The position numbers and the translations under genes were made by a program. Below, piece by piece: positions 1 through 64,000 of a DNA stretch of 64,000 nt (the first letter of the stretch is position 1; the number at the start of each line of letters is the position of its first letter). The stretch covers positions 186,001-250,000 of the forward strand of contig JAIXZY010000066.1 of the NCBI GenBank assembly GCA_027489355.1. Direction: 5' to 3'. Source of the DNA: Paracoccaceae bacterium (lineage in GTDB: Bacteria > Pseudomonadota > Alphaproteobacteria > Rhodobacterales > Rhodobacteraceae). Below the pieces are notes generated by a model. It was not told where the DNA came from, made no database searches, and saw nothing but the letters and a program-made list of their open reading frames with translations.

Positions 1-603
1 GCCTGGGAAGGGTTGCGCGTGCTGGCACCGGACGCCTGTCGCCCGTTCAGTCTGGGGCGCAAGGGCATGGTGATCGGCGATGGCGCGGGCGTGCTGGTCT
101 TCGAAGCGGAAGAGCATGCGCGGGCACGTGGCGCGCGCATCCTGGCCGAGGTGGCGGGGTTTGCCATGACCTCGGACGCGCGGGACATCGTGGCGCCGAC
201 CCCGGAGGGCGCGGCGGAGGCGATGCGCGCGGCGCTGGCAGACGGCGGGCTTGCGGCGGAAGACGTCGGCTACATCAATGCGCATGGCACCGGGACATTG
301 GCCAATGACCGGGCCGAGGCTGCGGCGATCCGCGCGGTCTTTCCCCAACCTCCGCCGGTCAGTTCGACAAAGGCGATGCACGGCCACGCGATCGGCGCGA
401 CCGGCGCGCTGGAGGCGCTGGCGGTGATCCTGGCGCTGACCGAGGGCATCCTGCCCCCCACGATCGGGTTGCAGGCACCGGACCCTGATTGCGATCTGGA
501 CGTGGTGGCGCATGTCGCGCGACCGGTGCGGGTGACGGCCGCCTTGTCGAACGCCTTTGCCTTCGGCGGGCTGAACGCCGTGCTGGCCTTCCGTCAGGCC
601 TGA
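1..603 (+). CDS. Beta-ketoacyl-ACP synthase (FabF/KAS II-like), C-terminal part, cut by window start
   Basis: The reading frame is open from base 1, so only the last 200 residues are present. The fragment carries the C-terminal thiolase-fold half of a condensing enzyme: NAHGTGT with the first catalytic His at about fragment residue 95, then SSTKAMHGHAIGATG with the conserved Lys (about 124) and second His (about 129), and a closing AFAFGGLNAVLAF strand typical of KAS II. The active-site Cys lies upstream of the window. These enzymes perform decarboxylative Claisen condensation of malonyl-ACP with an acyl chain in fatty acid or polyketide-like synthesis. The non-canonical residues (MHGH in place of the usual MTGH) suggest a secondary KAS paralogue rather than the housekeeping FabF, but the missing half and neighbours prevent a firm assignment. 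Confidence 0.85.
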   Translation, partial: AWEGLRVLAPDACRPFSLGRKGMVIGDGAGVLVFEAEEHARARGARILAEVAGFAMTSDARDIVAPTPEGAAEAMRAALADGGLAAEDVGYINAHGTGTLANDRAEAAAIRAVFPQPPPVSSTKAMHGHAIGATGALEALAVILALTEGILPPTIGLQAPDPDCDLDVVAHVARPVRVTAALSNAFAFGGLNAVLAFRQA

Positions 604-610
604 ACATGAA

Positions 611-636
611 ACGGCCGGCCCGGTGGGGCCGGCCGT
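611..636. terminator. Bidirectional hairpin between convergent genes
   Basis: ACGGCCGGCC and GGCCGGCCGT form a perfect 10-bp stem with a 6-nt loop, 8 nt after the stop of the KAS gene and 22 nt beyond the stop of the convergent IalB gene. There is no long T-run on either side, so it may be a weak intrinsic terminator or an mRNA-end stabiliser. Confidence 0.6.
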
Positions 637-657
637 AGGTCAGCCAGATGGCCTAGA

Positions 658-1374
658 TCACGGATTGGCCGGGGCTTCCGCCGGTGCGGCGTCGGCCGGC
701 GCAGCTTCTGCCGGGGCGGCAGCGCCGGCGGCCTTGGCGGCGGCGTCGGCCGCGTCGTTCGCCGCAGCCACCGCGTCATAGCCCGCGGTGAAGCCCTTGA
801 GCGAGATGCTCAGTTCGACTTTCTCGTCCGGTGCGACGAAGGGCGTGATGGTGATCTTTGCATTAGCCCCGGACTTCATCGCCGCCACTTCCTCGGCGGT
901 GAAGCCGATGCGCGCCACGCAACCCAGCTGGGCGCAGAAGGTGAAGGGGTAGATCTTGCCCTTGGCAGCATCGATCTGCAGCGTCATCCCCGCGGTCAGC
1001 AAGGTTTCCAGCGGCGCGATGAACGTCGCCCCCGCAACAGCAGGGCCTTCACCGCCGGCCGGCAGGTTGAACATCGTGAACTCGGCCACCGAATTGCCCT
1101 GCTGATCCTTGAGCAGAAGGTAAAGCTGGCACGGATCGACGCCGGTTTCGGTGCGGACGCATTTCTGCTCCCAGGCTTCGAAGTTGGCGGCGGTATAGGT
1201 GCTGCCCGGCCCGTCGCCGCCGCCGACTTCCTGGCCCATCGCCAGGTTGTCGGCGGTCGCCGCGTCGGCAGGGGCGGTGGTGTCGGCGGCGGGCGCGCCT
1301 TCGGTCTGCGCCATCAGCGGGGCGGCTGCAAGCGCGAGGATCAGGGCCAGCGCGGTGCTCGGGGTCTTTGCCAT
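658..1374 (-). CDS. Invasion-associated locus B (IalB) family periplasmic protein
   Basis: A secreted protein of about 238 residues. An N-terminal signal peptide (hydrophobic ALALILALAAAPLMAQ) is followed by an A/T-rich linker and a globular domain of about 140 residues. That domain has two Cys pairs, one in EQKCVRTETGVDPC and one in TFCAQLGC, as in the IalB family. The C-terminal 35 or so residues are a low-complexity Ala/Pro/Glu tail. IalB proteins are named from Bartonella but are widespread periplasmic or envelope proteins of unknown biochemical role in alphaproteobacteria. An ATG three codons upstream (1383) is only 1 nt from an AAGGA motif, so the ATG at 1374, 10 nt from it, is preferred. 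The gene is monocistronic and convergent with the KAS gene. Family assignment is fairly sure; function is unknown. Confidence 0.8.
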   Translation of the reverse strand: MAKTPSTALALILALAAAPLMAQTEGAPAADTTAPADAATADNLAMGQEVGGGDGPGSTYTAANFEAWEQKCVRTETGVDPCQLYLLLKDQQGNSVAEFTMFNLPAGGEGPAVAGATFIAPLETLLTAGMTLQIDAAKGKIYPFTFCAQLGCVARIGFTAEEVAAMKSGANAKITITPFVAPDEKVELSISLKGFTAGYDAVAAANDAADAAAKAAGAAAPAEAAPADAAPAEAPANP

Positions 1375-1492
1375 GTTCGACATGTCCTTTGGTCGGTCGA
1401 TTGTTTGGCTGGGTCTCTAGCATGGGGTCCAGCCCGAGTCAGGTCAGAAATGCGTGCCCGGCACGCTTCTGCTTGGGGTGCCGCGACAAATG

Positions 1493-1564
1493 AAAAAGGG
1501 CCGGTAAGGCCGGCCCTTTTCGCAACTTGTTTTTTGCTCCCTGTCGGACTGGCCGACTTCATGG
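1493..1564 (-). ncRNA. Candidate small RNA of about 72 nt (srnB-like, unnamed)
   Basis: On the minus strand a promoter-like pair (TTGACG, 17-nt spacer, TAGCGT) predicts a start near 1564. The transcript would contain a short hairpin (GTCGG/CCGAC, 1543-1557), a single-stranded A-rich stretch (CAAAAAACAAG), then a GC-rich hairpin. In that hairpin AAAAGGGCCGG at 1494-1504 pairs with CCGGCCCTTTT at 1510-1520, and on this strand it ends in TTTTTC. This architecture (5' hairpin, A-rich linker, Rho-independent terminator) is typical of Hfq-dependent trans-acting sRNAs. The same hairpin could also terminate plus-strand transcription. No name can be given from reading alone. Confidence 0.45.
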
Positions 1565-1570
1565 CATGGG

Positions 1571-1599
1571 ACGCTACGGTGGAATTTTACGCCCGTCAA
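1571..1599 (-). promoter_or_regulatory. Candidate promoter of the downstream small RNA
   Basis: Minus strand: -35 TTGACG (1594-1599), 17-nt spacer, -10 TAGCGT (1571-1576). The -35 is near consensus; the -10 keeps only the T-A and final T. It lies between two minus-strand terminators, so it has its own transcript to serve. Confidence 0.4.
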
Positions 1600-1624
1600 C
1601 GGGTTCTTTCGGGGAACATGACAG

Positions 1625-1653
1625 AAAAAAACCGCGCCTTTTCAAGGGCGCGG
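1625..1653 (-). terminator. Rho-independent terminator
   Basis: Minus strand: 7-bp GC stem (1647-1653 with 1632-1638), 8-nt loop, then TTTTTTT (1631 to 1625). It has the strongest T-run of any hairpin in the window. It has no protein gene upstream on this strand, which argues for a small RNA. Confidence 0.7.
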
Positions 1654-1722
1654 CCAGTGGACAGGGAGGAAGTCACCGCCAGACCAGCCCGAGAGCATGG
1701 TCCGACCAGTTGAGTCTGGCGC
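1625..1722 (-). ncRNA. Candidate small RNA of about 95-100 nt with C-rich anti-SD-like loop
   Basis: The minus strand folds into a 5' stem in which GCCAGAC (1714-1720) pairs with GTCTGGC (1678-1684), with an internal TGGT/ACCA mini-hairpin. An unpaired stretch with CTTCCTCCC follows, then a terminator hairpin CCGCGCC/GGCGCGG followed by seven T residues (1625-1631). The unpaired C-rich motif is complementary to Shine-Dalgarno sequences. Rhodobacter stress sRNAs of the CcsR type carry a comparable CCUCCUCCC motif, but the sequence is not identical and no homology is claimed. The 5' end is set by the stem and no promoter was identified. Confidence 0.45.
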
Positions 1723-1810
1723 AATGGGGTTAACGATGTATGTTTGACCCGGACGATGAGCCGGAGAGGGCGGGTCGTTGTTTTCAACCAAGGGTTGTGG
1801 GGGTCAGCAA

Positions 1811-3370
1811 GTGACGGATCAGGCAGGCGTGGCGGACAGCATCTTCGTGGGCGGTGGCGGCGAGAACTATGGTGTGCCGCAGCGGCTTTTGCTGAAGTAC
1901 GGCAACCGCCACGGTCTGATCGCGGGGGCGACGGGGACCGGCAAGACGGTGACGCTGCAGGTCCTGGCCGAGGGGTTCTCGGCCGCGGGCGTACCGGTGT
2001 TCCTGTCCGACGTGAAAGGCGATCTTGCGGGCATCGCGGTTGCCGGTTCGACCGAGGGCAAGTTGCACGAGGCTTTCACGAAACGGTCTGCCCAGATCGG
2101 GCTGGACCTGCAATATCGTGCCTTCCCGGTGATCTTCTGGGACCTGTTCGGCGAGAAGGGCCATCCGGTCCGCGCGACGGTGGCGGAGATGGGGCCGCTG
2201 TTACTGTCGCGGCTTCTGGAGCTGTCCGAACCGCAGGAGGGCGTGCTGAACGTGGCCTTCCGCCTGTCGGATGAAGAGGCGCTGCCGCTTCTGGACCTGA
2301 AGGACCTGCAGGCGCTGCTGACCTTCGTGGCCGAGAATGCCGAGGCGATCTCGGCCCGCTACGGGCTGGTGTCGAAGGAATCGGTTGGCGCGATCCAGCG
2401 CCGGCTTCTGGTGCTGGAGAACGAGGGCGGCGGGAGGCTCTTCGGCGAGCCGGCGCTGGACCTTGCGGACCTGATGACGGTGGATGCCTCGGGCGCAGGA
2501 CGCATCAGCATCCTTGCGGCGGACAAGCTGATGAACTCTCCCCGGCTTTACGCGACGTTCCTGCTGTGGCTCTTGTCCGAGCTTTTCGAGATGCTGCCCG
2601 AAGTGGGGGACCCGGACAAGCCGAAGCTGGTGTTCTTCTTCGACGAGGCGCATCTGCTGTTCGACGACGCCCCGAAGGCGCTGGTGGCGAAGGTCGAACA
2701 GGTTGCCCGACTGATCCGGTCGAAGGGGGTAGGGGTCTATTTCATCACCCAGAACCCGGCCGACGTGCCGGACGACATCCTGGGCCAGCTGGGCAACCGC
2801 GTGCAGCACGCGCTGCGGGCCTTCACGGCGAAAGACCAGAAGGACCTGGCCAAGGCGGCCGAGACCTATCGTCCGAACCCGCGGTTCAAGATCGACGAGG
2901 CGATCCGCGACGTGGGGACGGGTGAGGCCGTGACCTCGCTTCTGGAGGCAAAGGGCGTGCCGGGGATCGCGGAGCGAACGCTGGTGCGGCCTCCCTCCAG
3001 CCAGCTGGGTCCGCTGGACCCGGCCGCGCGGGCGGCGGTGATGGCCGCGTCTCCGGTCAGGGGCAAGTACGACGCGGTGATGGACCGGGAAAGCGCCTTC
3101 GAGAAGCTGCGGGCGCGGGCCGAGAAGGCGGCGCAGGATGCGGCCGACCTGGAGCAGCGCCAGGCCGAGGAAAAGCGCGAATTCGAACGCGCCCGCCGCT
3201 ACGATGGCAACGGCTATGACACGAAAGACGCGCCCAAGCGGACCACCAGCTCCAGCCGGTCGGATTCGATCGGCACCGCCTTCGCGAAAAGCTTCGCGCG
3301 GCAACTGGGGACGAAATCGGGGCAGGCCCTGGTGCGGGGCATCCTGGGGTCGATCTTTGGCAAGCGCTAG
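1811..3370 (+). CDS. HerA-like ATPase/helicase, DUF853 family (YjgR-like)
   Basis: A protein of 519 residues from the GTG at 1811, which follows a GGGGGT ribosome site by about 6 nt. A TTG 11 codons upstream is less likely. Walker A GATGTGKT at residues 39-46; Walker B LVFFFDEAH at about 273-281. The order (nucleotide loop near the N-terminus, FITQNPADVPDDIL sensor-like segment, charged Glu/Lys/Arg-rich coiled region at about 420-470, basic C-terminus) matches the DUF853 group of FtsK/HerA-type P-loop ATPases. These are soluble, probably hexameric, and of unknown physiological role; E. coli YjgR is the reference. The gene appears monocistronic. The family is clear; the substrate is not. Confidence 0.88.
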   Translation: MTDQAGVADSIFVGGGGENYGVPQRLLLKYGNRHGLIAGATGTGKTVTLQVLAEGFSAAGVPVFLSDVKGDLAGIAVAGSTEGKLHEAFTKRSAQIGLDLQYRAFPVIFWDLFGEKGHPVRATVAEMGPLLLSRLLELSEPQEGVLNVAFRLSDEEALPLLDLKDLQALLTFVAENAEAISARYGLVSKESVGAIQRRLLVLENEGGGRLFGEPALDLADLMTVDASGAGRISILAADKLMNSPRLYATFLLWLLSELFEMLPEVGDPDKPKLVFFFDEAHLLFDDAPKALVAKVEQVARLIRSKGVGVYFITQNPADVPDDILGQLGNRVQHALRAFTAKDQKDLAKAAETYRPNPRFKIDEAIRDVGTGEAVTSLLEAKGVPGIAERTLVRPPSSQLGPLDPAARAAVMAASPVRGKYDAVMDRESAFEKLRARAEKAAQDAADLEQRQAEEKREFERARRYDGNGYDTKDAPKRTTSSSRSDSIGTAFAKSFARQLGTKSGQALVRGILGSIFGKR

Positions 3371-3373
3371 CGG

Positions 3374-3401
3374 TTGAGGCTGGCTTCGTCATCGTTATAG
3401 T
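3374..3401 (+). promoter_or_regulatory. Promoter of the D-lyxose isomerase gene
   Basis: -35 TTGAGG (3374-3379), 16-nt spacer, -10 TATAGT (3396-3401). It starts 3 nt after the upstream stop codon and predicts a leader of about 20 nt that contains a GGGAGGAG ribosome site. Confidence 0.55.
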
Positions 3402-3427
3402 CGCCGCACACGCGGGAGGAGACAGCG

Positions 3428-4111
3428 ATGAAACGGTCACGCATCAACGAGATCATGCGCGCGGCGGATGACATGATCCGGCACTACGGCTTCGTGCTGC
3501 CGCCCTTCGCCAACTGGTCCCCGGACGAGTTCAAGGCGCGCCGGGACGTAAGCGCGATCATCGAGGCGCGGTGCGGCTGGGACATCACGGATTACGGCCA
3601 AGGCAAGTTCGACGAGATGGGGCTGTTCCTGTTCACGCTGCGCAACGGGCGTCTTGCCGACCTGCAGCGTGGGGGCGGGATGTGCTATGCCGAGAAGCTG
3701 CTGATCAGCCGCCAGGACCAGCTTTCCCCGATGCACACCCATGTCATCAAGGCCGAGGACATCATCAACCGGGGCGGCGCCACGCTGGTGATCGAGCTTT
3801 ACGGCAGCGACGACAAGGGCAACTTCGCCTGGGACAAGGGCGGGATGGTGCGCTGCGACGGGATCGACACGCCCTATGGCCCGGGGACCAAGCTGAAGCT
3901 GAAGCCGGGCGAAAGCGTGACGCTGATGCCGGGCGACTGGCACGCCTTCTGGGGCGAGGGCGGCGACGTGCTGATCGGCGAGGTCTCGACCGTGAACGAC
4001 GACCTGACCGACAACATCTTCCGCGAACCCATCGGCCGCTTTGCCGAGATCGACGAGGACGAGGTGCCCTGGCATCTGCTGGTCAGCGATTACGACCGCT
4101 GGCTGAAGTAA
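3428..4111 (+). CDS. D-lyxose ketol-isomerase (cupin)
   Basis: A protein of 227 residues, the usual length for D-lyxose/D-mannose isomerases of this cupin family (EC 5.3.1.15). The predicted Mn2+ ligands are at the expected spacing: His103 and His105 in PMHTHVIKAED, Glu110, and His172 in GDWHAFWGEG. The enzyme interconverts D-lyxose with D-xylulose and D-mannose with D-fructose. The ATG has a strong GGGAGGAG site and its own promoter, so the gene stands alone with no pentose kinase or transporter beside it. The product could therefore enter the pentose phosphate pathway via a distant xylulokinase. A terminator follows. Confidence 0.88.
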   Translation: MKRSRINEIMRAADDMIRHYGFVLPPFANWSPDEFKARRDVSAIIEARCGWDITDYGQGKFDEMGLFLFTLRNGRLADLQRGGGMCYAEKLLISRQDQLSPMHTHVIKAEDIINRGGATLVIELYGSDDKGNFAWDKGGMVRCDGIDTPYGPGTKLKLKPGESVTLMPGDWHAFWGEGGDVLIGEVSTVNDDLTDNIFREPIGRFAEIDEDEVPWHLLVSDYDRWLK

Positions 4112-4131
4112 CGGCAGTGCGGGCATGAAGA

Positions 4132-4159
4132 AAAGGGGGCGCCACCCAGCGCCCCCTTT
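4132..4159. terminator. Bidirectional intrinsic terminator
   Basis: AAAGGGGGCGC and GCGCCCCCTTT form a perfect 11-bp stem with a 6-nt loop (4143-4148). T/A tails on both sides let it serve the lyxose isomerase gene and the convergent L,D-transpeptidase gene. Confidence 0.8.
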
Positions 4160-4176
4160 GTCATTGGTCGGGCGGC

Positions 4177-5130
4177 CTAGTTGCCGGGCGGGCAGGTGCC
4201 GTTCACCAGCGGCACCTTGCAGGCCGGAGCGGTGGTCGCCGGGGCGGTCGCGCTTGGGGTGGCCGTGGACGCGGCCGGTGCGGGCGTCGCAGGCGCGACG
4301 GCCGGGGTCGGCGCGGTGCCGGTTGCGAAGGACGGGGTCGGCAGGACCTTCAGCGCCGGGACGGCACCGGCGGGAACCACGACCTCGGCCTTGGGCTTCG
4401 CAGCCGCTTTCGGCGCAACGGGCTTGGGAATGTACAGGCCCTTGGGCATCTCTCCGGATGCGGTCAGCACGATGACCTTCTCGCCACCCTTCACGCGGCT
4501 GTAAAGGTCGAGCACGTCCTGGTTGATCATGCGGATGCAGCCGGACGAGGCGTTGCGGCCGATCGACTGCCATTCCGGCGTGCCGTGGATGCGATAGCCG
4601 TAGTCGCGGCCGCCCGAGGTCAGGTAGATCGCGCGGGCGCCCAGCGGGTTGGTCGGGCCGCCGGGCTGGCCGACTTCATCGAACTTGGCCAGTTCCGGTT
4701 TGCGGGCGATCATTTCCTTCGGCGGAATCCACCGCGGCCAGGGCTTCTTGTCGGCAACGATGGCCTCACCCGACCACTCGAACCCGGCCTTGCCGACGGC
4801 AATGCCGTAGCGGATCGCCTTGTTGTTGCCCAAGACATAGTAGAGCAGCTTGGTCTTCGGGTTGATGATGATCGTGCCGGCGGGCTGGTCGGTCTCATAG
4901 GCGACGACCTGGCGGCGGTGGGTTTCCGGAATCTTGTCGACCGGAAGGGCCGGGATCTCGATCCCCGAGTCCATGGTGGCGACATAGACGTTCTCGCCGG
5001 ACTTCGGCAGTGGCTGTGTCGAGGCGGTGGGACCGGCAGCGGGATCGACGCAGGCGGCAAGCAGCGCCAGGGCAAGGGCGGCTGGGGCAAGACCGGCGCG
5101 GCGGAGAAAGCGGCGGGAAGTCGTCGGCAT
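4177..5130 (-). CDS. L,D-transpeptidase (YkuD domain) lipoprotein
   Basis: A protein of 317 residues from the ATG at 5130; a GTG four codons upstream at 5142 is an alternative. The N-terminus TSRRFLRRAG followed by a hydrophobic run and LLAAC looks like a Tat-type or basic signal with a lipobox (lipidated Cys about 27). The YkuD catalytic region is intact: HGTPEW (His about 182) and NASSGCIRM with nucleophile Cys at about 198. These enzymes make 3-3 peptidoglycan cross-links or attach envelope proteins to peptidoglycan in the periplasm. The last 90 residues or so are Ala/Pro/Thr-rich and disordered-looking, ending in CKVPLVNGTCPPGN with two Cys. The gene is convergent with the lyxose isomerase and probably monocistronic. 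Confidence 0.88.
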   Translation of the reverse strand: MPTTSRRFLRRAGLAPAALALALLAACVDPAAGPTASTQPLPKSGENVYVATMDSGIEIPALPVDKIPETHRRQVVAYETDQPAGTIIINPKTKLLYYVLGNNKAIRYGIAVGKAGFEWSGEAIVADKKPWPRWIPPKEMIARKPELAKFDEVGQPGGPTNPLGARAIYLTSGGRDYGYRIHGTPEWQSIGRNASSGCIRMINQDVLDLYSRVKGGEKVIVLTASGEMPKGLYIPKPVAPKAAAKPKAEVVVPAGAVPALKVLPTPSFATGTAPTPAVAPATPAPAASTATPSATAPATTAPACKVPLVNGTCPPGN

Positions 5131-5279
5131 CGAAGGGTCCACATCCTGAAAAGGCCCGTCAGCGACGGGCGGCGGGCAATCTCATGCACGCTAACCGAGC
5201 GTCAGGAGCAGGTCAAACCGTGCGGGGAACCGACGGCGATCACGGCGCCGTGAGATCGTCGGATTTCCGGGCATAGTTG

Positions 5280-5307
5280 CCCGCGCGCCTCAGGTCCGGC
5301 GCGCGGG
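5280..5307 (-). terminator. Hairpin at the end of the kynurenine operon
   Basis: CCCGCGCGCC and GGCGCGCGGG form a perfect 10-bp GC stem with an 8-nt loop, 9 nt downstream of the kynA stop. It lacks a T-run, so termination may need Rho. Confidence 0.55.
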
Positions 5308-5316
5308 AGAGGGGCC

Positions 5317-6156
5317 TCAAAGCGTCGTGCGCAGCGCCCAAAGCTCGGGGAAAAGCTCTACGTCCAGCATCCTTCTCAGGTACGAGACGCCCGAGGTGCC
5401 CCCCGTGCCGCGCTTGATCCCGATGACGCGGGCGACGGTGGTCAGGTGGTTGAAGCGCCAGCGGCGGAAGTAATCCTCGAAATCCATCAGCTTCTCGGCC
5501 AGCTCGTAGGCCTGCCAATGCGCGGTCGGGTCGCGGTAGACGGTCTCCCACACCGCCTGCACGCCGGGGTGTGGCGTCCAGGGCTGGCGCAGGTCGCGGG
5601 TCAGCACGTCCTGCGGCACGGGCAGTCCCTGCCGGGCCAGGTGGCGCAGCGCCTCGTCGTAGAGGCTGGGACGGGCGAGTTCGGCCTCCAGCTTTGCCAT
5701 AAGGTCGGAGCGGTGGGCATGGGGCTTCAGCATCGCCAGGTTGCGGTTTCCCACGGCGTATTCCACCAGCCGGTATTGCCAGGACTGGAAGCCCGAGGAC
5801 TGGCCCAGCTTTTCGCGGAAGGTGGTGTAGTCGGCCGGCGTCATGGTGCGCAGCACGTCCCAGGCCGAGTTCAGCTGCTCGAAGATCCGGGCCACGCGGG
5901 CGAGCATCTTGAACGCCTCCTGCGCGCGGTCGGCCGCGATCATCCGGCGCGCGGCGTCGAGTTCGTGCAGCGCGAGGCGCATCCAGAGTTCGGAGGTCTG
6001 GTGCTGGATGATGAACAGCATCTCGTCATGCGCGTCCGACAGCGGGGTCTGCGCGGACAGGATCTGGTCGATGTGCAGATAATCTCCGTAGGACATGCGG
6101 CCATCGAAGGTCATCTGGGCGCCGTCATCGGCGGGGTTGAAGGGGCAGGTGGTCAT
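5317..6156 (-). CDS. kynA: Tryptophan 2,3-dioxygenase
   Basis: A protein of 279 residues from the ATG at 6156, which has GGAG 6 nt upstream; a TTG 12 nt earlier gives a four-residue extension and is not preferred. It catalyses haem-dependent oxidation of L-tryptophan to N-formylkynurenine, the first step of the kynurenine pathway. The substrate-side His ([10 protein letters not shown], about residue 52) and the haem-ligand His (FNHLTTV, about 237) are present. The conserved loop [13 protein letters not shown] closes over the substrate, and length matches the family. It is the last gene of kynU-GH5-kynA. No kynurenine formamidase gene is visible in this operon, so that step must be encoded elsewhere. 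Confidence 0.95.
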
Positions 6157-6280
6157 GGTCGTCTCCAATATGAAAAGGGTTTTCAGGCGGAGAGACGGGT
6201 CTTTCGGTTGAGGATCGACAGGTTGCCCATGCGCCGCCAGAGGGCGACCCAGCCAGCCGGGCGGCAGAGGGGAGGAAGGG

Positions 6281-7498
6281 TCAGTTGCCGCATGGCAGGC
6301 CCAGGGCGCGGCAGGTGTCGGGGGTCATGCGGCGGTCGGCCGCGTCGGGCGCAGCGATGCCCATGTCGCCCGACCAGGAGAGGACCGCCCAGCTGAAGCC
6401 CGCCGCCTCGGCCGCCTTGCGCTTGGTGGACAGGAAGGCGTGATACCACTCCATCGGCTGGCTGATCCCGTCTGCGGTGTGCAGCGCGCCGAACTCTCCC
6501 ATCAGGATGCGGTCGCGCGGGATGCCCTGGGCGTCAGCCCAGCCGGCGGCGACCGAGATTTCATAGGTCGCGTTGCCGTCAGGCGTGGAGGCGTAGTCGC
6601 GGAGCGTCTGGTCGATCGCGGCGGCATCGGCCTGCCCCTCGGCCGCGGCCATGCGCGCGCGGGTTGCCTCGGCGATCTGCGCGGTCATCTCGGGCGTCAA
6701 AAGCGAGGGCGGAAAGGGCAGGTCGCGCAGGTACTTGACCGGCGCGTCGGTCCAGGTGGCACCCTGGTGCGAATAGGCGAAGGGTTCGTAGCTGTGGAAG
6801 GTCCAGAGCACGTTGTCGTCGGGGATCAGCGCGGGGTCGAGCGTGACCAGCGCATTGGCCTGCGACCAGCAGGCGCCGGTCAGGATGATCGTGAGGTCAG
6901 GCGCGGCGGCCCGGGCGGCGGCGTGAAGCTGCGCCTGCATCGCAGGCCATTTCGGCGGGGCCCCGGCATAGACGCCCTCACAGTCGAAGGACGGTTCGTT
7001 CAGGAGTTCCAGCGCCACATGGTCGGCGGGCAGGTCGGAGAGCCGCGCGGCGATACGGCTTACAAGCGTGGCATAGTCGGGGAAATGACTGCCGAGGATG
7101 CTTTCGATGCCGCCGACCTCGCCGCCGCGGGGCAGGGGGTGAAGGTCGACAATCGCCGTCAACCCCGCGTCGAGCGCAAGCTGCGCGGCCGCGTGCATCC
7201 CCTCGATCAGGCGGTCCTGTTCTGGTCCCGGTCCGGCGGCGAGCGCCGGGCCGGGATCGATCGGCAGGCGGATGAAGTCGAACCCTTGATCCGTCAGCGC
7301 CTGGAACATGGCCGGGGTCACGGTCCGCCGCCAGTCGGGGAAGACCGCAAGGGCCTCGGGGTCGGCCCGAAGCTCGGCGATGGAGCCCCAGTTGTTCCAC
7401 AGGTCGCCGTTGACCCCGCGTTTCAGCGCCACCGGCTCGGCCCCGGCAAGACCGGCCACGAGGACCAGGGACGTTGCGAGGGTGAGGCCGGGGCGCAT
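6281..7498 (-). CDS. Secreted glycoside hydrolase family 5-like (cellulase/endoglucanase fold)
   Basis: A protein of 405 residues with a signal peptide ([15 protein letters not shown], cleavage near residue 20) and a TIM-barrel of clan GH-A type. The predicted acid/base Glu168 is in [13 protein letters not shown] is at about 235-240, and the predicted nucleophile Glu335 is in MGEFGAL. These motifs fit GH5-type beta-glycanases, but subfamily and substrate cannot be told by eye. The start lies only 11 nt after the kynU stop, and kynA follows 124 nt later on the same strand, so it sits inside the tryptophan-degradation operon. A secreted glycan hydrolase has no evident role in that pathway. The likely site of action is the periplasm or outside the cell. 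Confidence 0.8.
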
Positions 7499-7509
7499 CG
7501 GGCGGTCCG

Positions 7510-8706
7510 TCAGGTCACGCGGGCGCGCTGCTTGAACTCCAGCTTGTCCCAGGTGCCATAGTCCATGATCTTCGCCAGGATGTTGACGGCGCGGGCCACG
7601 TCGTCCTCGTCGATGTAAAGCGGCGTGAAGCCGAAGCGCAGGATGTCGGGCGCGCGGAAGTCGCCGATCACGCCTTCGGCGATGAGCGCCTGCATGATGG
7701 CATAGCCTTCGGGGTGGCGGAAGCTGACCTGCGAGCCGCGCATCTGGTGCGAGCGGGGGGTGGCCAGTTGCAGCATCGGCGCGCGGGATTCGATGCCCTT
7801 GATGAACTGGTCTTGCAGGCGCAGCGACTGGGCGTGGACCTCGGCCAGGTCGACGCCCTCCCAGACGTCCATCGCGGCCTCGAGCGCGGCCATCTGCAGG
7901 ACGGGGGGCGTGCCTACACGCATCCGTTCGATCCCTGCGCCGGGGCGGTAGGACAGGTCGAAGGCGAAGGGGGCTTCATGTCCAAGCCAGCCGGACAGCG
8001 CCGGGCGGGCCGTATCGGCGTGGCGGGGGGCGACATAGATGAAGGCCGGGCCGCCGGGGCCGGAGTTCAGGTACTTGTAGGTGCAGCCCACCGCGAAATC
8101 GGCGTTTGCGGCGGTCAGGTCCACCGGGATCGCGCCCGCGCTGTGGGCCAGGTCCCAGACGGTCAGCGCGCCCATCTCATGCGCGCGCTTGGTGAGGGCA
8201 GCCATGTCGTGGCGGCGGCCGGTGCGGTAGTCGACCTCGGTGATCATGGTCACGGCGACGCTGTCGTCGATGGCCGACATCACCTCTTCCGGGGCAACGG
8301 TCTTCAGGCGGTACTGCCCGCCCAGCGTGCGGCAGAGACCCTCGGCCATGTAGAGGTCGGAGGGGAAGTTCCCGGTGTCGGACAGGATCACCCGGCGCTT
8401 GGGGTTCATCTCCAGCGCCGAGGCGAGCGCCTGGTAGACCTTGATCGACAGAGTGTCACCCATCACGACGGTCCCCGGCGCCGCGCCGATCAGCTTGCCA
8501 ATCCGATCGCCAAGAGCCGCGGGCTGCGCCATCCATCCGGCCTTGTTCCAGCCGCGGATCAGCATCTCGGCCCATTCGTCCTGCATCACGCGGTCCATTC
8601 GGGCCGGAGCAGACTTGACCATCGGGCCAAGCGAGTTGCCGTCCAGGTAGACGACCCCTTCGGGCAGGTGGAACAGGGCCTTCTTGGCGGCAAAATCGAT
8701 GGGCAT
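7510..8706 (-). CDS. kynU: Kynureninase
   Basis: A protein of 398 residues, the usual kynureninase length. The PLP-dependent enzyme cleaves L-kynurenine to anthranilate and L-alanine. The PLP lysine is Lys211 in CTYKYLNSGPGGP; WDLAHSAGA (Asp185) supplies the cofactor-ring contacts. The frame stays open 78 codons upstream, but that extension runs through the promoter region and reads as Arg/Ser-rich noise. The ATG at 8706 has AAGGA 7 nt upstream and begins the conserved MPIDFAAKKALFHLPEG-type N-terminus. It is the first gene of the operon, under the promoter and palindrome immediately upstream. Confidence 0.95.
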   Translation of the reverse strand: MPIDFAAKKALFHLPEGVVYLDGNSLGPMVKSAPARMDRVMQDEWAEMLIRGWNKAGWMAQPAALGDRIGKLIGAAPGTVVMGDTLSIKVYQALASALEMNPKRRVILSDTGNFPSDLYMAEGLCRTLGGQYRLKTVAPEEVMSAIDDSVAVTMITEVDYRTGRRHDMAALTKRAHEMGALTVWDLAHSAGAIPVDLTAANADFAVGCTYKYLNSGPGGPAFIYVAPRHADTARPALSGWLGHEAPFAFDLSYRPGAGIERMRVGTPPVLQMAALEAAMDVWEGVDLAEVHAQSLRLQDQFIKGIESRAPMLQLATPRSHQMRGSQVSFRHPEGYAIMQALIAEGVIGDFRAPDILRFGFTPLYIDEDDVARAVNILAKIMDYGTWDKLEFKQRARVT

Positions 8707-8731
8707 GAGTGCATCCTTGGGAATTTCGGAC

Positions 8732-8760
8732 CTTATGCCGGGATCAGGTAGAAATTTCAA
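8732..8760 (-). promoter_or_regulatory. Promoter of the kynU-GH5-kynA operon
   Basis: Minus strand: -35 TTGAAA (8755-8760), 17-nt spacer, -10 CATAAG (8732-8737). It predicts a leader of about 20 nt to the kynU ATG. The -35 lies inside a 16-bp palindrome. Confidence 0.55.
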
Positions 8761-8769
8761 GCTTGAAAT
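8754..8769. promoter_or_regulatory. 16-bp perfect palindrome, probable operator
   Basis: ATTTCAAGCTTGAAAT is fully self-complementary. It covers the kynU -35 element on one strand and abuts the first possible start codon of the divergent AraC-type regulator on the other. The position suits a repressor or a shared control site for both directions. AraC proteins more often bind direct repeats, so another regulator (for example an Lrp-type KynR) is possible. Confidence 0.5.
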
Positions 8770-9598
8770 GGTTCGACTTGCCGAGCCGGCGCGGCTGCGC
8801 AAGACTGCGGGCGTGAAACATGACCGCACTGCAAACCTGGCCGATGGTCTGCGGCCCGACCCCCTTGCGCCGGGCGTGATCCGGCTGAGACAGGCGGTGC
8901 GGGCGCAGTTTCGCGCGGTGGTGGGCGAGGTGCCGGTCATCCTGCGGGTCGAGCAGGGGCGGAAGGTGGTCCGGGGCGCGGTTGCAGGTGAGGTGGCGGC
9001 CGGCGGTCTCGCTCTGCTTCCGGCGCATCTGGCACTGGACGTTGAAAATCACCCCGCGCCGGACGGTCCCTATCGGGCGACGGGTCTTCTGGTGCTGCCG
9101 CATCTTGCCGCGCCGACGGGGCCGTCAAGCGGCCTGGGCACCGGGGACAGCCGAGCGTGGGCCGCCTTCGCGCGCGCGGTCGAGGTGCAGCGCCAGGCGG
9201 CCGTACCACAGTCCATCCGCGACCACGCCGTGCTGGAGGTGCTGCTCTGGCTTGACGCAGCGGGGGTGCGGCTGCCGCCACCCGGTCCGCCGCGCTTTGT
9301 CGATCGCGTGCGTGCGCATCTGGCGCAGGACCTTGCCCGGGACTGGACTGCCGAAGACCTGGCCCGTGCGCTTGCGACCAGCGAAGCGACCCTTCGGCGC
9401 AGGTTGGCGGGCGAGGGCACGGGGTTTGCCGCGCTCTTGACCGATCTGCGGATGAACCGCGCGCTGGGGCTTTTGCAGACCACGGACCAGCCGGTCGGCG
9501 TCATCGCGCAGGACGTGGGATATGCATCCGCCTCGCGCTTTGCCGTGCGGTTCCGCGCGCGCTTCGGCCTGGCTCCGGGCGAGATCCGGCGGGGCTGA
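8768..9598 (+). CDS. AraC-family transcriptional regulator
   Basis: About 276 residues if the ATG at 8768 is used; a GTG at 8813 gives 261 residues and cannot be excluded. Neither has a good ribosome site, and the ATG overlaps the palindrome. The N-terminal 140 residues or so look like a cupin-like ligand-sensing domain. The C-terminal 90 residues or so form the double helix-turn-helix of AraC/XylS proteins: WTAEDLARALATSEATLRRRL for the first helix pair and VGVIAQDVGYASASRFAVRFR with FGLAPGEIR for the second. It is divergent from kynU across 61 nt and so is the natural candidate to control tryptophan breakdown, probably in response to kynurenine or tryptophan. That role is inference from position only. 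Confidence 0.85.
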   Translation: MVRLAEPARLRKTAGVKHDRTANLADGLRPDPLAPGVIRLRQAVRAQFRAVVGEVPVILRVEQGRKVVRGAVAGEVAAGGLALLPAHLALDVENHPAPDGPYRATGLLVLPHLAAPTGPSSGLGTGDSRAWAAFARAVEVQRQAAVPQSIRDHAVLEVLLWLDAAGVRLPPPGPPRFVDRVRAHLAQDLARDWTAEDLARALATSEATLRRRLAGEGTGFAALLTDLRMNRALGLLQTTDQPVGVIAQDVGYASASRFAVRFRARFGLAPGEIRRG

Positions 9599-9615
9599 CC
9601 GGCCCGGCACCAGGA

Positions 9616-9644
9616 TTGACCGGCGCGGCACAGCTTCAGCTAAG
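9616..9644 (+). promoter_or_regulatory. Candidate promoter of the PEBP gene
   Basis: -35 TTGACC (9616-9621), 17-nt spacer, -10 GCTAAG (9639-9644), about 36 nt before the ATG region with its GGAAGGAG site. The -10 is weak. Confidence 0.4.
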
Positions 9645-9686
9645 GCGGTGGGCCAGTGTCGTCGTGCAATCTGGAAGGAGACTGTC

Positions 9687-10220
9687 ATGCAGATGCGTAT
9701 TGCCCTCGTTCTGGCCGCGTTGGCCTGTCCTGCCCATGCCGAGCTGACGCTGACCTCACCCGACTTTGCCGACGGGGGCACCTTGCCAGAGGCGCAGGTG
9801 CTGAACGGGTTCGGCTGTTCGGGTGCCAATATCTCGCCCGCACTGGCCTGGACGGGCGCGCCCGAAGGGACGAAGAGCTTTCTTCTGACCGCCTACGACC
9901 CGGATGCGCCGACGGGGTCCGGCTGGTGGCACTGGACGGTGGCGAACATCCCGGCCGATGTGAACAGTCTTGCGGCGGGGGCGAGCCCGGCGGCTCTGCC
10001 GGACGGTGCGGTCGAGGGGCGCACGGATTTCGGCGCTCCGGGCTTTGGCGGGGCCTGCCCGCCGCAAGGTGATGCGCCGCACCGCTACGTGTTCACGATC
10101 TATGCCATGCCCGAGGCGAAGATGCCCCTGGACGGCAATGCATCCGGCGCGATGTTCGGCTTTCAGGCAAAGGCCATGTCGCTGGCACATGCGACACTGA
10201 CGGCGACCTACGGACGATAG
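9687..10220 (+). CDS. YbhB/YbcL-type phosphatidylethanolamine-binding (PEBP/RKIP) family protein, periplasmic
   Basis: A protein of 177 residues from the ATG at 9687, which follows a strong GGAAGGAG. The signal peptide (MRIALVLAALACPAHA) ends near residue 18. The PEBP ligand pocket motif is present: YDPDAPTGSGWWHW, with Asp71-Pro75 and His82. A second motif region, DAPHRYVFTIYAM, follows, with FGGACPPQGDAPH matching the bacterial family's GYGGPCPP-type segment. Bacterial PEBPs are small soluble proteins that bind anions or phospholipid head groups; their function is largely unknown. A Cys44/Cys105-type pair may form a disulfide. The next gene begins about 50 nt downstream. Confidence 0.9.
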   Translation: MQMRIALVLAALACPAHAELTLTSPDFADGGTLPEAQVLNGFGCSGANISPALAWTGAPEGTKSFLLTAYDPDAPTGSGWWHWTVANIPADVNSLAAGASPAALPDGAVEGRTDFGAPGFGGACPPQGDAPHRYVFTIYAMPEAKMPLDGNASGAMFGFQAKAMSLAHATLTATYGR

Positions 10221-10273
10221 GCTTGCAGCAGGTTGACGTAGCGTCTAGAGGGGCCGGAAAGGAGGCCCCTCTG

Positions 10274-10735
10274 TTGCGTTTCCTGCTTCGCGAAATCGAC
10301 ATCCCGCCCAGCTGGCTTGCGCTGCACCTCGCAGTGGCCTGGCTGGCGTCGACGGTTTCGCCGCCCCTGTTCGGCGCTTGGGGCCGGGTGCTGGGGCAGG
10401 GGCTTGTCCTTCTGGGCCTCGTGCTGATGGCCGCCGCGGCGGGGCAGATGGTGCTGGCGCGGACGACGGTCATTCCGCGCCGCAGCCCCTCGGCGCTGGT
10501 CACGGGCGGGCTTTTCTCCTTGTCGCGCAATCCGATCTACCTGGCGGATGCCTTGATCCTGACCGGAGCGATCCTGTGGCTGGACGCGGTGCTTGCACTT
10601 CCGCTGGTCGCGGTTTTCGTCTGGCTGATCCAGACCCGCTTCATTCGTGACGAAGAGGCGCGCCTTACCTTGGCCTTCGGGCCGGAGTTCGACCTCTGGG
10701 CGGCGCGGGTGCGGCGTTGGGTGGGGCGGAAATGA
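10274..10735 (+). CDS. Isoprenylcysteine carboxyl methyltransferase-like integral membrane protein (PEMT/ICMT family)
   Basis: About 153 residues from the TTG at 10274, placed by GGAAAGGAGG 8 to 9 nt upstream. The open frame extends to another TTG at 10223 directly after the PEBP stop. There are three to four hydrophobic segments. The family signature GLFSLSRNPIYLADAL is at about residues 78-93, followed by the C-terminal TRFIRDEEARLTLAFG and FDLWAARVRRW. This pattern is that of small S-adenosylmethionine-dependent membrane methyltransferases acting on lipids or isoprenoid-type substrates. The substrate cannot be inferred. It may be co-transcribed with the PEBP gene. Confidence 0.8.
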   Translation: MRFLLREIDIPPSWLALHLAVAWLASTVSPPLFGAWGRVLGQGLVLLGLVLMAAAAGQMVLARTTVIPRRSPSALVTGGLFSLSRNPIYLADALILTGAILWLDAVLALPLVAVFVWLIQTRFIRDEEARLTLAFGPEFDLWAARVRRWVGRK

Positions 10736-10838
10736 CGCAATGGCATGGCGAAAAAAGTAGGGTTTGAAATAATGTTGCGCAATGCTATGTGCGACGGGTC
10801 AGTTTAATACTGCAGCTGCAAAAACCGGGGGGACCAGG

Positions 10839-12410
10839 GTGAAGATAGGCGCTTTGACAGAGGTTTTTCCCGGTGAGAACCGGGTCGCAATGACGCCGGA
10901 TTCGGCCGCGCAGCTGGCCAAGCTGGGACATTCGTCCTGCATCCAGTCGGGCGCGGGCGCGAAGGCCGGGTTCTCGGACGCGACCTATGCGGCGGCGGGG
11001 GTCGAGGTTCTGCCGGATGCGGCGGCGGTGATCGCGGCGGCGGACGTGATCGTCAAGGTGCGCGGGCCGGATGCGGCCGAACTGGCGACGCTGCAGGACG
11101 GGCAAACGCTGATCTCGTTCTTCTGGCCGGCGCAGAACCCCGAGCTTCTGGAAGCGGCGGCCAAGAAGAACCTGACCATCGTCGCGATGGACATGGTGCC
11201 GCGGATTTCCCGCGCGCAGAAGATGGACGCGCTGTCGTCGATGGCGAACATCGCCGGATATCGGGCCGTGATCGAGGCGGGGAACAACTTCGGCCGCTTC
11301 TTCACCGGCCAAGTGACGGCGGCGGGCAAGGTGCCCCCGGCCAAGGTGCTGATCGTCGGCGCGGGCGTGGCGGGTCTGGCGGCCATCGGGACGAGCGTTT
11401 CGCTGGGCGCCATCGTGCACGCCTTCGACGTACGCCCGGAAGTCGCCGAACAGATTGAATCGATGGGCGCGAACTTCGTCTTCCTGGAGTTCGAGCAGAC
11501 CCAGGACGGCGCGGCCACGGGCGGCTATGCGGCCCCCTCCAGCCCGGAGTTCCGGGAAAAGCAGCTGGCCAAGTTCCGCGAGCTTGCGCCCGAGATGGAC
11601 ATCGTCATCACCACCGCGCTGATCCCGGGCCGGCCCGCGCCGAAGCTCTGGACCGAGGACATGGTCAAGATGATGAAGCCGGGCTCGGTCATCGTCGACC
11701 TCGCGGCAGAGCGGGGCGGCAACTGCGACCTGACGGTGCCGGACCAGAAGATCGTGACCGACAATGGCGTGACGATCATCGGCTACACCGACTTCCCGAG
11801 CCGGATGGCGACCCAGGCGTCGACGCTTTATTCGACCAACATCCGTCACATGCTGTCGGACCTCACGCCCAAGAAGGACGGGGTCATCGCGCACAACATG
11901 GAGGATGACGTGATCCGGGGTGCCACCGCGGCGCATATGGGGGCGGTCACCTATCCGCCGCCACCGCCGAAGATCGCGGCCATCGCGGCGGCGAAGCCGA
12001 AGGAGAAGGCCAAGGAGCTGACGCCCGAGGAACGCCGCGCCAAGGAAGTGGCCGAGTTCAAGGCGCAGACGCGGAACCAGGTGGGCCTTCTGGCGATCGG
12101 CGGTGGCCTGATGCTGCTGGCGGGGCTGTATGCTCCGGCCAGTTTCATGAGCCATTTCATCGTCTTCGTGCTGGCGGTCTTCGTGGGCTTCCAGGTGATC
12201 TGGAACGTCTCGCACTCGCTACACACGCCCTTAATGGCGGTCACAAACGCGATCTCGTCGATCATCATCCTGGGCGCGCTGATGCAGATCGGGTCGGGGT
12301 CGTTCCTGGTGATCATCCTCGCGGCGCTGTCGGTCTTCATGGCCGGGATCAACATCTTCGGTGGCTTCATGGTGACGCGCCGGATGCTTGCCATGTTCCA
12401 GAAGTCGTAA
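10839..12410 (+). CDS. pntA: NAD(P) transhydrogenase subunit alpha
   Basis: 523 residues from the GTG at 10839 (GGGGGGACC upstream); the frame is open 19 codons earlier without a ribosome site. Domain I binds NAD(H): the Rossmann motif [13 protein letters not shown] is at about residues 169-181, with the AlaDH/PNT fold before and after it. A Pro/Lys/Glu-rich linker (about 385-410) leads to four membrane segments (about 411-515). The subunit is therefore the fused E. coli-like form, not the split PntAA/PntAB of Rhodospirillum. With PntB it couples proton entry to hydride transfer from NADH to NADP+. An AT-rich block before the gene (TTGAAA at 10764, CTATGT at 10785, 15-nt spacing) may hold the promoter. 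Confidence 0.95.
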
Positions 12411-12423
12411 GGAGGGGGCCGTC

Positions 12424-13872
12424 ATGGAATTCGGATTTACCACGGCTGCCTACGTCGTTGCGGCTGTTCTGTTCATCCTCTCTCTGGGAGGTCTCTCCGG
12501 CCAGGAAAGCGCCAAGCGCGCGGTCTGGTACGGGATCGTCGGCATGGCTCTCGCCGTCGCCGCGACGCTCTACGGCCCCGGTGAGGGTCTCTGGTGGCTG
12601 TCCATCGTGTTGATCGCGGGCGGCGGCGTCCTGGGCTGGATCGTCGCGCAGCGCGTCCAGATGACCGAGATGCCGCAGCTGGTGGCGGCGATGCACAGCC
12701 TCGTCGGTCTGGCCGCAGTCTTCATCGGCTACAACACCCATATCGAGCTGGCCGCCGTCCAGGGCATGGACGAGGCCGCGCGGGCGGCTGCGGCGGGGTT
12801 CGCCCAGACGCTGGTCCACAAGCTGGAGGACCCTCAGTCGGGCGCGCTGATCTCGATCCTGCGGGTCGAGACGTTCCTCGGTGTCTTCATCGGGGCGGTG
12901 ACGTTTACCGGCTCGGTCATCGCCTTCGGCAAGCTGGCGGGCAAGGTTGACGGCAAGGCGAAGAAGCTGCCGGGCGGGCATCTCCTGAACGCGGCGGCGG
13001 CGATCATCTCGGTGGTGCTGCTGGTGGTCTATCTGCAGTCGGGATCTTCGCTGGCCCTGATCGGGATGACCTTGGCCGCGCTTTTCATCGGCTATCACCT
13101 GATCATGGGGATCGGCGGGGCGGACATGCCGGTCGTGGTCTCGATGCTGAACAGCTATTCCGGCTGGGCGGCGGCGGCGATCGGCTTCTCGCTGTCCAAC
13201 GACCTCCTGATCGTCGTGGGCGCGCTGGTGGGTTCGTCGGGTGCGATCCTGTCCTACATCATGTGCAAGGCGATGAACCGGAGCTTCATCAGCGTGATCC
13301 TGGGCGGCTTCGGCGGCACCACGGGCCCGGCGATGGAAGTCACGGGCGAGCAGATCGCCATCGACGCGGAAGGCGTGGCGGCGGCGCTGAACGATGCGGA
13401 CAGCATCATCATCATCCCGGGCTACGGCATGGCGGTGGCGCAGGCGCAGCAGTCGGTGTCGGAGCTGACCCGGAAGCTCCGCGCCAAGGGCAAGAACGTC
13501 CGCTTCGCGATCCACCCCGTGGCGGGGCGTCTGCCCGGCCACATGAACGTGCTTCTGGCCGAGGCGAAGGTGCCCTACGACATCGTGCTGGAGATGGACG
13601 AGATCAACGAGGACTTCCCGGAGACCGACGTCGCCATCGTCATCGGGTCGAACGACATCGTGAACCCGGCGGCGCAGGAGGACCCCAACAGCCCCATTGC
13701 CGGGATGCCGGTGCTGGAGTGCTGGAAGGCCAAGCAGGTCTTCGTGTCGAAGCGCGGGCAGGGGACCGGGTATTCGGGGATCGAGAACCCGCTCTTCTAC
13801 AAGGAGAACACCCGGATGTTCTACGGGGACGCGAAGAAGAGCCTCGACGCTCTGCTGCCGATGATCGAGTGA
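12424..13872 (+). CDS. pntB: NAD(P) transhydrogenase subunit beta
   Basis: 482 residues from the ATG at 12424, after GGAGGGGG and 13 nt downstream of pntA. The N-terminal half has about nine hydrophobic segments that form most of the proton channel. The C-terminal domain III (from about residue 300) binds NADP(H), with [14 protein letters not shown] at about 327-340 and [22 protein letters not shown]. Length and motif order match the family. It is co-transcribed with pntA. A REP-like hairpin follows 8 nt after the stop. Confidence 0.95.
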
Positions 13873-13880
13873 GACCGGGC

Positions 13881-13907
13881 GTAGGGTGGGCGATCCGCCC
13901 ACCCTAC
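13881..13907. repeat. REP-like GTAGGGTGGGC inverted repeat
   Basis: GTAGGGTGGGCG and CGCCCACCCTAC form a perfect 12-bp stem with a 3-nt loop directly after pntB. The GTAGGGTGGGC...GCCCACCCTAC core resembles an intergenic repeat that I recall as common in proteobacterial genomes. It may stabilise or end the pntAB transcript. Confidence 0.6.
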
Positions 13908-13919
13908 CCATCCGCGATG

Positions 13920-13934
13920 TGTCCACGGTGGACA
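13920..13934. promoter_or_regulatory. 15-nt inverted repeat, candidate operator
   Basis: TGTCCAC-G-GTGGACA is a perfect 7-1-7 inverted repeat in the leader of the DUF3422 gene, 13 nt after the REP-like hairpin. Its length and symmetry fit a dimeric repressor site (for instance TetR or GntR type); the protein is unknown. Confidence 0.4.
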
Positions 13935-13968
13935 ATCGCCAGACCGTTCGCGAAATCAATGACTTGGC

Positions 13969-14009
13969 CGCGGGCGTTAGGGAAATCTTAGGATTTTCTC
14001 GCGCCCGCG
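13969..14009 (+). promoter_or_regulatory. Bipartite stem-loop in the DUF3422 leader
   Basis: CGCGGGCG (13969-13976) pairs with CGCCCGCG (14002-14009). Within it GAAATC and GATTTT(C) form a second stem. The structure lies about 145 nt before the start codon and could be an attenuator or part of the promoter region. No known riboswitch class is recognised. Confidence 0.3.
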
Positions 14010-14154
14010 CCGATCGCCTGCGGGACCGATGGCAAAGGGCTGCCACATCGGCGATTGGGCAACACCCGGGCGGCATACCCTTGTATTCCGGTATTTTTCT
14101 GGAAAGCTGCGACCGGGCGGCCTACCTGTCGGCGAAGTTTGCCCGAGGACCGTG

Positions 14155-15435
14155 ATGCCGATCCCTGACCACCCGCTGCGCTATGCCACCGTGAACGAGC
14201 TGCACGCGCGGCCCTTCCCGTCGCTGGAGGTGCCATCCACCGCGGTCTATGTGGCGATCAAGGAACCCGTGCAGGCGCAGAACCGGGACCGGGGCAGGGA
14301 CCTGGGGCATCTTCTTGACCTGCTTGACCGTCACGGCAGTGCGCATCCGCAGCCGGGGGCCACGCATTTCCAGGGACCCATCGGACGGGCGGACCTGAAA
14401 TGGGAGAGCCACACCGAGTTCGTGACCTACACCGCCTTCACCCGCGGCGTCTCGGCCCGGCCCTTCGATCCGGCGGAGGCGGAGATTCTGCCGGAGGACT
14501 GGCTGGCGCAGGCGCCGGGGAAACGGCTGACCTCGGTCCTGATCCGGGTCGAGGCGATGCCAGCGACGGACGAAGAGCTTTTGCGCAGGCTCGACGAGTG
14601 GTTCGTGCCGGAAAGCCTCGCGGTCAGCCGTGTCGTCGACGGGGCGGCGGTGGTGGCGGGGGATTTCCGGATCGATCCGGCGGGGCACATGCGCTTTGCG
14701 GTGTTCGTGGCGCCGGGGACCGGGCCGCGGCGTGTCGGGCGGATCGTGCAAAGGCTCTGCGAGATCGAGACCTACCGCGCGATGTCGATGCTGGGGCTGA
14801 TGCGGTCGCGCGACCTGTCGGGACGGCTGAATGCGCTGGACCCGAAGCTGTCGGCGCTGGTCTCGGGCCTGGACAATGCCGAGCCCGCACCGGAGGTGGC
14901 GCTGCACAACCTGCTGACCATTTCGGCCGAGCTTGAGAGCCTTGCGGTGCAGTTTTCCTTCCGCTTCGGGGCGACGGCGGCCTATGAGGCTATCGTCACC
15001 CAGCGGATCGAGGTCCTGCGTGAGCAGCGGATCGAGGGGCGGCAGACCTTTGCCGAGTTCATGATGCGCCGCTACGACCCGGCGATGCGGACGGTGAAAT
15101 CCTCGGAGAGCCGGTTGGCCGCGATGGCGGAGCGGGCGGAACGGGCGGCCGAACTGCTGAGAACCCGGGTCGACGTGGAACGCTCGGCGCAGAACCAGAA
15201 GCTGCTGGAAAGCATGGACCAGCGTGCGGATTTGCAGCTGCGGTTGCAGCGGACGGTCGAAGGGCTGTCGACGGTCGCGATCAGCTATTACGCGGTGAAC
15301 CTGGCGGCCTATCTGCTGGAGCCCTTGGCCGAGCGGTTCCACATCGGCCACGGGCTTCTGCTGTCGGGGCTGGTGCCGGTCGTGGTGCTGGGCGTCTGGC
15401 TGATGGTGCGCCGGATTCGCAAGACGCTGCACTAG
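14155..15435 (+). CDS. DUF3422 family membrane-anchored protein
   Basis: 426 residues from the ATG at 14155 (GAGGA 5 nt upstream; GTG one codon earlier possible). It begins with the family's typical HPLRYATVNELHARPFP. The N-terminal two thirds are soluble. A helical, charged segment at about residues 320-375 (ERAERAAELLRTRVDVER) looks coiled-coil. Two membrane segments close the protein: about 375-400, then GLLLSGLVPVVVLGVWLMV before a basic tail. The biochemical function of the family is unknown. The gene is preceded by a 282-nt leader with three inverted repeats, suggesting specific regulation, and is convergent with the peptide transporter operon. Confidence 0.85.
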   Translation: MPIPDHPLRYATVNELHARPFPSLEVPSTAVYVAIKEPVQAQNRDRGRDLGHLLDLLDRHGSAHPQPGATHFQGPIGRADLKWESHTEFVTYTAFTRGVSARPFDPAEAEILPEDWLAQAPGKRLTSVLIRVEAMPATDEELLRRLDEWFVPESLAVSRVVDGAAVVAGDFRIDPAGHMRFAVFVAPGTGPRRVGRIVQRLCEIETYRAMSMLGLMRSRDLSGRLNALDPKLSALVSGLDNAEPAPEVALHNLLTISAELESLAVQFSFRFGATAAYEAIVTQRIEVLREQRIEGRQTFAEFMMRRYDPAMRTVKSSESRLAAMAERAERAAELLRTRVDVERSAQNQKLLESMDQRADLQLRLQRTVEGLSTVAISYYAVNLAAYLLEPLAERFHIGHGLLLSGLVPVVVLGVWLMVRRIRKTLH

Positions 15436-15436
15436 A

Positions 15437-15457
15437 CGATTTTTCTGCGAAAAATCG
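15437..15457. terminator. Convergent terminator hairpin
   Basis: CGATTTTTC and GAAAAATCG form a 9-bp stem with a TGC loop, 2 nt after the DUF3422 stop and 5 nt beyond the stop of the convergent permease gene. The A/T arms provide a T-run in both directions. Confidence 0.65.
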
Positions 15458-15461
15458 ACGT

Positions 15462-16385
15462 TCAGCGACCGCGGATCCGGGGGTCGAGCGCGTCGCGCAG
15501 ACCATCGCCGATGTAGTTCACGCTGAGGACGGTCAGCGAGATTGCGACGCCGGGCCAGACCACCCGCTCGGGGTAGACCTGCATGTATTGCAGACCGTCA
15601 TAAAGGAGGCGTCCCCAGGTCGGGAAGTCGGGCGGGAAGCCGAGGCCGAGGAAGGACAGGACGGATTCGGTGATGATCGCCTCGGCCACGCCCAGGGTGG
15701 CGGCGACCATCACGGGCGAGACGACGTTGGGCAGGATGTGGCGGCGGATGATCCGGTTCGGCCGCGACCCGATGGAGCGGGCGGCGAGCACGTATTCGCG
15801 TTCCTTCAGGGTCAGCACCTCGCCCCGGACGATGCGGGCGGTGGCCATCCAGGAGGTGATGCCGATGGCGAAGACGATCAGCGTGAAGGCGCCCAGCTCG
15901 GGTCCGATCAGGCTGGCGATCCTGTCGCGGAAGAGCATCACCATGACGAGGAGGAGCGGGATCAGCGGCAGCGCCAGGAACATGTCGGTCAGCCGCATCA
16001 GCGGACCGTCGAGCCGGCGGAAGTAGCCCGCGAGCGTGCCGATCAGTGTGCCGAAGACGATGGCGATGGTCATTGCGACCAGGCCCACGGCCAGCGAAAC
16101 CCGGCCCGCCTGCATCATGCGCAACAGCATGTCGCGGCCAAGCTGGTCGGTGCCGAAGGGTGCTTTCAGCGACGGCCCCTGGTTCTTCATGCGGATCGTG
16201 TCCGACAGCCGCTGCGGCGGGTCCCAGAGGAGCGGGCCGACGAGGACGAAGAGGATCAGGCAGCTCAGCACGATCAGGCCGAAGAGCGCGCCCTTGTGCG
16301 TGCGGAACTGCTGCCAGATCTCGCGCGCGGCGCTTGCGGGTTTGGGGGGTGCGGCGGTCTGGGGGGCGGGGGTCGCGTCAGTCAT
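15462..16385 (-). CDS. Peptide-type ABC transporter permease (DppC/OppC family)
   Basis: 307 residues. A cytoplasmic Pro/Ala-rich start is followed by six hydrophobic segments. The FGTDQLGRDMLLRMMQAGRVSL segment is the family's hallmark N-terminal motif. The EAA loop, at REYVLAARSIGSRPNRIIRRHILPN, contacts the ATPases. It is the last gene of the operon, overlapping the partner permease by 8 nt. It forms the inner-membrane channel with the DppB-like subunit for import of oligopeptides or similar substrates. The exact cargo is set by the binding protein. Confidence 0.92.
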   Translation of the reverse strand: MTDATPAPQTAAPPKPASAAREIWQQFRTHKGALFGLIVLSCLILFVLVGPLLWDPPQRLSDTIRMKNQGPSLKAPFGTDQLGRDMLLRMMQAGRVSLAVGLVAMTIAIVFGTLIGTLAGYFRRLDGPLMRLTDMFLALPLIPLLLVMVMLFRDRIASLIGPELGAFTLIVFAIGITSWMATARIVRGEVLTLKEREYVLAARSIGSRPNRIIRRHILPNVVSPVMVAATLGVAEAIITESVLSFLGLGFPPDFPTWGRLLYDGLQYMQVYPERVVWPGVAISLTVLSVNYIGDGLRDALDPRIRGR

Positions 16386-17385
16386 AGCGGATCCGGGGAT
16401 CGAGGAAGCCGTAGAGGATGTCGGCGATCAGGTTGAACAGCACGATCAGCACGGCGAAGATGAAGGCGAGCGTCTGGACCATCGGCAGGTCCGAGGCGTG
16501 GATCGCCCCGATGAGTGCGGCGCCGATGCCGTTCACGCCGAAGAGGTTCTCGGTGATGATCGCGCCGCCGAAGATCGAGGGGATGCCAAGGGCGATCACG
16601 GTCACGACGGGGATCAGCGAGTTCCGCAGGACGTGTTTCAGCACGACGATGCGTTCGGTCATGCCCTTGGCGCGGGCGGTGCGGACGTAGTCCTGGGTCA
16701 TGTTGTCCAGCATCGAGGACCGCATGTACCGGCTGATCGTGGCGGCGTTGGCCAGGCCCAGCGTCATCACGGGCAAGGCCATCTGGCGGATCTGCTTCAG
16801 GAAGCTGTCCCAGTCCGTGACGTTGAGCGTGGTGTCGTACTTGGTCGGGAACCAGCCCAGCCAGACCGCGAAGATGATGATGAAGAGCGTGCCGGAAAAG
16901 AAGGTCGGGACGGAAAAGCCGATCATCGCGAACAGCGTGCCGCCCTGGTCGAAAAGCGAATACTGGCGGTAGGCCGAGTAGATGCCGATGGGCAGTGCGA
17001 TCAGGATGCCGACGAGATAGGCGGTGCCGATCACGATCATGGTCTGCGGCAGGCGCTGGCCGATGATGGTGAAGACTGGGCTGCGGGACTGCCAGGACAG
17101 GATGCGCTGTTCGCCCTCGGCCCAGGAGGTGCCGAACCAGTGGTCGATCACATAGGCGGGTTCGACCCAGAAGAACTGGCGGAGCCACAGGAAATAGCGG
17201 ACGAAGACCGGCTGGTCGGCACCGAGCGCCTCGATCATCTTCTGGCGGGTCTCGGGCGGGACGGTCAGCGGGATCTCGGACATGGGCGAGCCGGGGGCCA
17301 GGTCGACCAGCAGGAAGATCACCAGCGAGATGACCAGCAGGGTCGGAATGGCCAGCAGAAGCCTGCGAAGCGTGAAGGTGAGCAT
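16378..17385 (-). CDS. Peptide-type ABC transporter permease (DppB/OppB family)
   Basis: 335 residues starting MLTFTLRRLLLAIPTLLVIS, the standard N-terminal membrane helix of this subunit. Periplasmic loop and five further membrane segments follow. The EAA-type coupling loop is at about residues 220-240 (DYVRTARAKGMTERIVVLKHV). It ends with the conserved DPRIRYD. It forms a heterodimer with the DppC-like subunit encoded just downstream (8-nt overlap). A strong hairpin separates it from the binding-protein gene. Confidence 0.92.
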   Translation of the reverse strand: MLTFTLRRLLLAIPTLLVISLVIFLLVDLAPGSPMSEIPLTVPPETRQKMIEALGADQPVFVRYFLWLRQFFWVEPAYVIDHWFGTSWAEGEQRILSWQSRSPVFTIIGQRLPQTMIVIGTAYLVGILIALPIGIYSAYRQYSLFDQGGTLFAMIGFSVPTFFSGTLFIIIFAVWLGWFPTKYDTTLNVTDWDSFLKQIRQMALPVMTLGLANAATISRYMRSSMLDNMTQDYVRTARAKGMTERIVVLKHVLRNSLIPVVTVIALGIPSIFGGAIITENLFGVNGIGAALIGAIHASDLPMVQTLAFIFAVLIVLFNLIADILYGFLDPRIRYD

Positions 17386-17417
17386 TCGGGCTCTCGCCTA
17401 GGGATGAAGGAGGGGGT

Positions 17418-17443
17418 GGCGGGGCCGGTGGTCCGGCCCCGCC
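17418..17443 (-). terminator. Intercistronic hairpin after the binding-protein gene
   Basis: GGCGGGGCCGG and CCGGCCCCGCC make a perfect 11-bp stem with a 4-nt loop between the binding-protein stop (17453) and the next start (17385). Such hairpins partly terminate or stabilise the message so that the binding protein is made in excess over the permeases. Confidence 0.6.
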
Positions 17444-17452
17444 CGTGTCAGG

Positions 17453-19156
17453 TCACTTCACGCGGAACCAGTCCGCGACGTTCCACATTTCCGAGTCCCA
17501 GGCGTTGATCTGCACGCCGCCCAGGGAGTTGGAATGCGCCGAGAGGGTGCCGCGGTGAACCAGCGGAACCACGACCATGGAGTCCTTCGTCACCATGTCG
17601 TTCAGCTTCTTGGCGATTTCCTGGCGCTTCGCCACGTCGGTCACGCCGCCAAGCTCGGCATAGAGCTTGTCGTAGTCCGGGTTGCAGAAGCGGTTGATGT
17701 TTTCGCCCTGCCACTGGGTTTCGGGGCTCGGGGCGTTCTTGCACTGGTACTGGCCCAGGTAGACTTCCGGGTCCGGGCTGTCGGAGTTGTTGGCGTACAT
17801 CTCGACGTCGGCGTAGAACTTCTGGAAGGTGTCGGGCGAGCCCGGGTCACCGCCGAAGAAGACGCCCGGGTCGATGGCCTTGAGCTCGACCTCGACGCCG
17901 AGTTCAGTCCACCAGTCCTTGACGAGCGCCTGGAAGTCCTGGCGGATCGGGTTGACGGTCGACTGGTACAACAGGTGCAGCTTCTTGCCGTCCTTGTCGC
18001 GGATGCCGTCGCCATCCGAGTCGGTCCAGCCGGCCTCGTCGAGCAGCTTCTTGGCGCCTTCCATGTCCTGGGTCAGGCAGGCGGTGTTGTCCGAGGCCCA
18101 GTCATCGGGCGCGGGGATCACGTTGCAGGTGGGCTTGCCGCCCGCGCCGTAACCGACTTCGACCAGGACCGAACGGTCGATGGCCATCGACAGCGCGGTG
18201 CGCACCTTGATGTCCGACAGGATCGGGTGCGGATGCTTGGCGGTCGCACGCTCGCCCTCGGGCAGTTCGGCCGAGGGGTCGGTCATGTTCATCTCGATCC
18301 GTTCGACCAGCGTGCCGAAGGCCACGACGAACTGGCCCTTGCCCGCCGCAAGCATCGAGGCCTGGGTGTCCGGCGGGATCTGGGTGTTCCAGGCGTAGTC
18401 GAATTCGCCCGTTTCCATCACGGCGCGGGCAGAGCCCTCGGCGTCGCCGCCGCCCTTGATCACGGCCGAGGCGAAGGCGGGCTTGGCCGGATCGCGGTAG
18501 TTTTCATTCATCGCCATCGACACGGTGTCGTTGACGGTGAAGCCGGTCACCTTGAACGGGCCGGTGCCGATCGGCATGTTGTTGGCGTCGGTGCAGGTCG
18601 GCGCAGCGGCGCCGAGGCAAGCTTCGAACTGCTTCTTCTGCAGGACCGGCGACAGGGCCGAGACGAAGGCGGTGTAGGGGTTCGCCTTCGGACCGTTGAA
18701 GGTCACCTTGATGGTCTGCGGATCGACCGCCTCGACCGAGGCGATGCCTTCGAACTTGGTGGCCTGCGAGCAGCCGCCCTCCGGATGGGTGCAATACTGC
18801 CAGGTGAAGACGGCGTCATCTGCGGTCACAGGCGTGCCGTCCGACCATTTCAGGTCCGGGATGAGCTTCCAGGTGATCGAGGTCATGTCCTCGGAGATGC
18901 CGCCGTTTTCCTTGGTCGGGATTTCGGTGACGAGCTTCGGCACCATCACGCCCTGCGGGTCGAGGCCGACCAGCGGCTCGAGCACCATCGAGGAGGCGTA
19001 GATGTCCTTGGTCCCCCCGGTGAGGTAGGGGTTCATGATCGAGACGGCCTGCGGGAAGGTGAGCTTCACCTCACCATCGGTCCCGCGTTCTGCGAAGGCC
19101 GCGGGGGCAAGCCCCATCACGGCCACGGCGCCCAGAAGGGCGGCTCTCATTTTCAT
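17453..19156 (-). CDS. Peptide-type ABC transporter substrate-binding protein (family 5)
   Basis: 567 residues with a signal peptide (ALLGAVAVMGLAPAAFA, cleavage near residue 22) and the three-domain fold of SBP family 5 (peptides, nickel, sugars). LKWSDGTPVTADDAVFTW at about 103-120 is the family signature. Several Cys pairs, e.g. in YCTHPEGGC, CLGAAAPTC and CNPDYD, point to a disulfide-rich periplasmic protein. A DSDGDGIRDKDGKK loop is of Ca-binding type and recurs in related binding proteins. The start overlaps the upstream ATPase stop by 4 nt and has AAGGAGAG. Substrate is unknown; the divergent ArgE-like deacylase hints at N-acylated amino acids or peptides. Confidence 0.92.
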   Translation of the reverse strand: MKMRAALLGAVAVMGLAPAAFAERGTDGEVKLTFPQAVSIMNPYLTGGTKDIYASSMVLEPLVGLDPQGVMVPKLVTEIPTKENGGISEDMTSITWKLIPDLKWSDGTPVTADDAVFTWQYCTHPEGGCSQATKFEGIASVEAVDPQTIKVTFNGPKANPYTAFVSALSPVLQKKQFEACLGAAAPTCTDANNMPIGTGPFKVTGFTVNDTVSMAMNENYRDPAKPAFASAVIKGGGDAEGSARAVMETGEFDYAWNTQIPPDTQASMLAAGKGQFVVAFGTLVERIEMNMTDPSAELPEGERATAKHPHPILSDIKVRTALSMAIDRSVLVEVGYGAGGKPTCNVIPAPDDWASDNTACLTQDMEGAKKLLDEAGWTDSDGDGIRDKDGKKLHLLYQSTVNPIRQDFQALVKDWWTELGVEVELKAIDPGVFFGGDPGSPDTFQKFYADVEMYANNSDSPDPEVYLGQYQCKNAPSPETQWQGENINRFCNPDYDKLYAELGGVTDVAKRQEIAKKLNDMVTKDSMVVVPLVHRGTLSAHSNSLGGVQINAWDSEMWNVADWFRVK

Positions 19157-20199
19157 CGGGTCTCTCCTTGTTGGTTACGCTCGTTGGCCTCGGAAGCGCC
19201 GGTTGATCCGGCGGCAGTGTATAGATGGCAGGCGACCAGGCGGCCGGGTTCGACCTCCAGCAGGTCTGGTTTCACGGTCCGGCAGATGTCCATCACCTTT
19301 GGGCAACGGGTGCAGAAGTTGCAGCCCTTGGGCGGATTGGCCGGAGAGGGCACGTCGCCCTTGAGGATGATGCGGTTGCGCCGCGCCGCCAGCTCGGGGT
19401 CGGGCTCGTTCACGGCGGAGAGGAGCGCCTCGGCGTAAGGGTGGAGGGGGCGGGCGTAGAGGTCCTTCGACGGCGACAGTTCCGCGATGCGGCCCAGGTA
19501 CATGACGGCCACGCGCTGCGCGAGGTGGCGGACCATCGAGAGGTCGTGGCTGATGAAGAGGTAGGTGAGGCCCAGCTTTTCCTGCAGGTCCTCAAGCAGG
19601 TTGACGACCTGGGCCTGGATCGACACGTCCAGGGCCGCGATGGGTTCGTCACAGACGATGAAGCGGGGTTTCAGCGCCAGGGCGCGGGCGATTCCGATGC
19701 GCTGGCGCTGGCCGCCCGAGAATTCATGCGGAAAGCGGTTCACGAAGCGGCGATTGAGGCCGACCTGGTCCATCAGCTCGTAGACCCGTTCCAGCTTCTG
19801 GTCGCGGGTCCAGTTGGTGTGTTCGTCCAGGGGCTCGCTGACGATCTCGGCCAGGGTCATCCGGGGATTGAGGCTTGCCTGCGGGTCCTGGAAAACCATC
19901 TGCATGGTCGGGCGCTTTTTCCGCAACGGCTCGGGCGCGAGTTTCGCGACGTCGTCGCCGTCGATGATCACGCGGCCCGCGGTGGGTTCGTAAAGCCGCA
20001 ACATGGCGCGGCCGACGGTGGACTTGCCGCAGCCGGATTCGCCCACCAGACCCAGGGTCTGCCCGGGCAGGATGTCGAAGGAAACGCCGTCGACGGCCTT
20101 CACGTCGCCGGTGTGCTTGCGGAAGATGCCCGAATAGATCGGGAAGTGCATCTTCAGGTCCTGGACCTGGACCAGCGGCTGGGGCTGCGCGTCAAGCAT
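19153..20199 (-). CDS. Peptide-type ABC transporter ATP-binding protein (OppF/DppF family)
   Basis: 348 residues from the ATG at 20199; an open frame 25 codons upstream lies inside the preceding gene. Walker [10 protein letters not shown] at 53-61, ABC signature [15 protein letters not shown] at about 163-177, Walker [13 protein letters not shown] just after. The C-terminal oligopeptide extension has a Cys-rich segment ([14 protein letters not shown]) typical of the Opp/Dpp ATPases, some of which bind an Fe-S cluster there. Overlaps the OppD-like gene by 8 nt. Confidence 0.94.
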
Positions 20200-21214
20200 G
20201 GGCGGGCTCTGCCTTCGCGGGGGCGTGCCAATGGCAGGCGACGTCGTGGCCCTGGCCGACGGGCAGGCCGTCAATGGCGCGGCGGGGCGGGTTCACCGCG
20301 TCGCAGGTGTCGAAGCGGTATTCGCAGCGGGCGCGGAAGGGGCAGGCGGTCAGCGGGCCGGTCAGGATCGGGGGCTGGCCTTCGATCACCTTGAGCCGGG
20401 CCTCGCGCGGGCCGGTGATGCGGGGGATCGTCTGGAGGAGCGCCCGCGTATAAGGGTGCTGGGGGTTGGCAAAAAGTTCGCGCACCGGGGCGTGTTCGAC
20501 GATCTGGCCACCATACATCACCATCACGCGGTCGGCGATGCCGGCAATGACGCCAAGGTCATGGGTGATCCAGATGATCGCCATGCCAAGCTTGCGCCGG
20601 AGGTCCTTCACCAGTTCCAGGATCTGCGCCTGGATCGTCACGTCCAGCGCGGTGGTCGGTTCGTCGGCAATGAGGACATCGGGGTCGCAGGCCAGCGCGA
20701 TGGCGATCATCACCCGCTGGCGCATCCCGCCCGAGAACTGGTGCGGATACTGGTGCAGCCGCTGCTTCGCCCCGGGGATGCCGACAAGCTCCAGAAGCTC
20801 GACGGCGCGGGCCTCGGCCTGGGCCTTGGACATGCCCATGTGCTTGATCAGCGGCTCCATGATCTGGTTGCCCAGCGTGAACACCGGATTGAGGCTGGTC
20901 ATCGGGTCCTGGAAGACGAAGCCGACCTTGGCGCCGCGCACGCTGCGCAGCTGGTCGTCGGTCATCGCCAGCAGGTCCTTGCCGTTCAGAAACGCCTTCC
21001 CGCCGCGGATTTCGGCTGGGGGGGCGGGCAGCAGCCGCAGAAGCGACATCATGGTCACGGACTTGCCAGACCCGCTTTCGCCAACGACTCCCAGAAGCTC
21101 ACCCGGCTTGAGGTGGAAGCTTACGTCGTTCACGGCATGGACTTCGCCGCCGCGGGTGCGGAAAACGGTCTTGAGGTCCCTGACTTCAAGGACATGCGCG
21201 GCCGGTTCGGCCAT
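20192..21214 (-). CDS. Peptide-type ABC transporter ATP-binding protein (OppD/DppD family)
   Basis: 340 residues, first gene of the operon. Walker A GESGSGKSV at 45-53, signature QFSGGMRQRVMIAIAL, Walker B VLIADEPTTALD. The C-terminal peptide-transporter extension has the CPFRARCEYRFDTC Cys cluster. It energises import with the OppF-like ATPase. The order D-F-A-B-C, with the ATPases first and the binding protein in the middle, differs from E. coli oppABCDF. Confidence 0.94.
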   Translation of the reverse strand: MAEPAAHVLEVRDLKTVFRTRGGEVHAVNDVSFHLKPGELLGVVGESGSGKSVTMMSLLRLLPAPPAEIRGGKAFLNGKDLLAMTDDQLRSVRGAKVGFVFQDPMTSLNPVFTLGNQIMEPLIKHMGMSKAQAEARAVELLELVGIPGAKQRLHQYPHQFSGGMRQRVMIAIALACDPDVLIADEPTTALDVTIQAQILELVKDLRRKLGMAIIWITHDLGVIAGIADRVMVMYGGQIVEHAPVRELFANPQHPYTRALLQTIPRITGPREARLKVIEGQPPILTGPLTACPFRARCEYRFDTCDAVNPPRRAIDGLPVGQGHDVACHWHAPAKAEPAHA

Positions 21215-21246
21215 TCAGTTCTCCCCGCGACGTTTCTTAGTTCTTG

Positions 21247-21276
21247 TTATTGTTGGCTGATTTTCCAGCCTGACAA
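21247..21276 (-). promoter_or_regulatory. Candidate promoter of the peptide transporter operon
   Basis: Minus strand: -35 TTGTCA (21271-21276), 18-nt spacer, -10 CAATAA (21247-21252), placing the start about 25 nt before the first gene. It lies in the AT-richer 250-nt interval shared with the divergent argE-like gene. Confidence 0.4.
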
Positions 21277-21464
21277 CCTTTGGCTGCCCGTTGTGGTCAA
21301 CTCTTTACGATTCTCGGCCTTCTATCAATCCCGATTTACGGCGCGATTCTACAGGCTTGCCCCGGCAGATTGACCGGTTTGCACGACATTCTGCCAGATA
21401 TTGACTACGGCAGGCCGCAGAGACAGGCTGGCTACCAAATCTAGCTCTGGCAAGGAAAAAAGCG

Positions 21465-22622
21465 ATGACGAAACTGACGCCGCGTCAGATTCTGGACCGA
21501 TTGGTCAGTTTTCCCACCGTCAGCCGCGAATCGAACCTGGACCTGGTCGACTGGCTGGAGGGGTATCTGACCGGGCAGGGCGTGAAGTGCTTCCGGCACT
21601 GGAATGAGGACCGGCGGAAGGCGGCGCTGATCGCGCATGCGGGGCCTTGGGTCGAGGGGGCGGTGGTCCTGTCGGGCCATTCCGACGTGGTGCCGGTGGA
21701 CGGGCAGGCCTGGACCTCGGACCCCTGGACGGTTGTCGAACGCGACGGGCGGCTTTACGGGCGCGGGACCTGCGACATGAAGGGGTTCGTCGCGCTGTCC
21801 GTCTGGGCGTTGGTCGAGGCCCAGGCTCGGGGCGTCGCGCGGCCGCTGCAACTGGCGCTGTCCTATGACGAGGAGGTGGGATGCACGGGCGCTCCGCCGA
21901 TGATCCGCACGATGCAGGGGGTGGTGCCGAAGGGCGAGATCGCGCTGATCGGGGAGCCGTCGCGGATGAAGGTGATCACCGGGCACAAGGGCGGCACGGG
22001 CTATGCGGTGCATGTGAAGGGCTACGAGGTGCATTCGTCGCTTCTGCCCGAGGGGGTGTCGGCCGTGATGGAGGCGGCGCGGCTGATCCAGTGGGTGAAT
22101 GACCACAACGACGAGATCCAGGCGCGGACGCCGGGCGCGATCGGCGCGCGGTTCCATCCTCCGTTCACCACGCTGCATGTCGGCCGCATCCAGGGCGGGA
22201 CGGCGGACAACATCACGGCGGCCGACTGCCGCTTTGCGGTCGAGATGCGCTGCGTCCCGGACGACGACATCGAGGCGCACGCCGGGGCGTTCCGCGATGC
22301 CGCGCTGGCGCTGGATAGGGCGCTGAAGGCAAAGCGGCCCGAGGCGGGGGTGCATCTGGACAAGTTCTTCGACGTCTCGCCGCTGCGGCCCGAGGTGGAC
22401 GGGCCGGCGGAGGCGCTGGCCCGCGCGCTGACGGGGGACAATGCGACGGGCGTCGTGTCCTATGGCACCGAGGCCGGGCAGTTCCAGGACGCGGGATATT
22501 CGGCGGTGGTGATCGGGCCGGGCGACATTGCCCAGGCGCACCAGCCGGACGAATATCTGGAAGTGAGCGAGTTCCAGGCCGGGCACCGTTTCATGGAGCG
22601 GCTGCTGGAGCGGCTGGGATGA
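21465..22622 (+). CDS. argE: Acetylornithine deacetylase-like M20 metallopeptidase (ArgE family)
   Basis: 385 residues; a di-zinc amidohydrolase. The metal ligands are in the M20 pattern: SGHSDVVPVDG (His72, Asp74), GRGTCDMKGF (bridging Asp104) and SYDEEVGCTG (catalytic Glu136/137); a C-terminal His is in QAHQPDEYLE. The M20 dimerisation domain is at about 180-290 (HVGRIQGGTADNITAADCRF). ArgE removes acetyl from N-acetylornithine in arginine synthesis. Here the gene is paired with an amino-acid-oxidase-like gene by a 4-nt overlap and is divergent from a peptide transporter. A catabolic N-acyl amino acid deacylase is therefore equally possible. Confidence 0.85.
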   Translation: MTKLTPRQILDRLVSFPTVSRESNLDLVDWLEGYLTGQGVKCFRHWNEDRRKAALIAHAGPWVEGAVVLSGHSDVVPVDGQAWTSDPWTVVERDGRLYGRGTCDMKGFVALSVWALVEAQARGVARPLQLALSYDEEVGCTGAPPMIRTMQGVVPKGEIALIGEPSRMKVITGHKGGTGYAVHVKGYEVHSSLLPEGVSAVMEAARLIQWVNDHNDEIQARTPGAIGARFHPPFTTLHVGRIQGGTADNITAADCRFAVEMRCVPDDDIEAHAGAFRDAALALDRALKAKRPEAGVHLDKFFDVSPLRPEVDGPAEALARALTGDNATGVVSYGTEAGQFQDAGYSAVVIGPGDIAQAHQPDEYLEVSEFQAGHRFMERLLERLG

Positions 22623-23959
22623 GCTTTCCGATTTCGGAGGCGACCCCGGTCCGGTTCCGGGCGGCATTGCCCGCGCGCACCGATGTGGTGGTGATCGGCG
22701 GCGGCGTGATGGGGATCATGACGGCCTGGTTCCTGCGCGAGCGCGGCCTGTCCGTGGTGGTCTGCGAAAAGGGGCGGATCGCGGGCGAGCAATCGGGTCG
22801 TAACTGGGGCTGGGTGCGCCAGCAGGGCAGGGACCCGGCCGAACTGCCGATCATGGTCGAAAGCCTGTCGATCTGGAAGCAGCTGGCCGCCGAGATGGGC
22901 GACGGGCTGGGCTTCCGGCAGACGGGCGTCCTTTATCTGGCCAAGACTGCGAAGGACATCGAAGGGTACGAAGCCTGGATCGAACATGCCCGCGCACAGC
23001 AGCTGGACACGCGGCTTCTGACGGCTTCTGAGGCGATGGCGATGCTGAAAGGGGCGGTCGCCCCGTGGAAGGGCGGGCTGTTCACTGCCTCGGACGCGCG
23101 GGCCGAGCCTTGGGTGGCCGTCCCGGCACTGGCGGCCGTGGCCGAGCAGAAGGGGGTGGCGATCCGCGAGGCTTGCGCGGTGCGCGGCCTTGACCTGGCC
23201 GCGGGTAGGGTGGCGGGTGTGGTGACCGAAGCCGGACGGATCGCCTGCGACCATGTCGTCGTGGCGGCCGGGGCCTGGTCGCGGCTGCTCCTTGCGCAGC
23301 ATGGCATCCGCATTCCGCAGCTTTCGGTGCTGGCCTCGGTCGCGGCGACCGAACCGATGCCCGAGATCTTTCCTGGCCAGGCTGCAGACAGCGACTTTGC
23401 CTTTCGCAGGAGGTCGGATGGAGGCTATTCCATCGCCCCGCGGGTGCGACACGACTTCTTCATCGGCCCGGATGCCTTTGCCAGCTTTGGCGCCTATCTG
23501 CCGGTGCTGAAACAGGATTTCTGGTCGACAAAGTTCCGCCCTGCCGCGCCGCCGGGATTTCCGGACGCCTGGACCACGCCGCGTCGCTGGTCGCTGGAGG
23601 CGGAAACCCCGTTCGAGCGCCAGCGCATCCTGAACCCCGCCCCGAACATGAGGATGATCAGTCAGGTGCAGGACAGCTTTGCCGCGGCTTTCCCCGCGCT
23701 TGGCCGGCCGAGGCTGGCCGCGGCCTGGGCCGGGATGATCGACACGATGCCGGACGTGGTTCCGGTGATCGACCATGCGCCCATCGCGGGTCTGACGCTG
23801 GCCACGGGGATGAGCGGACATGGCTTCGGCATCGGACCCGGCATGGGTCGGGTCGTCGCGGATCTGGTCCTTGGTCGGCCCACGGGTCACGATCTGAGCC
23901 GCTTCCGCCTGGGCCGCTTTCGTGACGGCCAGAGCCGCGGGCCCGGCCCGGGAATCTAG
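22619..23959 (+). CDS. FAD-dependent amine/D-amino-acid oxidoreductase (DAO family)
   Basis: 446 residues. The FAD-binding Rossmann motif is VVVIGGGVMGIMTAWFLRERG at about 24-44, with the ribose-binding Glu50 at the end of the second strand. SGRNWGWVRQQG at about 60-71 resembles the flavin-contacting segment of glycine/sarcosine/D-amino-acid oxidases. The C-terminal GMSGHGFGIGPGMGRVVADL is the second FAD contact. It is expected to oxidise an amino acid or amine to the imine and so to a keto acid. It overlaps the ArgE-like gene (ATGA), suggesting a two-step pathway of deacylation then oxidation. The C-terminus overlaps the convergent CopZ-like gene by 4 nt. Confidence 0.85.
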   Translation: MSFPISEATPVRFRAALPARTDVVVIGGGVMGIMTAWFLRERGLSVVVCEKGRIAGEQSGRNWGWVRQQGRDPAELPIMVESLSIWKQLAAEMGDGLGFRQTGVLYLAKTAKDIEGYEAWIEHARAQQLDTRLLTASEAMAMLKGAVAPWKGGLFTASDARAEPWVAVPALAAVAEQKGVAIREACAVRGLDLAAGRVAGVVTEAGRIACDHVVVAAGAWSRLLLAQHGIRIPQLSVLASVAATEPMPEIFPGQAADSDFAFRRRSDGGYSIAPRVRHDFFIGPDAFASFGAYLPVLKQDFWSTKFRPAAPPGFPDAWTTPRRWSLEAETPFERQRILNPAPNMRMISQVQDSFAAAFPALGRPRLAAAWAGMIDTMPDVVPVIDHAPIAGLTLATGMSGHGFGIGPGMGRVVADLVLGRPTGHDLSRFRLGRFRDGQSRGPGPGI

Positions 23960-24153
23960 GCCACGCTGGCCGGATAGCCTGCCTTGTCAAGCGCCTGGAG
24001 CAGCGCCTCGACAGAGGCGGGGCCTGCGACCTGGACCTTTCGGCTGGTCAGGTCGACGGTCACGGCGCCGGCCTGCGGAACGGTGGCAAGGGCGGCTTCG
24101 ACCGTGGCCTTGCAGTGGTTGCAGCTCATGTCGGGAACGGAAAGTGTGGTCAT
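23956..24153 (-). CDS. Copper chaperone-like heavy-metal-associated (HMA) domain protein
   Basis: 65 residues from the ATG at 24153 (GAGG 7 nt upstream); a 25-codon upstream extension has no such site. The whole protein is one ferredoxin-like HMA domain with MSCNHC metal site (Met9, Cys11, Cys14) and ALDKAGYPA at the C-terminal strand, as in CopZ. It would carry Cu(I) in the cytoplasm to a P-type ATPase, but no such ATPase is in the window. Fairly sure of family. Confidence 0.88.
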   Translation of the reverse strand: MTTLSVPDMSCNHCKATVEAALATVPQAGAVTVDLTSRKVQVAGPASVEALLQALDKAGYPASVA

Positions 24154-24390
24154 TTCGGGCCTCATGCTGCCTGCGATTGGTCCAGAGCCCGCGTCCCGCG
24201 TCAAGAGGGCGTCGCGGAAATGCGACATCCGTGCCGATCCGCTGCAAAATTCGACGAATCAGATTTCCAAACCGCTTTAAATCACTTAGACAGACTTATT
24301 GTTTGCGGTAACAGGGGCTTTCCGATCCCGCCCCCCGAAAGCTCGCTTGACCGCCGCCCCCCGGCGCTTAGGCTCTCCGAGGAGAAGACC

Positions 24391-26799
24391 TTGCTGGACA
24401 AACCCGTGACTGATCTGAGCGTGACCCCGAACATCCTGCAGGCAAGCATCCTGCGCCACCTGACCTTCACCGTGGGCAAGGACGCTCCGCACGCCAGCGC
24501 GCATGACTGGCGGATGGCGCTGTCCCACGCGATCCGCGACCAGATCGTCGAGCCGTGGTTCGCTTCGACCCGCCGCACATGGGCCGAGGACAGGAAGCGG
24601 GTCTACTACCTGTCGATGGAGTTCCTGATCGGCCGGCTGCTGGAGGACGCGACGATCAACCTGGGGCTTTACGACATGGCCGCCGAGGCGATGGCGCATT
24701 TCGGTCAGGACATCCGGGCGGTGATCGACGACGAACCCGACGCGGCGCTGGGGAACGGGGGGTTGGGGCGGCTGGCGGCCTGTTTCATGGAGTCGATGGC
24801 GACGCTCGGCTGTCCGGCCTATGGCTACGGCATCCGCTATGAGCATGGGCTGTTCCGCCAGCACTTCGATCACGGCCGCCAGGTCGAGACGCCCGAAAAC
24901 TGGCTGGCGCAGGCCCACCCCTGGGAATTCGCGCGTCCCGAAAGTGCCTATACGATCGGCTTCAAGGGTCATGTAGAGGTGCGTGATGGCCGCGAGGTCT
25001 GGGTGCCGCAGGAAACCGTGACGGCCGAGGCCTTCGATACTCCGGTCATCGGCTGGCAGGGGAAATGGGCCAACACGCTGCGGCTTTGGGGGGCGAAGGG
25101 GACGACGAATTTCGACCTCGAACGCTTCAACCGCGGGGATTACACGGCCGCCGCGGAACCGGAGACCCTGGCACGGACGTTGTCCCGGGTGCTGTATCCG
25201 GATGACACCACCTACCAGGGCAAGGAATTGCGGCTGAAGCAAGAGTTCTTCCTGACCTCGGCCGCCTTGCAGGACATCCTGCGGCGCTACCTGTCGAACC
25301 ATTCCGACCTGCGCGCCCTGCCGCGGCATGTGGCGATCCAGATGAACGACACGCATCCGGCCATCGCGGGGCCGGAGCTAATCCGTTTGCTCTCGGACGA
25401 CCACGGGTTGCCCTTCGACGAGGCGCTGACCATCGCGCGGGCCTGCCTGAGCTATACGAACCACACGCTTCTGCCGGAAGCGCTGGAACGGTGGGCGACG
25501 TTCACCTTTGGCAACGTCCTGCCGCGCCACATGCAGATCGTCGAGAGGATCGACAGCTGGCACCGCCGCGCCTATCCGAACCGGCCGCACTACGTGGGCA
25601 TCGTCAAACACCAGGAAGTGCGGATGGGGGAGCTGGCCTTCATCATGTCGCACAAAGTCAACGGCGTCTCGGCGCTGCATTCGGACCTGGTGAAGAAGAC
25701 GCTGTTCCCCGAGTTGAACGCGCTGCATCCGGGGCGGATCGTCAACCAGACGAACGGGGTGACGCCGCGCCGCTGGCTGCGGATGGCGAACCGTCCGCTG
25801 TCGGCGCTGATCACCGAAAGCATCGGGCCGGGCTGGGAGGCGGACCTTGACCGCCTGCGCGAGCTGGAAGCGCATGTCCCGGACGCGGGCTTCCGCGAGC
25901 GCTTCGCGGCGGCGAAGCGGGTGAACAAGGTGGCGCTGTCGAACTGGATCGGGCGCGAGATGGGCATTTCCGTTTCGCCCGACGCGCTCTTCGACGTGCA
26001 GATCAAGCGCATCCACGAATACAAGCGGCAGCTTCTGAACATCCTGGAGACAATCGCGCACTGGCATCGCGTGCGGTCGAACCCGAAGGGGGGATGGGTT
26101 CCCCGCGTGAAGGTGTTCGGTGGTAAGGCTGCTCCCGGATATGCGGTTGCAAAGGAGATCATCCGTCTTATCAATGATGTGGCGCAGGTTGTGAATGCGG
26201 ACCCGGTGACGGGGGACCTTTTAAAGATCGTCTATCCGCCCAACTACAACGTCACGATGGCCGAGCGGGTGATCCCGGCTGCGGACCTGTCCGAGCAGAT
26301 TTCCACGGCGGGGAAAGAGGCGTCGGGGACGGGCAACATGAAGTTCATGATGAACGGCGCGCCGACCATCGGGACTTTGGACGGTGCGAACGTGGAAATC
26401 CTGCAGGAGGTGGGGGCAGAGAACTTCTTCCTGTTCGGCCTCACCGCCGAGGACGTCGCCAAGCGCCGGGAGGACCCCGATCACGCCAAGAAGGCCATCG
26501 AGGCGAGCCAGCCCTTGATGGACGTGCTGCAGATGATCGCCGAGGGGCGCTTCTCGCCCGACGAACCCGGCCGCTACCACGGCCTGGTCCACCGGGTCTG
26601 GCACCACGACTACTTCCTGGTGGCCGCCGACTTCGCCGCCTACCACGCGGCGCAGGGCGAGGTGGACAAGGCCTATCTCGACACGGACCGCTGGTGGAAA
26701 ATGGCTGCGATGAACACGGCGCGGAGCGGATTCTTCTCCTCTGACCGGACGATCCGCAGCTACATGGAAGATATTTGGCAGGCGACATCCGCGCTCTGA
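24391..26799 (+). CDS. glgP: Glycogen phosphorylase
   Basis: 802 residues from the TTG at 24391, fixed by GAGGAG 6 nt upstream; the open frame reaches much further back through non-coding sequence, and a GTG at 24406 is the only other candidate. It releases glucose-1-phosphate from glycogen. The PLP lysine is about Lys651 in [12 protein letters not shown], within the family signature. The N-terminal [11 protein letters not shown] and [12 protein letters not shown] (phosphate/glucan sites) are intact. First gene of glgP-glgB-glgC-glgA-glgX-pgm. The 237-nt interval before it, shared with the divergent CopZ-like gene, is locally AT-rich (24240-24320) and probably holds the operon promoter, but no clear -35/-10 pair was found. 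Confidence 0.95.
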
Positions 26800-26819
26800 C
26801 ACCCCACGGGAGGGGAAGC

Positions 26820-28991
26820 ATGGCCGAGACGACACTCGACAGGGGCGCGGCCGAGGCGATTGCCGGGGGCTGGCATGGTGATCCGTTCGGGGTGCTGGGG
26901 CTGCACAAGGCGGGCAAGGGCTGGGAAGTCCGCGCCTTCGTGCCGGGGGCGGATCGGCTGTGGGTGGTCTCGGGCAAGACCGAGGTCGAGGCGGTGCCCT
27001 ATCCCGGCCTGCCGGGCCTCTTCACGCACCAGATGGCTCGGAAGGCGAACTACAAGTTTCGCGCGGAAGGGCATGGAAATACTTGGGAATTCGAGGATCC
27101 CTATCGCTTCGGTCCGGTCTTGGGTGAGGTGGACGAATACTTGCTGGGCGAGGGCAGCCACCGGCGCCTGTGGCAGGCGCTTGGCGCGCATGTGATGACC
27201 CATGAGGGCGTCGCGGGGGTGCATTTCGCCGTCTGGGCTCCGAATGCGGAACGGGTCTCGGTCGTGGGCGACTTCAACGTCTGGGACGGCCGCCGCAACC
27301 CCATGCGTCGCCGGGGCGGGACGGGTGTCTGGGAAATCTTCATTCCGGGCCTGGGCGAGGGTACGACCTACAAGTACGAGATCAAGGGACCGGGCGGACA
27401 GGTGTTGCCGCTGAAGGCCGATCCGGTCGGTTTCGGGTCTGAACATCCGCCCGCAAATGCCTCTGTTGTCAGGACAATCCGCGGCGACTGGCATGACGGT
27501 GACTGGATGCAGGGCCGCGCGGCGCGCCATACCATCGACGCGCCGATCAGCGTCTACGAGGTGCATCTGGGCTCGTGGCGGCGCGCGCCGGGCGACCGGA
27601 TGCTGAGCTACCTGGAACTGGCCGAGCAGCTCGTGGACTATGCGGCCGACATGGGCTTTACCCATATCGAATGCCTGCCCGTCAGCGAGTATCCTTTCGA
27701 CGGCTCCTGGGGTTATCAGCCGGTGGGCATGTTCGCGCCGACAATCCGGCACGGCACGCCGTCGGAATTCCGCGCCTTCGTCGATGCGGCGCACCGCAAG
27801 GGGCTGGGGGTGATCCTGGACTGGGTGCCGGGGCTTTTCCCGACCGACGCGGATGGCTTGGGACGCTTCGGCGGCACCGCGCTTTATGAACACGCCGACC
27901 CGCGCGAGGGGTTCCACCAGGACTGGAACACGCTGATCTACAACTACGGCCGCGTCGAGGTGAAGAATTACCTTGTCAGCAACGCCTTGTATTGGCTGGA
28001 GGAATACCACGTCGACGGGTTGCGGGTCGATGCGGTGGCGTCGATGCTCTACCGGGATTACAGCCGCAAGCAGGGTGAGTGGATCCCGAACAAGGACGGC
28101 GGCCGGGAGAACTATGAGGCGATCGACGTCCTGCGGTCGATGAACATCACGGCCTATGGCGAAGTGCCCGGGATCATGACAGTGGCCGAGGAATCGACGG
28201 CCTTTCCGGGGGTGAGCCGACCGGCGAACTGGGGCGGCCTTGGCTTCGGGTTCAAGTGGAACATGGGCTGGATGAACGACACCCTGTCCTACATGCAGAA
28301 GGACCCGGTCTACCGGAAGTATCACCACGGCCAGATGACCTTCGGCCTCGTCTACGCCTGGTCGGAGAACTACATCCTGCCGATTTCCCATGACGAGGTT
28401 GTGCACGGGAAAGGGTCGATGCTGTCGAAGATGCCCGGCACCGCGTGGGAAAAATTCGCCAACCTGCGCGCCTATTACGGGTTCATGTGGGCGCATCCGG
28501 GCAAGAAGCTTCTGTTCATGGGGCAGGAGTTCGCGCAAGGCGCCGAGTGGAACCACAACCAGAGCCTCGACTGGCATCAGCTTGATATCCCTGAACATAA
28601 GGGCATGCAGCGCCTGGTCCGCGACCTGAACCGGGTCTACCGGGAAACGCGGGCTTTGCATGTCAATGACACGAGGCCCGAAGGGTTCGCCTGGATCGAG
28701 TCGAACGATGCCGAGGCCGGAGTCTTCGCCTGGGTCCGCAAGGGCGATGCCTCTGACAAGCAGGTCGTGGCCGTGGTCAACGTGACACCCATCGAGCGGC
28801 AGTATCGCCTGGGCCTGCCGGTGGCAGGCAAGTGGCGTGAGATCCTGAACACCGACGCCGAGATCTACGGCGGGGGCAACCGTGGCAACCTGGGAGGCGT
28901 AGCCACGGAGAAGACCCCCTGGCACGGGCAGGTGCAATCGGCGCTTGTCACGCTGCCGCCCTTGTCGGCAGTCTATCTGCAACAGGACTAA
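26820..28991 (+). CDS. glgB: 1,4-alpha-glucan branching enzyme
   Basis: 723 residues (E. coli GlgB 728), ATG after GGGAGGGG. N-terminal carbohydrate-binding module (about 1-110), then CBM48 and the GH13 barrel. Catalytic triad by alignment to the family: nucleophile Asp404 ([11 protein letters not shown]), acid/base Glu457 (TVAEEST), stabiliser Asp525 (ISHDEVVH). It transfers alpha-1,4 chains to alpha-1,6 branch points. 20 nt after glgP. Confidence 0.96.
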
Positions 28992-29028
28992 GACCGGCGG
29001 GGCAAACCGCCAAAGGGGAGGGAAGAGG

Positions 29029-30300
29029 ATGCAACCAAGACCGAACCAGCGTCTGTCGTCTCAGGCCATGGCCTTCGTGCTGGCAGGCGGGCGCGGCAGC
29101 CGGTTGAAAGAGCTGACCGACCGCCGGGCGAAACCGGCGGTCTACTTCGGCGGAAAGACCAGGATCATCGACTTTGCGCTGTCGAATGCGCTGAACTCGG
29201 GCATCCGCAAGATGGCGATCGCCACGCAGTACAAGGCGCATTCCCTTATCCGCCACGTCCAGCGGGGCTGGGGCTTCTTCCGGGCCGAGCGGAACGAATA
29301 CCTGGACATCCTGCCCGCCAGCCAGCGGATGGATGAGGTCAACTGGTACCGCGGCACGGCCGATGCCATCGCGCAGAACATCGACATCATCGACAGCTAC
29401 AACGTCAAATACGTGATCGTGCTGGCGGGCGACCACATCTACAAGATGGATTACGAGGTCATGCTGCGCCAGCATGTCGAGCAGGCGGCCGACGTCACCA
29501 TCGGTTGCCTGACCGTGCCGCGGGCCGAGGCCTCGGCCTTCGGGGTGATGCATGTCGACCAGACCATGCGGATCACCGACTTCCTGGAAAAACCGAAGGA
29601 TCCCCCGTCGATTCCGGGCGACCCGGATCATGCCCTGGCCAGCATGGGCATCTATGTCTTCGATTGGGCCTTCCTGCGCGACCTTCTGATCCGCGACATG
29701 CAGGATGACACTTCGACCCACGATTTCGGCTTCGATCTGATCCCGGCCATCGTGAAGAACGGGAAGGCCGTGGCGCACAAGTTCGCCGACAGCTGCGTGA
29801 TGAGCGGGCTGGAGACGGAACCCTACTGGCGGGACGTGGGGACCATTGACGCCTTCTGGCAGGCGAACATCGACCTGACGGATTTCATCCCAAAACTCGA
29901 CATCTACGACCGCGCCTGGCCGATCTGGACCTATGCCGAGATCGTGCCGCCAGCGAAGTTCATCCATGACGAGGACGGGCGGCGGGGGTCTGCCGTGTCG
30001 TCGCTGGTCAGCGGGGATTGCATCGTGTCGGGGTCCTCGGTGTCGAACAGCCTTCTCTTTACCGGTGTCCGGACGCACAGTTTCTCCAGCCTGGAATACG
30101 TGGTTGCGCTGCCGCAGGTCTGCGTTAACCGCAAGGCGCGGCTGAAGAACTGCGTGATCGACCGGGGCGTGGTGATCCCCGAAGGCCTGGTGATCGGCGA
30201 GGACCCTGAGGCGGATGCCAAGTGGTTCCGCCGGACCGACAGCGGGATCGTGCTGATCACGCAGGACATGCTGGACGCCCGGGCCAAGGCCTCGGGCTGA
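29029..30300 (+). CDS. glgC: Glucose-1-phosphate adenylyltransferase (ADP-glucose pyrophosphorylase)
   Basis: 423 residues, ATG with GGGAGGGAAGAG upstream. N-terminal nucleotidyltransferase motif [13 protein letters not shown] at about 18-30 and the catalytic region [15 protein letters not shown]-terminal left-handed beta-helix (from about residue 310) holds the allosteric sites. [16 protein letters not shown] segments match the bacterial enzyme. It makes ADP-glucose for GlgA and is the committed, usually fructose-6-P/pyruvate-regulated step in photosynthetic and related alphaproteobacteria. Which effector acts here is not visible. Confidence 0.96.
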
Positions 30301-30360
30301 CTGGACCTTGCCGGGGGGCTACGTTAACTCCGGGCGGGAAGTGACGGAAAGGCAAGGCGA

Positions 30361-31778
30361 ATGGGCAGAGTGCTGTCGGTGGCCTCGGAATGTGTGCCTC
30401 TTGTGAAGACCGGGGGCCTCGCCGATGTGGTGGGCGCGCTGCCCGCGGCGCTGCGCCCGACCGGCTGGGACATGCGGGTGCTGCTGCCGGCCTACCGGGC
30501 CTTGCGGGCGCGGGCGAAGGACTGGCCGGTGGTCTGGGAGGAGCCGGATCTTTGGGGCGGGACGGGCCGCGTGCTGGCGGGCGAGGAGGCGGGGGTGCCG
30601 CTTCTGCTGCTGGATGCGCCGCATCTTTATGACCGCGAGGGCGGGCCCTATTCTGGGCCGCAAGGCGAGCATCCCGACAACGCGATCCGGTTTGCCGCCT
30701 TGTCCTGGGTGGGCGCGCGCATCGCCCGCGAGGGCCTGGAGGGGTGGAAGCCCGACGTCCTGCATGCGCATGACTGGCAGGCGGGGCTGGCCCCGGCCTA
30801 TCTGGCCTACAACGGCAACGGCGGATGCAAATCTGTCGTCACCATCCACAATATCGCCTTCCAGGGCTGGGCTCCGGGTCACATGCTGGGGGTGCTGCGC
30901 CTGCCGGGTCATGCGTTCCATGCCGACGCGCTGGAGTATTACGGCGGGATTTCCAGCCTGAAGGCGGCGCTGGTTACGGCGGACTGGATCACCACCGTCT
31001 CGCCCAGCTATGCGGCCGAGATCATGCGCGAAGAGTTCGGGATGGGTCTGCAAGGCGTGATCGCGAACCGGGCATCGGTCGTCTCGGGCATCCTGAACGG
31101 GGTCGATACCTCGGCCTGGAATCCGGGGGCCGAGGATCTGCCGTTCGGACCGAAGACGATGGCGGGCAAGGCGGCCTCGCGCGCGCGGATCTGCGAGGAG
31201 TTCGGGCTGGAGGTTCCGGGGCCACTGGCCATCGTCGTCAGCCGGTTGACCGACCAGAAGGGGATCGACCTGCTGCCGGCGGTGATCCCGGATTTCATCC
31301 TGGGTGGCGGTGGGCTGATCGTGCTTGGCTCGGGCGATCCGGGGATGGAGGCGCAGATGCGCCACCTGGCCGACCGCTTCCCGGGGCGGGTGGCGGTACG
31401 GATCGGCTATGACGAGGGGCTGAGCCACCGGCTGTTCGCGGGCGCCGATTCCGTGCTGGTGCCCAGCCGGTTCGAGCCTTGCGGGCTGACGCAGATGTAC
31501 GGCCTGCGCTACGGGACCTTGCCCGTGGTCAGTATGGTGGGCGGGCTGGCCGATACGGTGATCGGGGCGAATCCGGCTACGCTGGCTGCGGGGGCGGCGA
31601 CGGGGGTGTCGTTCCACCCGGTCGATGCGCTGGCGTTCGGGCGGGCGCTGGGACAGCTGCTGGACCTTTACCGCCAGCCGAAGCTTTGGGCGAAGCTGCG
31701 GTCGAATGCGATGGCGCATCCGGTGGGGTGGGAAACCAGTGCCGCTGCCTATGCCAGCCTTTACGAAAGGCTGACCGC

Positions 31779-31782
<4 letters not shown>
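30361..31782 (+). CDS. glgA: Glycogen synthase (ADP-glucose)
   Basis: 473 residues, GT5 family with GT-B fold. The ADP-glucose-binding KTGGLADV (Lys16) is near the N-terminus; HDWQAG and TIHNIAFQG follow; the C-terminal domain carries SRFEPCGLTQMYGLRYG with the catalytic Glu. It extends alpha-1,4-glucan chains. The stop overlaps the glgX start by 3 nt, indicating translational coupling. Confidence 0.96.
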
Positions 31783-36320
<4,538 letters not shown>

Positions 36321-36324
<4 letters not shown>

Positions 36325-37238
36325 GGCTTGCCTGCAGCGGGGTTGTCCGGCGGCAGGATCACCTGCAACTGGTGGTCCGCGATCCTGATCCTCAGGGGCA
36401 GGCGCATTTTCAGCTTTTCGCCGTCAAGCGCGACCGAAATCCGCCGGCGGCCGGGAACCGCGACGGCGATCTGTTGCGGAGTCGAGACGATCACGTCCCT
36501 GCCGTGGTCGACCTTGCGCCGCACCAGCTTCCAGGCCAGGCGCAGGAAGCCGAGCCGCGTCTGCTGTGGCGCCAGGAACAGGACGAAGCGGTCATCCGAG
36601 ATCGCCTGCGCGCCTTCCAGGCCGAACTGGTCCAACTGGTAGGCTGACCGGGCCACGAAGACCATCGGGGTGCGGATGCGGTGCTGTGTTTCGTCCTGTT
36701 GCAGTACCATGCGGTAGGGCCGCTGAAAGCGCAGGATCGTGCGCAGCGAGGCGATATGGGCAAGGATGCGATAGCGGCCGAAGCGGGCATAGGTCGCTTC
36801 GCGTTCTTCCAGAATGGCTGGGTAGAGACCGATCGAGACATTGTTCAGGAACACGCGGCCGTTCAGGGTGCCGACGGCGATATCGTGGGGCGCGCCCTGC
36901 AGGATGGCACGGGCCGCCCCCTCGGGATCCTCGGGCATCCCAAGGCCGCGGGCGAAATAATTGAAGGTGCCAAGCGGCAGGACGCCCAGGGCGGTCCGGG
37001 TTCCGGAAAGGGCGTGGGCGACTCCGGCGACCGTACCGTCTCCGCCCGCTGCGACGACGATGCGGAACCCGTCGCGGATGGCGCGTGTCGCCTCGCCCGC
37101 TGGGTCTCCCGAGAAGGACCGCAGTTCGGCTCGGGTGCCGAAGACCGCGAGGGCACGATCCACCGCTCCTGGATTGCGCTGCGCCGTACCCGACCGCGGG
37201 TTCGCCAGAACGCAGATATCCGCAACACCGTCCGGCAT
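36321..37238 (-). CDS. Diacylglycerol kinase catalytic domain family lipid kinase
   Basis: 305 residues. The N-terminal nucleotide-binding domain has NPRSGT (about 14-19) and AAGGDGTVAGVAHAL (about 63-77), with LGVLPLGTFNYFARGLG, the DAGK_cat signature. The C-terminal beta-sandwich domain follows. Relatives such as YegS and DgkB phosphorylate diacylglycerol or other lipids; undecaprenol or ceramide are other options. Soluble, membrane-associated. Middle gene of a three-gene minus-strand set (transglycosylase 27 nt upstream, phosphoesterase overlapping downstream). Confidence 0.88.
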
Positions 37239-37265
37239 GAGTGCACCCCGCTGATCCCGAAGGAT

Positions 37266-37721
37266 CTAGGTGCGCAGGCCGGTCTCTTCCAGAAGGCCCA
37301 TGCGCTTGGCCTCGTAATAGTACCCCTTGGAGTACCACATCACTGCGCGATCCTGTGACCCGCGCGAGACAAGCCAGGCGCCGCGCAGGTACTTTCCGGC
37401 GTACATGAGGTTCGTTTCCGCATCGAGCAGCCCCTCGGGCGGACCCTGATATCCCATCGTCCGCGCGGTCTGCGGCATGATCTGCATCAGCCCGTAGTAG
37501 GGACCGTTTCGTGCGCCGGGGTTGTAGCCGCTTTCGCGCTGTATCACCCGGTGGAGCAGGCTTTCCGGAATGTCGTGGATGCCGGCATATTTCCGCACCA
37601 GCGCATTCATTTCGGGACTGGCGCCGGGGGCGAGGGAGGCGCGGCTGGCGGGTTCGGGCTTGCGCCCGCAGGCGGCGAGGGCGATGGCCCCCAGGATGAG
37701 ACCACGGCGGGAAAAGGTCAT
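37266..37721 (-). CDS. Lytic transglycosylase (SLT domain) lipoprotein
   Basis: 151 residues. N-terminus MTFSRRGLILGAIALAAC has a basic start, a hydrophobic run and a lipobox Cys at about 18. A compact SLT domain follows: catalytic Glu in VIQRESGYNP (about 64), then GPYYGLMQIMPQTARTMG and NLMYAGKYLRG. It would cleave peptidoglycan glycan strands to 1,6-anhydroMurNAc at the envelope. It is shorter than Slt70 or MltC and consists of little more than the catalytic domain. Confidence 0.9.
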   Translation of the reverse strand: MTFSRRGLILGAIALAACGRKPEPASRASLAPGASPEMNALVRKYAGIHDIPESLLHRVIQRESGYNPGARNGPYYGLMQIMPQTARTMGYQGPPEGLLDAETNLMYAGKYLRGAWLVSRGSQDRAVMWYSKGYYYEAKRMGLLEETGLRT

Positions 37722-37911
37722 GGGCAGGCTCCGGTTCAGGCCTGCCGAGGGTTAGCGGGGCAGGGCACGCGATGCAACCCTGGGGGAGCCGCGCTGGCAG
37801 GATGCGGCTGGGACCCCGGGCGCGCCCCCTGCGATGCCCGCGTCATTTCCGCGTTACCTGGCCGGTGTAGGCAGCCCTTGGTCACCCTTTCGGCACTCTG
37901 GCGCTTGGGGG

Positions 37912-37939
37912 TTGCCTTGGGCGGAACGCCAGATATAGT
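37912..37939 (+). promoter_or_regulatory. Promoter of the HNH gene
   Basis: -35 TTGCCT (37912-37917), 16-nt spacer, -10 TATAGT (37934-37939). The resulting leader of about 68 nt contains a hairpin in which GGGCGGG (37952-37958) pairs with CCCGCCC (37963-37969). Confidence 0.5.
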
Positions 37940-38013
37940 TTTCAGTCATCGGGGCGGGACTCCCCGCCCTGTGGCCGAACGGTCGACGGGCGAAGCGCGG
38001 AGTCTTGGACGGA

Positions 38014-38598
38014 ATGGACGGCGATTTCAGAACCCAGTTCGTGCGCGATCCCGCGGCGCTGAAGCACTTTCCGGCTCTGGTGCTGAACGCGGATTATCGC
38101 CCGCTGAGCTACTACCCTCTCAGTCTCTGGCCCTGGCAGGAGGCGATCAAGGCCGCCTTCCTGGACAGGGTGCAGATCGTCGCCGAATACGACCAGATCG
38201 TGCGAAGCCAGCGGCAGGAGTTCAGGATACCTTCCGTCGTCGTGCTGAAAGAATTCGTGAGACCCCAGAAGCGCGTGGCCTTCACGCGCTTCAATCTTTT
38301 TCTGCGGGACGAGTTCTGCTGCCAGTATTGCGGTGCGAAGGGCGATCTGACCTTCGACCACGTGCTGCCCCGGTCAAAGGGCGGCATCACCAGCTGGGAG
38401 AACGTGGTCGCGGCCTGTTCGCCCTGCAACCTGCGAAAGGGGTCGCGGACGCTGAAACAGTCGGGCCTGTCGCTGCGCCGCCCCCCGCGCGCGCCGACCG
38501 CCGAGGAGATGCAGGCCCACGGTCGCCGCTTCCCGCCGAACCACCTGCACGAGAGCTGGATGGACTATCTGTACTGGGATGCCGAACTCGAGGCCTGA
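38014..38598 (+). CDS. HNH endonuclease domain protein
   Basis: 194 residues from the ATG at 38014; a TTG three codons upstream is too close to GGAG. The HNH zinc-finger module is at about 105-150: CQYCG, LTFDHVLPRSKGG (the HNH His), SWENVVAACSPCNLRKG. An N-terminal part of about 90 residues (VLNADYRPLSYYPLSLWPWQEA) is typical of this conserved, apparently housekeeping HNH family in alphaproteobacteria and actinobacteria. It is not linked to a restriction or phage module here. The enzyme probably nicks DNA; its biological role is not established. Confidence 0.88.
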   Translation: MDGDFRTQFVRDPAALKHFPALVLNADYRPLSYYPLSLWPWQEAIKAAFLDRVQIVAEYDQIVRSQRQEFRIPSVVVLKEFVRPQKRVAFTRFNLFLRDEFCCQYCGAKGDLTFDHVLPRSKGGITSWENVVAACSPCNLRKGSRTLKQSGLSLRRPPRAPTAEEMQAHGRRFPPNHLHESWMDYLYWDAELEA

Positions 38599-38611
38599 GA
38601 GGTCGCTTCAA

Positions 38612-38642
38612 GCCGTTACAGTGCCGTTACAAAAGCTTCACA
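38612..38642. promoter_or_regulatory. Three 11-bp-spaced direct repeats upstream of mgtC (Pho-box-like)
   Basis: GCCGTTACA at 38612-38620 and again at 38623-38631, then a degenerate AGCTTCACA at 38634-38642, all with an 11-bp period. Read on the minus strand they are TGTAAC/TGTAAC/TGTGAA. That layout resembles PhoB boxes (TGTCAT-N5-TGTCAT). They lie 49 nt before the MgtC-family start codon. Confidence 0.45.
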
Positions 38643-38690
38643 AAGCGGAACCGGAGTGTTCTTCTGCGCCTTTCTCTGGGGAGGTGCAGG

Positions 38691-39389
38691 ATGTTCGCGG
38701 GACTGGAAGCAGCGGCGGTGAACCTTGGTGTGGCGCTTGGCTGCGGCGCGTTGATCGGTTCGGAACGTCAGGTGCGGCAGCGGATGGCGGGCCTGCGGAC
38801 CAATGCGCTGGTGGCGCTGGGGGCAGCAAGTTTCGTGATCTTCTCGGGCCTTTATCCCGACGAGGTCAGCCCGACGCGGGTGGCCGCCCAGATCGTATCC
38901 GGCATTGGCTTCCTGGGCGCCGGGATCATCTTCCGCGACGGGTTCAACGTCCACGGGTTGAACACGGCGGCGACCCTGTGGTGCTCGGCCGGCGTGGGGA
39001 TGATGGCGGGACACGGCGCCTGGGAACATGCGCTGCTGCTGACGGCGATGGTGGTCTTCGTGAATCTCGGCCTGCGACCGCTGGTCAAGCTTCTGAAACG
39101 TTACACCCGCGCCGGCGTGCCGGTGATGAAAGCCTACCGCGTGCAGGTGACCGTAGATCCCGCCCAGGAGGCCCAGGTGCGCAGTCTGATGTTGCGGACG
39201 CTGTCGCTGGGTGGCCTGCATATTTCGGAGATCGGTGTTTCCAGTGCGGACGAGGGCGCGCGGCTGGACCTTGCAGCGACCGTGACCGCAGAGCTGGTGG
39301 GCGAGGTGGCGCTGGAACAGGCGGTGCAGCGTCTTGCCGCGGAACCGGGCCTTCTGCGCGTCCGATGGGAGCCGTTGGAGGAGGGCTGA
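38691..39389 (+). CDS. MgtC/SapB family membrane protein
   Basis: 232 residues from the ATG at 38691 (GGGGAGG upstream). The N-terminal membrane domain of four to five helices carries the family signature: CGALIGSERQVRQRMAGLRTNALVALGAA, with conserved Arg/Glu at about 25-36, GIGFLGAGIIFRDG at about 71-84, and NTAATLWCSAGVGMMAG. A cytoplasmic ACT-like C-terminal domain (about 150-225) follows. MgtC proteins modulate F1Fo-ATPase, magnesium homeostasis and phosphate uptake, often during Mg or phosphate stress. The 11-bp repeats just upstream fit phosphate control. Monocistronic. Confidence 0.9.
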   Translation: MFAGLEAAAVNLGVALGCGALIGSERQVRQRMAGLRTNALVALGAASFVIFSGLYPDEVSPTRVAAQIVSGIGFLGAGIIFRDGFNVHGLNTAATLWCSAGVGMMAGHGAWEHALLLTAMVVFVNLGLRPLVKLLKRYTRAGVPVMKAYRVQVTVDPAQEAQVRSLMLRTLSLGGLHISEIGVSSADEGARLDLAATVTAELVGEVALEQAVQRLAAEPGLLRVRWEPLEEG

Positions 39390-39449
39390 GGTTCCCCCCC
39401 GCGTCGAGCGATGCTAGACAGGACCGGGTGAAGGCTGTAGAAGGCGGCC

Positions 39450-39461
39450 GTTAGCGCTAAC
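39450..39461. promoter_or_regulatory. 12-bp palindrome, LacI-family-type operator of zwf-pgl-pgi
   Basis: GTTAGCGCTAAC is a perfect palindrome with the central GCGC/CG typical of LacI/GalR-family sites. It ends 22 nt before the zwf start, between the ribosome site (GCAGGAGA) and the likely promoter. A repressor here could shut the glucose-6-phosphate pathway genes. Confidence 0.5.
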
Positions 39462-39483
39462 AGCGCCCTCGCAGGAGACGGTC

Positions 39484-40938
39484 ATGGTTTCGCGTGTCAT
39501 TCCGGTCGATGTCTTCGATCTGGTGATCTTCGGCGGCACGGGCGACCTTGCGCGCCGGAAGATCCTTCCCGGGCTTTACCGCCGCTTCGTCGCGGGACAG
39601 ATGGTGCCGGAAAGCCGGATCATCGGGGCAGCGCGCGCTGAGCTTAGCGACGACACCTTCCGCCAGCAGGTGCGCGAGGCCATTGCCGAGTTCGTGCCGA
39701 AAGCGCGTCAGGACGCCGCGGCGATCGAGGGGTTTCTCGCGCGGATCCACTATGTCTCGATTGACGCGACGGGCACTGGCGGCTGGGCGCAGCTGAAGGC
39801 ACTGATGCGCGAGAACGTGGTGCGGGCGTTCTATTTCTCGGTCGCGCCCAGCCTGTTCGGGGACATCGCGCAAAGGCTGTCCGAGAACGCCATTGCCGAT
39901 GCCTGGAGCCGGATCGTGGTGGAAAAACCCTTCGGGCGCGATCTTGCAAGTGCCAAGGCGCTGAACGCCGTGCTGGCCAAGCATTTCAACGAGACGCAGA
40001 TCTATCGGATCGACCATTACCTGGGCAAGGAAACGGTCCAGAACCTGATGGCGGTGCGCTTCGCCAACATCCTGTTCGAGCCGCTGTGGAAGGCCGAATA
40101 CATCGACCACGTCCAGATCACCGTAGCCGAAACCGTGGGCGTCGACGGGCGTGGGGCCTATTACGACAAGTCGGGCGCGATGCGGGACATGGTGCAGAAC
40201 CACCTGATGCAGCTTCTGTGCCTGATCGCCATGGAGCCTCCGTATCACTTCGACCCCGATGCCGTGCGGGACGAGAAGCTGAAGGTCATCCGCGCGCTGA
40301 AGCCGGTTCCGCCTGAGGACATCGTGCGCGGCCAGTACGGGGCCGGGAAAGGCGAGAAGAGCTATGTCGTCCATTCCGAGAATCCGGGCTCGACGACGGA
40401 AAGCTACATTGCGCTGAAGGTCGCGATCTCGAACTGGCGCTGGCAGGGGGTGCCGTTCTACCTGCGCACGGGCAAGCGGCTGCGGGCGCGGGCCAGCGAG
40501 ATCGCGATCACGTTCAAGCAGCCGCCGCACGCGATCTTCGACGATGCGAAGGGCTGGCACGAGAACGTGCTGGTCATCCGGCTGCAACCGAACGAAGGCA
40601 TGAACCTGATGGTGATGATCAAGGAGCCGGGACCGGGCGGCATGCGCCTGATGCAGGTCCCTCTGGACATGTCCTTTGCCGAGGCGCTGGGGGATGAGGC
40701 CGAGGATGTGCCAGACGCCTATGAGCGACTCATCATGGACGTGATCCGCGGCAACCAGACGCTTTTCATGCGCGGCGACGAGGTCGAGGCCGCCTGGGCC
40801 TGGACCGATCCGATCATCCAGGGCTGGGAAGGCCGCGGCGACAGGCCCCAGACCTATGACCCCGGATCCTCGGGTCCCGAGGATGCGTTGATGCTGATGC
40901 ACCGCGACGGGCGGCGCTGGCGGGAGATACGCGAATGA
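39484..40938 (+). CDS. zwf: Glucose-6-phosphate 1-dehydrogenase
   Basis: 484 residues. NADP-binding GGTGDLARRKILP (about 18-30), substrate signature RIDHYLGKE at 175-183, and catalytic His240 in MVQNHLMQLL, at the same number as in well-studied homologues. Oxidises glucose-6-P to 6-phosphogluconolactone with NADP+ reduction, feeding the Entner-Doudoroff and pentose phosphate routes. Overlaps pgl by 4 nt. edd and eda are not in this operon. Confidence 0.96.
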   Translation: MVSRVIPVDVFDLVIFGGTGDLARRKILPGLYRRFVAGQMVPESRIIGAARAELSDDTFRQQVREAIAEFVPKARQDAAAIEGFLARIHYVSIDATGTGGWAQLKALMRENVVRAFYFSVAPSLFGDIAQRLSENAIADAWSRIVVEKPFGRDLASAKALNAVLAKHFNETQIYRIDHYLGKETVQNLMAVRFANILFEPLWKAEYIDHVQITVAETVGVDGRGAYYDKSGAMRDMVQNHLMQLLCLIAMEPPYHFDPDAVRDEKLKVIRALKPVPPEDIVRGQYGAGKGEKSYVVHSENPGSTTESYIALKVAISNWRWQGVPFYLRTGKRLRARASEIAITFKQPPHAIFDDAKGWHENVLVIRLQPNEGMNLMVMIKEPGPGGMRLMQVPLDMSFAEALGDEAEDVPDAYERLIMDVIRGNQTLFMRGDEVEAAWAWTDPIIQGWEGRGDRPQTYDPGSSGPEDALMLMHRDGRRWREIRE

Positions 40939-41606
40939 AGCTGGAGACCTACCCGGACCGCGAATTCCTGATGCTCGGCCTTGCGAACACCATCGCCGGG
41001 CAGCTGGCAGATTTCCTGCGGCGGGAAGGCAAGGCGACCCTCTCGGTCCCGGGCGGGACGACGCCGGGGCCGATTTTTGACACGCTGTCGGGCGTGGATA
41101 TCGACTGGTCCAACGTGGCCGTGGTGCTGAACGACGAACGCTGGGTGCCGGAATCGTCCGACCGCTCGAACACCCGTCTGGTGCGCGAGCGACTTCTGCG
41201 GGGGCGCGCGGCGCAGGCGCGGCTGGTGCCGCTTTATGCGCCCGCAGCCCAGCCCGAGGAGATGCTGGAGGCGCTGGAGGACGGTCTGCGCCCGCATCTG
41301 CCGATCTCGGTCCTTCTGCTGGGGATGGGAACGGACATGCATACGGCCAGCCTTTTCCCTGGCGCGGACCGGCTGGAGGAAGCCTTGTCCGCGTCGGCAC
41401 CGCTTCTTTTGCCCATGCGCGCCGAAGCCGCGGGAGAGCCGAGGATCACCCTGACCGCTCCGGTGCTGCGCGAGGCTTTCAACATCCACATCCTGATCAC
41501 CGGGCAGGCCAAGCGCGACGCGCTTGAGCGCGCGATGACGCTGACCCCGCAAGAGGCGCCGGTACGCGCCGTGCTTGACAACGCAACCGTGCACTGGGCG
41601 GAATGA
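40935..41606 (+). CDS. pgl: 6-phosphogluconolactonase (DevB type)
   Basis: 223 residues of the glucosamine-6-P isomerase/lactonase fold. [15 protein letters not shown] (about 37-51), [20 protein letters not shown] (about 63-82) and [15 protein letters not shown] (about 131-145) are the family motifs. It hydrolyses the lactone made by Zwf. Starts inside the zwf stop and is followed after 1 nt by pgi. Confidence 0.94.
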
Positions 41607-41607
41607 G

Positions 41608-43206
41608 ATGAGCAAATGGGCTGAGCTGCAGCGGCTTCACGACACGAGCAAAAGCCGACATATCATTGATCTGTTTGACAAAAACCGCGCCGAAGCGTTT
41701 TCGGTCAAGGCGGAGGGTATGCTGTTCGACTATTCCAAGACCAACATCGACGCAGGGACGCGTGCGGCGCTGGTGGCCCTGGCCGAGGTCTCGGGCGTGG
41801 TCGAGAAGCGGGCGGCTATGTTTGGCGGCCAGAAGATCAACGTCACCGAGGGTCGCGCGGTCCTGCACGTGGCGCTGCGAGCCGGTGATGAGGCGGTGAT
41901 CGAGGTCGACGGCCGGGATGTGCTGCCCGAGGTGCGCCGCATCCGCGCGGCCTGCGCGGCCTTCGCGCGGGATGTGCGGTCGGGCGTGTTCCAGGGGCAG
42001 GGCGGCAGAATCACCGATGTGGTGAACATCGGCATCGGCGGGTCGGACCTTGGCCCGGCCATGGCCTATCTGGCTTTGGCGCCTTACGCCGACGGACCAC
42101 GTTGCCATTTTGTGTCGAATGTGGACGGGGCGCACATTCACGACGTGCTGCAAAGTATTGATCCGACGACGACTTTGGTGATCGTGGCGTCGAAGACCTT
42201 TACCACCATCGAAACGATGACCAACGCCGACACCGCGAAGCGCTGGATGGGGGCGATGGTCGCGAACCCGGCGGCTCAGTTTGCGGCCGTCAGCACCGCC
42301 GGTGACAAGACCGCCGCCTACGGCATTGATCCCACGCGGGTTTTCGGGTTCGAGGACTGGGTCGGCGGGCGCTATTCGATGTGGGGCCCGATCGGGCTGT
42401 CACTGATGATCGCCGTGGGGCCGGAGGCGTTCGACCAGTTCCTCGCCGGTGGCAGGGCGATGGACCGGCATTTCCTGACCGCGCCCTTCGTGCAGAACAT
42501 GCCGGTCATGCTTGCCTTGGTCGGCATCTGGCACAATCAGCTGTGCGGCTGCGCCACCCGGGCGGTTCTGCCGTACGATCAACGGCTTGCGCGGCTTCCG
42601 GCCTATCTGCAGCAACTGGAGATGGAATCGAACGGCAAGCGCGTCGCCATCGACGGGTCGGATCTGGAGACCAACTCTGGTCCCGTGGTCTGGGGCGAGC
42701 CGGGGACGAACGGGCAGCACGCCTTCTATCAGCTGATCCACCAGGGGACCCGCGTAGTGCCCTGTGAGTTCCTTGTCGCGCGGAAGGGGCATGAGCCTGA
42801 CCTGGCGCATCAGCATCTTCTGCTGGTCTCGAACTGCCTCGCGCAGGCCGAGGCGCTGTTGCGGGGCCGAAGCCTGGACGAAGCCCGCGCGATCCTTGCG
42901 AAGAAGGGTCTGACGGGGCCTGAGCTGGAGCGTCAGGCGCGGCATCGGGTGTTTCCGGGGAACCGGCCCTCGACGGTGCTCGCCTATGACCAGCTGACAC
43001 CCTTCACGCTGGGCCAGATCATCGCGCTCTACGAGCACCGGGTGTTCGTGGAAGGCGTGATCCTGGGCATCAACTCCTACGACCAGTGGGGGGTGGAGCT
43101 TGGCAAGGAGCTGGCGCTGGCGCTGCAGCCGGTGCTGGAGGGGAAGGCCGGGACCGAGGGCAAGGATGGCTCCACGGCCGCGCTGGTGGACTTCCTGCGG
43201 AGCTGA
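41608..43206 (+). CDS. pgi: Glucose-6-phosphate isomerase
   Basis: 532 residues, 1 nt after pgl. GIGGSDLGP (about 146-154) binds the sugar phosphate. Catalytic Glu364 in [16 protein letters not shown] and Lys500 in VELGKELA match the family. Interconverts glucose-6-P and fructose-6-P, so gluconeogenic carbon can enter Zwf or, via Pgm, glycogen. A strong hairpin ends the operon. Confidence 0.96.
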
Positions 43207-43230
43207 AGCGCCCGGTTTCTTTGAAGAAAT

Positions 43231-43260
43231 CGGACCGGAGCCTTTGAAGGCTCCGGTCCG
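43231..43260. terminator. Terminator hairpin between pgi and ridA
   Basis: CGGACCGGAGCC and GGCTCCGGTCCG form a perfect 12-bp stem with loop TTTGAA, 24 nt after the pgi stop. It also sits 22 nt past the stop of the convergent RidA gene, where ATTTCTTC follows on the minus strand. Confidence 0.7.
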
Positions 43261-43282
43261 GAAATTTCGAATTTTCCGACGC

Positions 43283-43636
43283 TTACTTCAGCGCGACAGT
43301 GACGATGACCTCGACCTTGTAGTCGGGGGTCGCCAGTTTGGCTTCCCCGGTGGCGCGCGCCGGGGTGTGACCCTGCGGGACCCAGGTGTCCCAGACCGAG
43401 TTCATCTCGGCGAAGGTCGAGATGTCGGCCAGCCAGATCTGCGCCGAGAGGATGCGGGTCTTGTCGGTTCCGGCCTTGGCCAGGATCGCGTCGATGGCGG
43501 CAAGGGCCTGGCGGGTCTGGTCAGCGACCGAGCCGCCGGGTTCGCCCAGCTGGCCCGCAACCCAGAGGATGCCGTTGTAGGCCACGGCCTCGGACATGCG
43601 GGGGCCGGTGCCGTAGCGGGTGATGTCGGTGTTCAT
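43283..43636 (-). CDS. RidA family enamine/imine deaminase
   Basis: 117 residues, ATG with AGGAG 6 nt upstream. The family Arg that binds the substrate carboxylate is in HTPARATGEAKL (about residue 94), and the C-terminus VEVIVTVALK is typical. RidA-family trimers hydrolyse reactive enamines and imines released by PLP or flavin enzymes. This member belongs to the YoaB/RutC-like subgroups, whose exact substrates vary; it is not certain to be archetypal RidA. Confidence 0.88.
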   Translation of the reverse strand: MNTDITRYGTGPRMSEAVAYNGILWVAGQLGEPGGSVADQTRQALAAIDAILAKAGTDKTRILSAQIWLADISTFAEMNSVWDTWVPQGHTPARATGEAKLATPDYKVEVIVTVALK

Positions 43637-43697
43637 GGTCTTCTCCTGTTGGCGTCGGGCGGCTGGTTAGCCGGTTCCGCGCCCGAACGGAAGCACC

Positions 43698-44006
43698 TTA
43701 CACGCGACGGCAGTTGAACTGGTCGTCCGTTGCCCCCGAGACCCAGGTCAAGCCGGACTGGGTCACCGCAACGAGGGCGATCGTGTAGCCGTTCGCGAAG
43801 CGAAGGATATAGTCGCGCCCGTTCCGGGTGACGCTCTGCATCCGGTAGGTGTCCGAGCCGGTGGTATAGGTCGTATTGGTGAAGGTGAACCTGTCGACGC
43901 CGCAATCCCAGCTGCCGACGAAGGCATAGGGTTCGGACGGGCCGCTGTCCTGCACACAGGCGGCGAGGGGCAAAAGAAGCGACAGGGCAAGACGGCGAGG
44001 GGACAT
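43698..44006 (-). CDS. Small lipoprotein of unknown function
   Basis: 102 residues, GGAG 7 nt before the ATG. Signal sequence RRLALSLLLPLAAC gives a lipidated Cys at about 17. The mature part of about 85 residues is predicted beta-rich, with two Cys (WDCGVDRF and FNCRRV) that could pair. Repeated aromatic/Thr strands (TFTNTTYTTGSDTYRM) suggest a small lipocalin- or MliC-like barrel, but I do not recognise a family with confidence. 61 nt upstream of ridA on the same strand. Confidence 0.7.
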   Translation of the reverse strand: MSPRRLALSLLLPLAACVQDSGPSEPYAFVGSWDCGVDRFTFTNTTYTTGSDTYRMQSVTRNGRDYILRFANGYTIALVAVTQSGLTWVSGATDDQFNCRRV

Positions 44007-44076
44007 GGGCGGCTCCGGTTGGACTGCCGCAAGGCATCCTGCGGCGCGGGCCGGCTGTCAATCAGTGAAAACGGAA

Positions 44077-44150
44077 TGGAGCGGGTGAAGGGAATCGAAC
44101 CCTCGTCGTAAGCTTGGGAAGCTTCTGCTCTACCATTGAGCTACACCCGC
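44077..44150 (-). tRNA. tRNA-Gly (anticodon CCC)
   Basis: A 74-nt cloverleaf with encoded 3' CCA (44077-44079). The acceptor GCGGGTG pairs with CACCCGC, and the D-arm GCTC/GAGC is intact. The anticodon loop TTCCCAA gives CCC at positions 34-36, and the T-arm GAGGG/CCCTT has TTCGATT. The 27-43 pair is G-A, as I recall it from the TCC isoacceptor of related bacteria. It reads GGG codons. Confidence 0.93.
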
Positions 44151-44160
44151 CTTGGCTTCG

Positions 44161-44188
44161 ATTTAGCCATTCCCCCCGGCGAAGGCAA
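44161..44188 (-). promoter_or_regulatory. Candidate tRNA-Gly promoter
   Basis: Minus strand: -35 TTGCCT (44183-44188), 16-nt spacer, -10 CTAAAT (44161-44166). This places the start a few nt before the mature tRNA 5' end at 44150, and it lies wholly between the LacI-family stop and the tRNA. Confidence 0.45.
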
Positions 44189-44213
44189 GCCGGTTGCCGC
44201 GGGAAAGCCACCA

Positions 44214-45239
44214 TCACTGCTGAGGGACGTTTTCACGGAGGATGATCCTTGGCTCGATGTTCTTCAGCAGAAGCTGCGGGGCGGTTGTCGCGATGGCGCC
44301 AAGAAGCCGGATTACCGCCTGCTCGCCCACAAGCTGCACGTTCTGGTCGATCACCACGTCGATCATCCCCGATTTCAGCCAGACATGCGTGCGGTCGGTC
44401 AGGTCGTGCATGACAACAAGCGGGCGGGGGCGGGGGCGGATGTCTTCCAGGGCGGCGACGATGCCGGTCCGCCCGGCGCCCACGCAGTAGATCCCGGCGA
44501 GCTGCGGCACGCTGCGCAGAAGTGACGCCATCGCCATCCGGGTCCGGTCGCTGCTTTCGCCGGTCTCGATGGTCGGCAGCAGAGAGAGGCCGGGGAAGTC
44601 GCTTTCGATCACGGCGCGAAACCCGGTCTCGCGGGTCTGGTGGCCGTCATAGGCGCGCGACCCCATGAAGAGCGCGATAGATCCAGCGCCGCGGCCTGCC
44701 ATCCGCCCCATCAGAAGTGCGGCGGTCCGGCCAGCAACGGTGTTGTCCACGCCGACATACGCCGACCGGCCGGACCCTGGCACGTCCGACGCGATGGTCA
44801 CGACGCGCAGGCCCGCTTCGCGCGCGCGTCGGATCGCCTCGCGCGTTTTCGGATGGTCGGCCGCCACGATGCCGATCCCGCTGGTCCGCAAGGAGACCGA
44901 TTCCAGCGCGGGCAGGACAGTCTCGGGGCCAAAGCCGTCCAGCGCGCGGATGTTGCAGGACGCCACCAGCGGCACAGTTGCTGCGAACCGGCGGATGCTG
45001 GCAACCAGTTCCCCCATGAACCCGTTCTGGATCATCGGAATGAAGAACTCGAGGTGCACCGGACGAGAGGGGAGGGCGACCATGCCCTCGAACGGCAGGT
45101 AGCCCAAGTCCTTTGCCGCGGTCAGAACGCGATGCCGGTTGGCGGCCGAAACCCCGGCCCGCCCGTTCAGGACCCGGTCCACGGTGGCGGTGGACACCCC
45201 TGCCACGCGGGCGACGTCGACGATGGTGGTCTTCCCCAT
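44214..45239 (-). CDS. LacI-family transcriptional regulator
   Basis: 341 residues from the ATG at 45239 (CGGAG upstream); a 46-codon upstream frame is non-coding in composition. N-terminal HTH TIVDVARVAGVSTATVDRVL (about 5-24) with hinge helix AAKDLGYLP. The rest is a periplasmic-binding-protein-type sensor domain that keeps the sugar-binding character (GSRAYDGHQTRETGFR, GAGRTGIVAAL). It is divergent from the sugar ABC transporter operon and very likely represses it until the transported sugar or a derivative binds. Confidence 0.92.
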   Translation of the reverse strand: MGKTTIVDVARVAGVSTATVDRVLNGRAGVSAANRHRVLTAAKDLGYLPFEGMVALPSRPVHLEFFIPMIQNGFMGELVASIRRFAATVPLVASCNIRALDGFGPETVLPALESVSLRTSGIGIVAADHPKTREAIRRAREAGLRVVTIASDVPGSGRSAYVGVDNTVAGRTAALLMGRMAGRGAGSIALFMGSRAYDGHQTRETGFRAVIESDFPGLSLLPTIETGESSDRTRMAMASLLRSVPQLAGIYCVGAGRTGIVAALEDIRPRPRPLVVMHDLTDRTHVWLKSGMIDVVIDQNVQLVGEQAVIRLLGAIATTAPQLLLKNIEPRIILRENVPQQ

Positions 45240-45575
45240 GCTCCGCTGTCCCCGCCGGCGCGGTGATCCTGATGCAATCTGATGTGATCTCAGGTTGTGG
45301 CATTCTGCCGCATCCCGCAAGCTCAACCTGTCCGGCGCGCTGGCTGAACGGCGCGGAACGGGGCGGCCTGGCTGCATCGGGAGGGATGCTGCCCGTCCTT
45401 CGGACAGGACAGGAGGATATCGAACATGCAGTCACCCCTCACCCCCGTGGGCGATGGGCATGGGTGTGGTGTGCCCCGCAAGGTCGGGTCGGGCCTGCGG
45501 AGTGCATGAATACTGCGGCTTCGGCCGTCAATCGGGGGTCGAACGACCCGTGGGTCATCAAGGAGGAAACCCGCA
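45240..45575. promoter_or_regulatory. Divergent control region of the sugar-uptake locus
   Basis: 336 nt without a convincing gene. It holds two adjacent 10-bp near-repeats (TGATGCAATC 45270-45279, TGATGTGATC 45280-45289) 31 nt before the regulator start, and a hairpin-like GGGTCG-AA-CGACCC (45536-45549) just upstream of the AAGGAGG ribosome site of the binding-protein gene. The repeats or the inverted element may bind the LacI-family protein. No clean promoter was identified. Confidence 0.4.
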
Positions 45576-46505
45576 ATGCTGAAGAAGTTGCTTGGTGCTG
45601 CCGCTGCACTTTCCCTGACTGCAGGCCTCGCGGCCGCCGAGGGCAAGACCTATTACTGGGTGTCGCATGGCGGCCCGGCCGACCCGGTCTGGACCTACTT
45701 CCTGCAGGGTGCCGAAGCCTATGCCAAGACCTCGGGCAACACGGTCAACACTTCGTTCCATTCGGGTGATGTGCCCAGCCAGCAGGAAGCCGTGCGCGCG
45801 GCCATCGCGGCGGGGGCGGACGGCATCTGCTCGACCAGTCCGGACCCCGGGTCCATGACCGACGTGGTGGCCGAGGCGCGGGCGGCGGGGATTCCGATCA
45901 TCAACTTCAACACCTCGGACGCGGCCCCGAACTGGAACGCCTATGTCGGCGGAGACCTCAAGGCGGTGGGCAAGGCCTGGGCGCAGTATCTGGTCGACAA
46001 TGGCCATGTGAAGCAGGGGGACTTCGTCTGGATGCCCGTCGAGGTTCCGGGCGCGTCCTATGGCGTCGAGGAGGAGAAGGGGATCAAGGAGGTCTTGGAG
46101 CCGCTGGGCATCACCTGGGAAGTGACCGACGCAACCCTTGATCAGGCCGAGGTGATCACCCGGATGACCGACTATGTCACCGCGAACCGCGACAAGATCA
46201 AGGCGATGATCGGCCTGGGCGACATGGTCACGGGGTCCGTCAAGCGGGTCTGGGACCAGGCAGGCGTCGCGGCGGGCGAGATCCCGGTGGTAGGCTGGGG
46301 CAACTCGCTCGACACCACGCAGGAGGTGATGGACGGCTACGTCAACGCTGCCATGTGGCAGGACCCGCAGGCGACGTCCTACCTGTGCCTGTCCGCGCTG
46401 CAGATGGAGAATGACGGGATTCCGCTGGGCTTCGACATCATCACCGGGGCGCTGTACGGCAAGGACACGGCACCGGTCTACCACAAGATCATGGGCGGCA
46501 ACTGA
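45576..46505 (+). CDS. Sugar ABC transporter substrate-binding protein (RbsB/MocB-like)
   Basis: 309 residues. Signal peptide KKLLGAAAALSLTAGLAAA with cleavage near residue 21. The mature protein is a type I periplasmic-binding fold of the ribose/rhizopine group (Peripla_BP_4): GADGICSTSPDPGSM, AGIPIINFNTSD and VGWGNSLDTTQEVMDGYVNAAMWQDP are the ligand-pocket strands. It delivers a monosaccharide or cyclitol to the adjacent permease. AAGGAGG precedes the start. A strong hairpin follows the gene. Confidence 0.92.
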   Translation: MLKKLLGAAAALSLTAGLAAAEGKTYYWVSHGGPADPVWTYFLQGAEAYAKTSGNTVNTSFHSGDVPSQQEAVRAAIAAGADGICSTSPDPGSMTDVVAEARAAGIPIINFNTSDAAPNWNAYVGGDLKAVGKAWAQYLVDNGHVKQGDFVWMPVEVPGASYGVEEEKGIKEVLEPLGITWEVTDATLDQAEVITRMTDYVTANRDKIKAMIGLGDMVTGSVKRVWDQAGVAAGEIPVVGWGNSLDTTQEVMDGYVNAAMWQDPQATSYLCLSALQMENDGIPLGFDIITGALYGKDTAPVYHKIMGGN

Positions 46506-46516
46506 CGCCATCCTCG

Positions 46517-46543
46517 GGGCCGCCCGTCCCTGGCGGGCGGCCC
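46517..46543 (+). terminator. Intercistronic hairpin after the binding-protein gene
   Basis: GGGCCGCCCG and CGGGCGGCCC form a perfect 10-bp stem with a 7-nt loop between the binding-protein stop and the permease start. It probably protects or partly terminates the message so that the binding protein is made in excess. The peptide transporter operon has the same arrangement. Confidence 0.6.
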
Positions 46544-46570
46544 TTCGCGCCCCTTATCCCTGGACCGACC

Positions 46571-47590
46571 ATGACAAGCACCCCGTCGCCCGCTGCGGCG
46601 CACCCCCCCGAGCAGGGCGCGCTGCGCCGCTTCATCGCCAAGCCCGAGTTCGGACCCTTGGTCCTGCTGGTGGTGATGCTGGTGGTCTTCACCGCGATCA
46701 ACCCGGCCTTCCTGTCGCTGAACAATATCGGCAATGCGCTGACCTTCACGGTGGAACTGGGTCTGATCGCGCTGGCGATGACGCTTCTGATGACGGCGGG
46801 GGAGTTCGACCTGTCGGTCGGATCTGTCTTCGGCTTCGCGCCAGTGGTGATGTGGGCCTTCTTCAACGCCGGCCTCCTGCCCCTGCCTGCGGCCTTCCTG
46901 GTGGCAATGGTGATCGCGCTGGGGATCGGGCTCGTCTCGGGCCTGTTCGTCACGCGGCTGGGGATTCCATCGTTCCTGGTGACGCTGGGGATGCTTCTTG
47001 TGGTGCGCGGATCGGCGCTGTGGCTGACCTCGGGCTTTCCGCAGCGGACCTGGGATGCGGGCGACCAGTGGCTTGCGACGCTGCTGGTCGGGGACTTCTA
47101 CATCGGGGGCCTGAGGGTCTACATGAGCCTGATCTGGTTCATCCTGCTGGCGGTGGCCTTCCATGTGCTGCTGACCCAGACCCGCTTCGGCAACTGGGTT
47201 CAGGCGACGGGCGGAAATCCCGGTGCTGCGCGGAACCGGGGCGTGCCGATCCAGCGGGTGAAGGTGATCCTGTTCATGCTGTCCGCTGCAATGGCGGCAT
47301 TGGCCGGGATCATCTCGTCGATCCGGGTGTCGGCGGCGAACCCGAACTCAGGGACGGGGTACGAGCTTGAGGTCATCGCGATGGTGGTGATCGGGGGCAC
47401 TGTCCTGTCGGGCGGGCGGGGGACGATCATAGGGACGGTACTGGGGGTCCTGATCCTGCGGCTGATGCGCAACGGGATCGTGCTGATCGGGGTGCCGGGG
47501 CTGGCCTACAACATCTTCATCGGGGCGATCATCCTGGGGATGATGGCGCTGCACGCGGCGCTGGAACGCCGCCACAACGCGGGGACCTGA
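46571..47590 (+). CDS. Sugar ABC transporter permease (RbsC/FrcC-like)
   Basis: 339 residues with about nine to ten hydrophobic segments and the BPD_transp_2 signature: LMTAGEFDLSVGSVFG (about 75-90) and VIGGTVLSGGRGTIIGTVLGV (about 270-290). It forms the homodimeric inner-membrane channel for the sugar. GTG/ATG context is adequate; starts 65 nt after the binding-protein stop and is 3 nt before the ATPase. Confidence 0.93.
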   Translation: MTSTPSPAAAHPPEQGALRRFIAKPEFGPLVLLVVMLVVFTAINPAFLSLNNIGNALTFTVELGLIALAMTLLMTAGEFDLSVGSVFGFAPVVMWAFFNAGLLPLPAAFLVAMVIALGIGLVSGLFVTRLGIPSFLVTLGMLLVVRGSALWLTSGFPQRTWDAGDQWLATLLVGDFYIGGLRVYMSLIWFILLAVAFHVLLTQTRFGNWVQATGGNPGAARNRGVPIQRVKVILFMLSAAMAALAGIISSIRVSAANPNSGTGYELEVIAMVVIGGTVLSGGRGTIIGTVLGVLILRLMRNGIVLIGVPGLAYNIFIGAIILGMMALHAALERRHNAGT

Positions 47591-47593
47591 GCG

Positions 47594-48346
47594 ATGACTG
47601 ACACTCCGCTGGTGGAAATGCGGCATATCCAGAAGTCCTACGGCCGGGTCCATGCGCTGCGCGACGTGAACCTGACAATCCGGCGGGGCGAGATCGTGGG
47701 TCTTCTGGGTGACAACGGTGCCGGGAAATCCACGCTGATCAAAGTGTTGTCCGGGGCGGTGCCCTATACCTCGGGCGAGATCCGGATCAAGGGGCAGCCC
47801 GTCACGATGACCTCGACCAACGACGCCATTTCGGCGGGGATCGAGACGATCTACCAGGACTCCGCCCTTGTCCCGCAACTCTCCATCGCGCGGAACCTGT
47901 TCCTGGGGCGCGAGCTGACGAAGGGAAGCCTCGGGCGGCTGGACCTGGACCGGATGAATCAGGTCGCGGCGGATCTGCTGAAGCGGGTCGGCATCTCGAA
48001 GAACATCCCGCCCACGACGCCCATTGGGTCCCTTTCGGGCGGGGAGAGGCAGGCCGTTGCCATCGCCCGCGCGATGTATTTCGACAGCGACCTGATCATC
48101 CTGGACGAACCGACGAACAACCTTGGCGTGGCCGAGACGCAGGGCGTCCTGCGCTTTGTCCGCGAGGCACGGGACACCGGCCATTCCTGCATCTTCATCG
48201 CCCACAACATCCACCACGTCTTCCAGGTCGTGGACCGGATGGTGGTGATGCGGCGGGGGACGGTGGTTGCGGATGACCTGAGCCCCAAGACCTCGTCCAT
48301 CCAGGACGTCGAGGACGTGATCACCGGCGACCATATCCTCGTCTGA
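47594..48346 (+). CDS. Sugar ABC transporter ATP-binding protein (single-domain, FrcA-like)
   Basis: 250 residues with one ABC domain: Walker A GDNGAGKST (about 38-46), signature LSGGERQ (about 146-152), Walker B LIILDEPTNNLG. Most sugar ABC ATPases of this type (RbsA) have two fused ABC domains; the single-domain form, as in FrcA, is common in alphaproteobacteria and would act as a homodimer. Third gene of the uptake part of the operon. Confidence 0.93.
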   Translation: MTDTPLVEMRHIQKSYGRVHALRDVNLTIRRGEIVGLLGDNGAGKSTLIKVLSGAVPYTSGEIRIKGQPVTMTSTNDAISAGIETIYQDSALVPQLSIARNLFLGRELTKGSLGRLDLDRMNQVAADLLKRVGISKNIPPTTPIGSLSGGERQAVAIARAMYFDSDLIILDEPTNNLGVAETQGVLRFVREARDTGHSCIFIAHNIHHVFQVVDRMVVMRRGTVVADDLSPKTSSIQDVEDVITGDHILV

Positions 48347-48408
48347 CCAGCTTGACAGGCAGGGGCGGCCCGCCCCGATCCGGGGACCCGCACCTGAAAG
48401 GAAGACTC

Positions 48409-49431
48409 ATGCGCGTGCTATACGACCCCGAACCGAGAGCTACCGAAGAAATCTTCTCGCCCGAGGACCTGGCTTTCCTGCGGTCGCAGTATCAGGTGAC
48501 TGAATGGAAGGGCGAAGAGCGGGAGGCCTTCTATGCGCAGCACCTGCCGGGGACGGAGATCCTGATCTCGCAGCAGGCGATGGGGGCGGATCGGCTGGGG
48601 ATGGCGCCCAAATTGCGGGCGATTTTCAACGTCGAGACGAACTTCCTGCCGAACGTGGATTATGCCGAATGCTTCCGGCGTGGCATCCATGTGCTCGCCC
48701 CTGGCGCAGTCTTTGCGGCCCCGGTGGCGGAGATGGCGCTTGGCATGGCGCTGTCGCTTGCGCGGAACATCCACGGCGAGCACGCGGCCTTCCTGCGGGG
48801 AGAGGAGAAGTGGCTCTTCGAGGGGAACAAGCAGTCGGAACTGCTGGCGGGATCGACCGTGGGGATCATCGGCTTCGGGGACCTCGGCCGGTCGCTTTAC
48901 CGGCTGCTCGCGCCCTTTGGCTGCCGGGTGCAGGTCTTCGATCCCTGGCTCCCGCCCGGCCACCTGAAGCGGCTGGGGGTGGAGCCGGTGGGGTTTGACG
49001 CGCTCATGGCGGGGAACCGCTTTATCTTCGTCATGGCCACGATCACCACCGACAACGCCGGGATGATCGACGCCCGCGCCTTGGGGCTGATGCAGCAAGG
49101 CGCGATGCTTCTCCTGATGTCGCGGGCGGCGGCGGCGGACTTTGGCGCGCTGACGACGGCGGCGGCCTCGGGGCGGATCCGGGTGGCGACGGATGTCTTC
49201 CCGGTCGAACCGGTGCCGCAGGACGATCCGGTCCGGCGGGTGCCCAACATGCTCTTCTCGCCCCACCGGGCCGGGGCGCTGACCTTTGCGCTGCGGGAAA
49301 TCGGGACGCGGGTACTGGAGGACATGGACCTTGTCTCGCGCGGGTTGCCGCCCGTCGCCTGCCGCCGGGCGGAACCGGAGACCGTGGCGCGGATGCGGTC
49401 GATGCCGGTCGTTGCCACGCCGAAAGGGTAG
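48409..49431 (+). CDS. D-isomer-specific 2-hydroxyacid dehydrogenase family protein
   Basis: 340 residues from the ATG at 48409 (GAAAGGAAGA upstream). NAD-binding GFGDLGRSL (about 145-153), with Asp at the end of the second strand (VFDPWLP), suggests NAD rather than NADP. The catalytic trio appears as Arg in LMSRAAAADF, Glu in DVFPVEPVP and His in SPHRAGAL. The family reduces 2-keto acids or oxidises D-2-hydroxyacids, including sugar acids. Within this locus it could act on an aldonic-acid-type intermediate of the imported sugar. Followed 3 nt later by the DUF4432 gene. Confidence 0.88.
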   Translation: MRVLYDPEPRATEEIFSPEDLAFLRSQYQVTEWKGEEREAFYAQHLPGTEILISQQAMGADRLGMAPKLRAIFNVETNFLPNVDYAECFRRGIHVLAPGAVFAAPVAEMALGMALSLARNIHGEHAAFLRGEEKWLFEGNKQSELLAGSTVGIIGFGDLGRSLYRLLAPFGCRVQVFDPWLPPGHLKRLGVEPVGFDALMAGNRFIFVMATITTDNAGMIDARALGLMQQGAMLLLMSRAAAADFGALTTAAASGRIRVATDVFPVEPVPQDDPVRRVPNMLFSPHRAGALTFALREIGTRVLEDMDLVSRGLPPVACRRAEPETVARMRSMPVVATPKG

Positions 49432-49434
49432 GGA

Positions 49435-50616
49435 ATGGACCTGCACGGCGAGACCCTGACGCGGGAGGACCTGAGGCGGCGAAGCGGTCAGCTTGGCTCT
49501 TATGGCGGTATCCGGCTGGTGGAGCTTGCGGACGGCACCGAACGCGGGCTGCGGGTGCTGGAGTTCCGCACCGGTGCGGGGCTGCGGTTTGCCGTCGCCG
49601 TGGACCGGGCGATGGACATCGTGGAGGTCGAACACCGGGGCATCTCGATGGGCTGGCACGGGCCGTCGGGCCTGCGCCACCCCGGCTTGCACGAACCGGA
49701 AGGCGAGCGCGGCTTCGGCTGGGCTCGGAGCTTCACCGGGTTCCTTGTCACCTGCGGTTTGGACCATATCCTTGGGCCAGAGGAGGTCGACGCCAGCCAC
49801 TACGGCTATCCGGGAGTGCGGACCGTGCGGCACGGGCTGCATGGGCGGGTGGCGAATATCCCGGCGCGTTTGACCGGCTATGGCGAGGCCTGGGAGGGCG
49901 ACCGCTGCATCCTCTGGGCCGAGGGCGAGGTGCGGCAGGCCACGACCTTCGGCGAGCATCTGGTGCTGGTCCGTCGGATCGAGGCGGACCTTGATGCCTG
50001 CGAAATCCGCCTGACCGACCGGGTGGAGAACCGGGGGTTCCAGCCCACGCCGCACATGTTCTTCTACCACGTGAACCTTGGCGCTCCGCTGCTGGCCGAT
50101 GGGGCGCGGTATGTGGCCCCCATCGCCGACGTGGTCTGGGCCGCGCATGAGGCGCGCTATCGGGATCAGGGTGTGGGCTATGCCGACGTCCCGGCGCCGC
50201 AAGACCGGTTTGCCGAACAGGTCTGGCAGCACGAGACCGCCGCGGACGGGCAGGGCTGGGTGCCTGTGGCACTGGTGAATGACCGCCTCGGCCTGGGGAT
50301 GCAGGTATCGACCCTCAAGGACCAACTGCCCTGCCTTTACCAGTGGCAACATTTCCAGGCAGGGGGCTATGCGCTTGGAATCGAACCCTCGACTCACCAT
50401 GTCCTTGGCAACCAGGCCGCCCGCGACCGGGGCGAGATGATCTGGCTGCGCGCGGGGGAGGAACGGCACTACGACGCCCGCTTCACGGTGCTGGACGGGG
50501 CAGTGGCCCTGGCCGAAGCCGAAGCCCGCATCCGTGCCATCGCCGTCCAGCCGGACGACCCCTATCCCCGGCCCTCGGGCCAGTTCCGCCCGCTGACCGG
50601 GCGACCCCAGCCTTGA
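49435..50616 (+). CDS. DUF4432 family aldose-1-epimerase-like protein
   Basis: 393 residues of the galactose-mutarotase-like beta-sandwich superfamily. The DUF4432 features are DRAMDIVEVEHRGISMGWHGPSG (about 60-82), a conserved HGLHGRVANIPAR (about 132-144) and the FYHVNLGAPLL strand. The C-terminal YALGIEPSTHHVLGN provides likely catalytic Glu and His. The family occurs with sugar ABC transporters and may interconvert anomers or epimerise unusual sugars. Its chemistry is not established. Tightly packed in the operon. Confidence 0.82.
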   Translation: MDLHGETLTREDLRRRSGQLGSYGGIRLVELADGTERGLRVLEFRTGAGLRFAVAVDRAMDIVEVEHRGISMGWHGPSGLRHPGLHEPEGERGFGWARSFTGFLVTCGLDHILGPEEVDASHYGYPGVRTVRHGLHGRVANIPARLTGYGEAWEGDRCILWAEGEVRQATTFGEHLVLVRRIEADLDACEIRLTDRVENRGFQPTPHMFFYHVNLGAPLLADGARYVAPIADVVWAAHEARYRDQGVGYADVPAPQDRFAEQVWQHETAADGQGWVPVALVNDRLGLGMQVSTLKDQLPCLYQWQHFQAGGYALGIEPSTHHVLGNQAARDRGEMIWLRAGEERHYDARFTVLDGAVALAEAEARIRAIAVQPDDPYPRPSGQFRPLTGRPQP

Positions 50617-50627
50617 CGGAGAGCGCC

Positions 50628-51731
50628 ATGCCCTACGACACCCTCGTCGAACGCCGCGACTATTCACTGACCGGACCTTCGGCTGCGCAGGCAATCGAGC
50701 GGGGGCTCGCCTCGGCCGAATGGTATCACTCCGACATCCCCCGCAAGGTGATGAAGGAGCTGATGCAGCGCCGCGACGGACCGGCGATCCGCGATACGGC
50801 TTTATGGTTCGTGGGGCTGGGTCTGTCGGCCTGGGGTGGCATTGCCTTCTGGGGCACTTGGGTATGCGTCCCGTTCTGGCTGGTCTACGGCGTCCTCTAC
50901 GGGTCAGCCTGTGACTCGCGCTGGCACGAATGCGGGCACGGTACGGCATTCCGCACCGGCTGGATGAACGAAGTCGTCTACCACATCGCGAGCTTCATGG
51001 TGATGCGGAACCCGGTCAGTTGGCGCTGGAGCCATGCGCGTCACCACACCGACACGATCATCGTCGGCCGCGACGCCGAAATCGGCTTCATGCACCCGGC
51101 TTCCATCCTGCTGACCGTGCTGCACTTCGTCGGCATCGTCGACATCTGGCAGTGGATGAAGATCCTGGTCCGCAACGCCGCGGGGGTCTTCACCCCGGAC
51201 GAGCGCGACTACATCCCGGCCTCGGAAATCGGCAAGGCGACATTCTGGGCGCGGGTGCATGTGGCGATCTATGCGGCCACGCTGATTGCGGCCATCTGGA
51301 TGCAGTCGATCCTGCCCTTCATGCTGATCGGCGGGCCGCGCATCTATGGCACCTGGCACATGTTCATGACCGGCCTGATCCAGCATGGTGGCCTGGCCGA
51401 GGATGTGCTGGACCACCGGCTGAACAGCCGCACGGTCCTGATGAACCCCGTAAGCCGCTGGATCTACTGGAACATGAACTTCCACATCGAACATCACATG
51501 TTCCCGATGGTGCCCTACCACGCCCTGCCGCGTCTGCACGCGCTCATCAAGGATGACCTGCCGCCGCCGTGCCCCTCGATCTATGCGGCCTTCCGGGAAA
51601 TGGTCCCGGCCATCCTTCGCCAGCGGCGCGAGAAGGGGTATTACCTGCGCAAGATCCTTCCCCCCACCGCGCGACCCTACCGGGAAGACCTGCACGACAC
51701 CGTCCCCGACCGCGAAGGCTTGCGCGCATGA
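50628..51731 (+). CDS. MocD-like diiron membrane oxygenase (fatty acid desaturase superfamily)
   Basis: 367 residues from the ATG at 50628. The three His boxes of membrane diiron desaturase/hydroxylases are present: HECGH at 100-104, HARHH at 136-140 and HIEHH at 286-290. Hydrophobic segments lie at about 58-92, 160-178 and 225-248. In rhizopine (3-O-methyl-scyllo-inosamine) catabolism, MocD of this superfamily together with ferredoxin MocE removes the O-methyl group. Here a MocE-like Rieske protein is encoded by the next gene with a 4-nt overlap, and a sugar transporter precedes. An O-demethylase or hydroxylase acting on the imported compound is therefore more likely than a lipid desaturase. 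Confidence 0.8.
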   Translation: MPYDTLVERRDYSLTGPSAAQAIERGLASAEWYHSDIPRKVMKELMQRRDGPAIRDTALWFVGLGLSAWGGIAFWGTWVCVPFWLVYGVLYGSACDSRWHECGHGTAFRTGWMNEVVYHIASFMVMRNPVSWRWSHARHHTDTIIVGRDAEIGFMHPASILLTVLHFVGIVDIWQWMKILVRNAAGVFTPDERDYIPASEIGKATFWARVHVAIYAATLIAAIWMQSILPFMLIGGPRIYGTWHMFMTGLIQHGGLAEDVLDHRLNSRTVLMNPVSRWIYWNMNFHIEHHMFPMVPYHALPRLHALIKDDLPPPCPSIYAAFREMVPAILRQRREKGYYLRKILPPTARPYREDLHDTVPDREGLRA

Positions 51732-52042
51732 CCTGGCATCCCGTCTGCCCTCTGGACGACATCGACCCCGAGGATCTGATCCGTTTCGACCACGGGGGGC
51801 GCAGCTATGCTGTCTACCGCGACCCCAAGGGTGCGGTCTTTGCCACAGACGGGCTTTGCACGCATGAACAGGTGCATCTCTGCGACGGGCTGGTGATGGG
51901 GGACGAGATCGAATGCCCCAAGCACAACGGCCGGTTCGACTACAAGACCGGCGCCGCCCGCCGGGCGCCTTGCGTCACGGCTCTCCGCACACATCCGGTG
52001 AGGGTGGTGGACGGCATGATCGAGATCGGGTTGGAGGACTGA
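51728..52042 (+). CDS. MocE-like Rieske [2Fe-2S] ferredoxin
   Basis: 104 residues, start overlapping the oxygenase stop. Rieske cluster ligands are Cys44 and His46 (CTHEQVHL) and Cys63 and His66 (CPKHNGRFD). The length and absence of further domains match MocE-type and NdmD-like small ferredoxins. It would pass electrons to the diiron oxygenase; the ferredoxin reductase (MocF counterpart) is not in this operon and must come from elsewhere. Confidence 0.9.
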   Translation: MTWHPVCPLDDIDPEDLIRFDHGGRSYAVYRDPKGAVFATDGLCTHEQVHLCDGLVMGDEIECPKHNGRFDYKTGAARRAPCVTALRTHPVRVVDGMIEIGLED

Positions 52043-52043
52043 G

Positions 52044-52853
52044 ATGCCCCGGACAAGACCCACTGTCGCCGACCTGCGCGCGCTGAAGGGCAAACGGCAG
52101 CTCACCATGCTGCGCATCTTCACCCTGGACGAGGCGGCGGCGGCCGAGGAGGCCGGGATCGACATCGTCTCGGTCCCGCCGGAGCTGATCCTGAACCCCG
52201 AGTACCGCAAGGTCGCGCCGACGCTCTTTTCCATGTCGGGCCTCGACCACCGCGAGGCCGGGACGCGCGAGGATTACCTGCGTTTCTGCGGCAAGCTGCT
52301 CGTGGCCGGGGCGGATGCGATGTACTCCTCGGCCGGGATCGACACGGTGCGCTACCTCGCGTCGGAACACATCCCCATCGTCGGTCACGTGGGCCTGGTC
52401 CCCAGCCGGGCGACCTGGACCGGGGGTTTCCGGGCGGTGGGCAAGACTGCGGATCAGGCGCTGGCGCTCTATCGGGAATGCCAGGCCTATGAGGCGGCGG
52501 GGGCCTTCGCGGTGGAAATCGAGGTGGTTCCCGAAGAGGTCGCGACCGAGATCAGCCGCCGGATGGAGCGGCTTCTCCTGTGGTCAATGGGGGCGGGCGC
52601 GGGCTGCGATGCGCAGTACCTCTTCGCGATGGACATCCTGGGCGAGCACAAGGACCACATGCCGCGCCATTCCAAGGTCTACCGCAACTTCGCCGCCGAA
52701 TACGACCGGCTGCAGCGGGAGCGGGTGGCGGCGTTCACCGAGTTCCGGACGGACGTCGAAACCGGCCGCTTTCCCGAAGAGCGCCATATCCTGCACATGG
52801 CACCCGAGGAATTGGCAAGTCTGAAAGCGGCGCTTGGATCGCCGAAGGCCTGA
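52044..52853 (+). CDS. PanB-like protein, diverged (3-methyl-2-oxobutanoate hydroxymethyltransferase family)
   Basis: 269 residues, about PanB length, 1 nt after the Rieske gene. LKGKRQLTML near the N-terminus and GHVGLVPSRATWTGGFRAVG (about 114-133), AYEAAGAFAVEIEVVPEEVA (about 148-167, with the family Glu160) are clear PanB segments of the PEP mutase/isocitrate-lyase barrel superfamily. However, the PanB metal-binding GDS loop reads VPPELI, the ADLPFGSY region is missing or shortened, and the Lys-Leu-Glu-Gly-Gly catalytic segment reads MYSSAGID. Canonical ketopantoate synthesis is therefore unlikely. It may be an aldolase or C1-transferring enzyme of this locus. Confidence 0.75.
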   Translation: MPRTRPTVADLRALKGKRQLTMLRIFTLDEAAAAEEAGIDIVSVPPELILNPEYRKVAPTLFSMSGLDHREAGTREDYLRFCGKLLVAGADAMYSSAGIDTVRYLASEHIPIVGHVGLVPSRATWTGGFRAVGKTADQALALYRECQAYEAAGAFAVEIEVVPEEVATEISRRMERLLLWSMGAGAGCDAQYLFAMDILGEHKDHMPRHSKVYRNFAAEYDRLQRERVAAFTEFRTDVETGRFPEERHILHMAPEELASLKAALGSPKA

Positions 52854-52907
52854 CCGTCCGTTCCGATCCTCCAGCGTCCAAATCCCGGACGGCCGGTTAC
52901 CCCCGGG

Positions 52908-54176
52908 TCAGGCCGGCTCTGGCGCGCTCATGTCCGCTGCCGCGATGGCAAGGCCGTCCGCGACGGCCGTGAAGACCTCGCTGAACGAGTGGACGGCCTG
53001 TGGGAACTGCTTCTTCATGGTATGCGAAACCATCGCCATCAGGCTGGAGCCGCCGACGTAAACCACCTTCTCGACACGCGCGGCTTCCAGGCCTGCAAGC
53101 CGCAAGGTTTCGCGTGCGCCGTCTGCAAGCGCGTCGGCGTGGCGCGCGAGGCTTGCTGCCAGGGCTTCCGACGACAGGGGGACGGTCAGACCGGGTTCGA
53201 TCTGGTCAAGCCGGATGGCGACCCCGTCGGCTCCGCAGTTGGCCGCGATCTTTCCGTGCTCCACCGCGAAGCTCAGCTCGTGCCCGAGTTCGTCATCCAG
53301 CACTTTCGCCAGGCGGGACAGCTTTTTCGGCAGATGCGCCAGCCGCACCATCTCGGCCGCCAGTCGGCGGTTCTGCGGCGTGTAGAGGAACGGGATCAGC
53401 TCCCAGGTCGCGAGGTCGTTGAAGATGGCAATGGGTGTGGGCGTGCTGCCCGGCCCCATGACCTTGCGCAGTTCGGTGCCCTTGCCCAGTTCTGGCATCA
53501 CCCGGTCGATGCTGATCGTTCGGTCGAAATCCGTCCCGCCGATGCGGACGCCGTGGTTGGCGAGGATGTCGATCCCGCCGCGCTCTGACCGGAACAGCGA
53601 GAAGTCCGAGGTGCCGCCGCCCACGTCGACGATGAGGCCGATCGAACCCTGTTGCTCCCGCGCGCCACTGGCGATGGCGGCGGCCTGGGGTTCCGGCATG
53701 AAGGCGACCTCGCGGAAACCCGCTGCCAGGTAGCAGGCGCGAAGATCCGCCTCGGCGGCAGCTTCGCGCGGATCCCCGGTGCCGTGGAACACGACGGGTC
53801 GGCCCGAGAGGACGCGGTCGAAGGTGACGCCAGCCTGCGCTTCGGCCTGTGCCTTCACCTTGGCCAGGAAGCGGGCGATGATGTCGACGAAGGTCACCCT
53901 CTCGTTCAGGATCTGGCGGCGCTCGTGCATGAGGCCGGTGCCGAGGACGCGTTTCAGTGCCCGCATGAACCGCCCTTCGACACCGTCGAGCAGGGCCTGA
54001 TTGGCAGGATCGCCGATCAGCATCCTGCGCGTGTCGTAGTCGAAGAAGAACGTCGTCGGCATCGTGGTCCGGCCAGGGGCGAACTGGATGAGATGCGGCC
54101 GTCCGTCGGCCATGTAGCCGGCCGCGGTATTCGACGTGCCGAAGTCGACCCCAAGGCCAAGTGCCTGTCGCGCCAT
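52908..54176 (-). CDS. Hsp70 family protein (YegD-like)
   Basis: 422 residues from the ATG at 54176 (GGAGGAG 7 nt upstream); 12 extra upstream codons lack a site. ATPase domain only: LGVDFGTSNTAAG (phosphate 1, about 7-19), GLIVDVGGGTSDFSLF (phosphate 2, about 191-206), YVGGSSLMAMV (about 370-380). There is no substrate-binding beta-domain as in DnaK, as for E. coli YegD. Probably a specialised chaperone or regulator of unknown client. Convergent with the PanB-like gene; separates the two accessory loci. Confidence 0.88.
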   Translation of the reverse strand: MARQALGLGVDFGTSNTAAGYMADGRPHLIQFAPGRTTMPTTFFFDYDTRRMLIGDPANQALLDGVEGRFMRALKRVLGTGLMHERRQILNERVTFVDIIARFLAKVKAQAEAQAGVTFDRVLSGRPVVFHGTGDPREAAAEADLRACYLAAGFREVAFMPEPQAAAIASGAREQQGSIGLIVDVGGGTSDFSLFRSERGGIDILANHGVRIGGTDFDRTISIDRVMPELGKGTELRKVMGPGSTPTPIAIFNDLATWELIPFLYTPQNRRLAAEMVRLAHLPKKLSRLAKVLDDELGHELSFAVEHGKIAANCGADGVAIRLDQIEPGLTVPLSSEALAASLARHADALADGARETLRLAGLEAARVEKVVYVGGSSLMAMVSHTMKKQFPQAVHSFSEVFTAVADGLAIAAADMSAPEPA

Positions 54177-54546
54177 GCCTGTGCTCCTCCTGGCCTGCAG
54201 GGCCGGCGGCAATAGGCGTCGCTACCGGGGGAGTCAAGGCGACCGACGCTTGCCGGCGGTCGAATACCGGCACTGTGCTGCACAGGGGCAGGGTGAGGGC
54301 AAAAGGGGACAGTCAGCAATTGCAAAGGAAGAATCAGGTCGCGAACGCGTGATCAGGGCGCTGCTCTTCCTGGCTCCAGGAGCGTCAACTGGCGGAAAAC
54401 ACGCAAAAAGAATCCCTCTCTGAACGGCCGCACCTGTGGTAGCTTTTTGTGGTTGTGTTCTTTTTGTGTCTTTTTCAGGCCCTTTTCTGTTCGTGACCTT
54501 CCATTTCCGTCTGCCAACGCAGCTTCTTTGCTCGAGGTGGGTAATT
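54177..54546. promoter_or_regulatory. AT-richer leader of the polysaccharide-type locus
   Basis: 370 nt with no gene. From about 54300 the base composition drops well below that of the neighbouring genes. Around 54440-54480 three T5-runs in a TTTTTGTG-like context lie upstream of the first gene. It must contain the Hsp70 promoter (minus strand) and that of the downstream locus, but no -35/-10 pair was clear enough to list. The change in composition may mark the edge of an acquired block. Confidence 0.4.
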
Positions 54547-55593
54547 GTGAGAACGGTTCTTGTAAGCGGCGGCGCAGGTTTCGTTGGCTCTCACCTGTGT
54601 GACAGGTTGATCGCTGACGGGTGCTTTGTCCTCTGTCTGGACAACCTGCAGACTGGGTCCTTCGCGAACATCCTGCACCTGATCAATCACGAGCGGTTCT
54701 ACTTCGCCCAGCAGGATATCGAACTGCCGCTGAGCGCGATCACCGACGTCGACCAGATCTACAATCTGGCCTGTCCCGCAAGTCCGGCGCACTATCAGGC
54801 TGATCCAGTGCGCACGATGCGGACGAATGTCATCGGCGCCCTGAACATTCTGGAGCTTGCACGTCGCACCCGGGCGCGCGTCCTTCAGGCCTCGACCTCG
54901 GAAGTCTATGGCGATCCGGAAATGCATCCGCAAAGCGAAGGCTACCGGGGTTCGGTAACCGCCTTCGGCCCGAGAGCGTGCTACGATGAAGGCAAGCGCG
55001 CGGCCGAGACCCTGTTCCACGACTACATGCGCATGTACGATGTGGATATCCGCATCGCCCGCATCTTCAACACCTATGGTCCGCGCATGGCCGAGTTCGA
55101 CGGGCGCGTGGTCTCCAACTTCGTGCTTCAGGCGCTGACCGACAGGCCGATCACGATCTTTGGCGACGGATCGCAAACGCGGTCCTTTTGCCATGTGTCC
55201 AACCTGGTGGACGGGCTGGTCCGGCTGATGAACTCTGGCAGCCACATGCGGCGCCCGTGCAATCTGGGCAACCCGCAGGAGTTCACGATCAGCGAACTGG
55301 CAGACCTGGTGATCAGGAAGACCCGCAGCAAGAGCAGGATCATCTACCAGCCGCTGCCGCAGGACGACCCGACGCGCCGTCGACCGGACATCAGCCTTGC
55401 CAGGGCCGAACTCGGCTGGACCCCGGATATCCAGCTGGCTGACGGGCTGGACAACACGATCGCGCATTTCAGGGCGCAGTTGCAGCAGAAGGTCGAGACC
55501 GGCACGAGCCCAGACAGGGTCCGCCAGCTGGCCGAGATGCTGTTCCTGCGCCAGCCCAAATCTCTGTCCATGGCCTTTGCAGGACTTGAATAG
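54547..55593 (+). CDS. UDP-glucuronate decarboxylase (UDP-xylose synthase), NAD-dependent epimerase/dehydratase family
   Basis: 348 residues from the GTG at 54547 (GAGGTGG upstream); the frame is open 37 codons earlier in AT-rich non-coding sequence. Extended SDR: SGGAGFVGSHL (about 7-17), TSEVYGDPEMHPQSE (about 117-131), catalytic Tyr146 and Lys150 in ACYDEGKRAAETL, and RIFNTYGPRM. The GPRxCYDEGKR context is specific to UDP-xylose synthases among the epimerases. It would oxidise and decarboxylate UDP-glucuronate to UDP-xylose (or UDP-4-keto-xylose), supplying a precursor for surface glycan. It opens the polysaccharide-type locus. Confidence 0.87.
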   Translation: MRTVLVSGGAGFVGSHLCDRLIADGCFVLCLDNLQTGSFANILHLINHERFYFAQQDIELPLSAITDVDQIYNLACPASPAHYQADPVRTMRTNVIGALNILELARRTRARVLQASTSEVYGDPEMHPQSEGYRGSVTAFGPRACYDEGKRAAETLFHDYMRMYDVDIRIARIFNTYGPRMAEFDGRVVSNFVLQALTDRPITIFGDGSQTRSFCHVSNLVDGLVRLMNSGSHMRRPCNLGNPQEFTISELADLVIRKTRSKSRIIYQPLPQDDPTRRRPDISLARAELGWTPDIQLADGLDNTIAHFRAQLQQKVETGTSPDRVRQLAEMLFLRQPKSLSMAFAGLE

Positions 55594-55690
55594 GGGGATC
55601 GTCCGGGCCGGGCAGCGCAGTGATTGCAGGTTGCGCTTCTGGCCGGGACCGGGCGCCAAACACCAGATTTGCTTTCAGAGGCGGGGAATT

Positions 55691-57673
55691 ATGAGTTCGC
55701 GAAGTGCGTTTCTTCATCGGAGCAAACGACTTGCAGCCCGGTCGGTTCGCGTTGCGCGTCGGGTCTGGTCCGAGCTGCGGACCCCTTCGGATGTCGAACG
55801 GCTGATGCAGGCCCTGCCGCGGGTTGCCGCAGCGGAAGCCGGGCTGGCGGGGAAGGTGGTGGTGATCACCGGGGCGACGCAGGGGGTCGGTCTGGTGGTG
55901 GCGCGACGCTTCGGCACGCTTGGCGCGCGGCTGGTGATCAACGGCCGCCGGGCAGAAGCGGTCGAGCACGCGGTCAGTGCGCTGAAGCGGGAAGGGATCG
56001 CCTGCACCGGAGTCGTGGCAGATGCGGCCTGCGAAGCGGGGGCAGAGGCGCTGATTTCCGGCGCAGTGGCGGCCTTTGGCGACTTCGACATCCTGGTGAA
56101 CAACGCGGCAATCGCGGGACCCCATGCCGCGGCCTGGGACGCCTCTGCGGGGGATGTGGACGAAACGGTCCGCATCAACTTCACCGGGCCGGTCCTGTGC
56201 TCGATGGCGGCGGTGCGCTGGCTTTCGGGGCAGGGCAAGCAGGGGCGGATCATCAACGTGTCCAGCCTTGTCACGGAAGGAAGCTACGCCAAATTCGCGC
56301 ATTACAGCGCGACCAAGGCGGCGTTGGAGGCTTTTTCCCGGTCGGTCGCCGCGGATCTTCCGGAAGCGCAGGTCGTCGTGACCACGCTGATCCTGCCAAG
56401 CGTGCGGACGGAACGCAAGGCAGCGGCAGACTGGGCCTCGGCCGAACTGCTGCCCCCGGCCGAGTCCGTTCTTCCCGCTTTCGAACACTGCGCGACCGGG
56501 CCCGCCCACCTGCTGCACGGTCGCGCAATTTCCGCGGCGCGCTTCATCGCCGAACCGGTCGCCGAAGCCCAGATGGCAAGCGTCGCGTCGCTGCGCCAGC
56601 AGATCCGCTACCCGGAACTGGTAATCCGGGGCGCGACCACGCCGCGAGATCCCTCGCGGCTCACTCTGCTTGATCGCGCCGAGAACCAGCATGGAACCTC
56701 GCCCCGGGCACTTGCGGCAATCGCGGACAGTCTTGGAACGCACGGTCCGAACTTCTATCCGGACGAACGCTTCGGGGCGCTGACCTCGGCGCTTTCGGTG
56801 GAATACGGCCTGCCGGCCGATCACTTCGCGCTGGGTCCGGGATCCTGGGAGCTGATTTCGCGGACCGTTCAGCTTTTTGCCCGGCCGGGCGAGGAAATCG
56901 TCTCCAGCGGCCCGGGGTGGTTCGGCTTCAACGTCACCTGTCAGCGGCACGGCGTCGCGCAGCGGCTGGTGCCGTTCGACCGCGGGACCACAGGCAATCG
57001 GCCGTCGCACAACCTGAACGAAATGCGGCGAGCCATCACGCCTCGGACACGCATGGTCTACCTGATCAGCCCCAGCAATCCCGAGGGCGTCACGCTGCAA
57101 CATGCAGAGGTGAAGGAGTTCCTGTCGGATCTTCCCCCCGACCTGCCTGTCATGATCGACGAGGCCTATGCCGAATATGCCGATGATCCGGGGATGGTGA
57201 ACGTGGCCGAGCTGGTTCGGGAAGGCCGGAATGCAGTGATCGGCCTGCGCACCTTTTCGAAGTTCTACGGGATGGCGGGCCTTCGCGTGGGCTATGCTTT
57301 CGGGCAACCCCGGATCATCGATCTGATCCGCCGGTCCGAGCAGATCTTCATGCTGACCCATGTCGCCGAAGTCGCGGCGGTGGCGGCGCTTGGCGACAAG
57401 GAGCATCGCGCCCGGGTCTTCGAAGCTTCGCGCGCCGCGCGGCTCGACATGCAGCGCCGCCTGACGGACCTTGGCCTGGACCATATACCAAGCCAGGCAC
57501 CCTATATCTTCACCCAGGCCCCCAAGGACTTTGACGGATTGGTCCGAACCCTGTCGGAAGCGGGCATCGTGATCGCACCCTACCGGTTCGACGATGGGCG
57601 CATGGTCATGCTGCCGGTCGGGCGGGCCGAGCAGAACGAACAGATCGTGCAGGCGATCGGCAGGCAGCGATGA
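55691..57673 (+). CDS. Fusion of short-chain dehydrogenase/reductase and HisC-like aminotransferase
   Basis: 660 residues in one uninterrupted frame. A basic N-terminus (about 1-30) precedes an SDR domain (about 52-300): TGATQGVGLV at 60-69, NNAA 137-140, catalytic Ser191/192, and YSATK with Tyr205 and Lys209. A class I/II PLP aminotransferase domain (about 325-660) follows: GPGSWELISRT, SPSNPEG at 461-466, DEAYAEY at 490-496 and PLP Lys524 in FSKFYGMAGLRVGYA, closest to histidinol-phosphate aminotransferase. The two activities could work in sequence, oxidising an alcohol to a ketone or aldehyde and then aminating it. No frameshift or internal start is evident. The stop overlaps the flippase start by 4 nt. 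Confidence 0.85.
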   Translation: MSSRSAFLHRSKRLAARSVRVARRVWSELRTPSDVERLMQALPRVAAAEAGLAGKVVVITGATQGVGLVVARRFGTLGARLVINGRRAEAVEHAVSALKREGIACTGVVADAACEAGAEALISGAVAAFGDFDILVNNAAIAGPHAAAWDASAGDVDETVRINFTGPVLCSMAAVRWLSGQGKQGRIINVSSLVTEGSYAKFAHYSATKAALEAFSRSVAADLPEAQVVVTTLILPSVRTERKAAADWASAELLPPAESVLPAFEHCATGPAHLLHGRAISAARFIAEPVAEAQMASVASLRQQIRYPELVIRGATTPRDPSRLTLLDRAENQHGTSPRALAAIADSLGTHGPNFYPDERFGALTSALSVEYGLPADHFALGPGSWELISRTVQLFARPGEEIVSSGPGWFGFNVTCQRHGVAQRLVPFDRGTTGNRPSHNLNEMRRAITPRTRMVYLISPSNPEGVTLQHAEVKEFLSDLPPDLPVMIDEAYAEYADDPGMVNVAELVREGRNAVIGLRTFSKFYGMAGLRVGYAFGQPRIIDLIRRSEQIFMLTHVAEVAAVAALGDKEHRARVFEASRAARLDMQRRLTDLGLDHIPSQAPYIFTQAPKDFDGLVRTLSEAGIVIAPYRFDDGRMVMLPVGRAEQNEQIVQAIGRQR

Positions 57674-58974
57674 GCGACCCGCTGTCATTCCGGCGACTGC
57701 TGAAGGGCGGCGGGCTTGTCACGCTGGGCAACCTGTTTGCGGCGGGCCTGGGGTTGCTGTTGCTGCTGGTCCTGGCTCGCAGCATTGCGCCGGCCGAACT
57801 TGCCGTGGTGATCGGGGTCATCGTGGTCATTGACGGCGGCCAGATGTTCCTGGACGCCACCGTCAACACGGGAATGGTCAATCTTGCCTCGCGGCACGGA
57901 CAACGCGCGCTGCCAAGCCCCGATCTCTTGCGCGCGGGGTTCTGGACCAAGATCGGCCTGGGGCTTCTCTTCGCGCTGGTCATTGCCACCTTCGCCGCCC
58001 CGATGTCCCGGGCGATGATCGGCGATGGTTCGATGGCGGGTCTTGTCATGTTGGCGGGCGTCGGCGCGATCTTCGCCGGGATGCAGAGCTTCGTTCTGGC
58101 CGTGCTCACCGCGCGCGAGGCCTTTGGCCGGATTGCGCTGGCCTCGGTCTGGAAGAACCTGTTCCGCCTGGTGGCTGTCGCGCCGTTCCTGCTTGGAGGG
58201 ACACCCGACGCGCATTCGGTGGCTCTGGCGGTCTGCATTGTCACGTTCCTCACGCCGGCCGCAAGCCTTGGCATGGTGTCCTGGTCGTTCCTGCGCGCGC
58301 AAGGAAACCTGTGGGAGGACGCAAAGGCCCTGCAGCGCGTGAACGGCTGGATGCTGATTGCGGCGTTCGCGATGCTGGGCGGACGGCTGGATGTCTGGCT
58401 GATCGGCACCCTCGGGACGGCTGAACAGGCCGGCCATTATGCCGTGGCCGCCCAGCTTTGCGTGGGGATCGGCATTGTCACCCAGGCGATGGTGACGACC
58501 CTTTTGCCGACAATCTCGCGGATGCGGGCCTCCGAGGAAGTCTGGGTGTTCCTGCGCAAGTCTTCAGTGCTGATGGCCCCCCTGTTCCTGTTGCCGCTGC
58601 TGGCCTGGCCGGTCGCCGGGTGGATCATCGGACTGGTGTTCGGACCGGAATATGCGCAGGCGGCAGGGGCCTTTGTTATCCTGTTCCTTGCATCGATCAT
58701 GACGCTTGCAGGCGCACCGCTGATGCTTGTCCTGCTTTCGGTGGGCGAGGCGCGCGTCATGGCGTTGGCCGCCTTGGTGCAGTTCCTCCTGCGTGTCCTT
58801 CTTGCTGTGCCACTGGTCCCGGCCTTGGGCGCCTCGGGCATGGCCGTTGCCGACGTCGGATCGCGCGTGATCGCGATGCTGGCAATCGGCTATGTCATCT
58901 GGCGGGCCTTGCACACCAACGTCGGCTCTCTGGCGGGTCAGGACCCGTCGGCCCTCGGAGCGTCACGGCCATGA
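57670..58974 (+). CDS. Oligosaccharide flippase-like membrane protein (Wzx/MVF superfamily)
   Basis: 434 residues and about 12 hydrophobic segments arranged as in polysaccharide flippases: an amphipathic start (SFRRLLKGGGLVTLGNLFAAG), AVAAQLCVGIGIVTQAMVTTLLPTISRM in the middle and paired helices near the C-terminus. These move undecaprenyl-linked oligosaccharides across the inner membrane. The 4-nt overlaps with the fusion gene before and the GNAT gene after indicate one translated unit. Confidence 0.85.
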   Translation: MSDPLSFRRLLKGGGLVTLGNLFAAGLGLLLLLVLARSIAPAELAVVIGVIVVIDGGQMFLDATVNTGMVNLASRHGQRALPSPDLLRAGFWTKIGLGLLFALVIATFAAPMSRAMIGDGSMAGLVMLAGVGAIFAGMQSFVLAVLTAREAFGRIALASVWKNLFRLVAVAPFLLGGTPDAHSVALAVCIVTFLTPAASLGMVSWSFLRAQGNLWEDAKALQRVNGWMLIAAFAMLGGRLDVWLIGTLGTAEQAGHYAVAAQLCVGIGIVTQAMVTTLLPTISRMRASEEVWVFLRKSSVLMAPLFLLPLLAWPVAGWIIGLVFGPEYAQAAGAFVILFLASIMTLAGAPLMLVLLSVGEARVMALAALVQFLLRVLLAVPLVPALGASGMAVADVGSRVIAMLAIGYVIWRALHTNVGSLAGQDPSALGASRP

Positions 58975-60134
58975 CCCAGGGGGCGCTTGCTTTCGGACAC
59001 GGCATGGGGGCGGGACAGGTTCGCGACGCGGCGGGTTCCCTGTCGGTGACGGTGGCACGAAGTGCAGTCGAGGCAGCGGAGCATGTCCCGCAATGGCAGG
59101 CACTTGCCGATCGTGCCGTCGAGGCGAACGTGTTCTACGAGCCCTGGTGTCTCCTCCCGGCGCTGCGGCATCTGGGGGCGGGGAAGGACAGCTGCCTGGT
59201 CTTCATTTACCAGAGCGATGGCACCGGCCAGAGGCTGGTGGCCGTCTACCCGCTGGAGCGGCGGCACAGGTTTTGCGGGCTTCCGCTGCGACATCTGGTG
59301 GCCTGGCGGCACCCGCATCTTTTCCTGGCGCAACCCATTGTCGACCCGCGCGTCGCCGTTCAGGCCTGGCGGGCTCTGCTGCACTGGGCCCGCCGGGACG
59401 GGGCCTGGTTTGTGGATTTGCCGGAAATGATGGCTTCGGGTCAGTGCCTTGCCGCCTTGCAGGCGGCGGCGGGCCGGCACTGCCAAGCGGTCGAAAGCTT
59501 CGAGCGGTCCATTCTTCTTGGCACCGAACCCTCGGCCGAGTCCTACATCGCGCGAGCCAGTTCAGCCGGCTCCCGCAAGGATTGGCGGCGTCTGTTCCGG
59601 CGGCTGTCCGAAACGGGCCGGGCAGAGACCCGTGTGCTGCAACCCGGGTCGGATGCGCATTCCTGGATCGAGGCTTTCCTGGCGATGGAAGCGGCTGGAT
59701 GGAAGGGGCGCGAGGGGACGGCCCTGGCCTCGGCCCCGCAGGACGCGGCCTATTTCCGCGAGATCGCCCTGGCAGCGCACACCCGGTCTGCCCTGCACAT
59801 GGCCGGACTTTTCGTCGACGACCGACCGATCGCCCTGCAGTGCAACCTGTTTGCGCAGGGTCAGGGTTCGGCCTTCAAGGTCACCTATGACGAGGCCTGG
59901 GCGCAGTACTCCCCCGGCGTGCTCCTTGAACTTGAGGCAATCCGCGATCTTTATTCCCGGCCCGGTTTCCGTTCGATGGATTCCTGCACGGGCCGCAACC
60001 ATCCGCTGATGCACCGGCTCTGGCGCGATTCCGTCACGATCGTCCGCTGCCAGGTGGCCACGCATTCTGCGGCTACGGCACTTCTTGCGCTGCGCCCGGC
60101 CGCAGGCTTGCTTCGACAGGGACTTAGGCCATGA
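58971..60134 (+). CDS. CelD/FemAB-like GNAT family protein, copy 1
   Basis: 387 residues from the ATG overlapping the flippase stop. A double-GNAT acyltransferase of the Acetyltransf_6 (CelD/BcsL-like) type: N-terminal half with WQALADRAVEANVFYEPWCLLPAL, central basic helix KDWRRLFRRLSETGRAE (about 203-219), acyl-CoA-binding half with MAGLFVDDRPIALQCNLFAQG and YSPGVLLELEAI. It is the most divergent of the four tandem copies: the DxNA...W motif of copies 2-4 is replaced by MDSCTGRNHPLMHRLW. Probably acylates a cell-surface or lipid-linked sugar. Confidence 0.82.
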   Translation: MTQGALAFGHGMGAGQVRDAAGSLSVTVARSAVEAAEHVPQWQALADRAVEANVFYEPWCLLPALRHLGAGKDSCLVFIYQSDGTGQRLVAVYPLERRHRFCGLPLRHLVAWRHPHLFLAQPIVDPRVAVQAWRALLHWARRDGAWFVDLPEMMASGQCLAALQAAAGRHCQAVESFERSILLGTEPSAESYIARASSAGSRKDWRRLFRRLSETGRAETRVLQPGSDAHSWIEAFLAMEAAGWKGREGTALASAPQDAAYFREIALAAHTRSALHMAGLFVDDRPIALQCNLFAQGQGSAFKVTYDEAWAQYSPGVLLELEAIRDLYSRPGFRSMDSCTGRNHPLMHRLWRDSVTIVRCQVATHSAATALLALRPAAGLLRQGLRP

Positions 60135-61327
60135 TGCAGCATGTCAGGCAACCGCTGGCGCAGGCCGGTCCTTTCTCGGCAAGCGTTGTGGACGGGGCAA
60201 CCGGATTTGCGGCGCTGTCCGCGGAATGGCAGGCTCTTTTCGAAAGCGTGGACGGGTCCGCCTGGTTATGCGACCCGCAGGCTTTCCGCATCTGGGAGCA
60301 ACAGATGCGCCCCAACGGCGGCACGCTGATCATCGCCGTCCGGGATCGGGAGGGGGGGCTGCGCGGGATCATGCCGCTGATGCGCGACCTTGCCTGGCGA
60401 GGTCCGGCGGCTGCGCCCCGTTATGACTATGATCCGCAGGACCGGAACCTGATCGTCAAGCGGCGCGCCCGTCCGATCCCGGTCCGGCAGGTGACGGCCG
60501 CGGGCTCGCTTCCGGCAACGATGCTCTGGGTTGCTCCACTCTGCCGCGACGAGGACCAGCAGCCGGTGCGGGTTGCCATGGCCCGGGCGATCACCGCTCT
60601 CTCCGGCTGGGACGTGACCGTCTTGCCCGCCACCGAAGGAGAAGAGGAGCAGGGCTGGATAGAGGCGTTTGCGGCGCATGGGCTGACCGCAAGGGTGCAG
60701 CGCCTGGGCCGTGTGGCGCAGGACCTGCACCAGCTGGCCCCGTTTCAACAGGTCGTTGACCGGCAGAAGAAGAAATTCCGGCAGAACGTGCGCCGGGCCC
60801 AGGCCGCGGCAGCGGAAGCAGGCTTGCGGTTCGAGATTCAGATCGGCGCAGCTGCAATCGCGTCGCAATTCGGAACGATTGCCGAGCTTGCGCGGGCCAG
60901 CTGGAAGCACGAGGGCCGCGAGAACACCGACGTCCACCTGGCCTACGAAGGCGCGCAGCAGGCCTATTTCGAGGCCTTCTTCGCCACGCCCGACCTGAAA
61001 TCGACCCCTGTCCTGGGGATCGCTTCCGACGCCGACGGGCCGATCGTCGTCTTCCTGATGCTGCGTCACGGCTCGTCCGTGACCGCTTTGCTGACCTTCT
61101 GGAACGGGCGCCAGCCGCAGGCCAGTCCCGGTCTCCTCTTGCTGGGAAAGGCCATCGACTGGGCGGCGGGCGAGGGGCTGACCCGGTTCGATTTCAACGC
61201 GACGGCCCCCTGGGTTCGCTACATCGCCGACACCCAGCGCAGCTTCTGCCACGTCATTGCATTTGCTCCGAACCTGCGCGGCAAGGCGCTTGCCATGCTG
61301 TCGGGTCTGGCCCAGCGGCTGCGATGA
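60131..61327 (+). CDS. CelD/FemAB-like GNAT family protein, copy 2
   Basis: 398 residues, start overlapping copy 1 by 4 nt. Shares with copies 3 and 4 a basic helix KFRQNVRRAQAAAAEAGL (about 216-233), ASWKHEGREN, QASPGLLLLGKAIDWA (about 334-349), FDFNATAPWVRYIAD (about 356-370) and a terminal FAPNLRG. This is the two-lobe GNAT arrangement of CelD-type proteins found in exopolysaccharide loci. A specific acyl donor is not evident. Confidence 0.82.
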   Translation: MMQHVRQPLAQAGPFSASVVDGATGFAALSAEWQALFESVDGSAWLCDPQAFRIWEQQMRPNGGTLIIAVRDREGGLRGIMPLMRDLAWRGPAAAPRYDYDPQDRNLIVKRRARPIPVRQVTAAGSLPATMLWVAPLCRDEDQQPVRVAMARAITALSGWDVTVLPATEGEEEQGWIEAFAAHGLTARVQRLGRVAQDLHQLAPFQQVVDRQKKKFRQNVRRAQAAAAEAGLRFEIQIGAAAIASQFGTIAELARASWKHEGRENTDVHLAYEGAQQAYFEAFFATPDLKSTPVLGIASDADGPIVVFLMLRHGSSVTALLTFWNGRQPQASPGLLLLGKAIDWAAGEGLTRFDFNATAPWVRYIADTQRSFCHVIAFAPNLRGKALAMLSGLAQRLR

Positions 61328-62520
61328 ACGCGCCGTTCCACGCCGTGGTGGAAGGCGACCCGGTGAGGGTCGATGCTGTCGATGCCGCCACGGGGTTTCT
61401 GGCGGTCGAGGCAGACTGGCAGCGGCTGTCTCTCGCGGTCGAGCGTCCCTCCTGCTTTGCGGCCCCGTCCTACTTCCGCGCCTGGAACGACACCTTGGCT
61501 GATGATGTGGACCCGTTTCTTCTGACGGCAAGACGGGCCAGGCGCCTGGTCGGGATCATGCCGATGATGCGCGCCCACGTGCGTCGCGGCCCGCTCTGCG
61601 CGCCGCGTCACGATTTCGCGCCGTCGGACCGCGCCTTCCTTGGAGCGGGTCGGCCGAGGCCTCTCGCCCTCCGGCAACTCTCGCCGATCGTATCCATGCC
61701 GGCGACCTGGGTTGCGCCCGCGCCGCTTTGCGCCGACGCGGACCGAGCTGCCGTGATCCGCGCGATGGCCGCCGCGATCTCGCGCCTGCCGAACTGGGAC
61801 AGCTTCGCCCTGCCGGTGGATGCCGGACGCGACCGTGAGCTCTGGCGCACGGCGCTGGAGGCCGAAGGGCTGCGGCCCTGGGTGCATGAGCTTGGAAGGA
61901 CCATCGGAGCTATCGGCACTGTCGAGCCCTTCGCCGACAAGATCGGGCGTCACGGCTGGAAGCTGCGTCAGAACATCCGGCGCGCGGCGGCTGCGGCCGA
62001 TCGCGCCGGGCTTGCGGTGGAACTGCACGAGGGACATGCCGCCGTTGCACGCCAGCTGCCGGTGCTTGACCAGGTTGCGCGCGCCAGCTGGAAACAGACC
62101 GGGCGCGCGGGCGATGCACTGGTCGTTCCCTACGCAGGACGCCAGCAGGCCTTTTTTGAACACCTGATCGGTGACGCAGACCGCGCGCCCGAGGTCACGC
62201 CTCTGCTTGCGGTCGCGTCCTGTGCGGGTCAGCCGGTATCCGCCCTGCTTTGCCTGCAGCATGGCGACCGGCTGACGGCGCTGATCACCTTCCGTACTCA
62301 GGACATTCCGCAGGCCAGCCCCGGGATGCAGGTTATGGCCCGGATGGTCGACTGGTCACACGAGCGGCGCCTCTCGGGCTTTGATCTCAATGCCAGCCAT
62401 GAATGGACCCGGCATCTTGTCGACGAGACCCGGTCGCAGGACATCATCGTCTGCTTCGCGCCGACGCTGCGCGGGCGCACGCTCAACCTGATCTCGACCG
62501 CAGCCCGGCGGCTGCGATGA
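61324..62520 (+). CDS. CelD/FemAB-like GNAT family protein, copy 3
   Basis: 398 residues, same length as copy 2 and overlapping it by 4 nt. Equivalent motifs: KLRQNIRRAAAAADRAGL, ASWKQTGRAG, QASPGMQVMARMVDWS, FDLNASHEWTRHLVD and FAPTLRG. The N-terminal half (GRPRPLALRQLSPIVSMPATWVAP) parallels copy 2 (RPIPVRQVTAAGSLPATMLWVAP). The similarity in length and motif order indicates origin by tandem duplication followed by divergence. Confidence 0.82.
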   Translation: MNAPFHAVVEGDPVRVDAVDAATGFLAVEADWQRLSLAVERPSCFAAPSYFRAWNDTLADDVDPFLLTARRARRLVGIMPMMRAHVRRGPLCAPRHDFAPSDRAFLGAGRPRPLALRQLSPIVSMPATWVAPAPLCADADRAAVIRAMAAAISRLPNWDSFALPVDAGRDRELWRTALEAEGLRPWVHELGRTIGAIGTVEPFADKIGRHGWKLRQNIRRAAAAADRAGLAVELHEGHAAVARQLPVLDQVARASWKQTGRAGDALVVPYAGRQQAFFEHLIGDADRAPEVTPLLAVASCAGQPVSALLCLQHGDRLTALITFRTQDIPQASPGMQVMARMVDWSHERRLSGFDLNASHEWTRHLVDETRSQDIIVCFAPTLRGRTLNLISTAARRLR

Positions 62521-62557
62521 CGGCGTGCAAGGTCACAACGGACGGGGAGGGGGCAAC

Positions 62558-63718
62558 GTGCTGCACACAAGCCTTGTCGACGGAAGAGTGGCCATTGCGC
62601 GGTTCGGCGATGCCTGGCGACGTCTGGCCGAGACGGTGGGAACTGCCACGCTGTTCATGTGGCCCGCCGTCTTCGACGCGTGGCAGCACGAGTTGGCGCA
62701 GGGCGTATCCGCCGAGGTCCTGCTGGTGCATTCCGGCGCAAGACTGATCGGCGTTCTGCCCCTGATGCGCGCGCGCGTGCAGCGTGGCCCGGCCTTCGTT
62801 CCGCGGATCGATTATGCACCCTATGACCGGGACCTCGTGCCGCCTTCCCTGCGCCCGTTCCCGGTCCGGCAGGTTTCCTCGATGGTTTCCTGGCGTGCAA
62901 CATCGCTGCGACCGACGTTGCTTTCAGCCCCGGAGGACCGGGAAGACGTGATCGACGCGATTGCGGTCGGTCTCGCAGAACTGCGCGGCGTGGACGAGAT
63001 CGTGCTTCCCGTCGATGCACGGGACGCCTCCGCATGGCTTCAGGCGCTGCGCCGCGCGGGCCTTTCCCCTTGGGTGCACGATCTGCAGCGCAAGGTCCTG
63101 ACGCTGGAGGAGCTGCGGCCTTTCGACGACATTCTTGCGGCCCAAGGCCGAAACTTCCGCAGGAACGTCGCTCGGGCGCGTGTGGCCGCAGCGCAGGCGG
63201 GTCTGACCTGGACCATCCGGGACGGCCCCGAGCAGGTTCTGCCGCACCTGGATGGAATAGCGCGCGTCGCAGGGGAAAGCTGGAAAGGCAAGGGGCACGG
63301 CAGCCGGACGGCCATCCCCTACGCCGGACTGCAGCAGCGGTTCTTCGAACGGCTCTTGCGGGATCGGCAGTCGGGCCTGTCGCCGCTTCTGGGCATCGGA
63401 GAACGCGCGGGCGAGAAGGTCTGCATCGCGCTTTGCCAACGCCACGGCGAGTCGCTGACCGGATTGCTGCTCTTTCGCAACGACCTCTACCCTGATGCCA
63501 GCCCTGGCCTGTTGTTGTTGGCTGCGGTGATAGACCATGCCGCGTCACAGGGCCTCCGCCGGCTCGATCTCAATGCCACTCAGGACTGGCTGCGTCATAT
63601 CGCGGATTCGAGCCATTCGCTGGTCAACGTGGTGGCTTTTCGTCCCACCCTGCGCGGCCGGATCTGGGACCTGATCGCCCGGGCGCGGCGCAGGTCCCGG
63701 ACGCAGGGGCCTACCTGA
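62558..63718 (+). CDS. CelD/FemAB-like GNAT family protein, copy 4
   Basis: 386 residues from the GTG at 62558, set by GGGGAGG 7 nt upstream; an in-frame GTG at 62525 lacks a site, and this is the only copy not joined by a 4-nt overlap (37-nt gap). Motifs: NFRRNVARARVAAAQAGL, ESWKGKGHGS, DASPGLLLLAAVIDHA, LDLNATQDWLRHIAD and FRPTLRG. The C-terminus is basic (RARRRSRTQ). Its 3' end overlaps the convergent hydrolase gene by 8 nt. Confidence 0.82.
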   Translation: MLHTSLVDGRVAIARFGDAWRRLAETVGTATLFMWPAVFDAWQHELAQGVSAEVLLVHSGARLIGVLPLMRARVQRGPAFVPRIDYAPYDRDLVPPSLRPFPVRQVSSMVSWRATSLRPTLLSAPEDREDVIDAIAVGLAELRGVDEIVLPVDARDASAWLQALRRAGLSPWVHDLQRKVLTLEELRPFDDILAAQGRNFRRNVARARVAAAQAGLTWTIRDGPEQVLPHLDGIARVAGESWKGKGHGSRTAIPYAGLQQRFFERLLRDRQSGLSPLLGIGERAGEKVCIALCQRHGESLTGLLLFRNDLYPDASPGLLLLAAVIDHAASQGLRRLDLNATQDWLRHIADSSHSLVNVVAFRPTLRGRIWDLIARARRRSRTQGPT

Positions 63719-64000
63719 TCGAGTCAATGTAGCTGCGGAAGGTCTCGAAACTGGGCCGCAGTTGAAGATCGTAGGTGGCCAGGCCGAAGGCGGGCGTGCC
63801 AGTGCGCCGGCTGTAGTCCTTGGCGGCAAACCAGAAAAGCGCATCCGCGCTGCCGCGCTGGCCAAGGGCGGCGAGCATCGGGTTGCTGCCCGCGTCCGGG
63901 TTGCGCGCCATGTCCATCTCCGCCTGGTCTGTCCAGCCATATTCGTTGAACCAGACCGGCTTGCCGCTGTCGCCGGCGGCGGCAAGGATCGCGTCGATGC
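63711..64000 (-). CDS. Glycoside hydrolase (clan GH-A-like), C-terminal part, cut by window end
   Basis: The frame is open to the window edge; the last 96 codons are present. GKPVWFNEYGWTD near the start of the fragment has the strand-seven Glu expected of a GH-A retaining nucleophile, followed after 40 residues or so by ADALFWFAAKDY and a C-terminal LRPSFETFRSYIDSIR. The fold is probably that of GH5, GH17 or GH39-like hydrolases; the fragment is too short to choose. Its position at the end of the glycan locus suggests it trims or degrades the same polymer. Confidence 0.65.
   Translation of the reverse strand, partial: IDAILAAAGDSGKPVWFNEYGWTDQAEMDMARNPDAGSNPMLAALGQRGSADALFWFAAKDYSRRTGTPAFGLATYDLQLRPSFETFRSYIDSIR

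Follow-up and report, generated by a model that had tools for sequence, protein, structure and literature searches.

A PanB-like protein recurs beside MocD/MocE-type oxygenases: a proposed route of oxidative sugar O-demethylation in a Paracoccaceae bacterium

MocD and MocE are taken to remove the methyl group of rhizopine, and the finding of a MocD-like diiron oxygenase and a MocE-like ferredoxin within a sugar-uptake operon, as in the 64,000-nucleotide stretch of a Paracoccaceae contig analyzed here (the window), raises the questions of whether rhizopine or some other methylated sugar is the substrate and of what the PanB-like protein encoded at the operon's end contributes. Passages in the literature place mocDEF in the catabolism of rhizopine (3-O-methyl-scyllo-inosamine) (PMC10107442), and the title of Bahar 1998 speaks of a 'ferredoxin oxygenase complex'.

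In the window, the divergent LacI gene and the eight-gene operon were recovered with all nine genes where the sequence-only reading had put them (Table 1). The plus-strand genes run in the order binding protein, permease, ATPase, 2-hydroxyacid dehydrogenase, DUF4432, MocD-like oxygenase, MocE ferredoxin, and PanB-like gene, with gaps of -4 to 65 bp, and the Pfam scores far exceed the cut-offs for FA_desaturase (109.7 vs 29.7 bits), Rieske (70.6 vs 20.3), DUF4432 (326.4 vs 32.5), Pantoate_transf (131.1 vs 28.7), and 2-Hacid_dh_C (125.4 vs 25.1). Gene calls together with Pfam and NCBIfam matches bear out the company of LacI regulator, sugar uptake, MocD-like oxygenase, and MocE-like ferredoxin; the regulator gene itself stood, though its extent to 45377 was replaced on codon score by 44214-45239. 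The dehydrogenase start was likewise corrected, to 48409, as were the extents of the oxygenase (50628-51731) and the Rieske ferredoxin (51728-52042). Three other genomes of the genus share the operon order, with oxygenase identities of 84-86%; the operon is complete in one (G017), loses part of its importer to a contig end in another (G029), and lacks the PanB-like gene in the third (G010). Upstream, the block CTGATG.AATCTGATGTGA at about 45269-45287 is kept in two relatives (three sequences compared) and may be an operator or promoter element. It was not picked up by the promoter scan, which gave three promoter-like sites against 0.8 expected, none of them in front of the operon, and terminator-like sites were not in excess (2 vs 3.2 in shuffles).

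Table 1. Features of the regulator gene and operon, with positions in the window.
Feature	Position	Strand	Evidence or remark
LacI-family regulator, divergent from operon	44214..45239	-	Pfam LacI + Peripla_BP_4; start by codon score
Regulator-operon intergenic region	45240..45575	.	holds block CTGATG.AATCTGATGTGA
Sugar-binding protein, CUT2-type ABC importer	45576..46505	+	Peripla_BP_4 137 bits
ABC permease	46571..47590	+	Pfam BPD_transp_2
ABC ATPase, single nucleotide-binding domain, 250 aa	47594..48346	+	Pfam
D-2-hydroxyacid dehydrogenase family protein	48409..49431	+	Pfam 2-Hacid_dh_C
DUF4432, mutarotase-like	49435..50616	+	Pfam; nearest solved relative 3ty1
MocD-like membrane diiron oxygenase	50628..51731	+	Pfam FA_desaturase; His boxes
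MocE-family Rieske [2Fe-2S] ferredoxin	51728..52042	+	TIGR02377 above cut-off
PanB-like TIM-barrel protein, recurrent oxygenase partner	52044..52853	+	Pfam Pantoate_transf; proposed one-carbon transfer enzyme

The oxygenase is of MocD type in that it belongs to the FA_desaturase family, adjoins a MocE ferredoxin, and carries three His boxes (H100/H104, H136/H139/H140, and H286/H289/H290), which do not vary among 33 aligned sequences. The ferredoxin passes the NCBIfam MocE model TIGR02377 (150.6 vs 136.15 bits), and, in a 6-kb search around the oxygenase, a Rieske gene is present in 41 of the 57 named loci, those of named relatives of the oxygenase (three of which, L036, L041, and L088, have no oxygenase gene from the gene caller and were counted by tblastn). 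A reductase gene is absent from the operon. Pfam, TIGR02377, and gene order thus support the MocD/MocE-type pair that had been read into this sugar-uptake operon.

That the locus is not a rhizopine locus, as the same reading held, was upheld by a LacI rather than MocR-type regulator, by a binding protein far below the MocB cut-off, and by the lack of any mocA/mocC-type gene; in fact, a search of the nine genes for mocA (Gfo/Idh), mocC (TIM barrel), or a MocR-type regulator led us to reject a rhizopine locus. What the window has in common with the rhizopine mocDEF of Rhizobium leguminosarum and Sinorhizobium meliloti is the membrane diiron oxygenase with its MocE-family ferredoxin in a regulated sugar or cyclitol uptake locus, whereas it differs, besides the points just given, in having no reductase and in carrying the DUF4432, 2-hydroxyacid dehydrogenase, and PanB-like genes. 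The rhizopine-binding protein model NF052284 is exceeded in 2 of 289 genomes of the class, in 6 of 17 in the family of G073, and in none of 3 in that of G258. An authentic mocDEF rhizopine locus, sought with this model in L131 and L132 among the loci over its cut-off, was not found, these 20-kb stretches giving no match to oxygenase, Rieske, or PanB-like protein, and two MocB-carrying loci, L133 and L141 (Rhizobium sp. N324), carry genes of inositol type, with neither an oxygenase nor a PanB-like gene in their annotation. A closer likeness was observed in the R. johnstonii 3841 pRL11 cluster (RL_RS32905-32880), where LacI is likewise divergent from the oxygenase, and MocE ferredoxin and PanB-like genes are present. 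Its oxygenase, which served as our sequence comparator for MocD likeness in place of MocD from R. leguminosarum 1a or S. meliloti L5-30, is 64% identical over 353 residues, and its ferredoxin 61%, whereas LacI is only 30% identical. The pRL11 cluster includes a reductase of its own as well as a TIM-barrel gene, though no such importer, DUF4432, or dehydrogenase, and fits the description in PMC3538637 of the mocDEF cluster beside a FixV homologue.

The PanB-like gene had been taken as a sign of another substrate, a view that we abandon. With a 6-kb search, it was found in 44 of the 57 named loci, never more than 1.8 kb from the oxygenase, and the sugar modules vary around these oxygenases. By hand tally of match coordinates in 61 related genomes, the 47 PanB-like copies of at least 170 bits include 27 beside an oxygenase of this kind, 13 with an FA_hydroxylase-type oxygenase gene within 6.2 kb, and 7 near neither type, and all 25 copies of at least 440 bits adjoin an FA_desaturase-type oxygenase. 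Fragments below 80 bits, all that G006 has, were left out of the 47, and no class was assigned to matches of 118-145 bits, which occur in G035 and G057 and several times in the class sample. On Bradyrhizobium and Mesorhizobium plasmids, the PanB-like gene is accompanied by a 'sterol desaturase' (Pfam FA_hydroxylase in Bradyrhizobium), a Rieske protein, and an FAD oxidoreductase, and four distant PanB-likes, in three loci, lie beside PhyH (Fe/2OG) genes. The PanB-like gene follows the oxygenase across sugar modules, and relatives of it go with another family of oxygenases as well; we therefore count it as part of the oxygenase core and read it with the oxygenase. The association has exceptions in both directions. 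Ten named loci (L039, L042, L045, L047, L051, L062, L064, L071, L080, and L086), with about 10 kb of downstream sequence each, have the oxygenase and no PanB-like gene, as do G010:C27, G020, and G032, and the annotated stretch of Sinorhizobium locus L214 shows a 'sterol desaturase' and MocE ferredoxin without a PanB-like gene. Conversely, 2 of the 47 PanB-likes in relatives and 7 of the 18 outside G000 in the class sample (two of these near contig ends) lack every tested partner, and some distant copies have no PhyH gene beside them.

Fold and best structural match of the PanB-like protein are those of canonical PanB, to which it is 30% identical over 200 residues, though it fails the ketopantoate hydroxymethyltransferase equivalog TIGR00222 (88.6 vs 207.55 bits). 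In the tree, made from an alignment of 101 PanB-family sequences after L108 (202 residues) had been dropped, the subfamily splits from canonical PanB with support of 100/100, and the label 'beside FA_desaturase-type oxygenase' takes five changes, three of them forced by well-supported branches. Both proteins share PanB His136 and Glu181, whereas D45, D84, K112, and E114, which we take to be PanB residues for the metal (Mg) and the 2-oxo acid substrate, are changed. Each of the 66 aligned copies whose only tested oxygenase partner is of the FA_desaturase type (window included) has Gly at position 84 and Tyr at position 112, position 114 is Ser or Ala, the metal loop with D45 is shortened (about 19 residues missing in the alignment), and an extra Glu stands at position 179. 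Judged by this alignment, the subfamily has lost PanB's putative magnesium-binding residues. Moreover, D91, Y94, H115, E158, and E160 of the PanB-like protein are invariant, and in the predicted structure they map to three strands of the barrel or to positions adjoining these.

Gene order, families, conservation, the recurrence of the PanB-like gene beside two oxygenase families, and the altered active-site residues are demonstrated; the best reading of them, we infer, is oxidative O-demethylation of a sugar other than rhizopine. The fuller scheme, in which methylated-sugar import and O-demethylation are followed by PanB-like one-carbon capture on tetrahydrofolate (THF) and FolD/PurU oxidation, has in our estimate about an even chance of being right. 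Here, the LacI-controlled CUT2 importer would bring in an O-methylated monosaccharide, the oxygenase would hydroxylate its methoxy carbon to O-CH2OH, and the ferredoxin would feed the oxygenase with a reductase from elsewhere, since the operon has no reductase gene. The PanB-like protein may then take the one-carbon unit, either after its release as toxic formaldehyde or straight from the O-hydroxymethyl group, to make 5,10-methylene-THF, which FolD and PurU can oxidize to formate. Mutarotation of the aldose would fall to DUF4432, and the dehydrogenase would oxidize or reduce a product on its way into general sugar metabolism. For the sugar step there is a parallel among porphyran users, in which, according to PMC10033563, a P450 oxidatively demethylates 6-O-methyl-D-galactose; there a sugar loses its O-methyl group to an oxygenase that works with a ferredoxin, and formaldehyde is released, as we propose for the window from its genes, although that enzyme is a P450 and not diiron, and the adjoining alcohol dehydrogenase is reported not to detoxify formaldehyde.

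For the one-carbon step, FolD and PurU are described as a THF oxidation route in chloromethane growth (PMC3621897), and Table 1 of PMC4433239, on a methanesulfonate island whose oxygenase yields formaldehyde, lists a 3-methyl-2-oxobutanoate hydroxymethyltransferase adjoining gcvT with the function 'C1-moiety transfer'. Among 98 PanB-like loci (including the duplicate pairs L034/L091 and L070/L101), purU lies within 3 kb in four, being next to the PanB-like gene in M. huakuii, M. alhagi, and M. camelthorni and 3 kb off in G153, and folD in one (M. huakuii); 94 and 97 loci, respectively, lack them within the stretch retrieved. Fae was not found in the window's own genome nor in 59 of 60 relatives. 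Nor was a glutathione-dependent formaldehyde dehydrogenase found in the own genome, an absence that we considered as support for the THF route and dropped, giving it no weight because 29 of 32 genomes of the genus match this enzyme at E<=1e-60 (25 above cut-off). PanB-free oxygenase loci, partnerless PanB-likes, the scarcity of purU and folD, and this glutathione route count against the THF proposal, as do the His and Glu kept from PanB, which also suit keto-acid chemistry.

The last point leads to an alternative that we regard as unlikely, though with a real chance, in which O-demethylation is right, formaldehyde otherwise leaves by the glutathione pathway, and the PanB-like protein, as a member of the PEP mutase superfamily, acts on carbon-carbon bonds, either joining formaldehyde to a 2-oxo acid or splitting a 2-oxo acid that the dehydrogenase has produced. 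The canonical PanB fold and structural match, the kept H136 and E181, and the matches to the glutathione enzyme in the genus all speak for it, but the presumed Mg and 2-oxo acid residues of PanB are gone (D84 being Gly in all 66 copies described above), and the dehydrogenase is confined to loci of the window type, whereas the PanB-like gene goes with several sugar modules. The recurrence with different oxygenases and sugar modules also argues against a hydroxylation elsewhere on a sugar or cyclitol that has no methyl group, with the PanB-like protein removing or adding the C-hydroxymethyl group of a branched sugar. To our knowledge, FA_desaturase relatives perform many hydroxylations and PanB acts on a C-hydroxymethyl group, yet the loci with purU or folD and the methanesulfonate island suggest that a C1 product is formed, and mocDEF is linked in print, in the passage cited above, to an O-methyl compound (PMC10107442); we consider this improbable.

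There is a slim chance that the PanB-like protein is instead a non-catalytic partner, stabilizing Rieske-fed diiron oxygenases or shuttling substrate to them, as its co-occurrence without a fixed C1 gene set and its lost canonical metal site might suggest. The invariant residues in and next to the barrel strands are at odds with this, as are the relatives beside PhyH genes, for we know of no need for ferredoxin in PhyH enzymes. Finally, that the enzyme desaturates fatty acids or lipids and has nothing to do with its neighbours, for which the Pfam name FA_desaturase would speak, is scarcely credible given the tight operon with a sugar importer, the MocE-family ferredoxin, and the identity to a rhizobial mocDEF-type oxygenase noted above.

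Returning to capture on THF, we tentatively suggest, at somewhat less than an even chance, that the PanB-likes are an unrecognized enzyme family which loads onto THF the one-carbon unit that oxygenolytic demethylation yields, perhaps taking CH2OH directly from the hydroxylated ether so that free formaldehyde never appears, and whose partners in sugar catabolism come from no fewer than two oxygenase families and possibly from three. They would be the counterpart of Fae and Gfa, which belong to other protein families, with the same proposed job of speeding formaldehyde capture by a C1 carrier, though the carrier would be THF. The review PMC8879981, in the section concerned, names Fae for tetrahydromethanopterin and Gfa for glutathione as dedicated formaldehyde-activating enzymes and gives the THF reaction as spontaneous, so that THF has no named enzyme of this kind there, while the PanB-like gene recurs beside putative demethylating oxygenases. 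Passages of PMC7073904 report that the spontaneous reaction, when measured, ran far too slowly to support growth, raise the thought that PanB might promote the condensation, and state that deletion of canonical panB together with ltaE left formaldehyde-THF growth of E. coli unchanged, a result that counts against the proposal. Apart from this thought and the label in PMC4433239, no paper proposing a THF role for PanB-likes was seen among the matches listed in the open-licence literature. If the suggestion is true, many 3-methyl-2-oxobutanoate hydroxymethyltransferase annotations (e.g. on rhizobial plasmids) are not pantothenate genes, and PanB-like genes would mark loci for methylated-sugar use.

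As for the sugar itself, the binding protein shares 69-74% identity with proteins encoded at two Mesorhizobium loci and on a Rhizobium plasmid, its best NCBIfam match is NF052284 at 63 bits against a cut-off of 420, and solved binding proteins are too distant to name its ligand. The nearest solved relative of DUF4432 is described as a 'hypothetical aldose 1-epimerase' (3ty1). The 2-hydroxyacid dehydrogenase is a mark of the window type of locus, for a 6-kb search around the oxygenase finds it in 1 of the 57 named loci, and it is present in G017, G010, and G029 as well. An NAD formate dehydrogenase identity was rejected, as the protein has, by eye, the Arg/Glu/His set of hydroxyacid dehydrogenases, with the Glu in DVFPVEP, where formate dehydrogenase presumably has Gln; among NCBIfam models it scores best with that for phosphoglycerate dehydrogenase, at less than the cut-off. 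The 154 records of plasmid relatives are all below 60% identity (49.8% for the best among the matches listed), and the three examined stand in other surroundings, so they do not tell its substrate. In L214, the locus with 'sterol desaturase' and MocE lies about 3 kb from a relative of this dehydrogenase.

Gene calls and family searches bore out the locus described in the sequence-only reading. It consists of nine genes, an operon with the PanB-like gene last and a divergent LacI gene. This locus resides in a 4.2-Mb genome of 81 contigs (G000), and the next gene after the operon's 3' end, on the opposite strand, encodes an Hsp70-like protein. Among named relatives, the oxygenases most similar to that of the operon belong to Tabrizicola, Rhodobacter, and other Rhodobacterales. 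Between the LacI gene and the operon, two relatives conserve the block CTGATG.AATCTGATGTGA, along with a large part of the GTTGTG.CATTCTG.CGCATCCCGCAAGCT that comes after it, even though LacI protein identity is just 48-50%. Here, the conserved block is a candidate operator or promoter.

Coordinates of the locus and of stretches compared with it
Feature	Location	Strand	Remarks
tRNA-Gly(CCC)	window 44077-44150	-	directly adjoins LacI gene
LacI gene	window 44214-45239		divergent from operon
Intergenic region	window 45240-45575		contains conserved block
Operon	window 45576-52853		eight same-strand genes
Antisense open frame	window 48418-50949	-	843 codons, overlaps dehydrogenase, DUF4432, and part of oxygenase genes; rejected as a gene (high-GC artefact of a simple gene caller, gone with codon scoring)
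Mesorhizobium huakuii pMHb	L113:9603-17334		oxygenase, Rieske, reductase, PanB-like, purU, and folD in one row
Sinorhizobium sp. B11	L214:10765-16383		row of LacI, 'sterol desaturase', MocE ferredoxin, binding protein, FAD oxidoreductase, TIM-barrel; no PanB-like gene annotated in it
Bradyrhizobium	L167:6956-14061		PanB-like locus with GH88 gene
Genome G011	L096:8233-18452		PanB-like locus with sulfatase-like and enolase-superfamily-like genes, identified by eye

Scanning for the oxygenase in a single genome of each species turned up 57 named loci, and these were clustered by gene content together with the window and 20 further stretches of related genomes (outside the window, Gfo/Idh, TIM-barrel, and SDR names were read from sequence, with a Pfam check on two TIM-barrel genes). 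Loci of Mesorhizobium, Labrys, and some Rhodobacterales place the oxygenase behind genes for Gfo/Idh, TIM-barrel, importer, and DUF4432 proteins. In most opened genomes of the window's own genus, the LacI, TIM-barrel, and importer genes instead run divergently to the oxygenase, a Gfo/Idh gene being a frequent addition, and this divergent LacI/TIM-barrel/importer layout also surrounds a second oxygenase copy in G000 (contig C7, 61% identity). Further layouts combine SDR and TIM-barrel genes with those of an importer whose ATPase has two domains, while the window layout, with a 2-hydroxyacid dehydrogenase gene adjoining DUF4432, is found only in the own genus (the window, L092, L093, and L034/L091, the last two being one contig). 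Through these changes, the oxygenase keeps two companions, as the PanB-like gene lies at a gap of at most 1.8 kb in 44 of the 57 named loci and a Rieske gene within 6 kb in 41. For the 13 loci missing the PanB-like gene, the available downstream sequence is under 0.6 kb in three and about 10 kb in ten. Moreover, 28 of the 32 oxygenase genes scoring at least 390 bits in 61 genomes have a PanB-like gene within 2.5 kb (two being fragments, in G005 and G006), the other four being G017:C128, which stops at a contig edge, and those of G010:C27, G020, and G032, where the PanB-like gene is absent. What emerges as new is that the PanB-like gene is to be grouped with the core of the oxygenase locus.

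For the converse search, a PanB-like profile (A1) was run on the same 61 genomes at a threshold of 170 bits, with canonical PanB copies typically scoring about 80-110 bits (e.g., L224, L225, and L207) and the few hits of 118-140 bits left out of the classification. Of the 47 PanB-likes found, 27 adjoin the oxygenase, another 13 lie no more than 6.2 kb from an FA_hydroxylase-type gene and one lies 9.4 kb from such a gene, one copy at a contig edge is 2.3 kb away from an oxygenase, three accompany a Rieske gene on contigs ending nearby, and two have none of these partners. A class-wide sample of 289 genomes added 18 matches of at least 200 bits outside G000, with six beside an FA_desaturase-type oxygenase, four beside PhyH genes, one beside a Rieske gene only, and seven without any tested partner. 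Pfam confirmed FA_hydroxylase for two second-family oxygenases (L167 and L169) and assigned four genes, spread over three loci, to PhyH. By these partner counts, the PanB-like gene is a common factor of two or more Rieske-ferredoxin-associated oxygenase families, and is perhaps also shared with Fe/2OG enzymes. The pairing is incomplete both ways, as some PanB-likes have no partner and some such oxygenases no PanB-like (L214 and ten named loci). A distant PanB-like clade within the genus (L181 and L182) lacks any neighbouring Rieske gene or oxygenase of the tested kinds, and G197, an alphaproteobacterial genome of 1.6 Mb with low GC (0.31 in L189; L188-L190), has four PanB-likes and matches the oxygenase profile six times.

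The window PanB-like protein shares 30% identity across 200 residues with E. coli PanB, and falls far under the cut-off of the PanB equivalog model (88.6 against 207.55). Its predicted structure, built from 30 sequences (mean pLDDT 84.7, pTM 0.83, residues 119-129 poor), is a barrel with PanB structures as the best solved matches. In the tree, a fully supported split sets PanB-likes apart from three canonical PanBs, though long branches leave the deep joins unsure. Here, five changes are required for the label 'beside FA_desaturase-type oxygenase' and six for 'FA_hydroxylase' (at least three and five, respectively, forced by well-supported branches), and so oxygenase partners were exchanged during PanB-like history.

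We aligned 101 sequences (99 PanB-like and two canonical) with E. coli PanB, whose numbering is used here. Sixty-six copies have the FA_desaturase type as their sole tested oxygenase partner, and all of them carry Gly at position 84, Tyr at 112, and Ser or Ala at 114. Of the 57 among them that also have a Rieske gene, just two keep Asp at position 45, which is changed in the others, and the loop bearing this position is shorter by about 19 residues. In contrast, His136 is retained in 101/101 and Glu181 in 100/101 sequences (one gap), and position 179, Val in canonical PanBs, is Glu in 98 of the 99 PanB-likes (one gap). Moreover, two alignments, of 45 and of 30 sequences with the window among them, show no variation at Asp91, Tyr94, His115, Glu158, and Glu160 (window numbering), all located within or beside three model strands (92-95, 112-116, and 156-159). 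The newly acquired residues may be catalytic. Loss of the metal site speaks against 2-oxo-acid chemistry, and gene context together with this active-site change makes the PanB-like protein a concrete candidate for tetrahydrofolate (THF)-linked capture of a one-carbon product. That PanB-likes form an unrecognised enzyme family capturing the one-carbon product of demethylation on THF is a bolder claim, which we hold tentatively, with slightly less for it than against it.

As in M. huakuii, purU directly follows the PanB-like gene in M. alhagi and M. camelthorni, and is 3 kb off in G153. Among 98 PanB-like loci (including two duplicate pairs), purU is nearby in four, spread over three tree branches, and folD in one, while E. 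coli gcvT, frmA, frmB, and metF queries matched only a partial frmB 8 kb away. Such linkage is suggestive, not strong. Two papers add to the case. FolD/PurU is described as the THF oxidation route during chloromethane growth (PMC3621897). In the Filomicrobium methanesulfonate island, whose oxygenase is described as yielding formaldehyde, a 3-methyl-2-oxobutanoate hydroxymethyltransferase listed under 'C1-moiety transfer' adjoins gcvT (PMC4433239, Table 1), and this protein may be a member of the PanB-like subfamily. G000 has PurU, with no match to Fae or to glutathione-dependent formaldehyde dehydrogenase (E≤1e-60). The dehydrogenase is matched in 29 of 32 genus genomes (25 above its cut-off), and so its absence from G000 may be a gap or local loss.

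Oxidative demethylation, as the sequence-only reading proposed, is the best available reading of the operon. We infer that the substrate would carry an O-methyl group from the one-carbon context and the role described for mocDEF in rhizopine catabolism (PMC10107442). Identity between the window binding protein and its counterparts in Mesorhizobium composti (L056), L057, and Rhizobium sp. Kim5 (L112) is 69-74%, and so their ligand is probably shared. Despite this likeness, the accessory enzymes differ, with Gfo/Idh, TIM-barrel, and DUF4432 in two of the three loci, and a 348-residue protein without a Pfam match in Kim5. The nearest solved relative of DUF4432 is named aldose 1-epimerase, which points to an aldose. 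Elsewhere, gene content at the Bradyrhizobium and G011 loci hints at polysaccharide-derived substrates.
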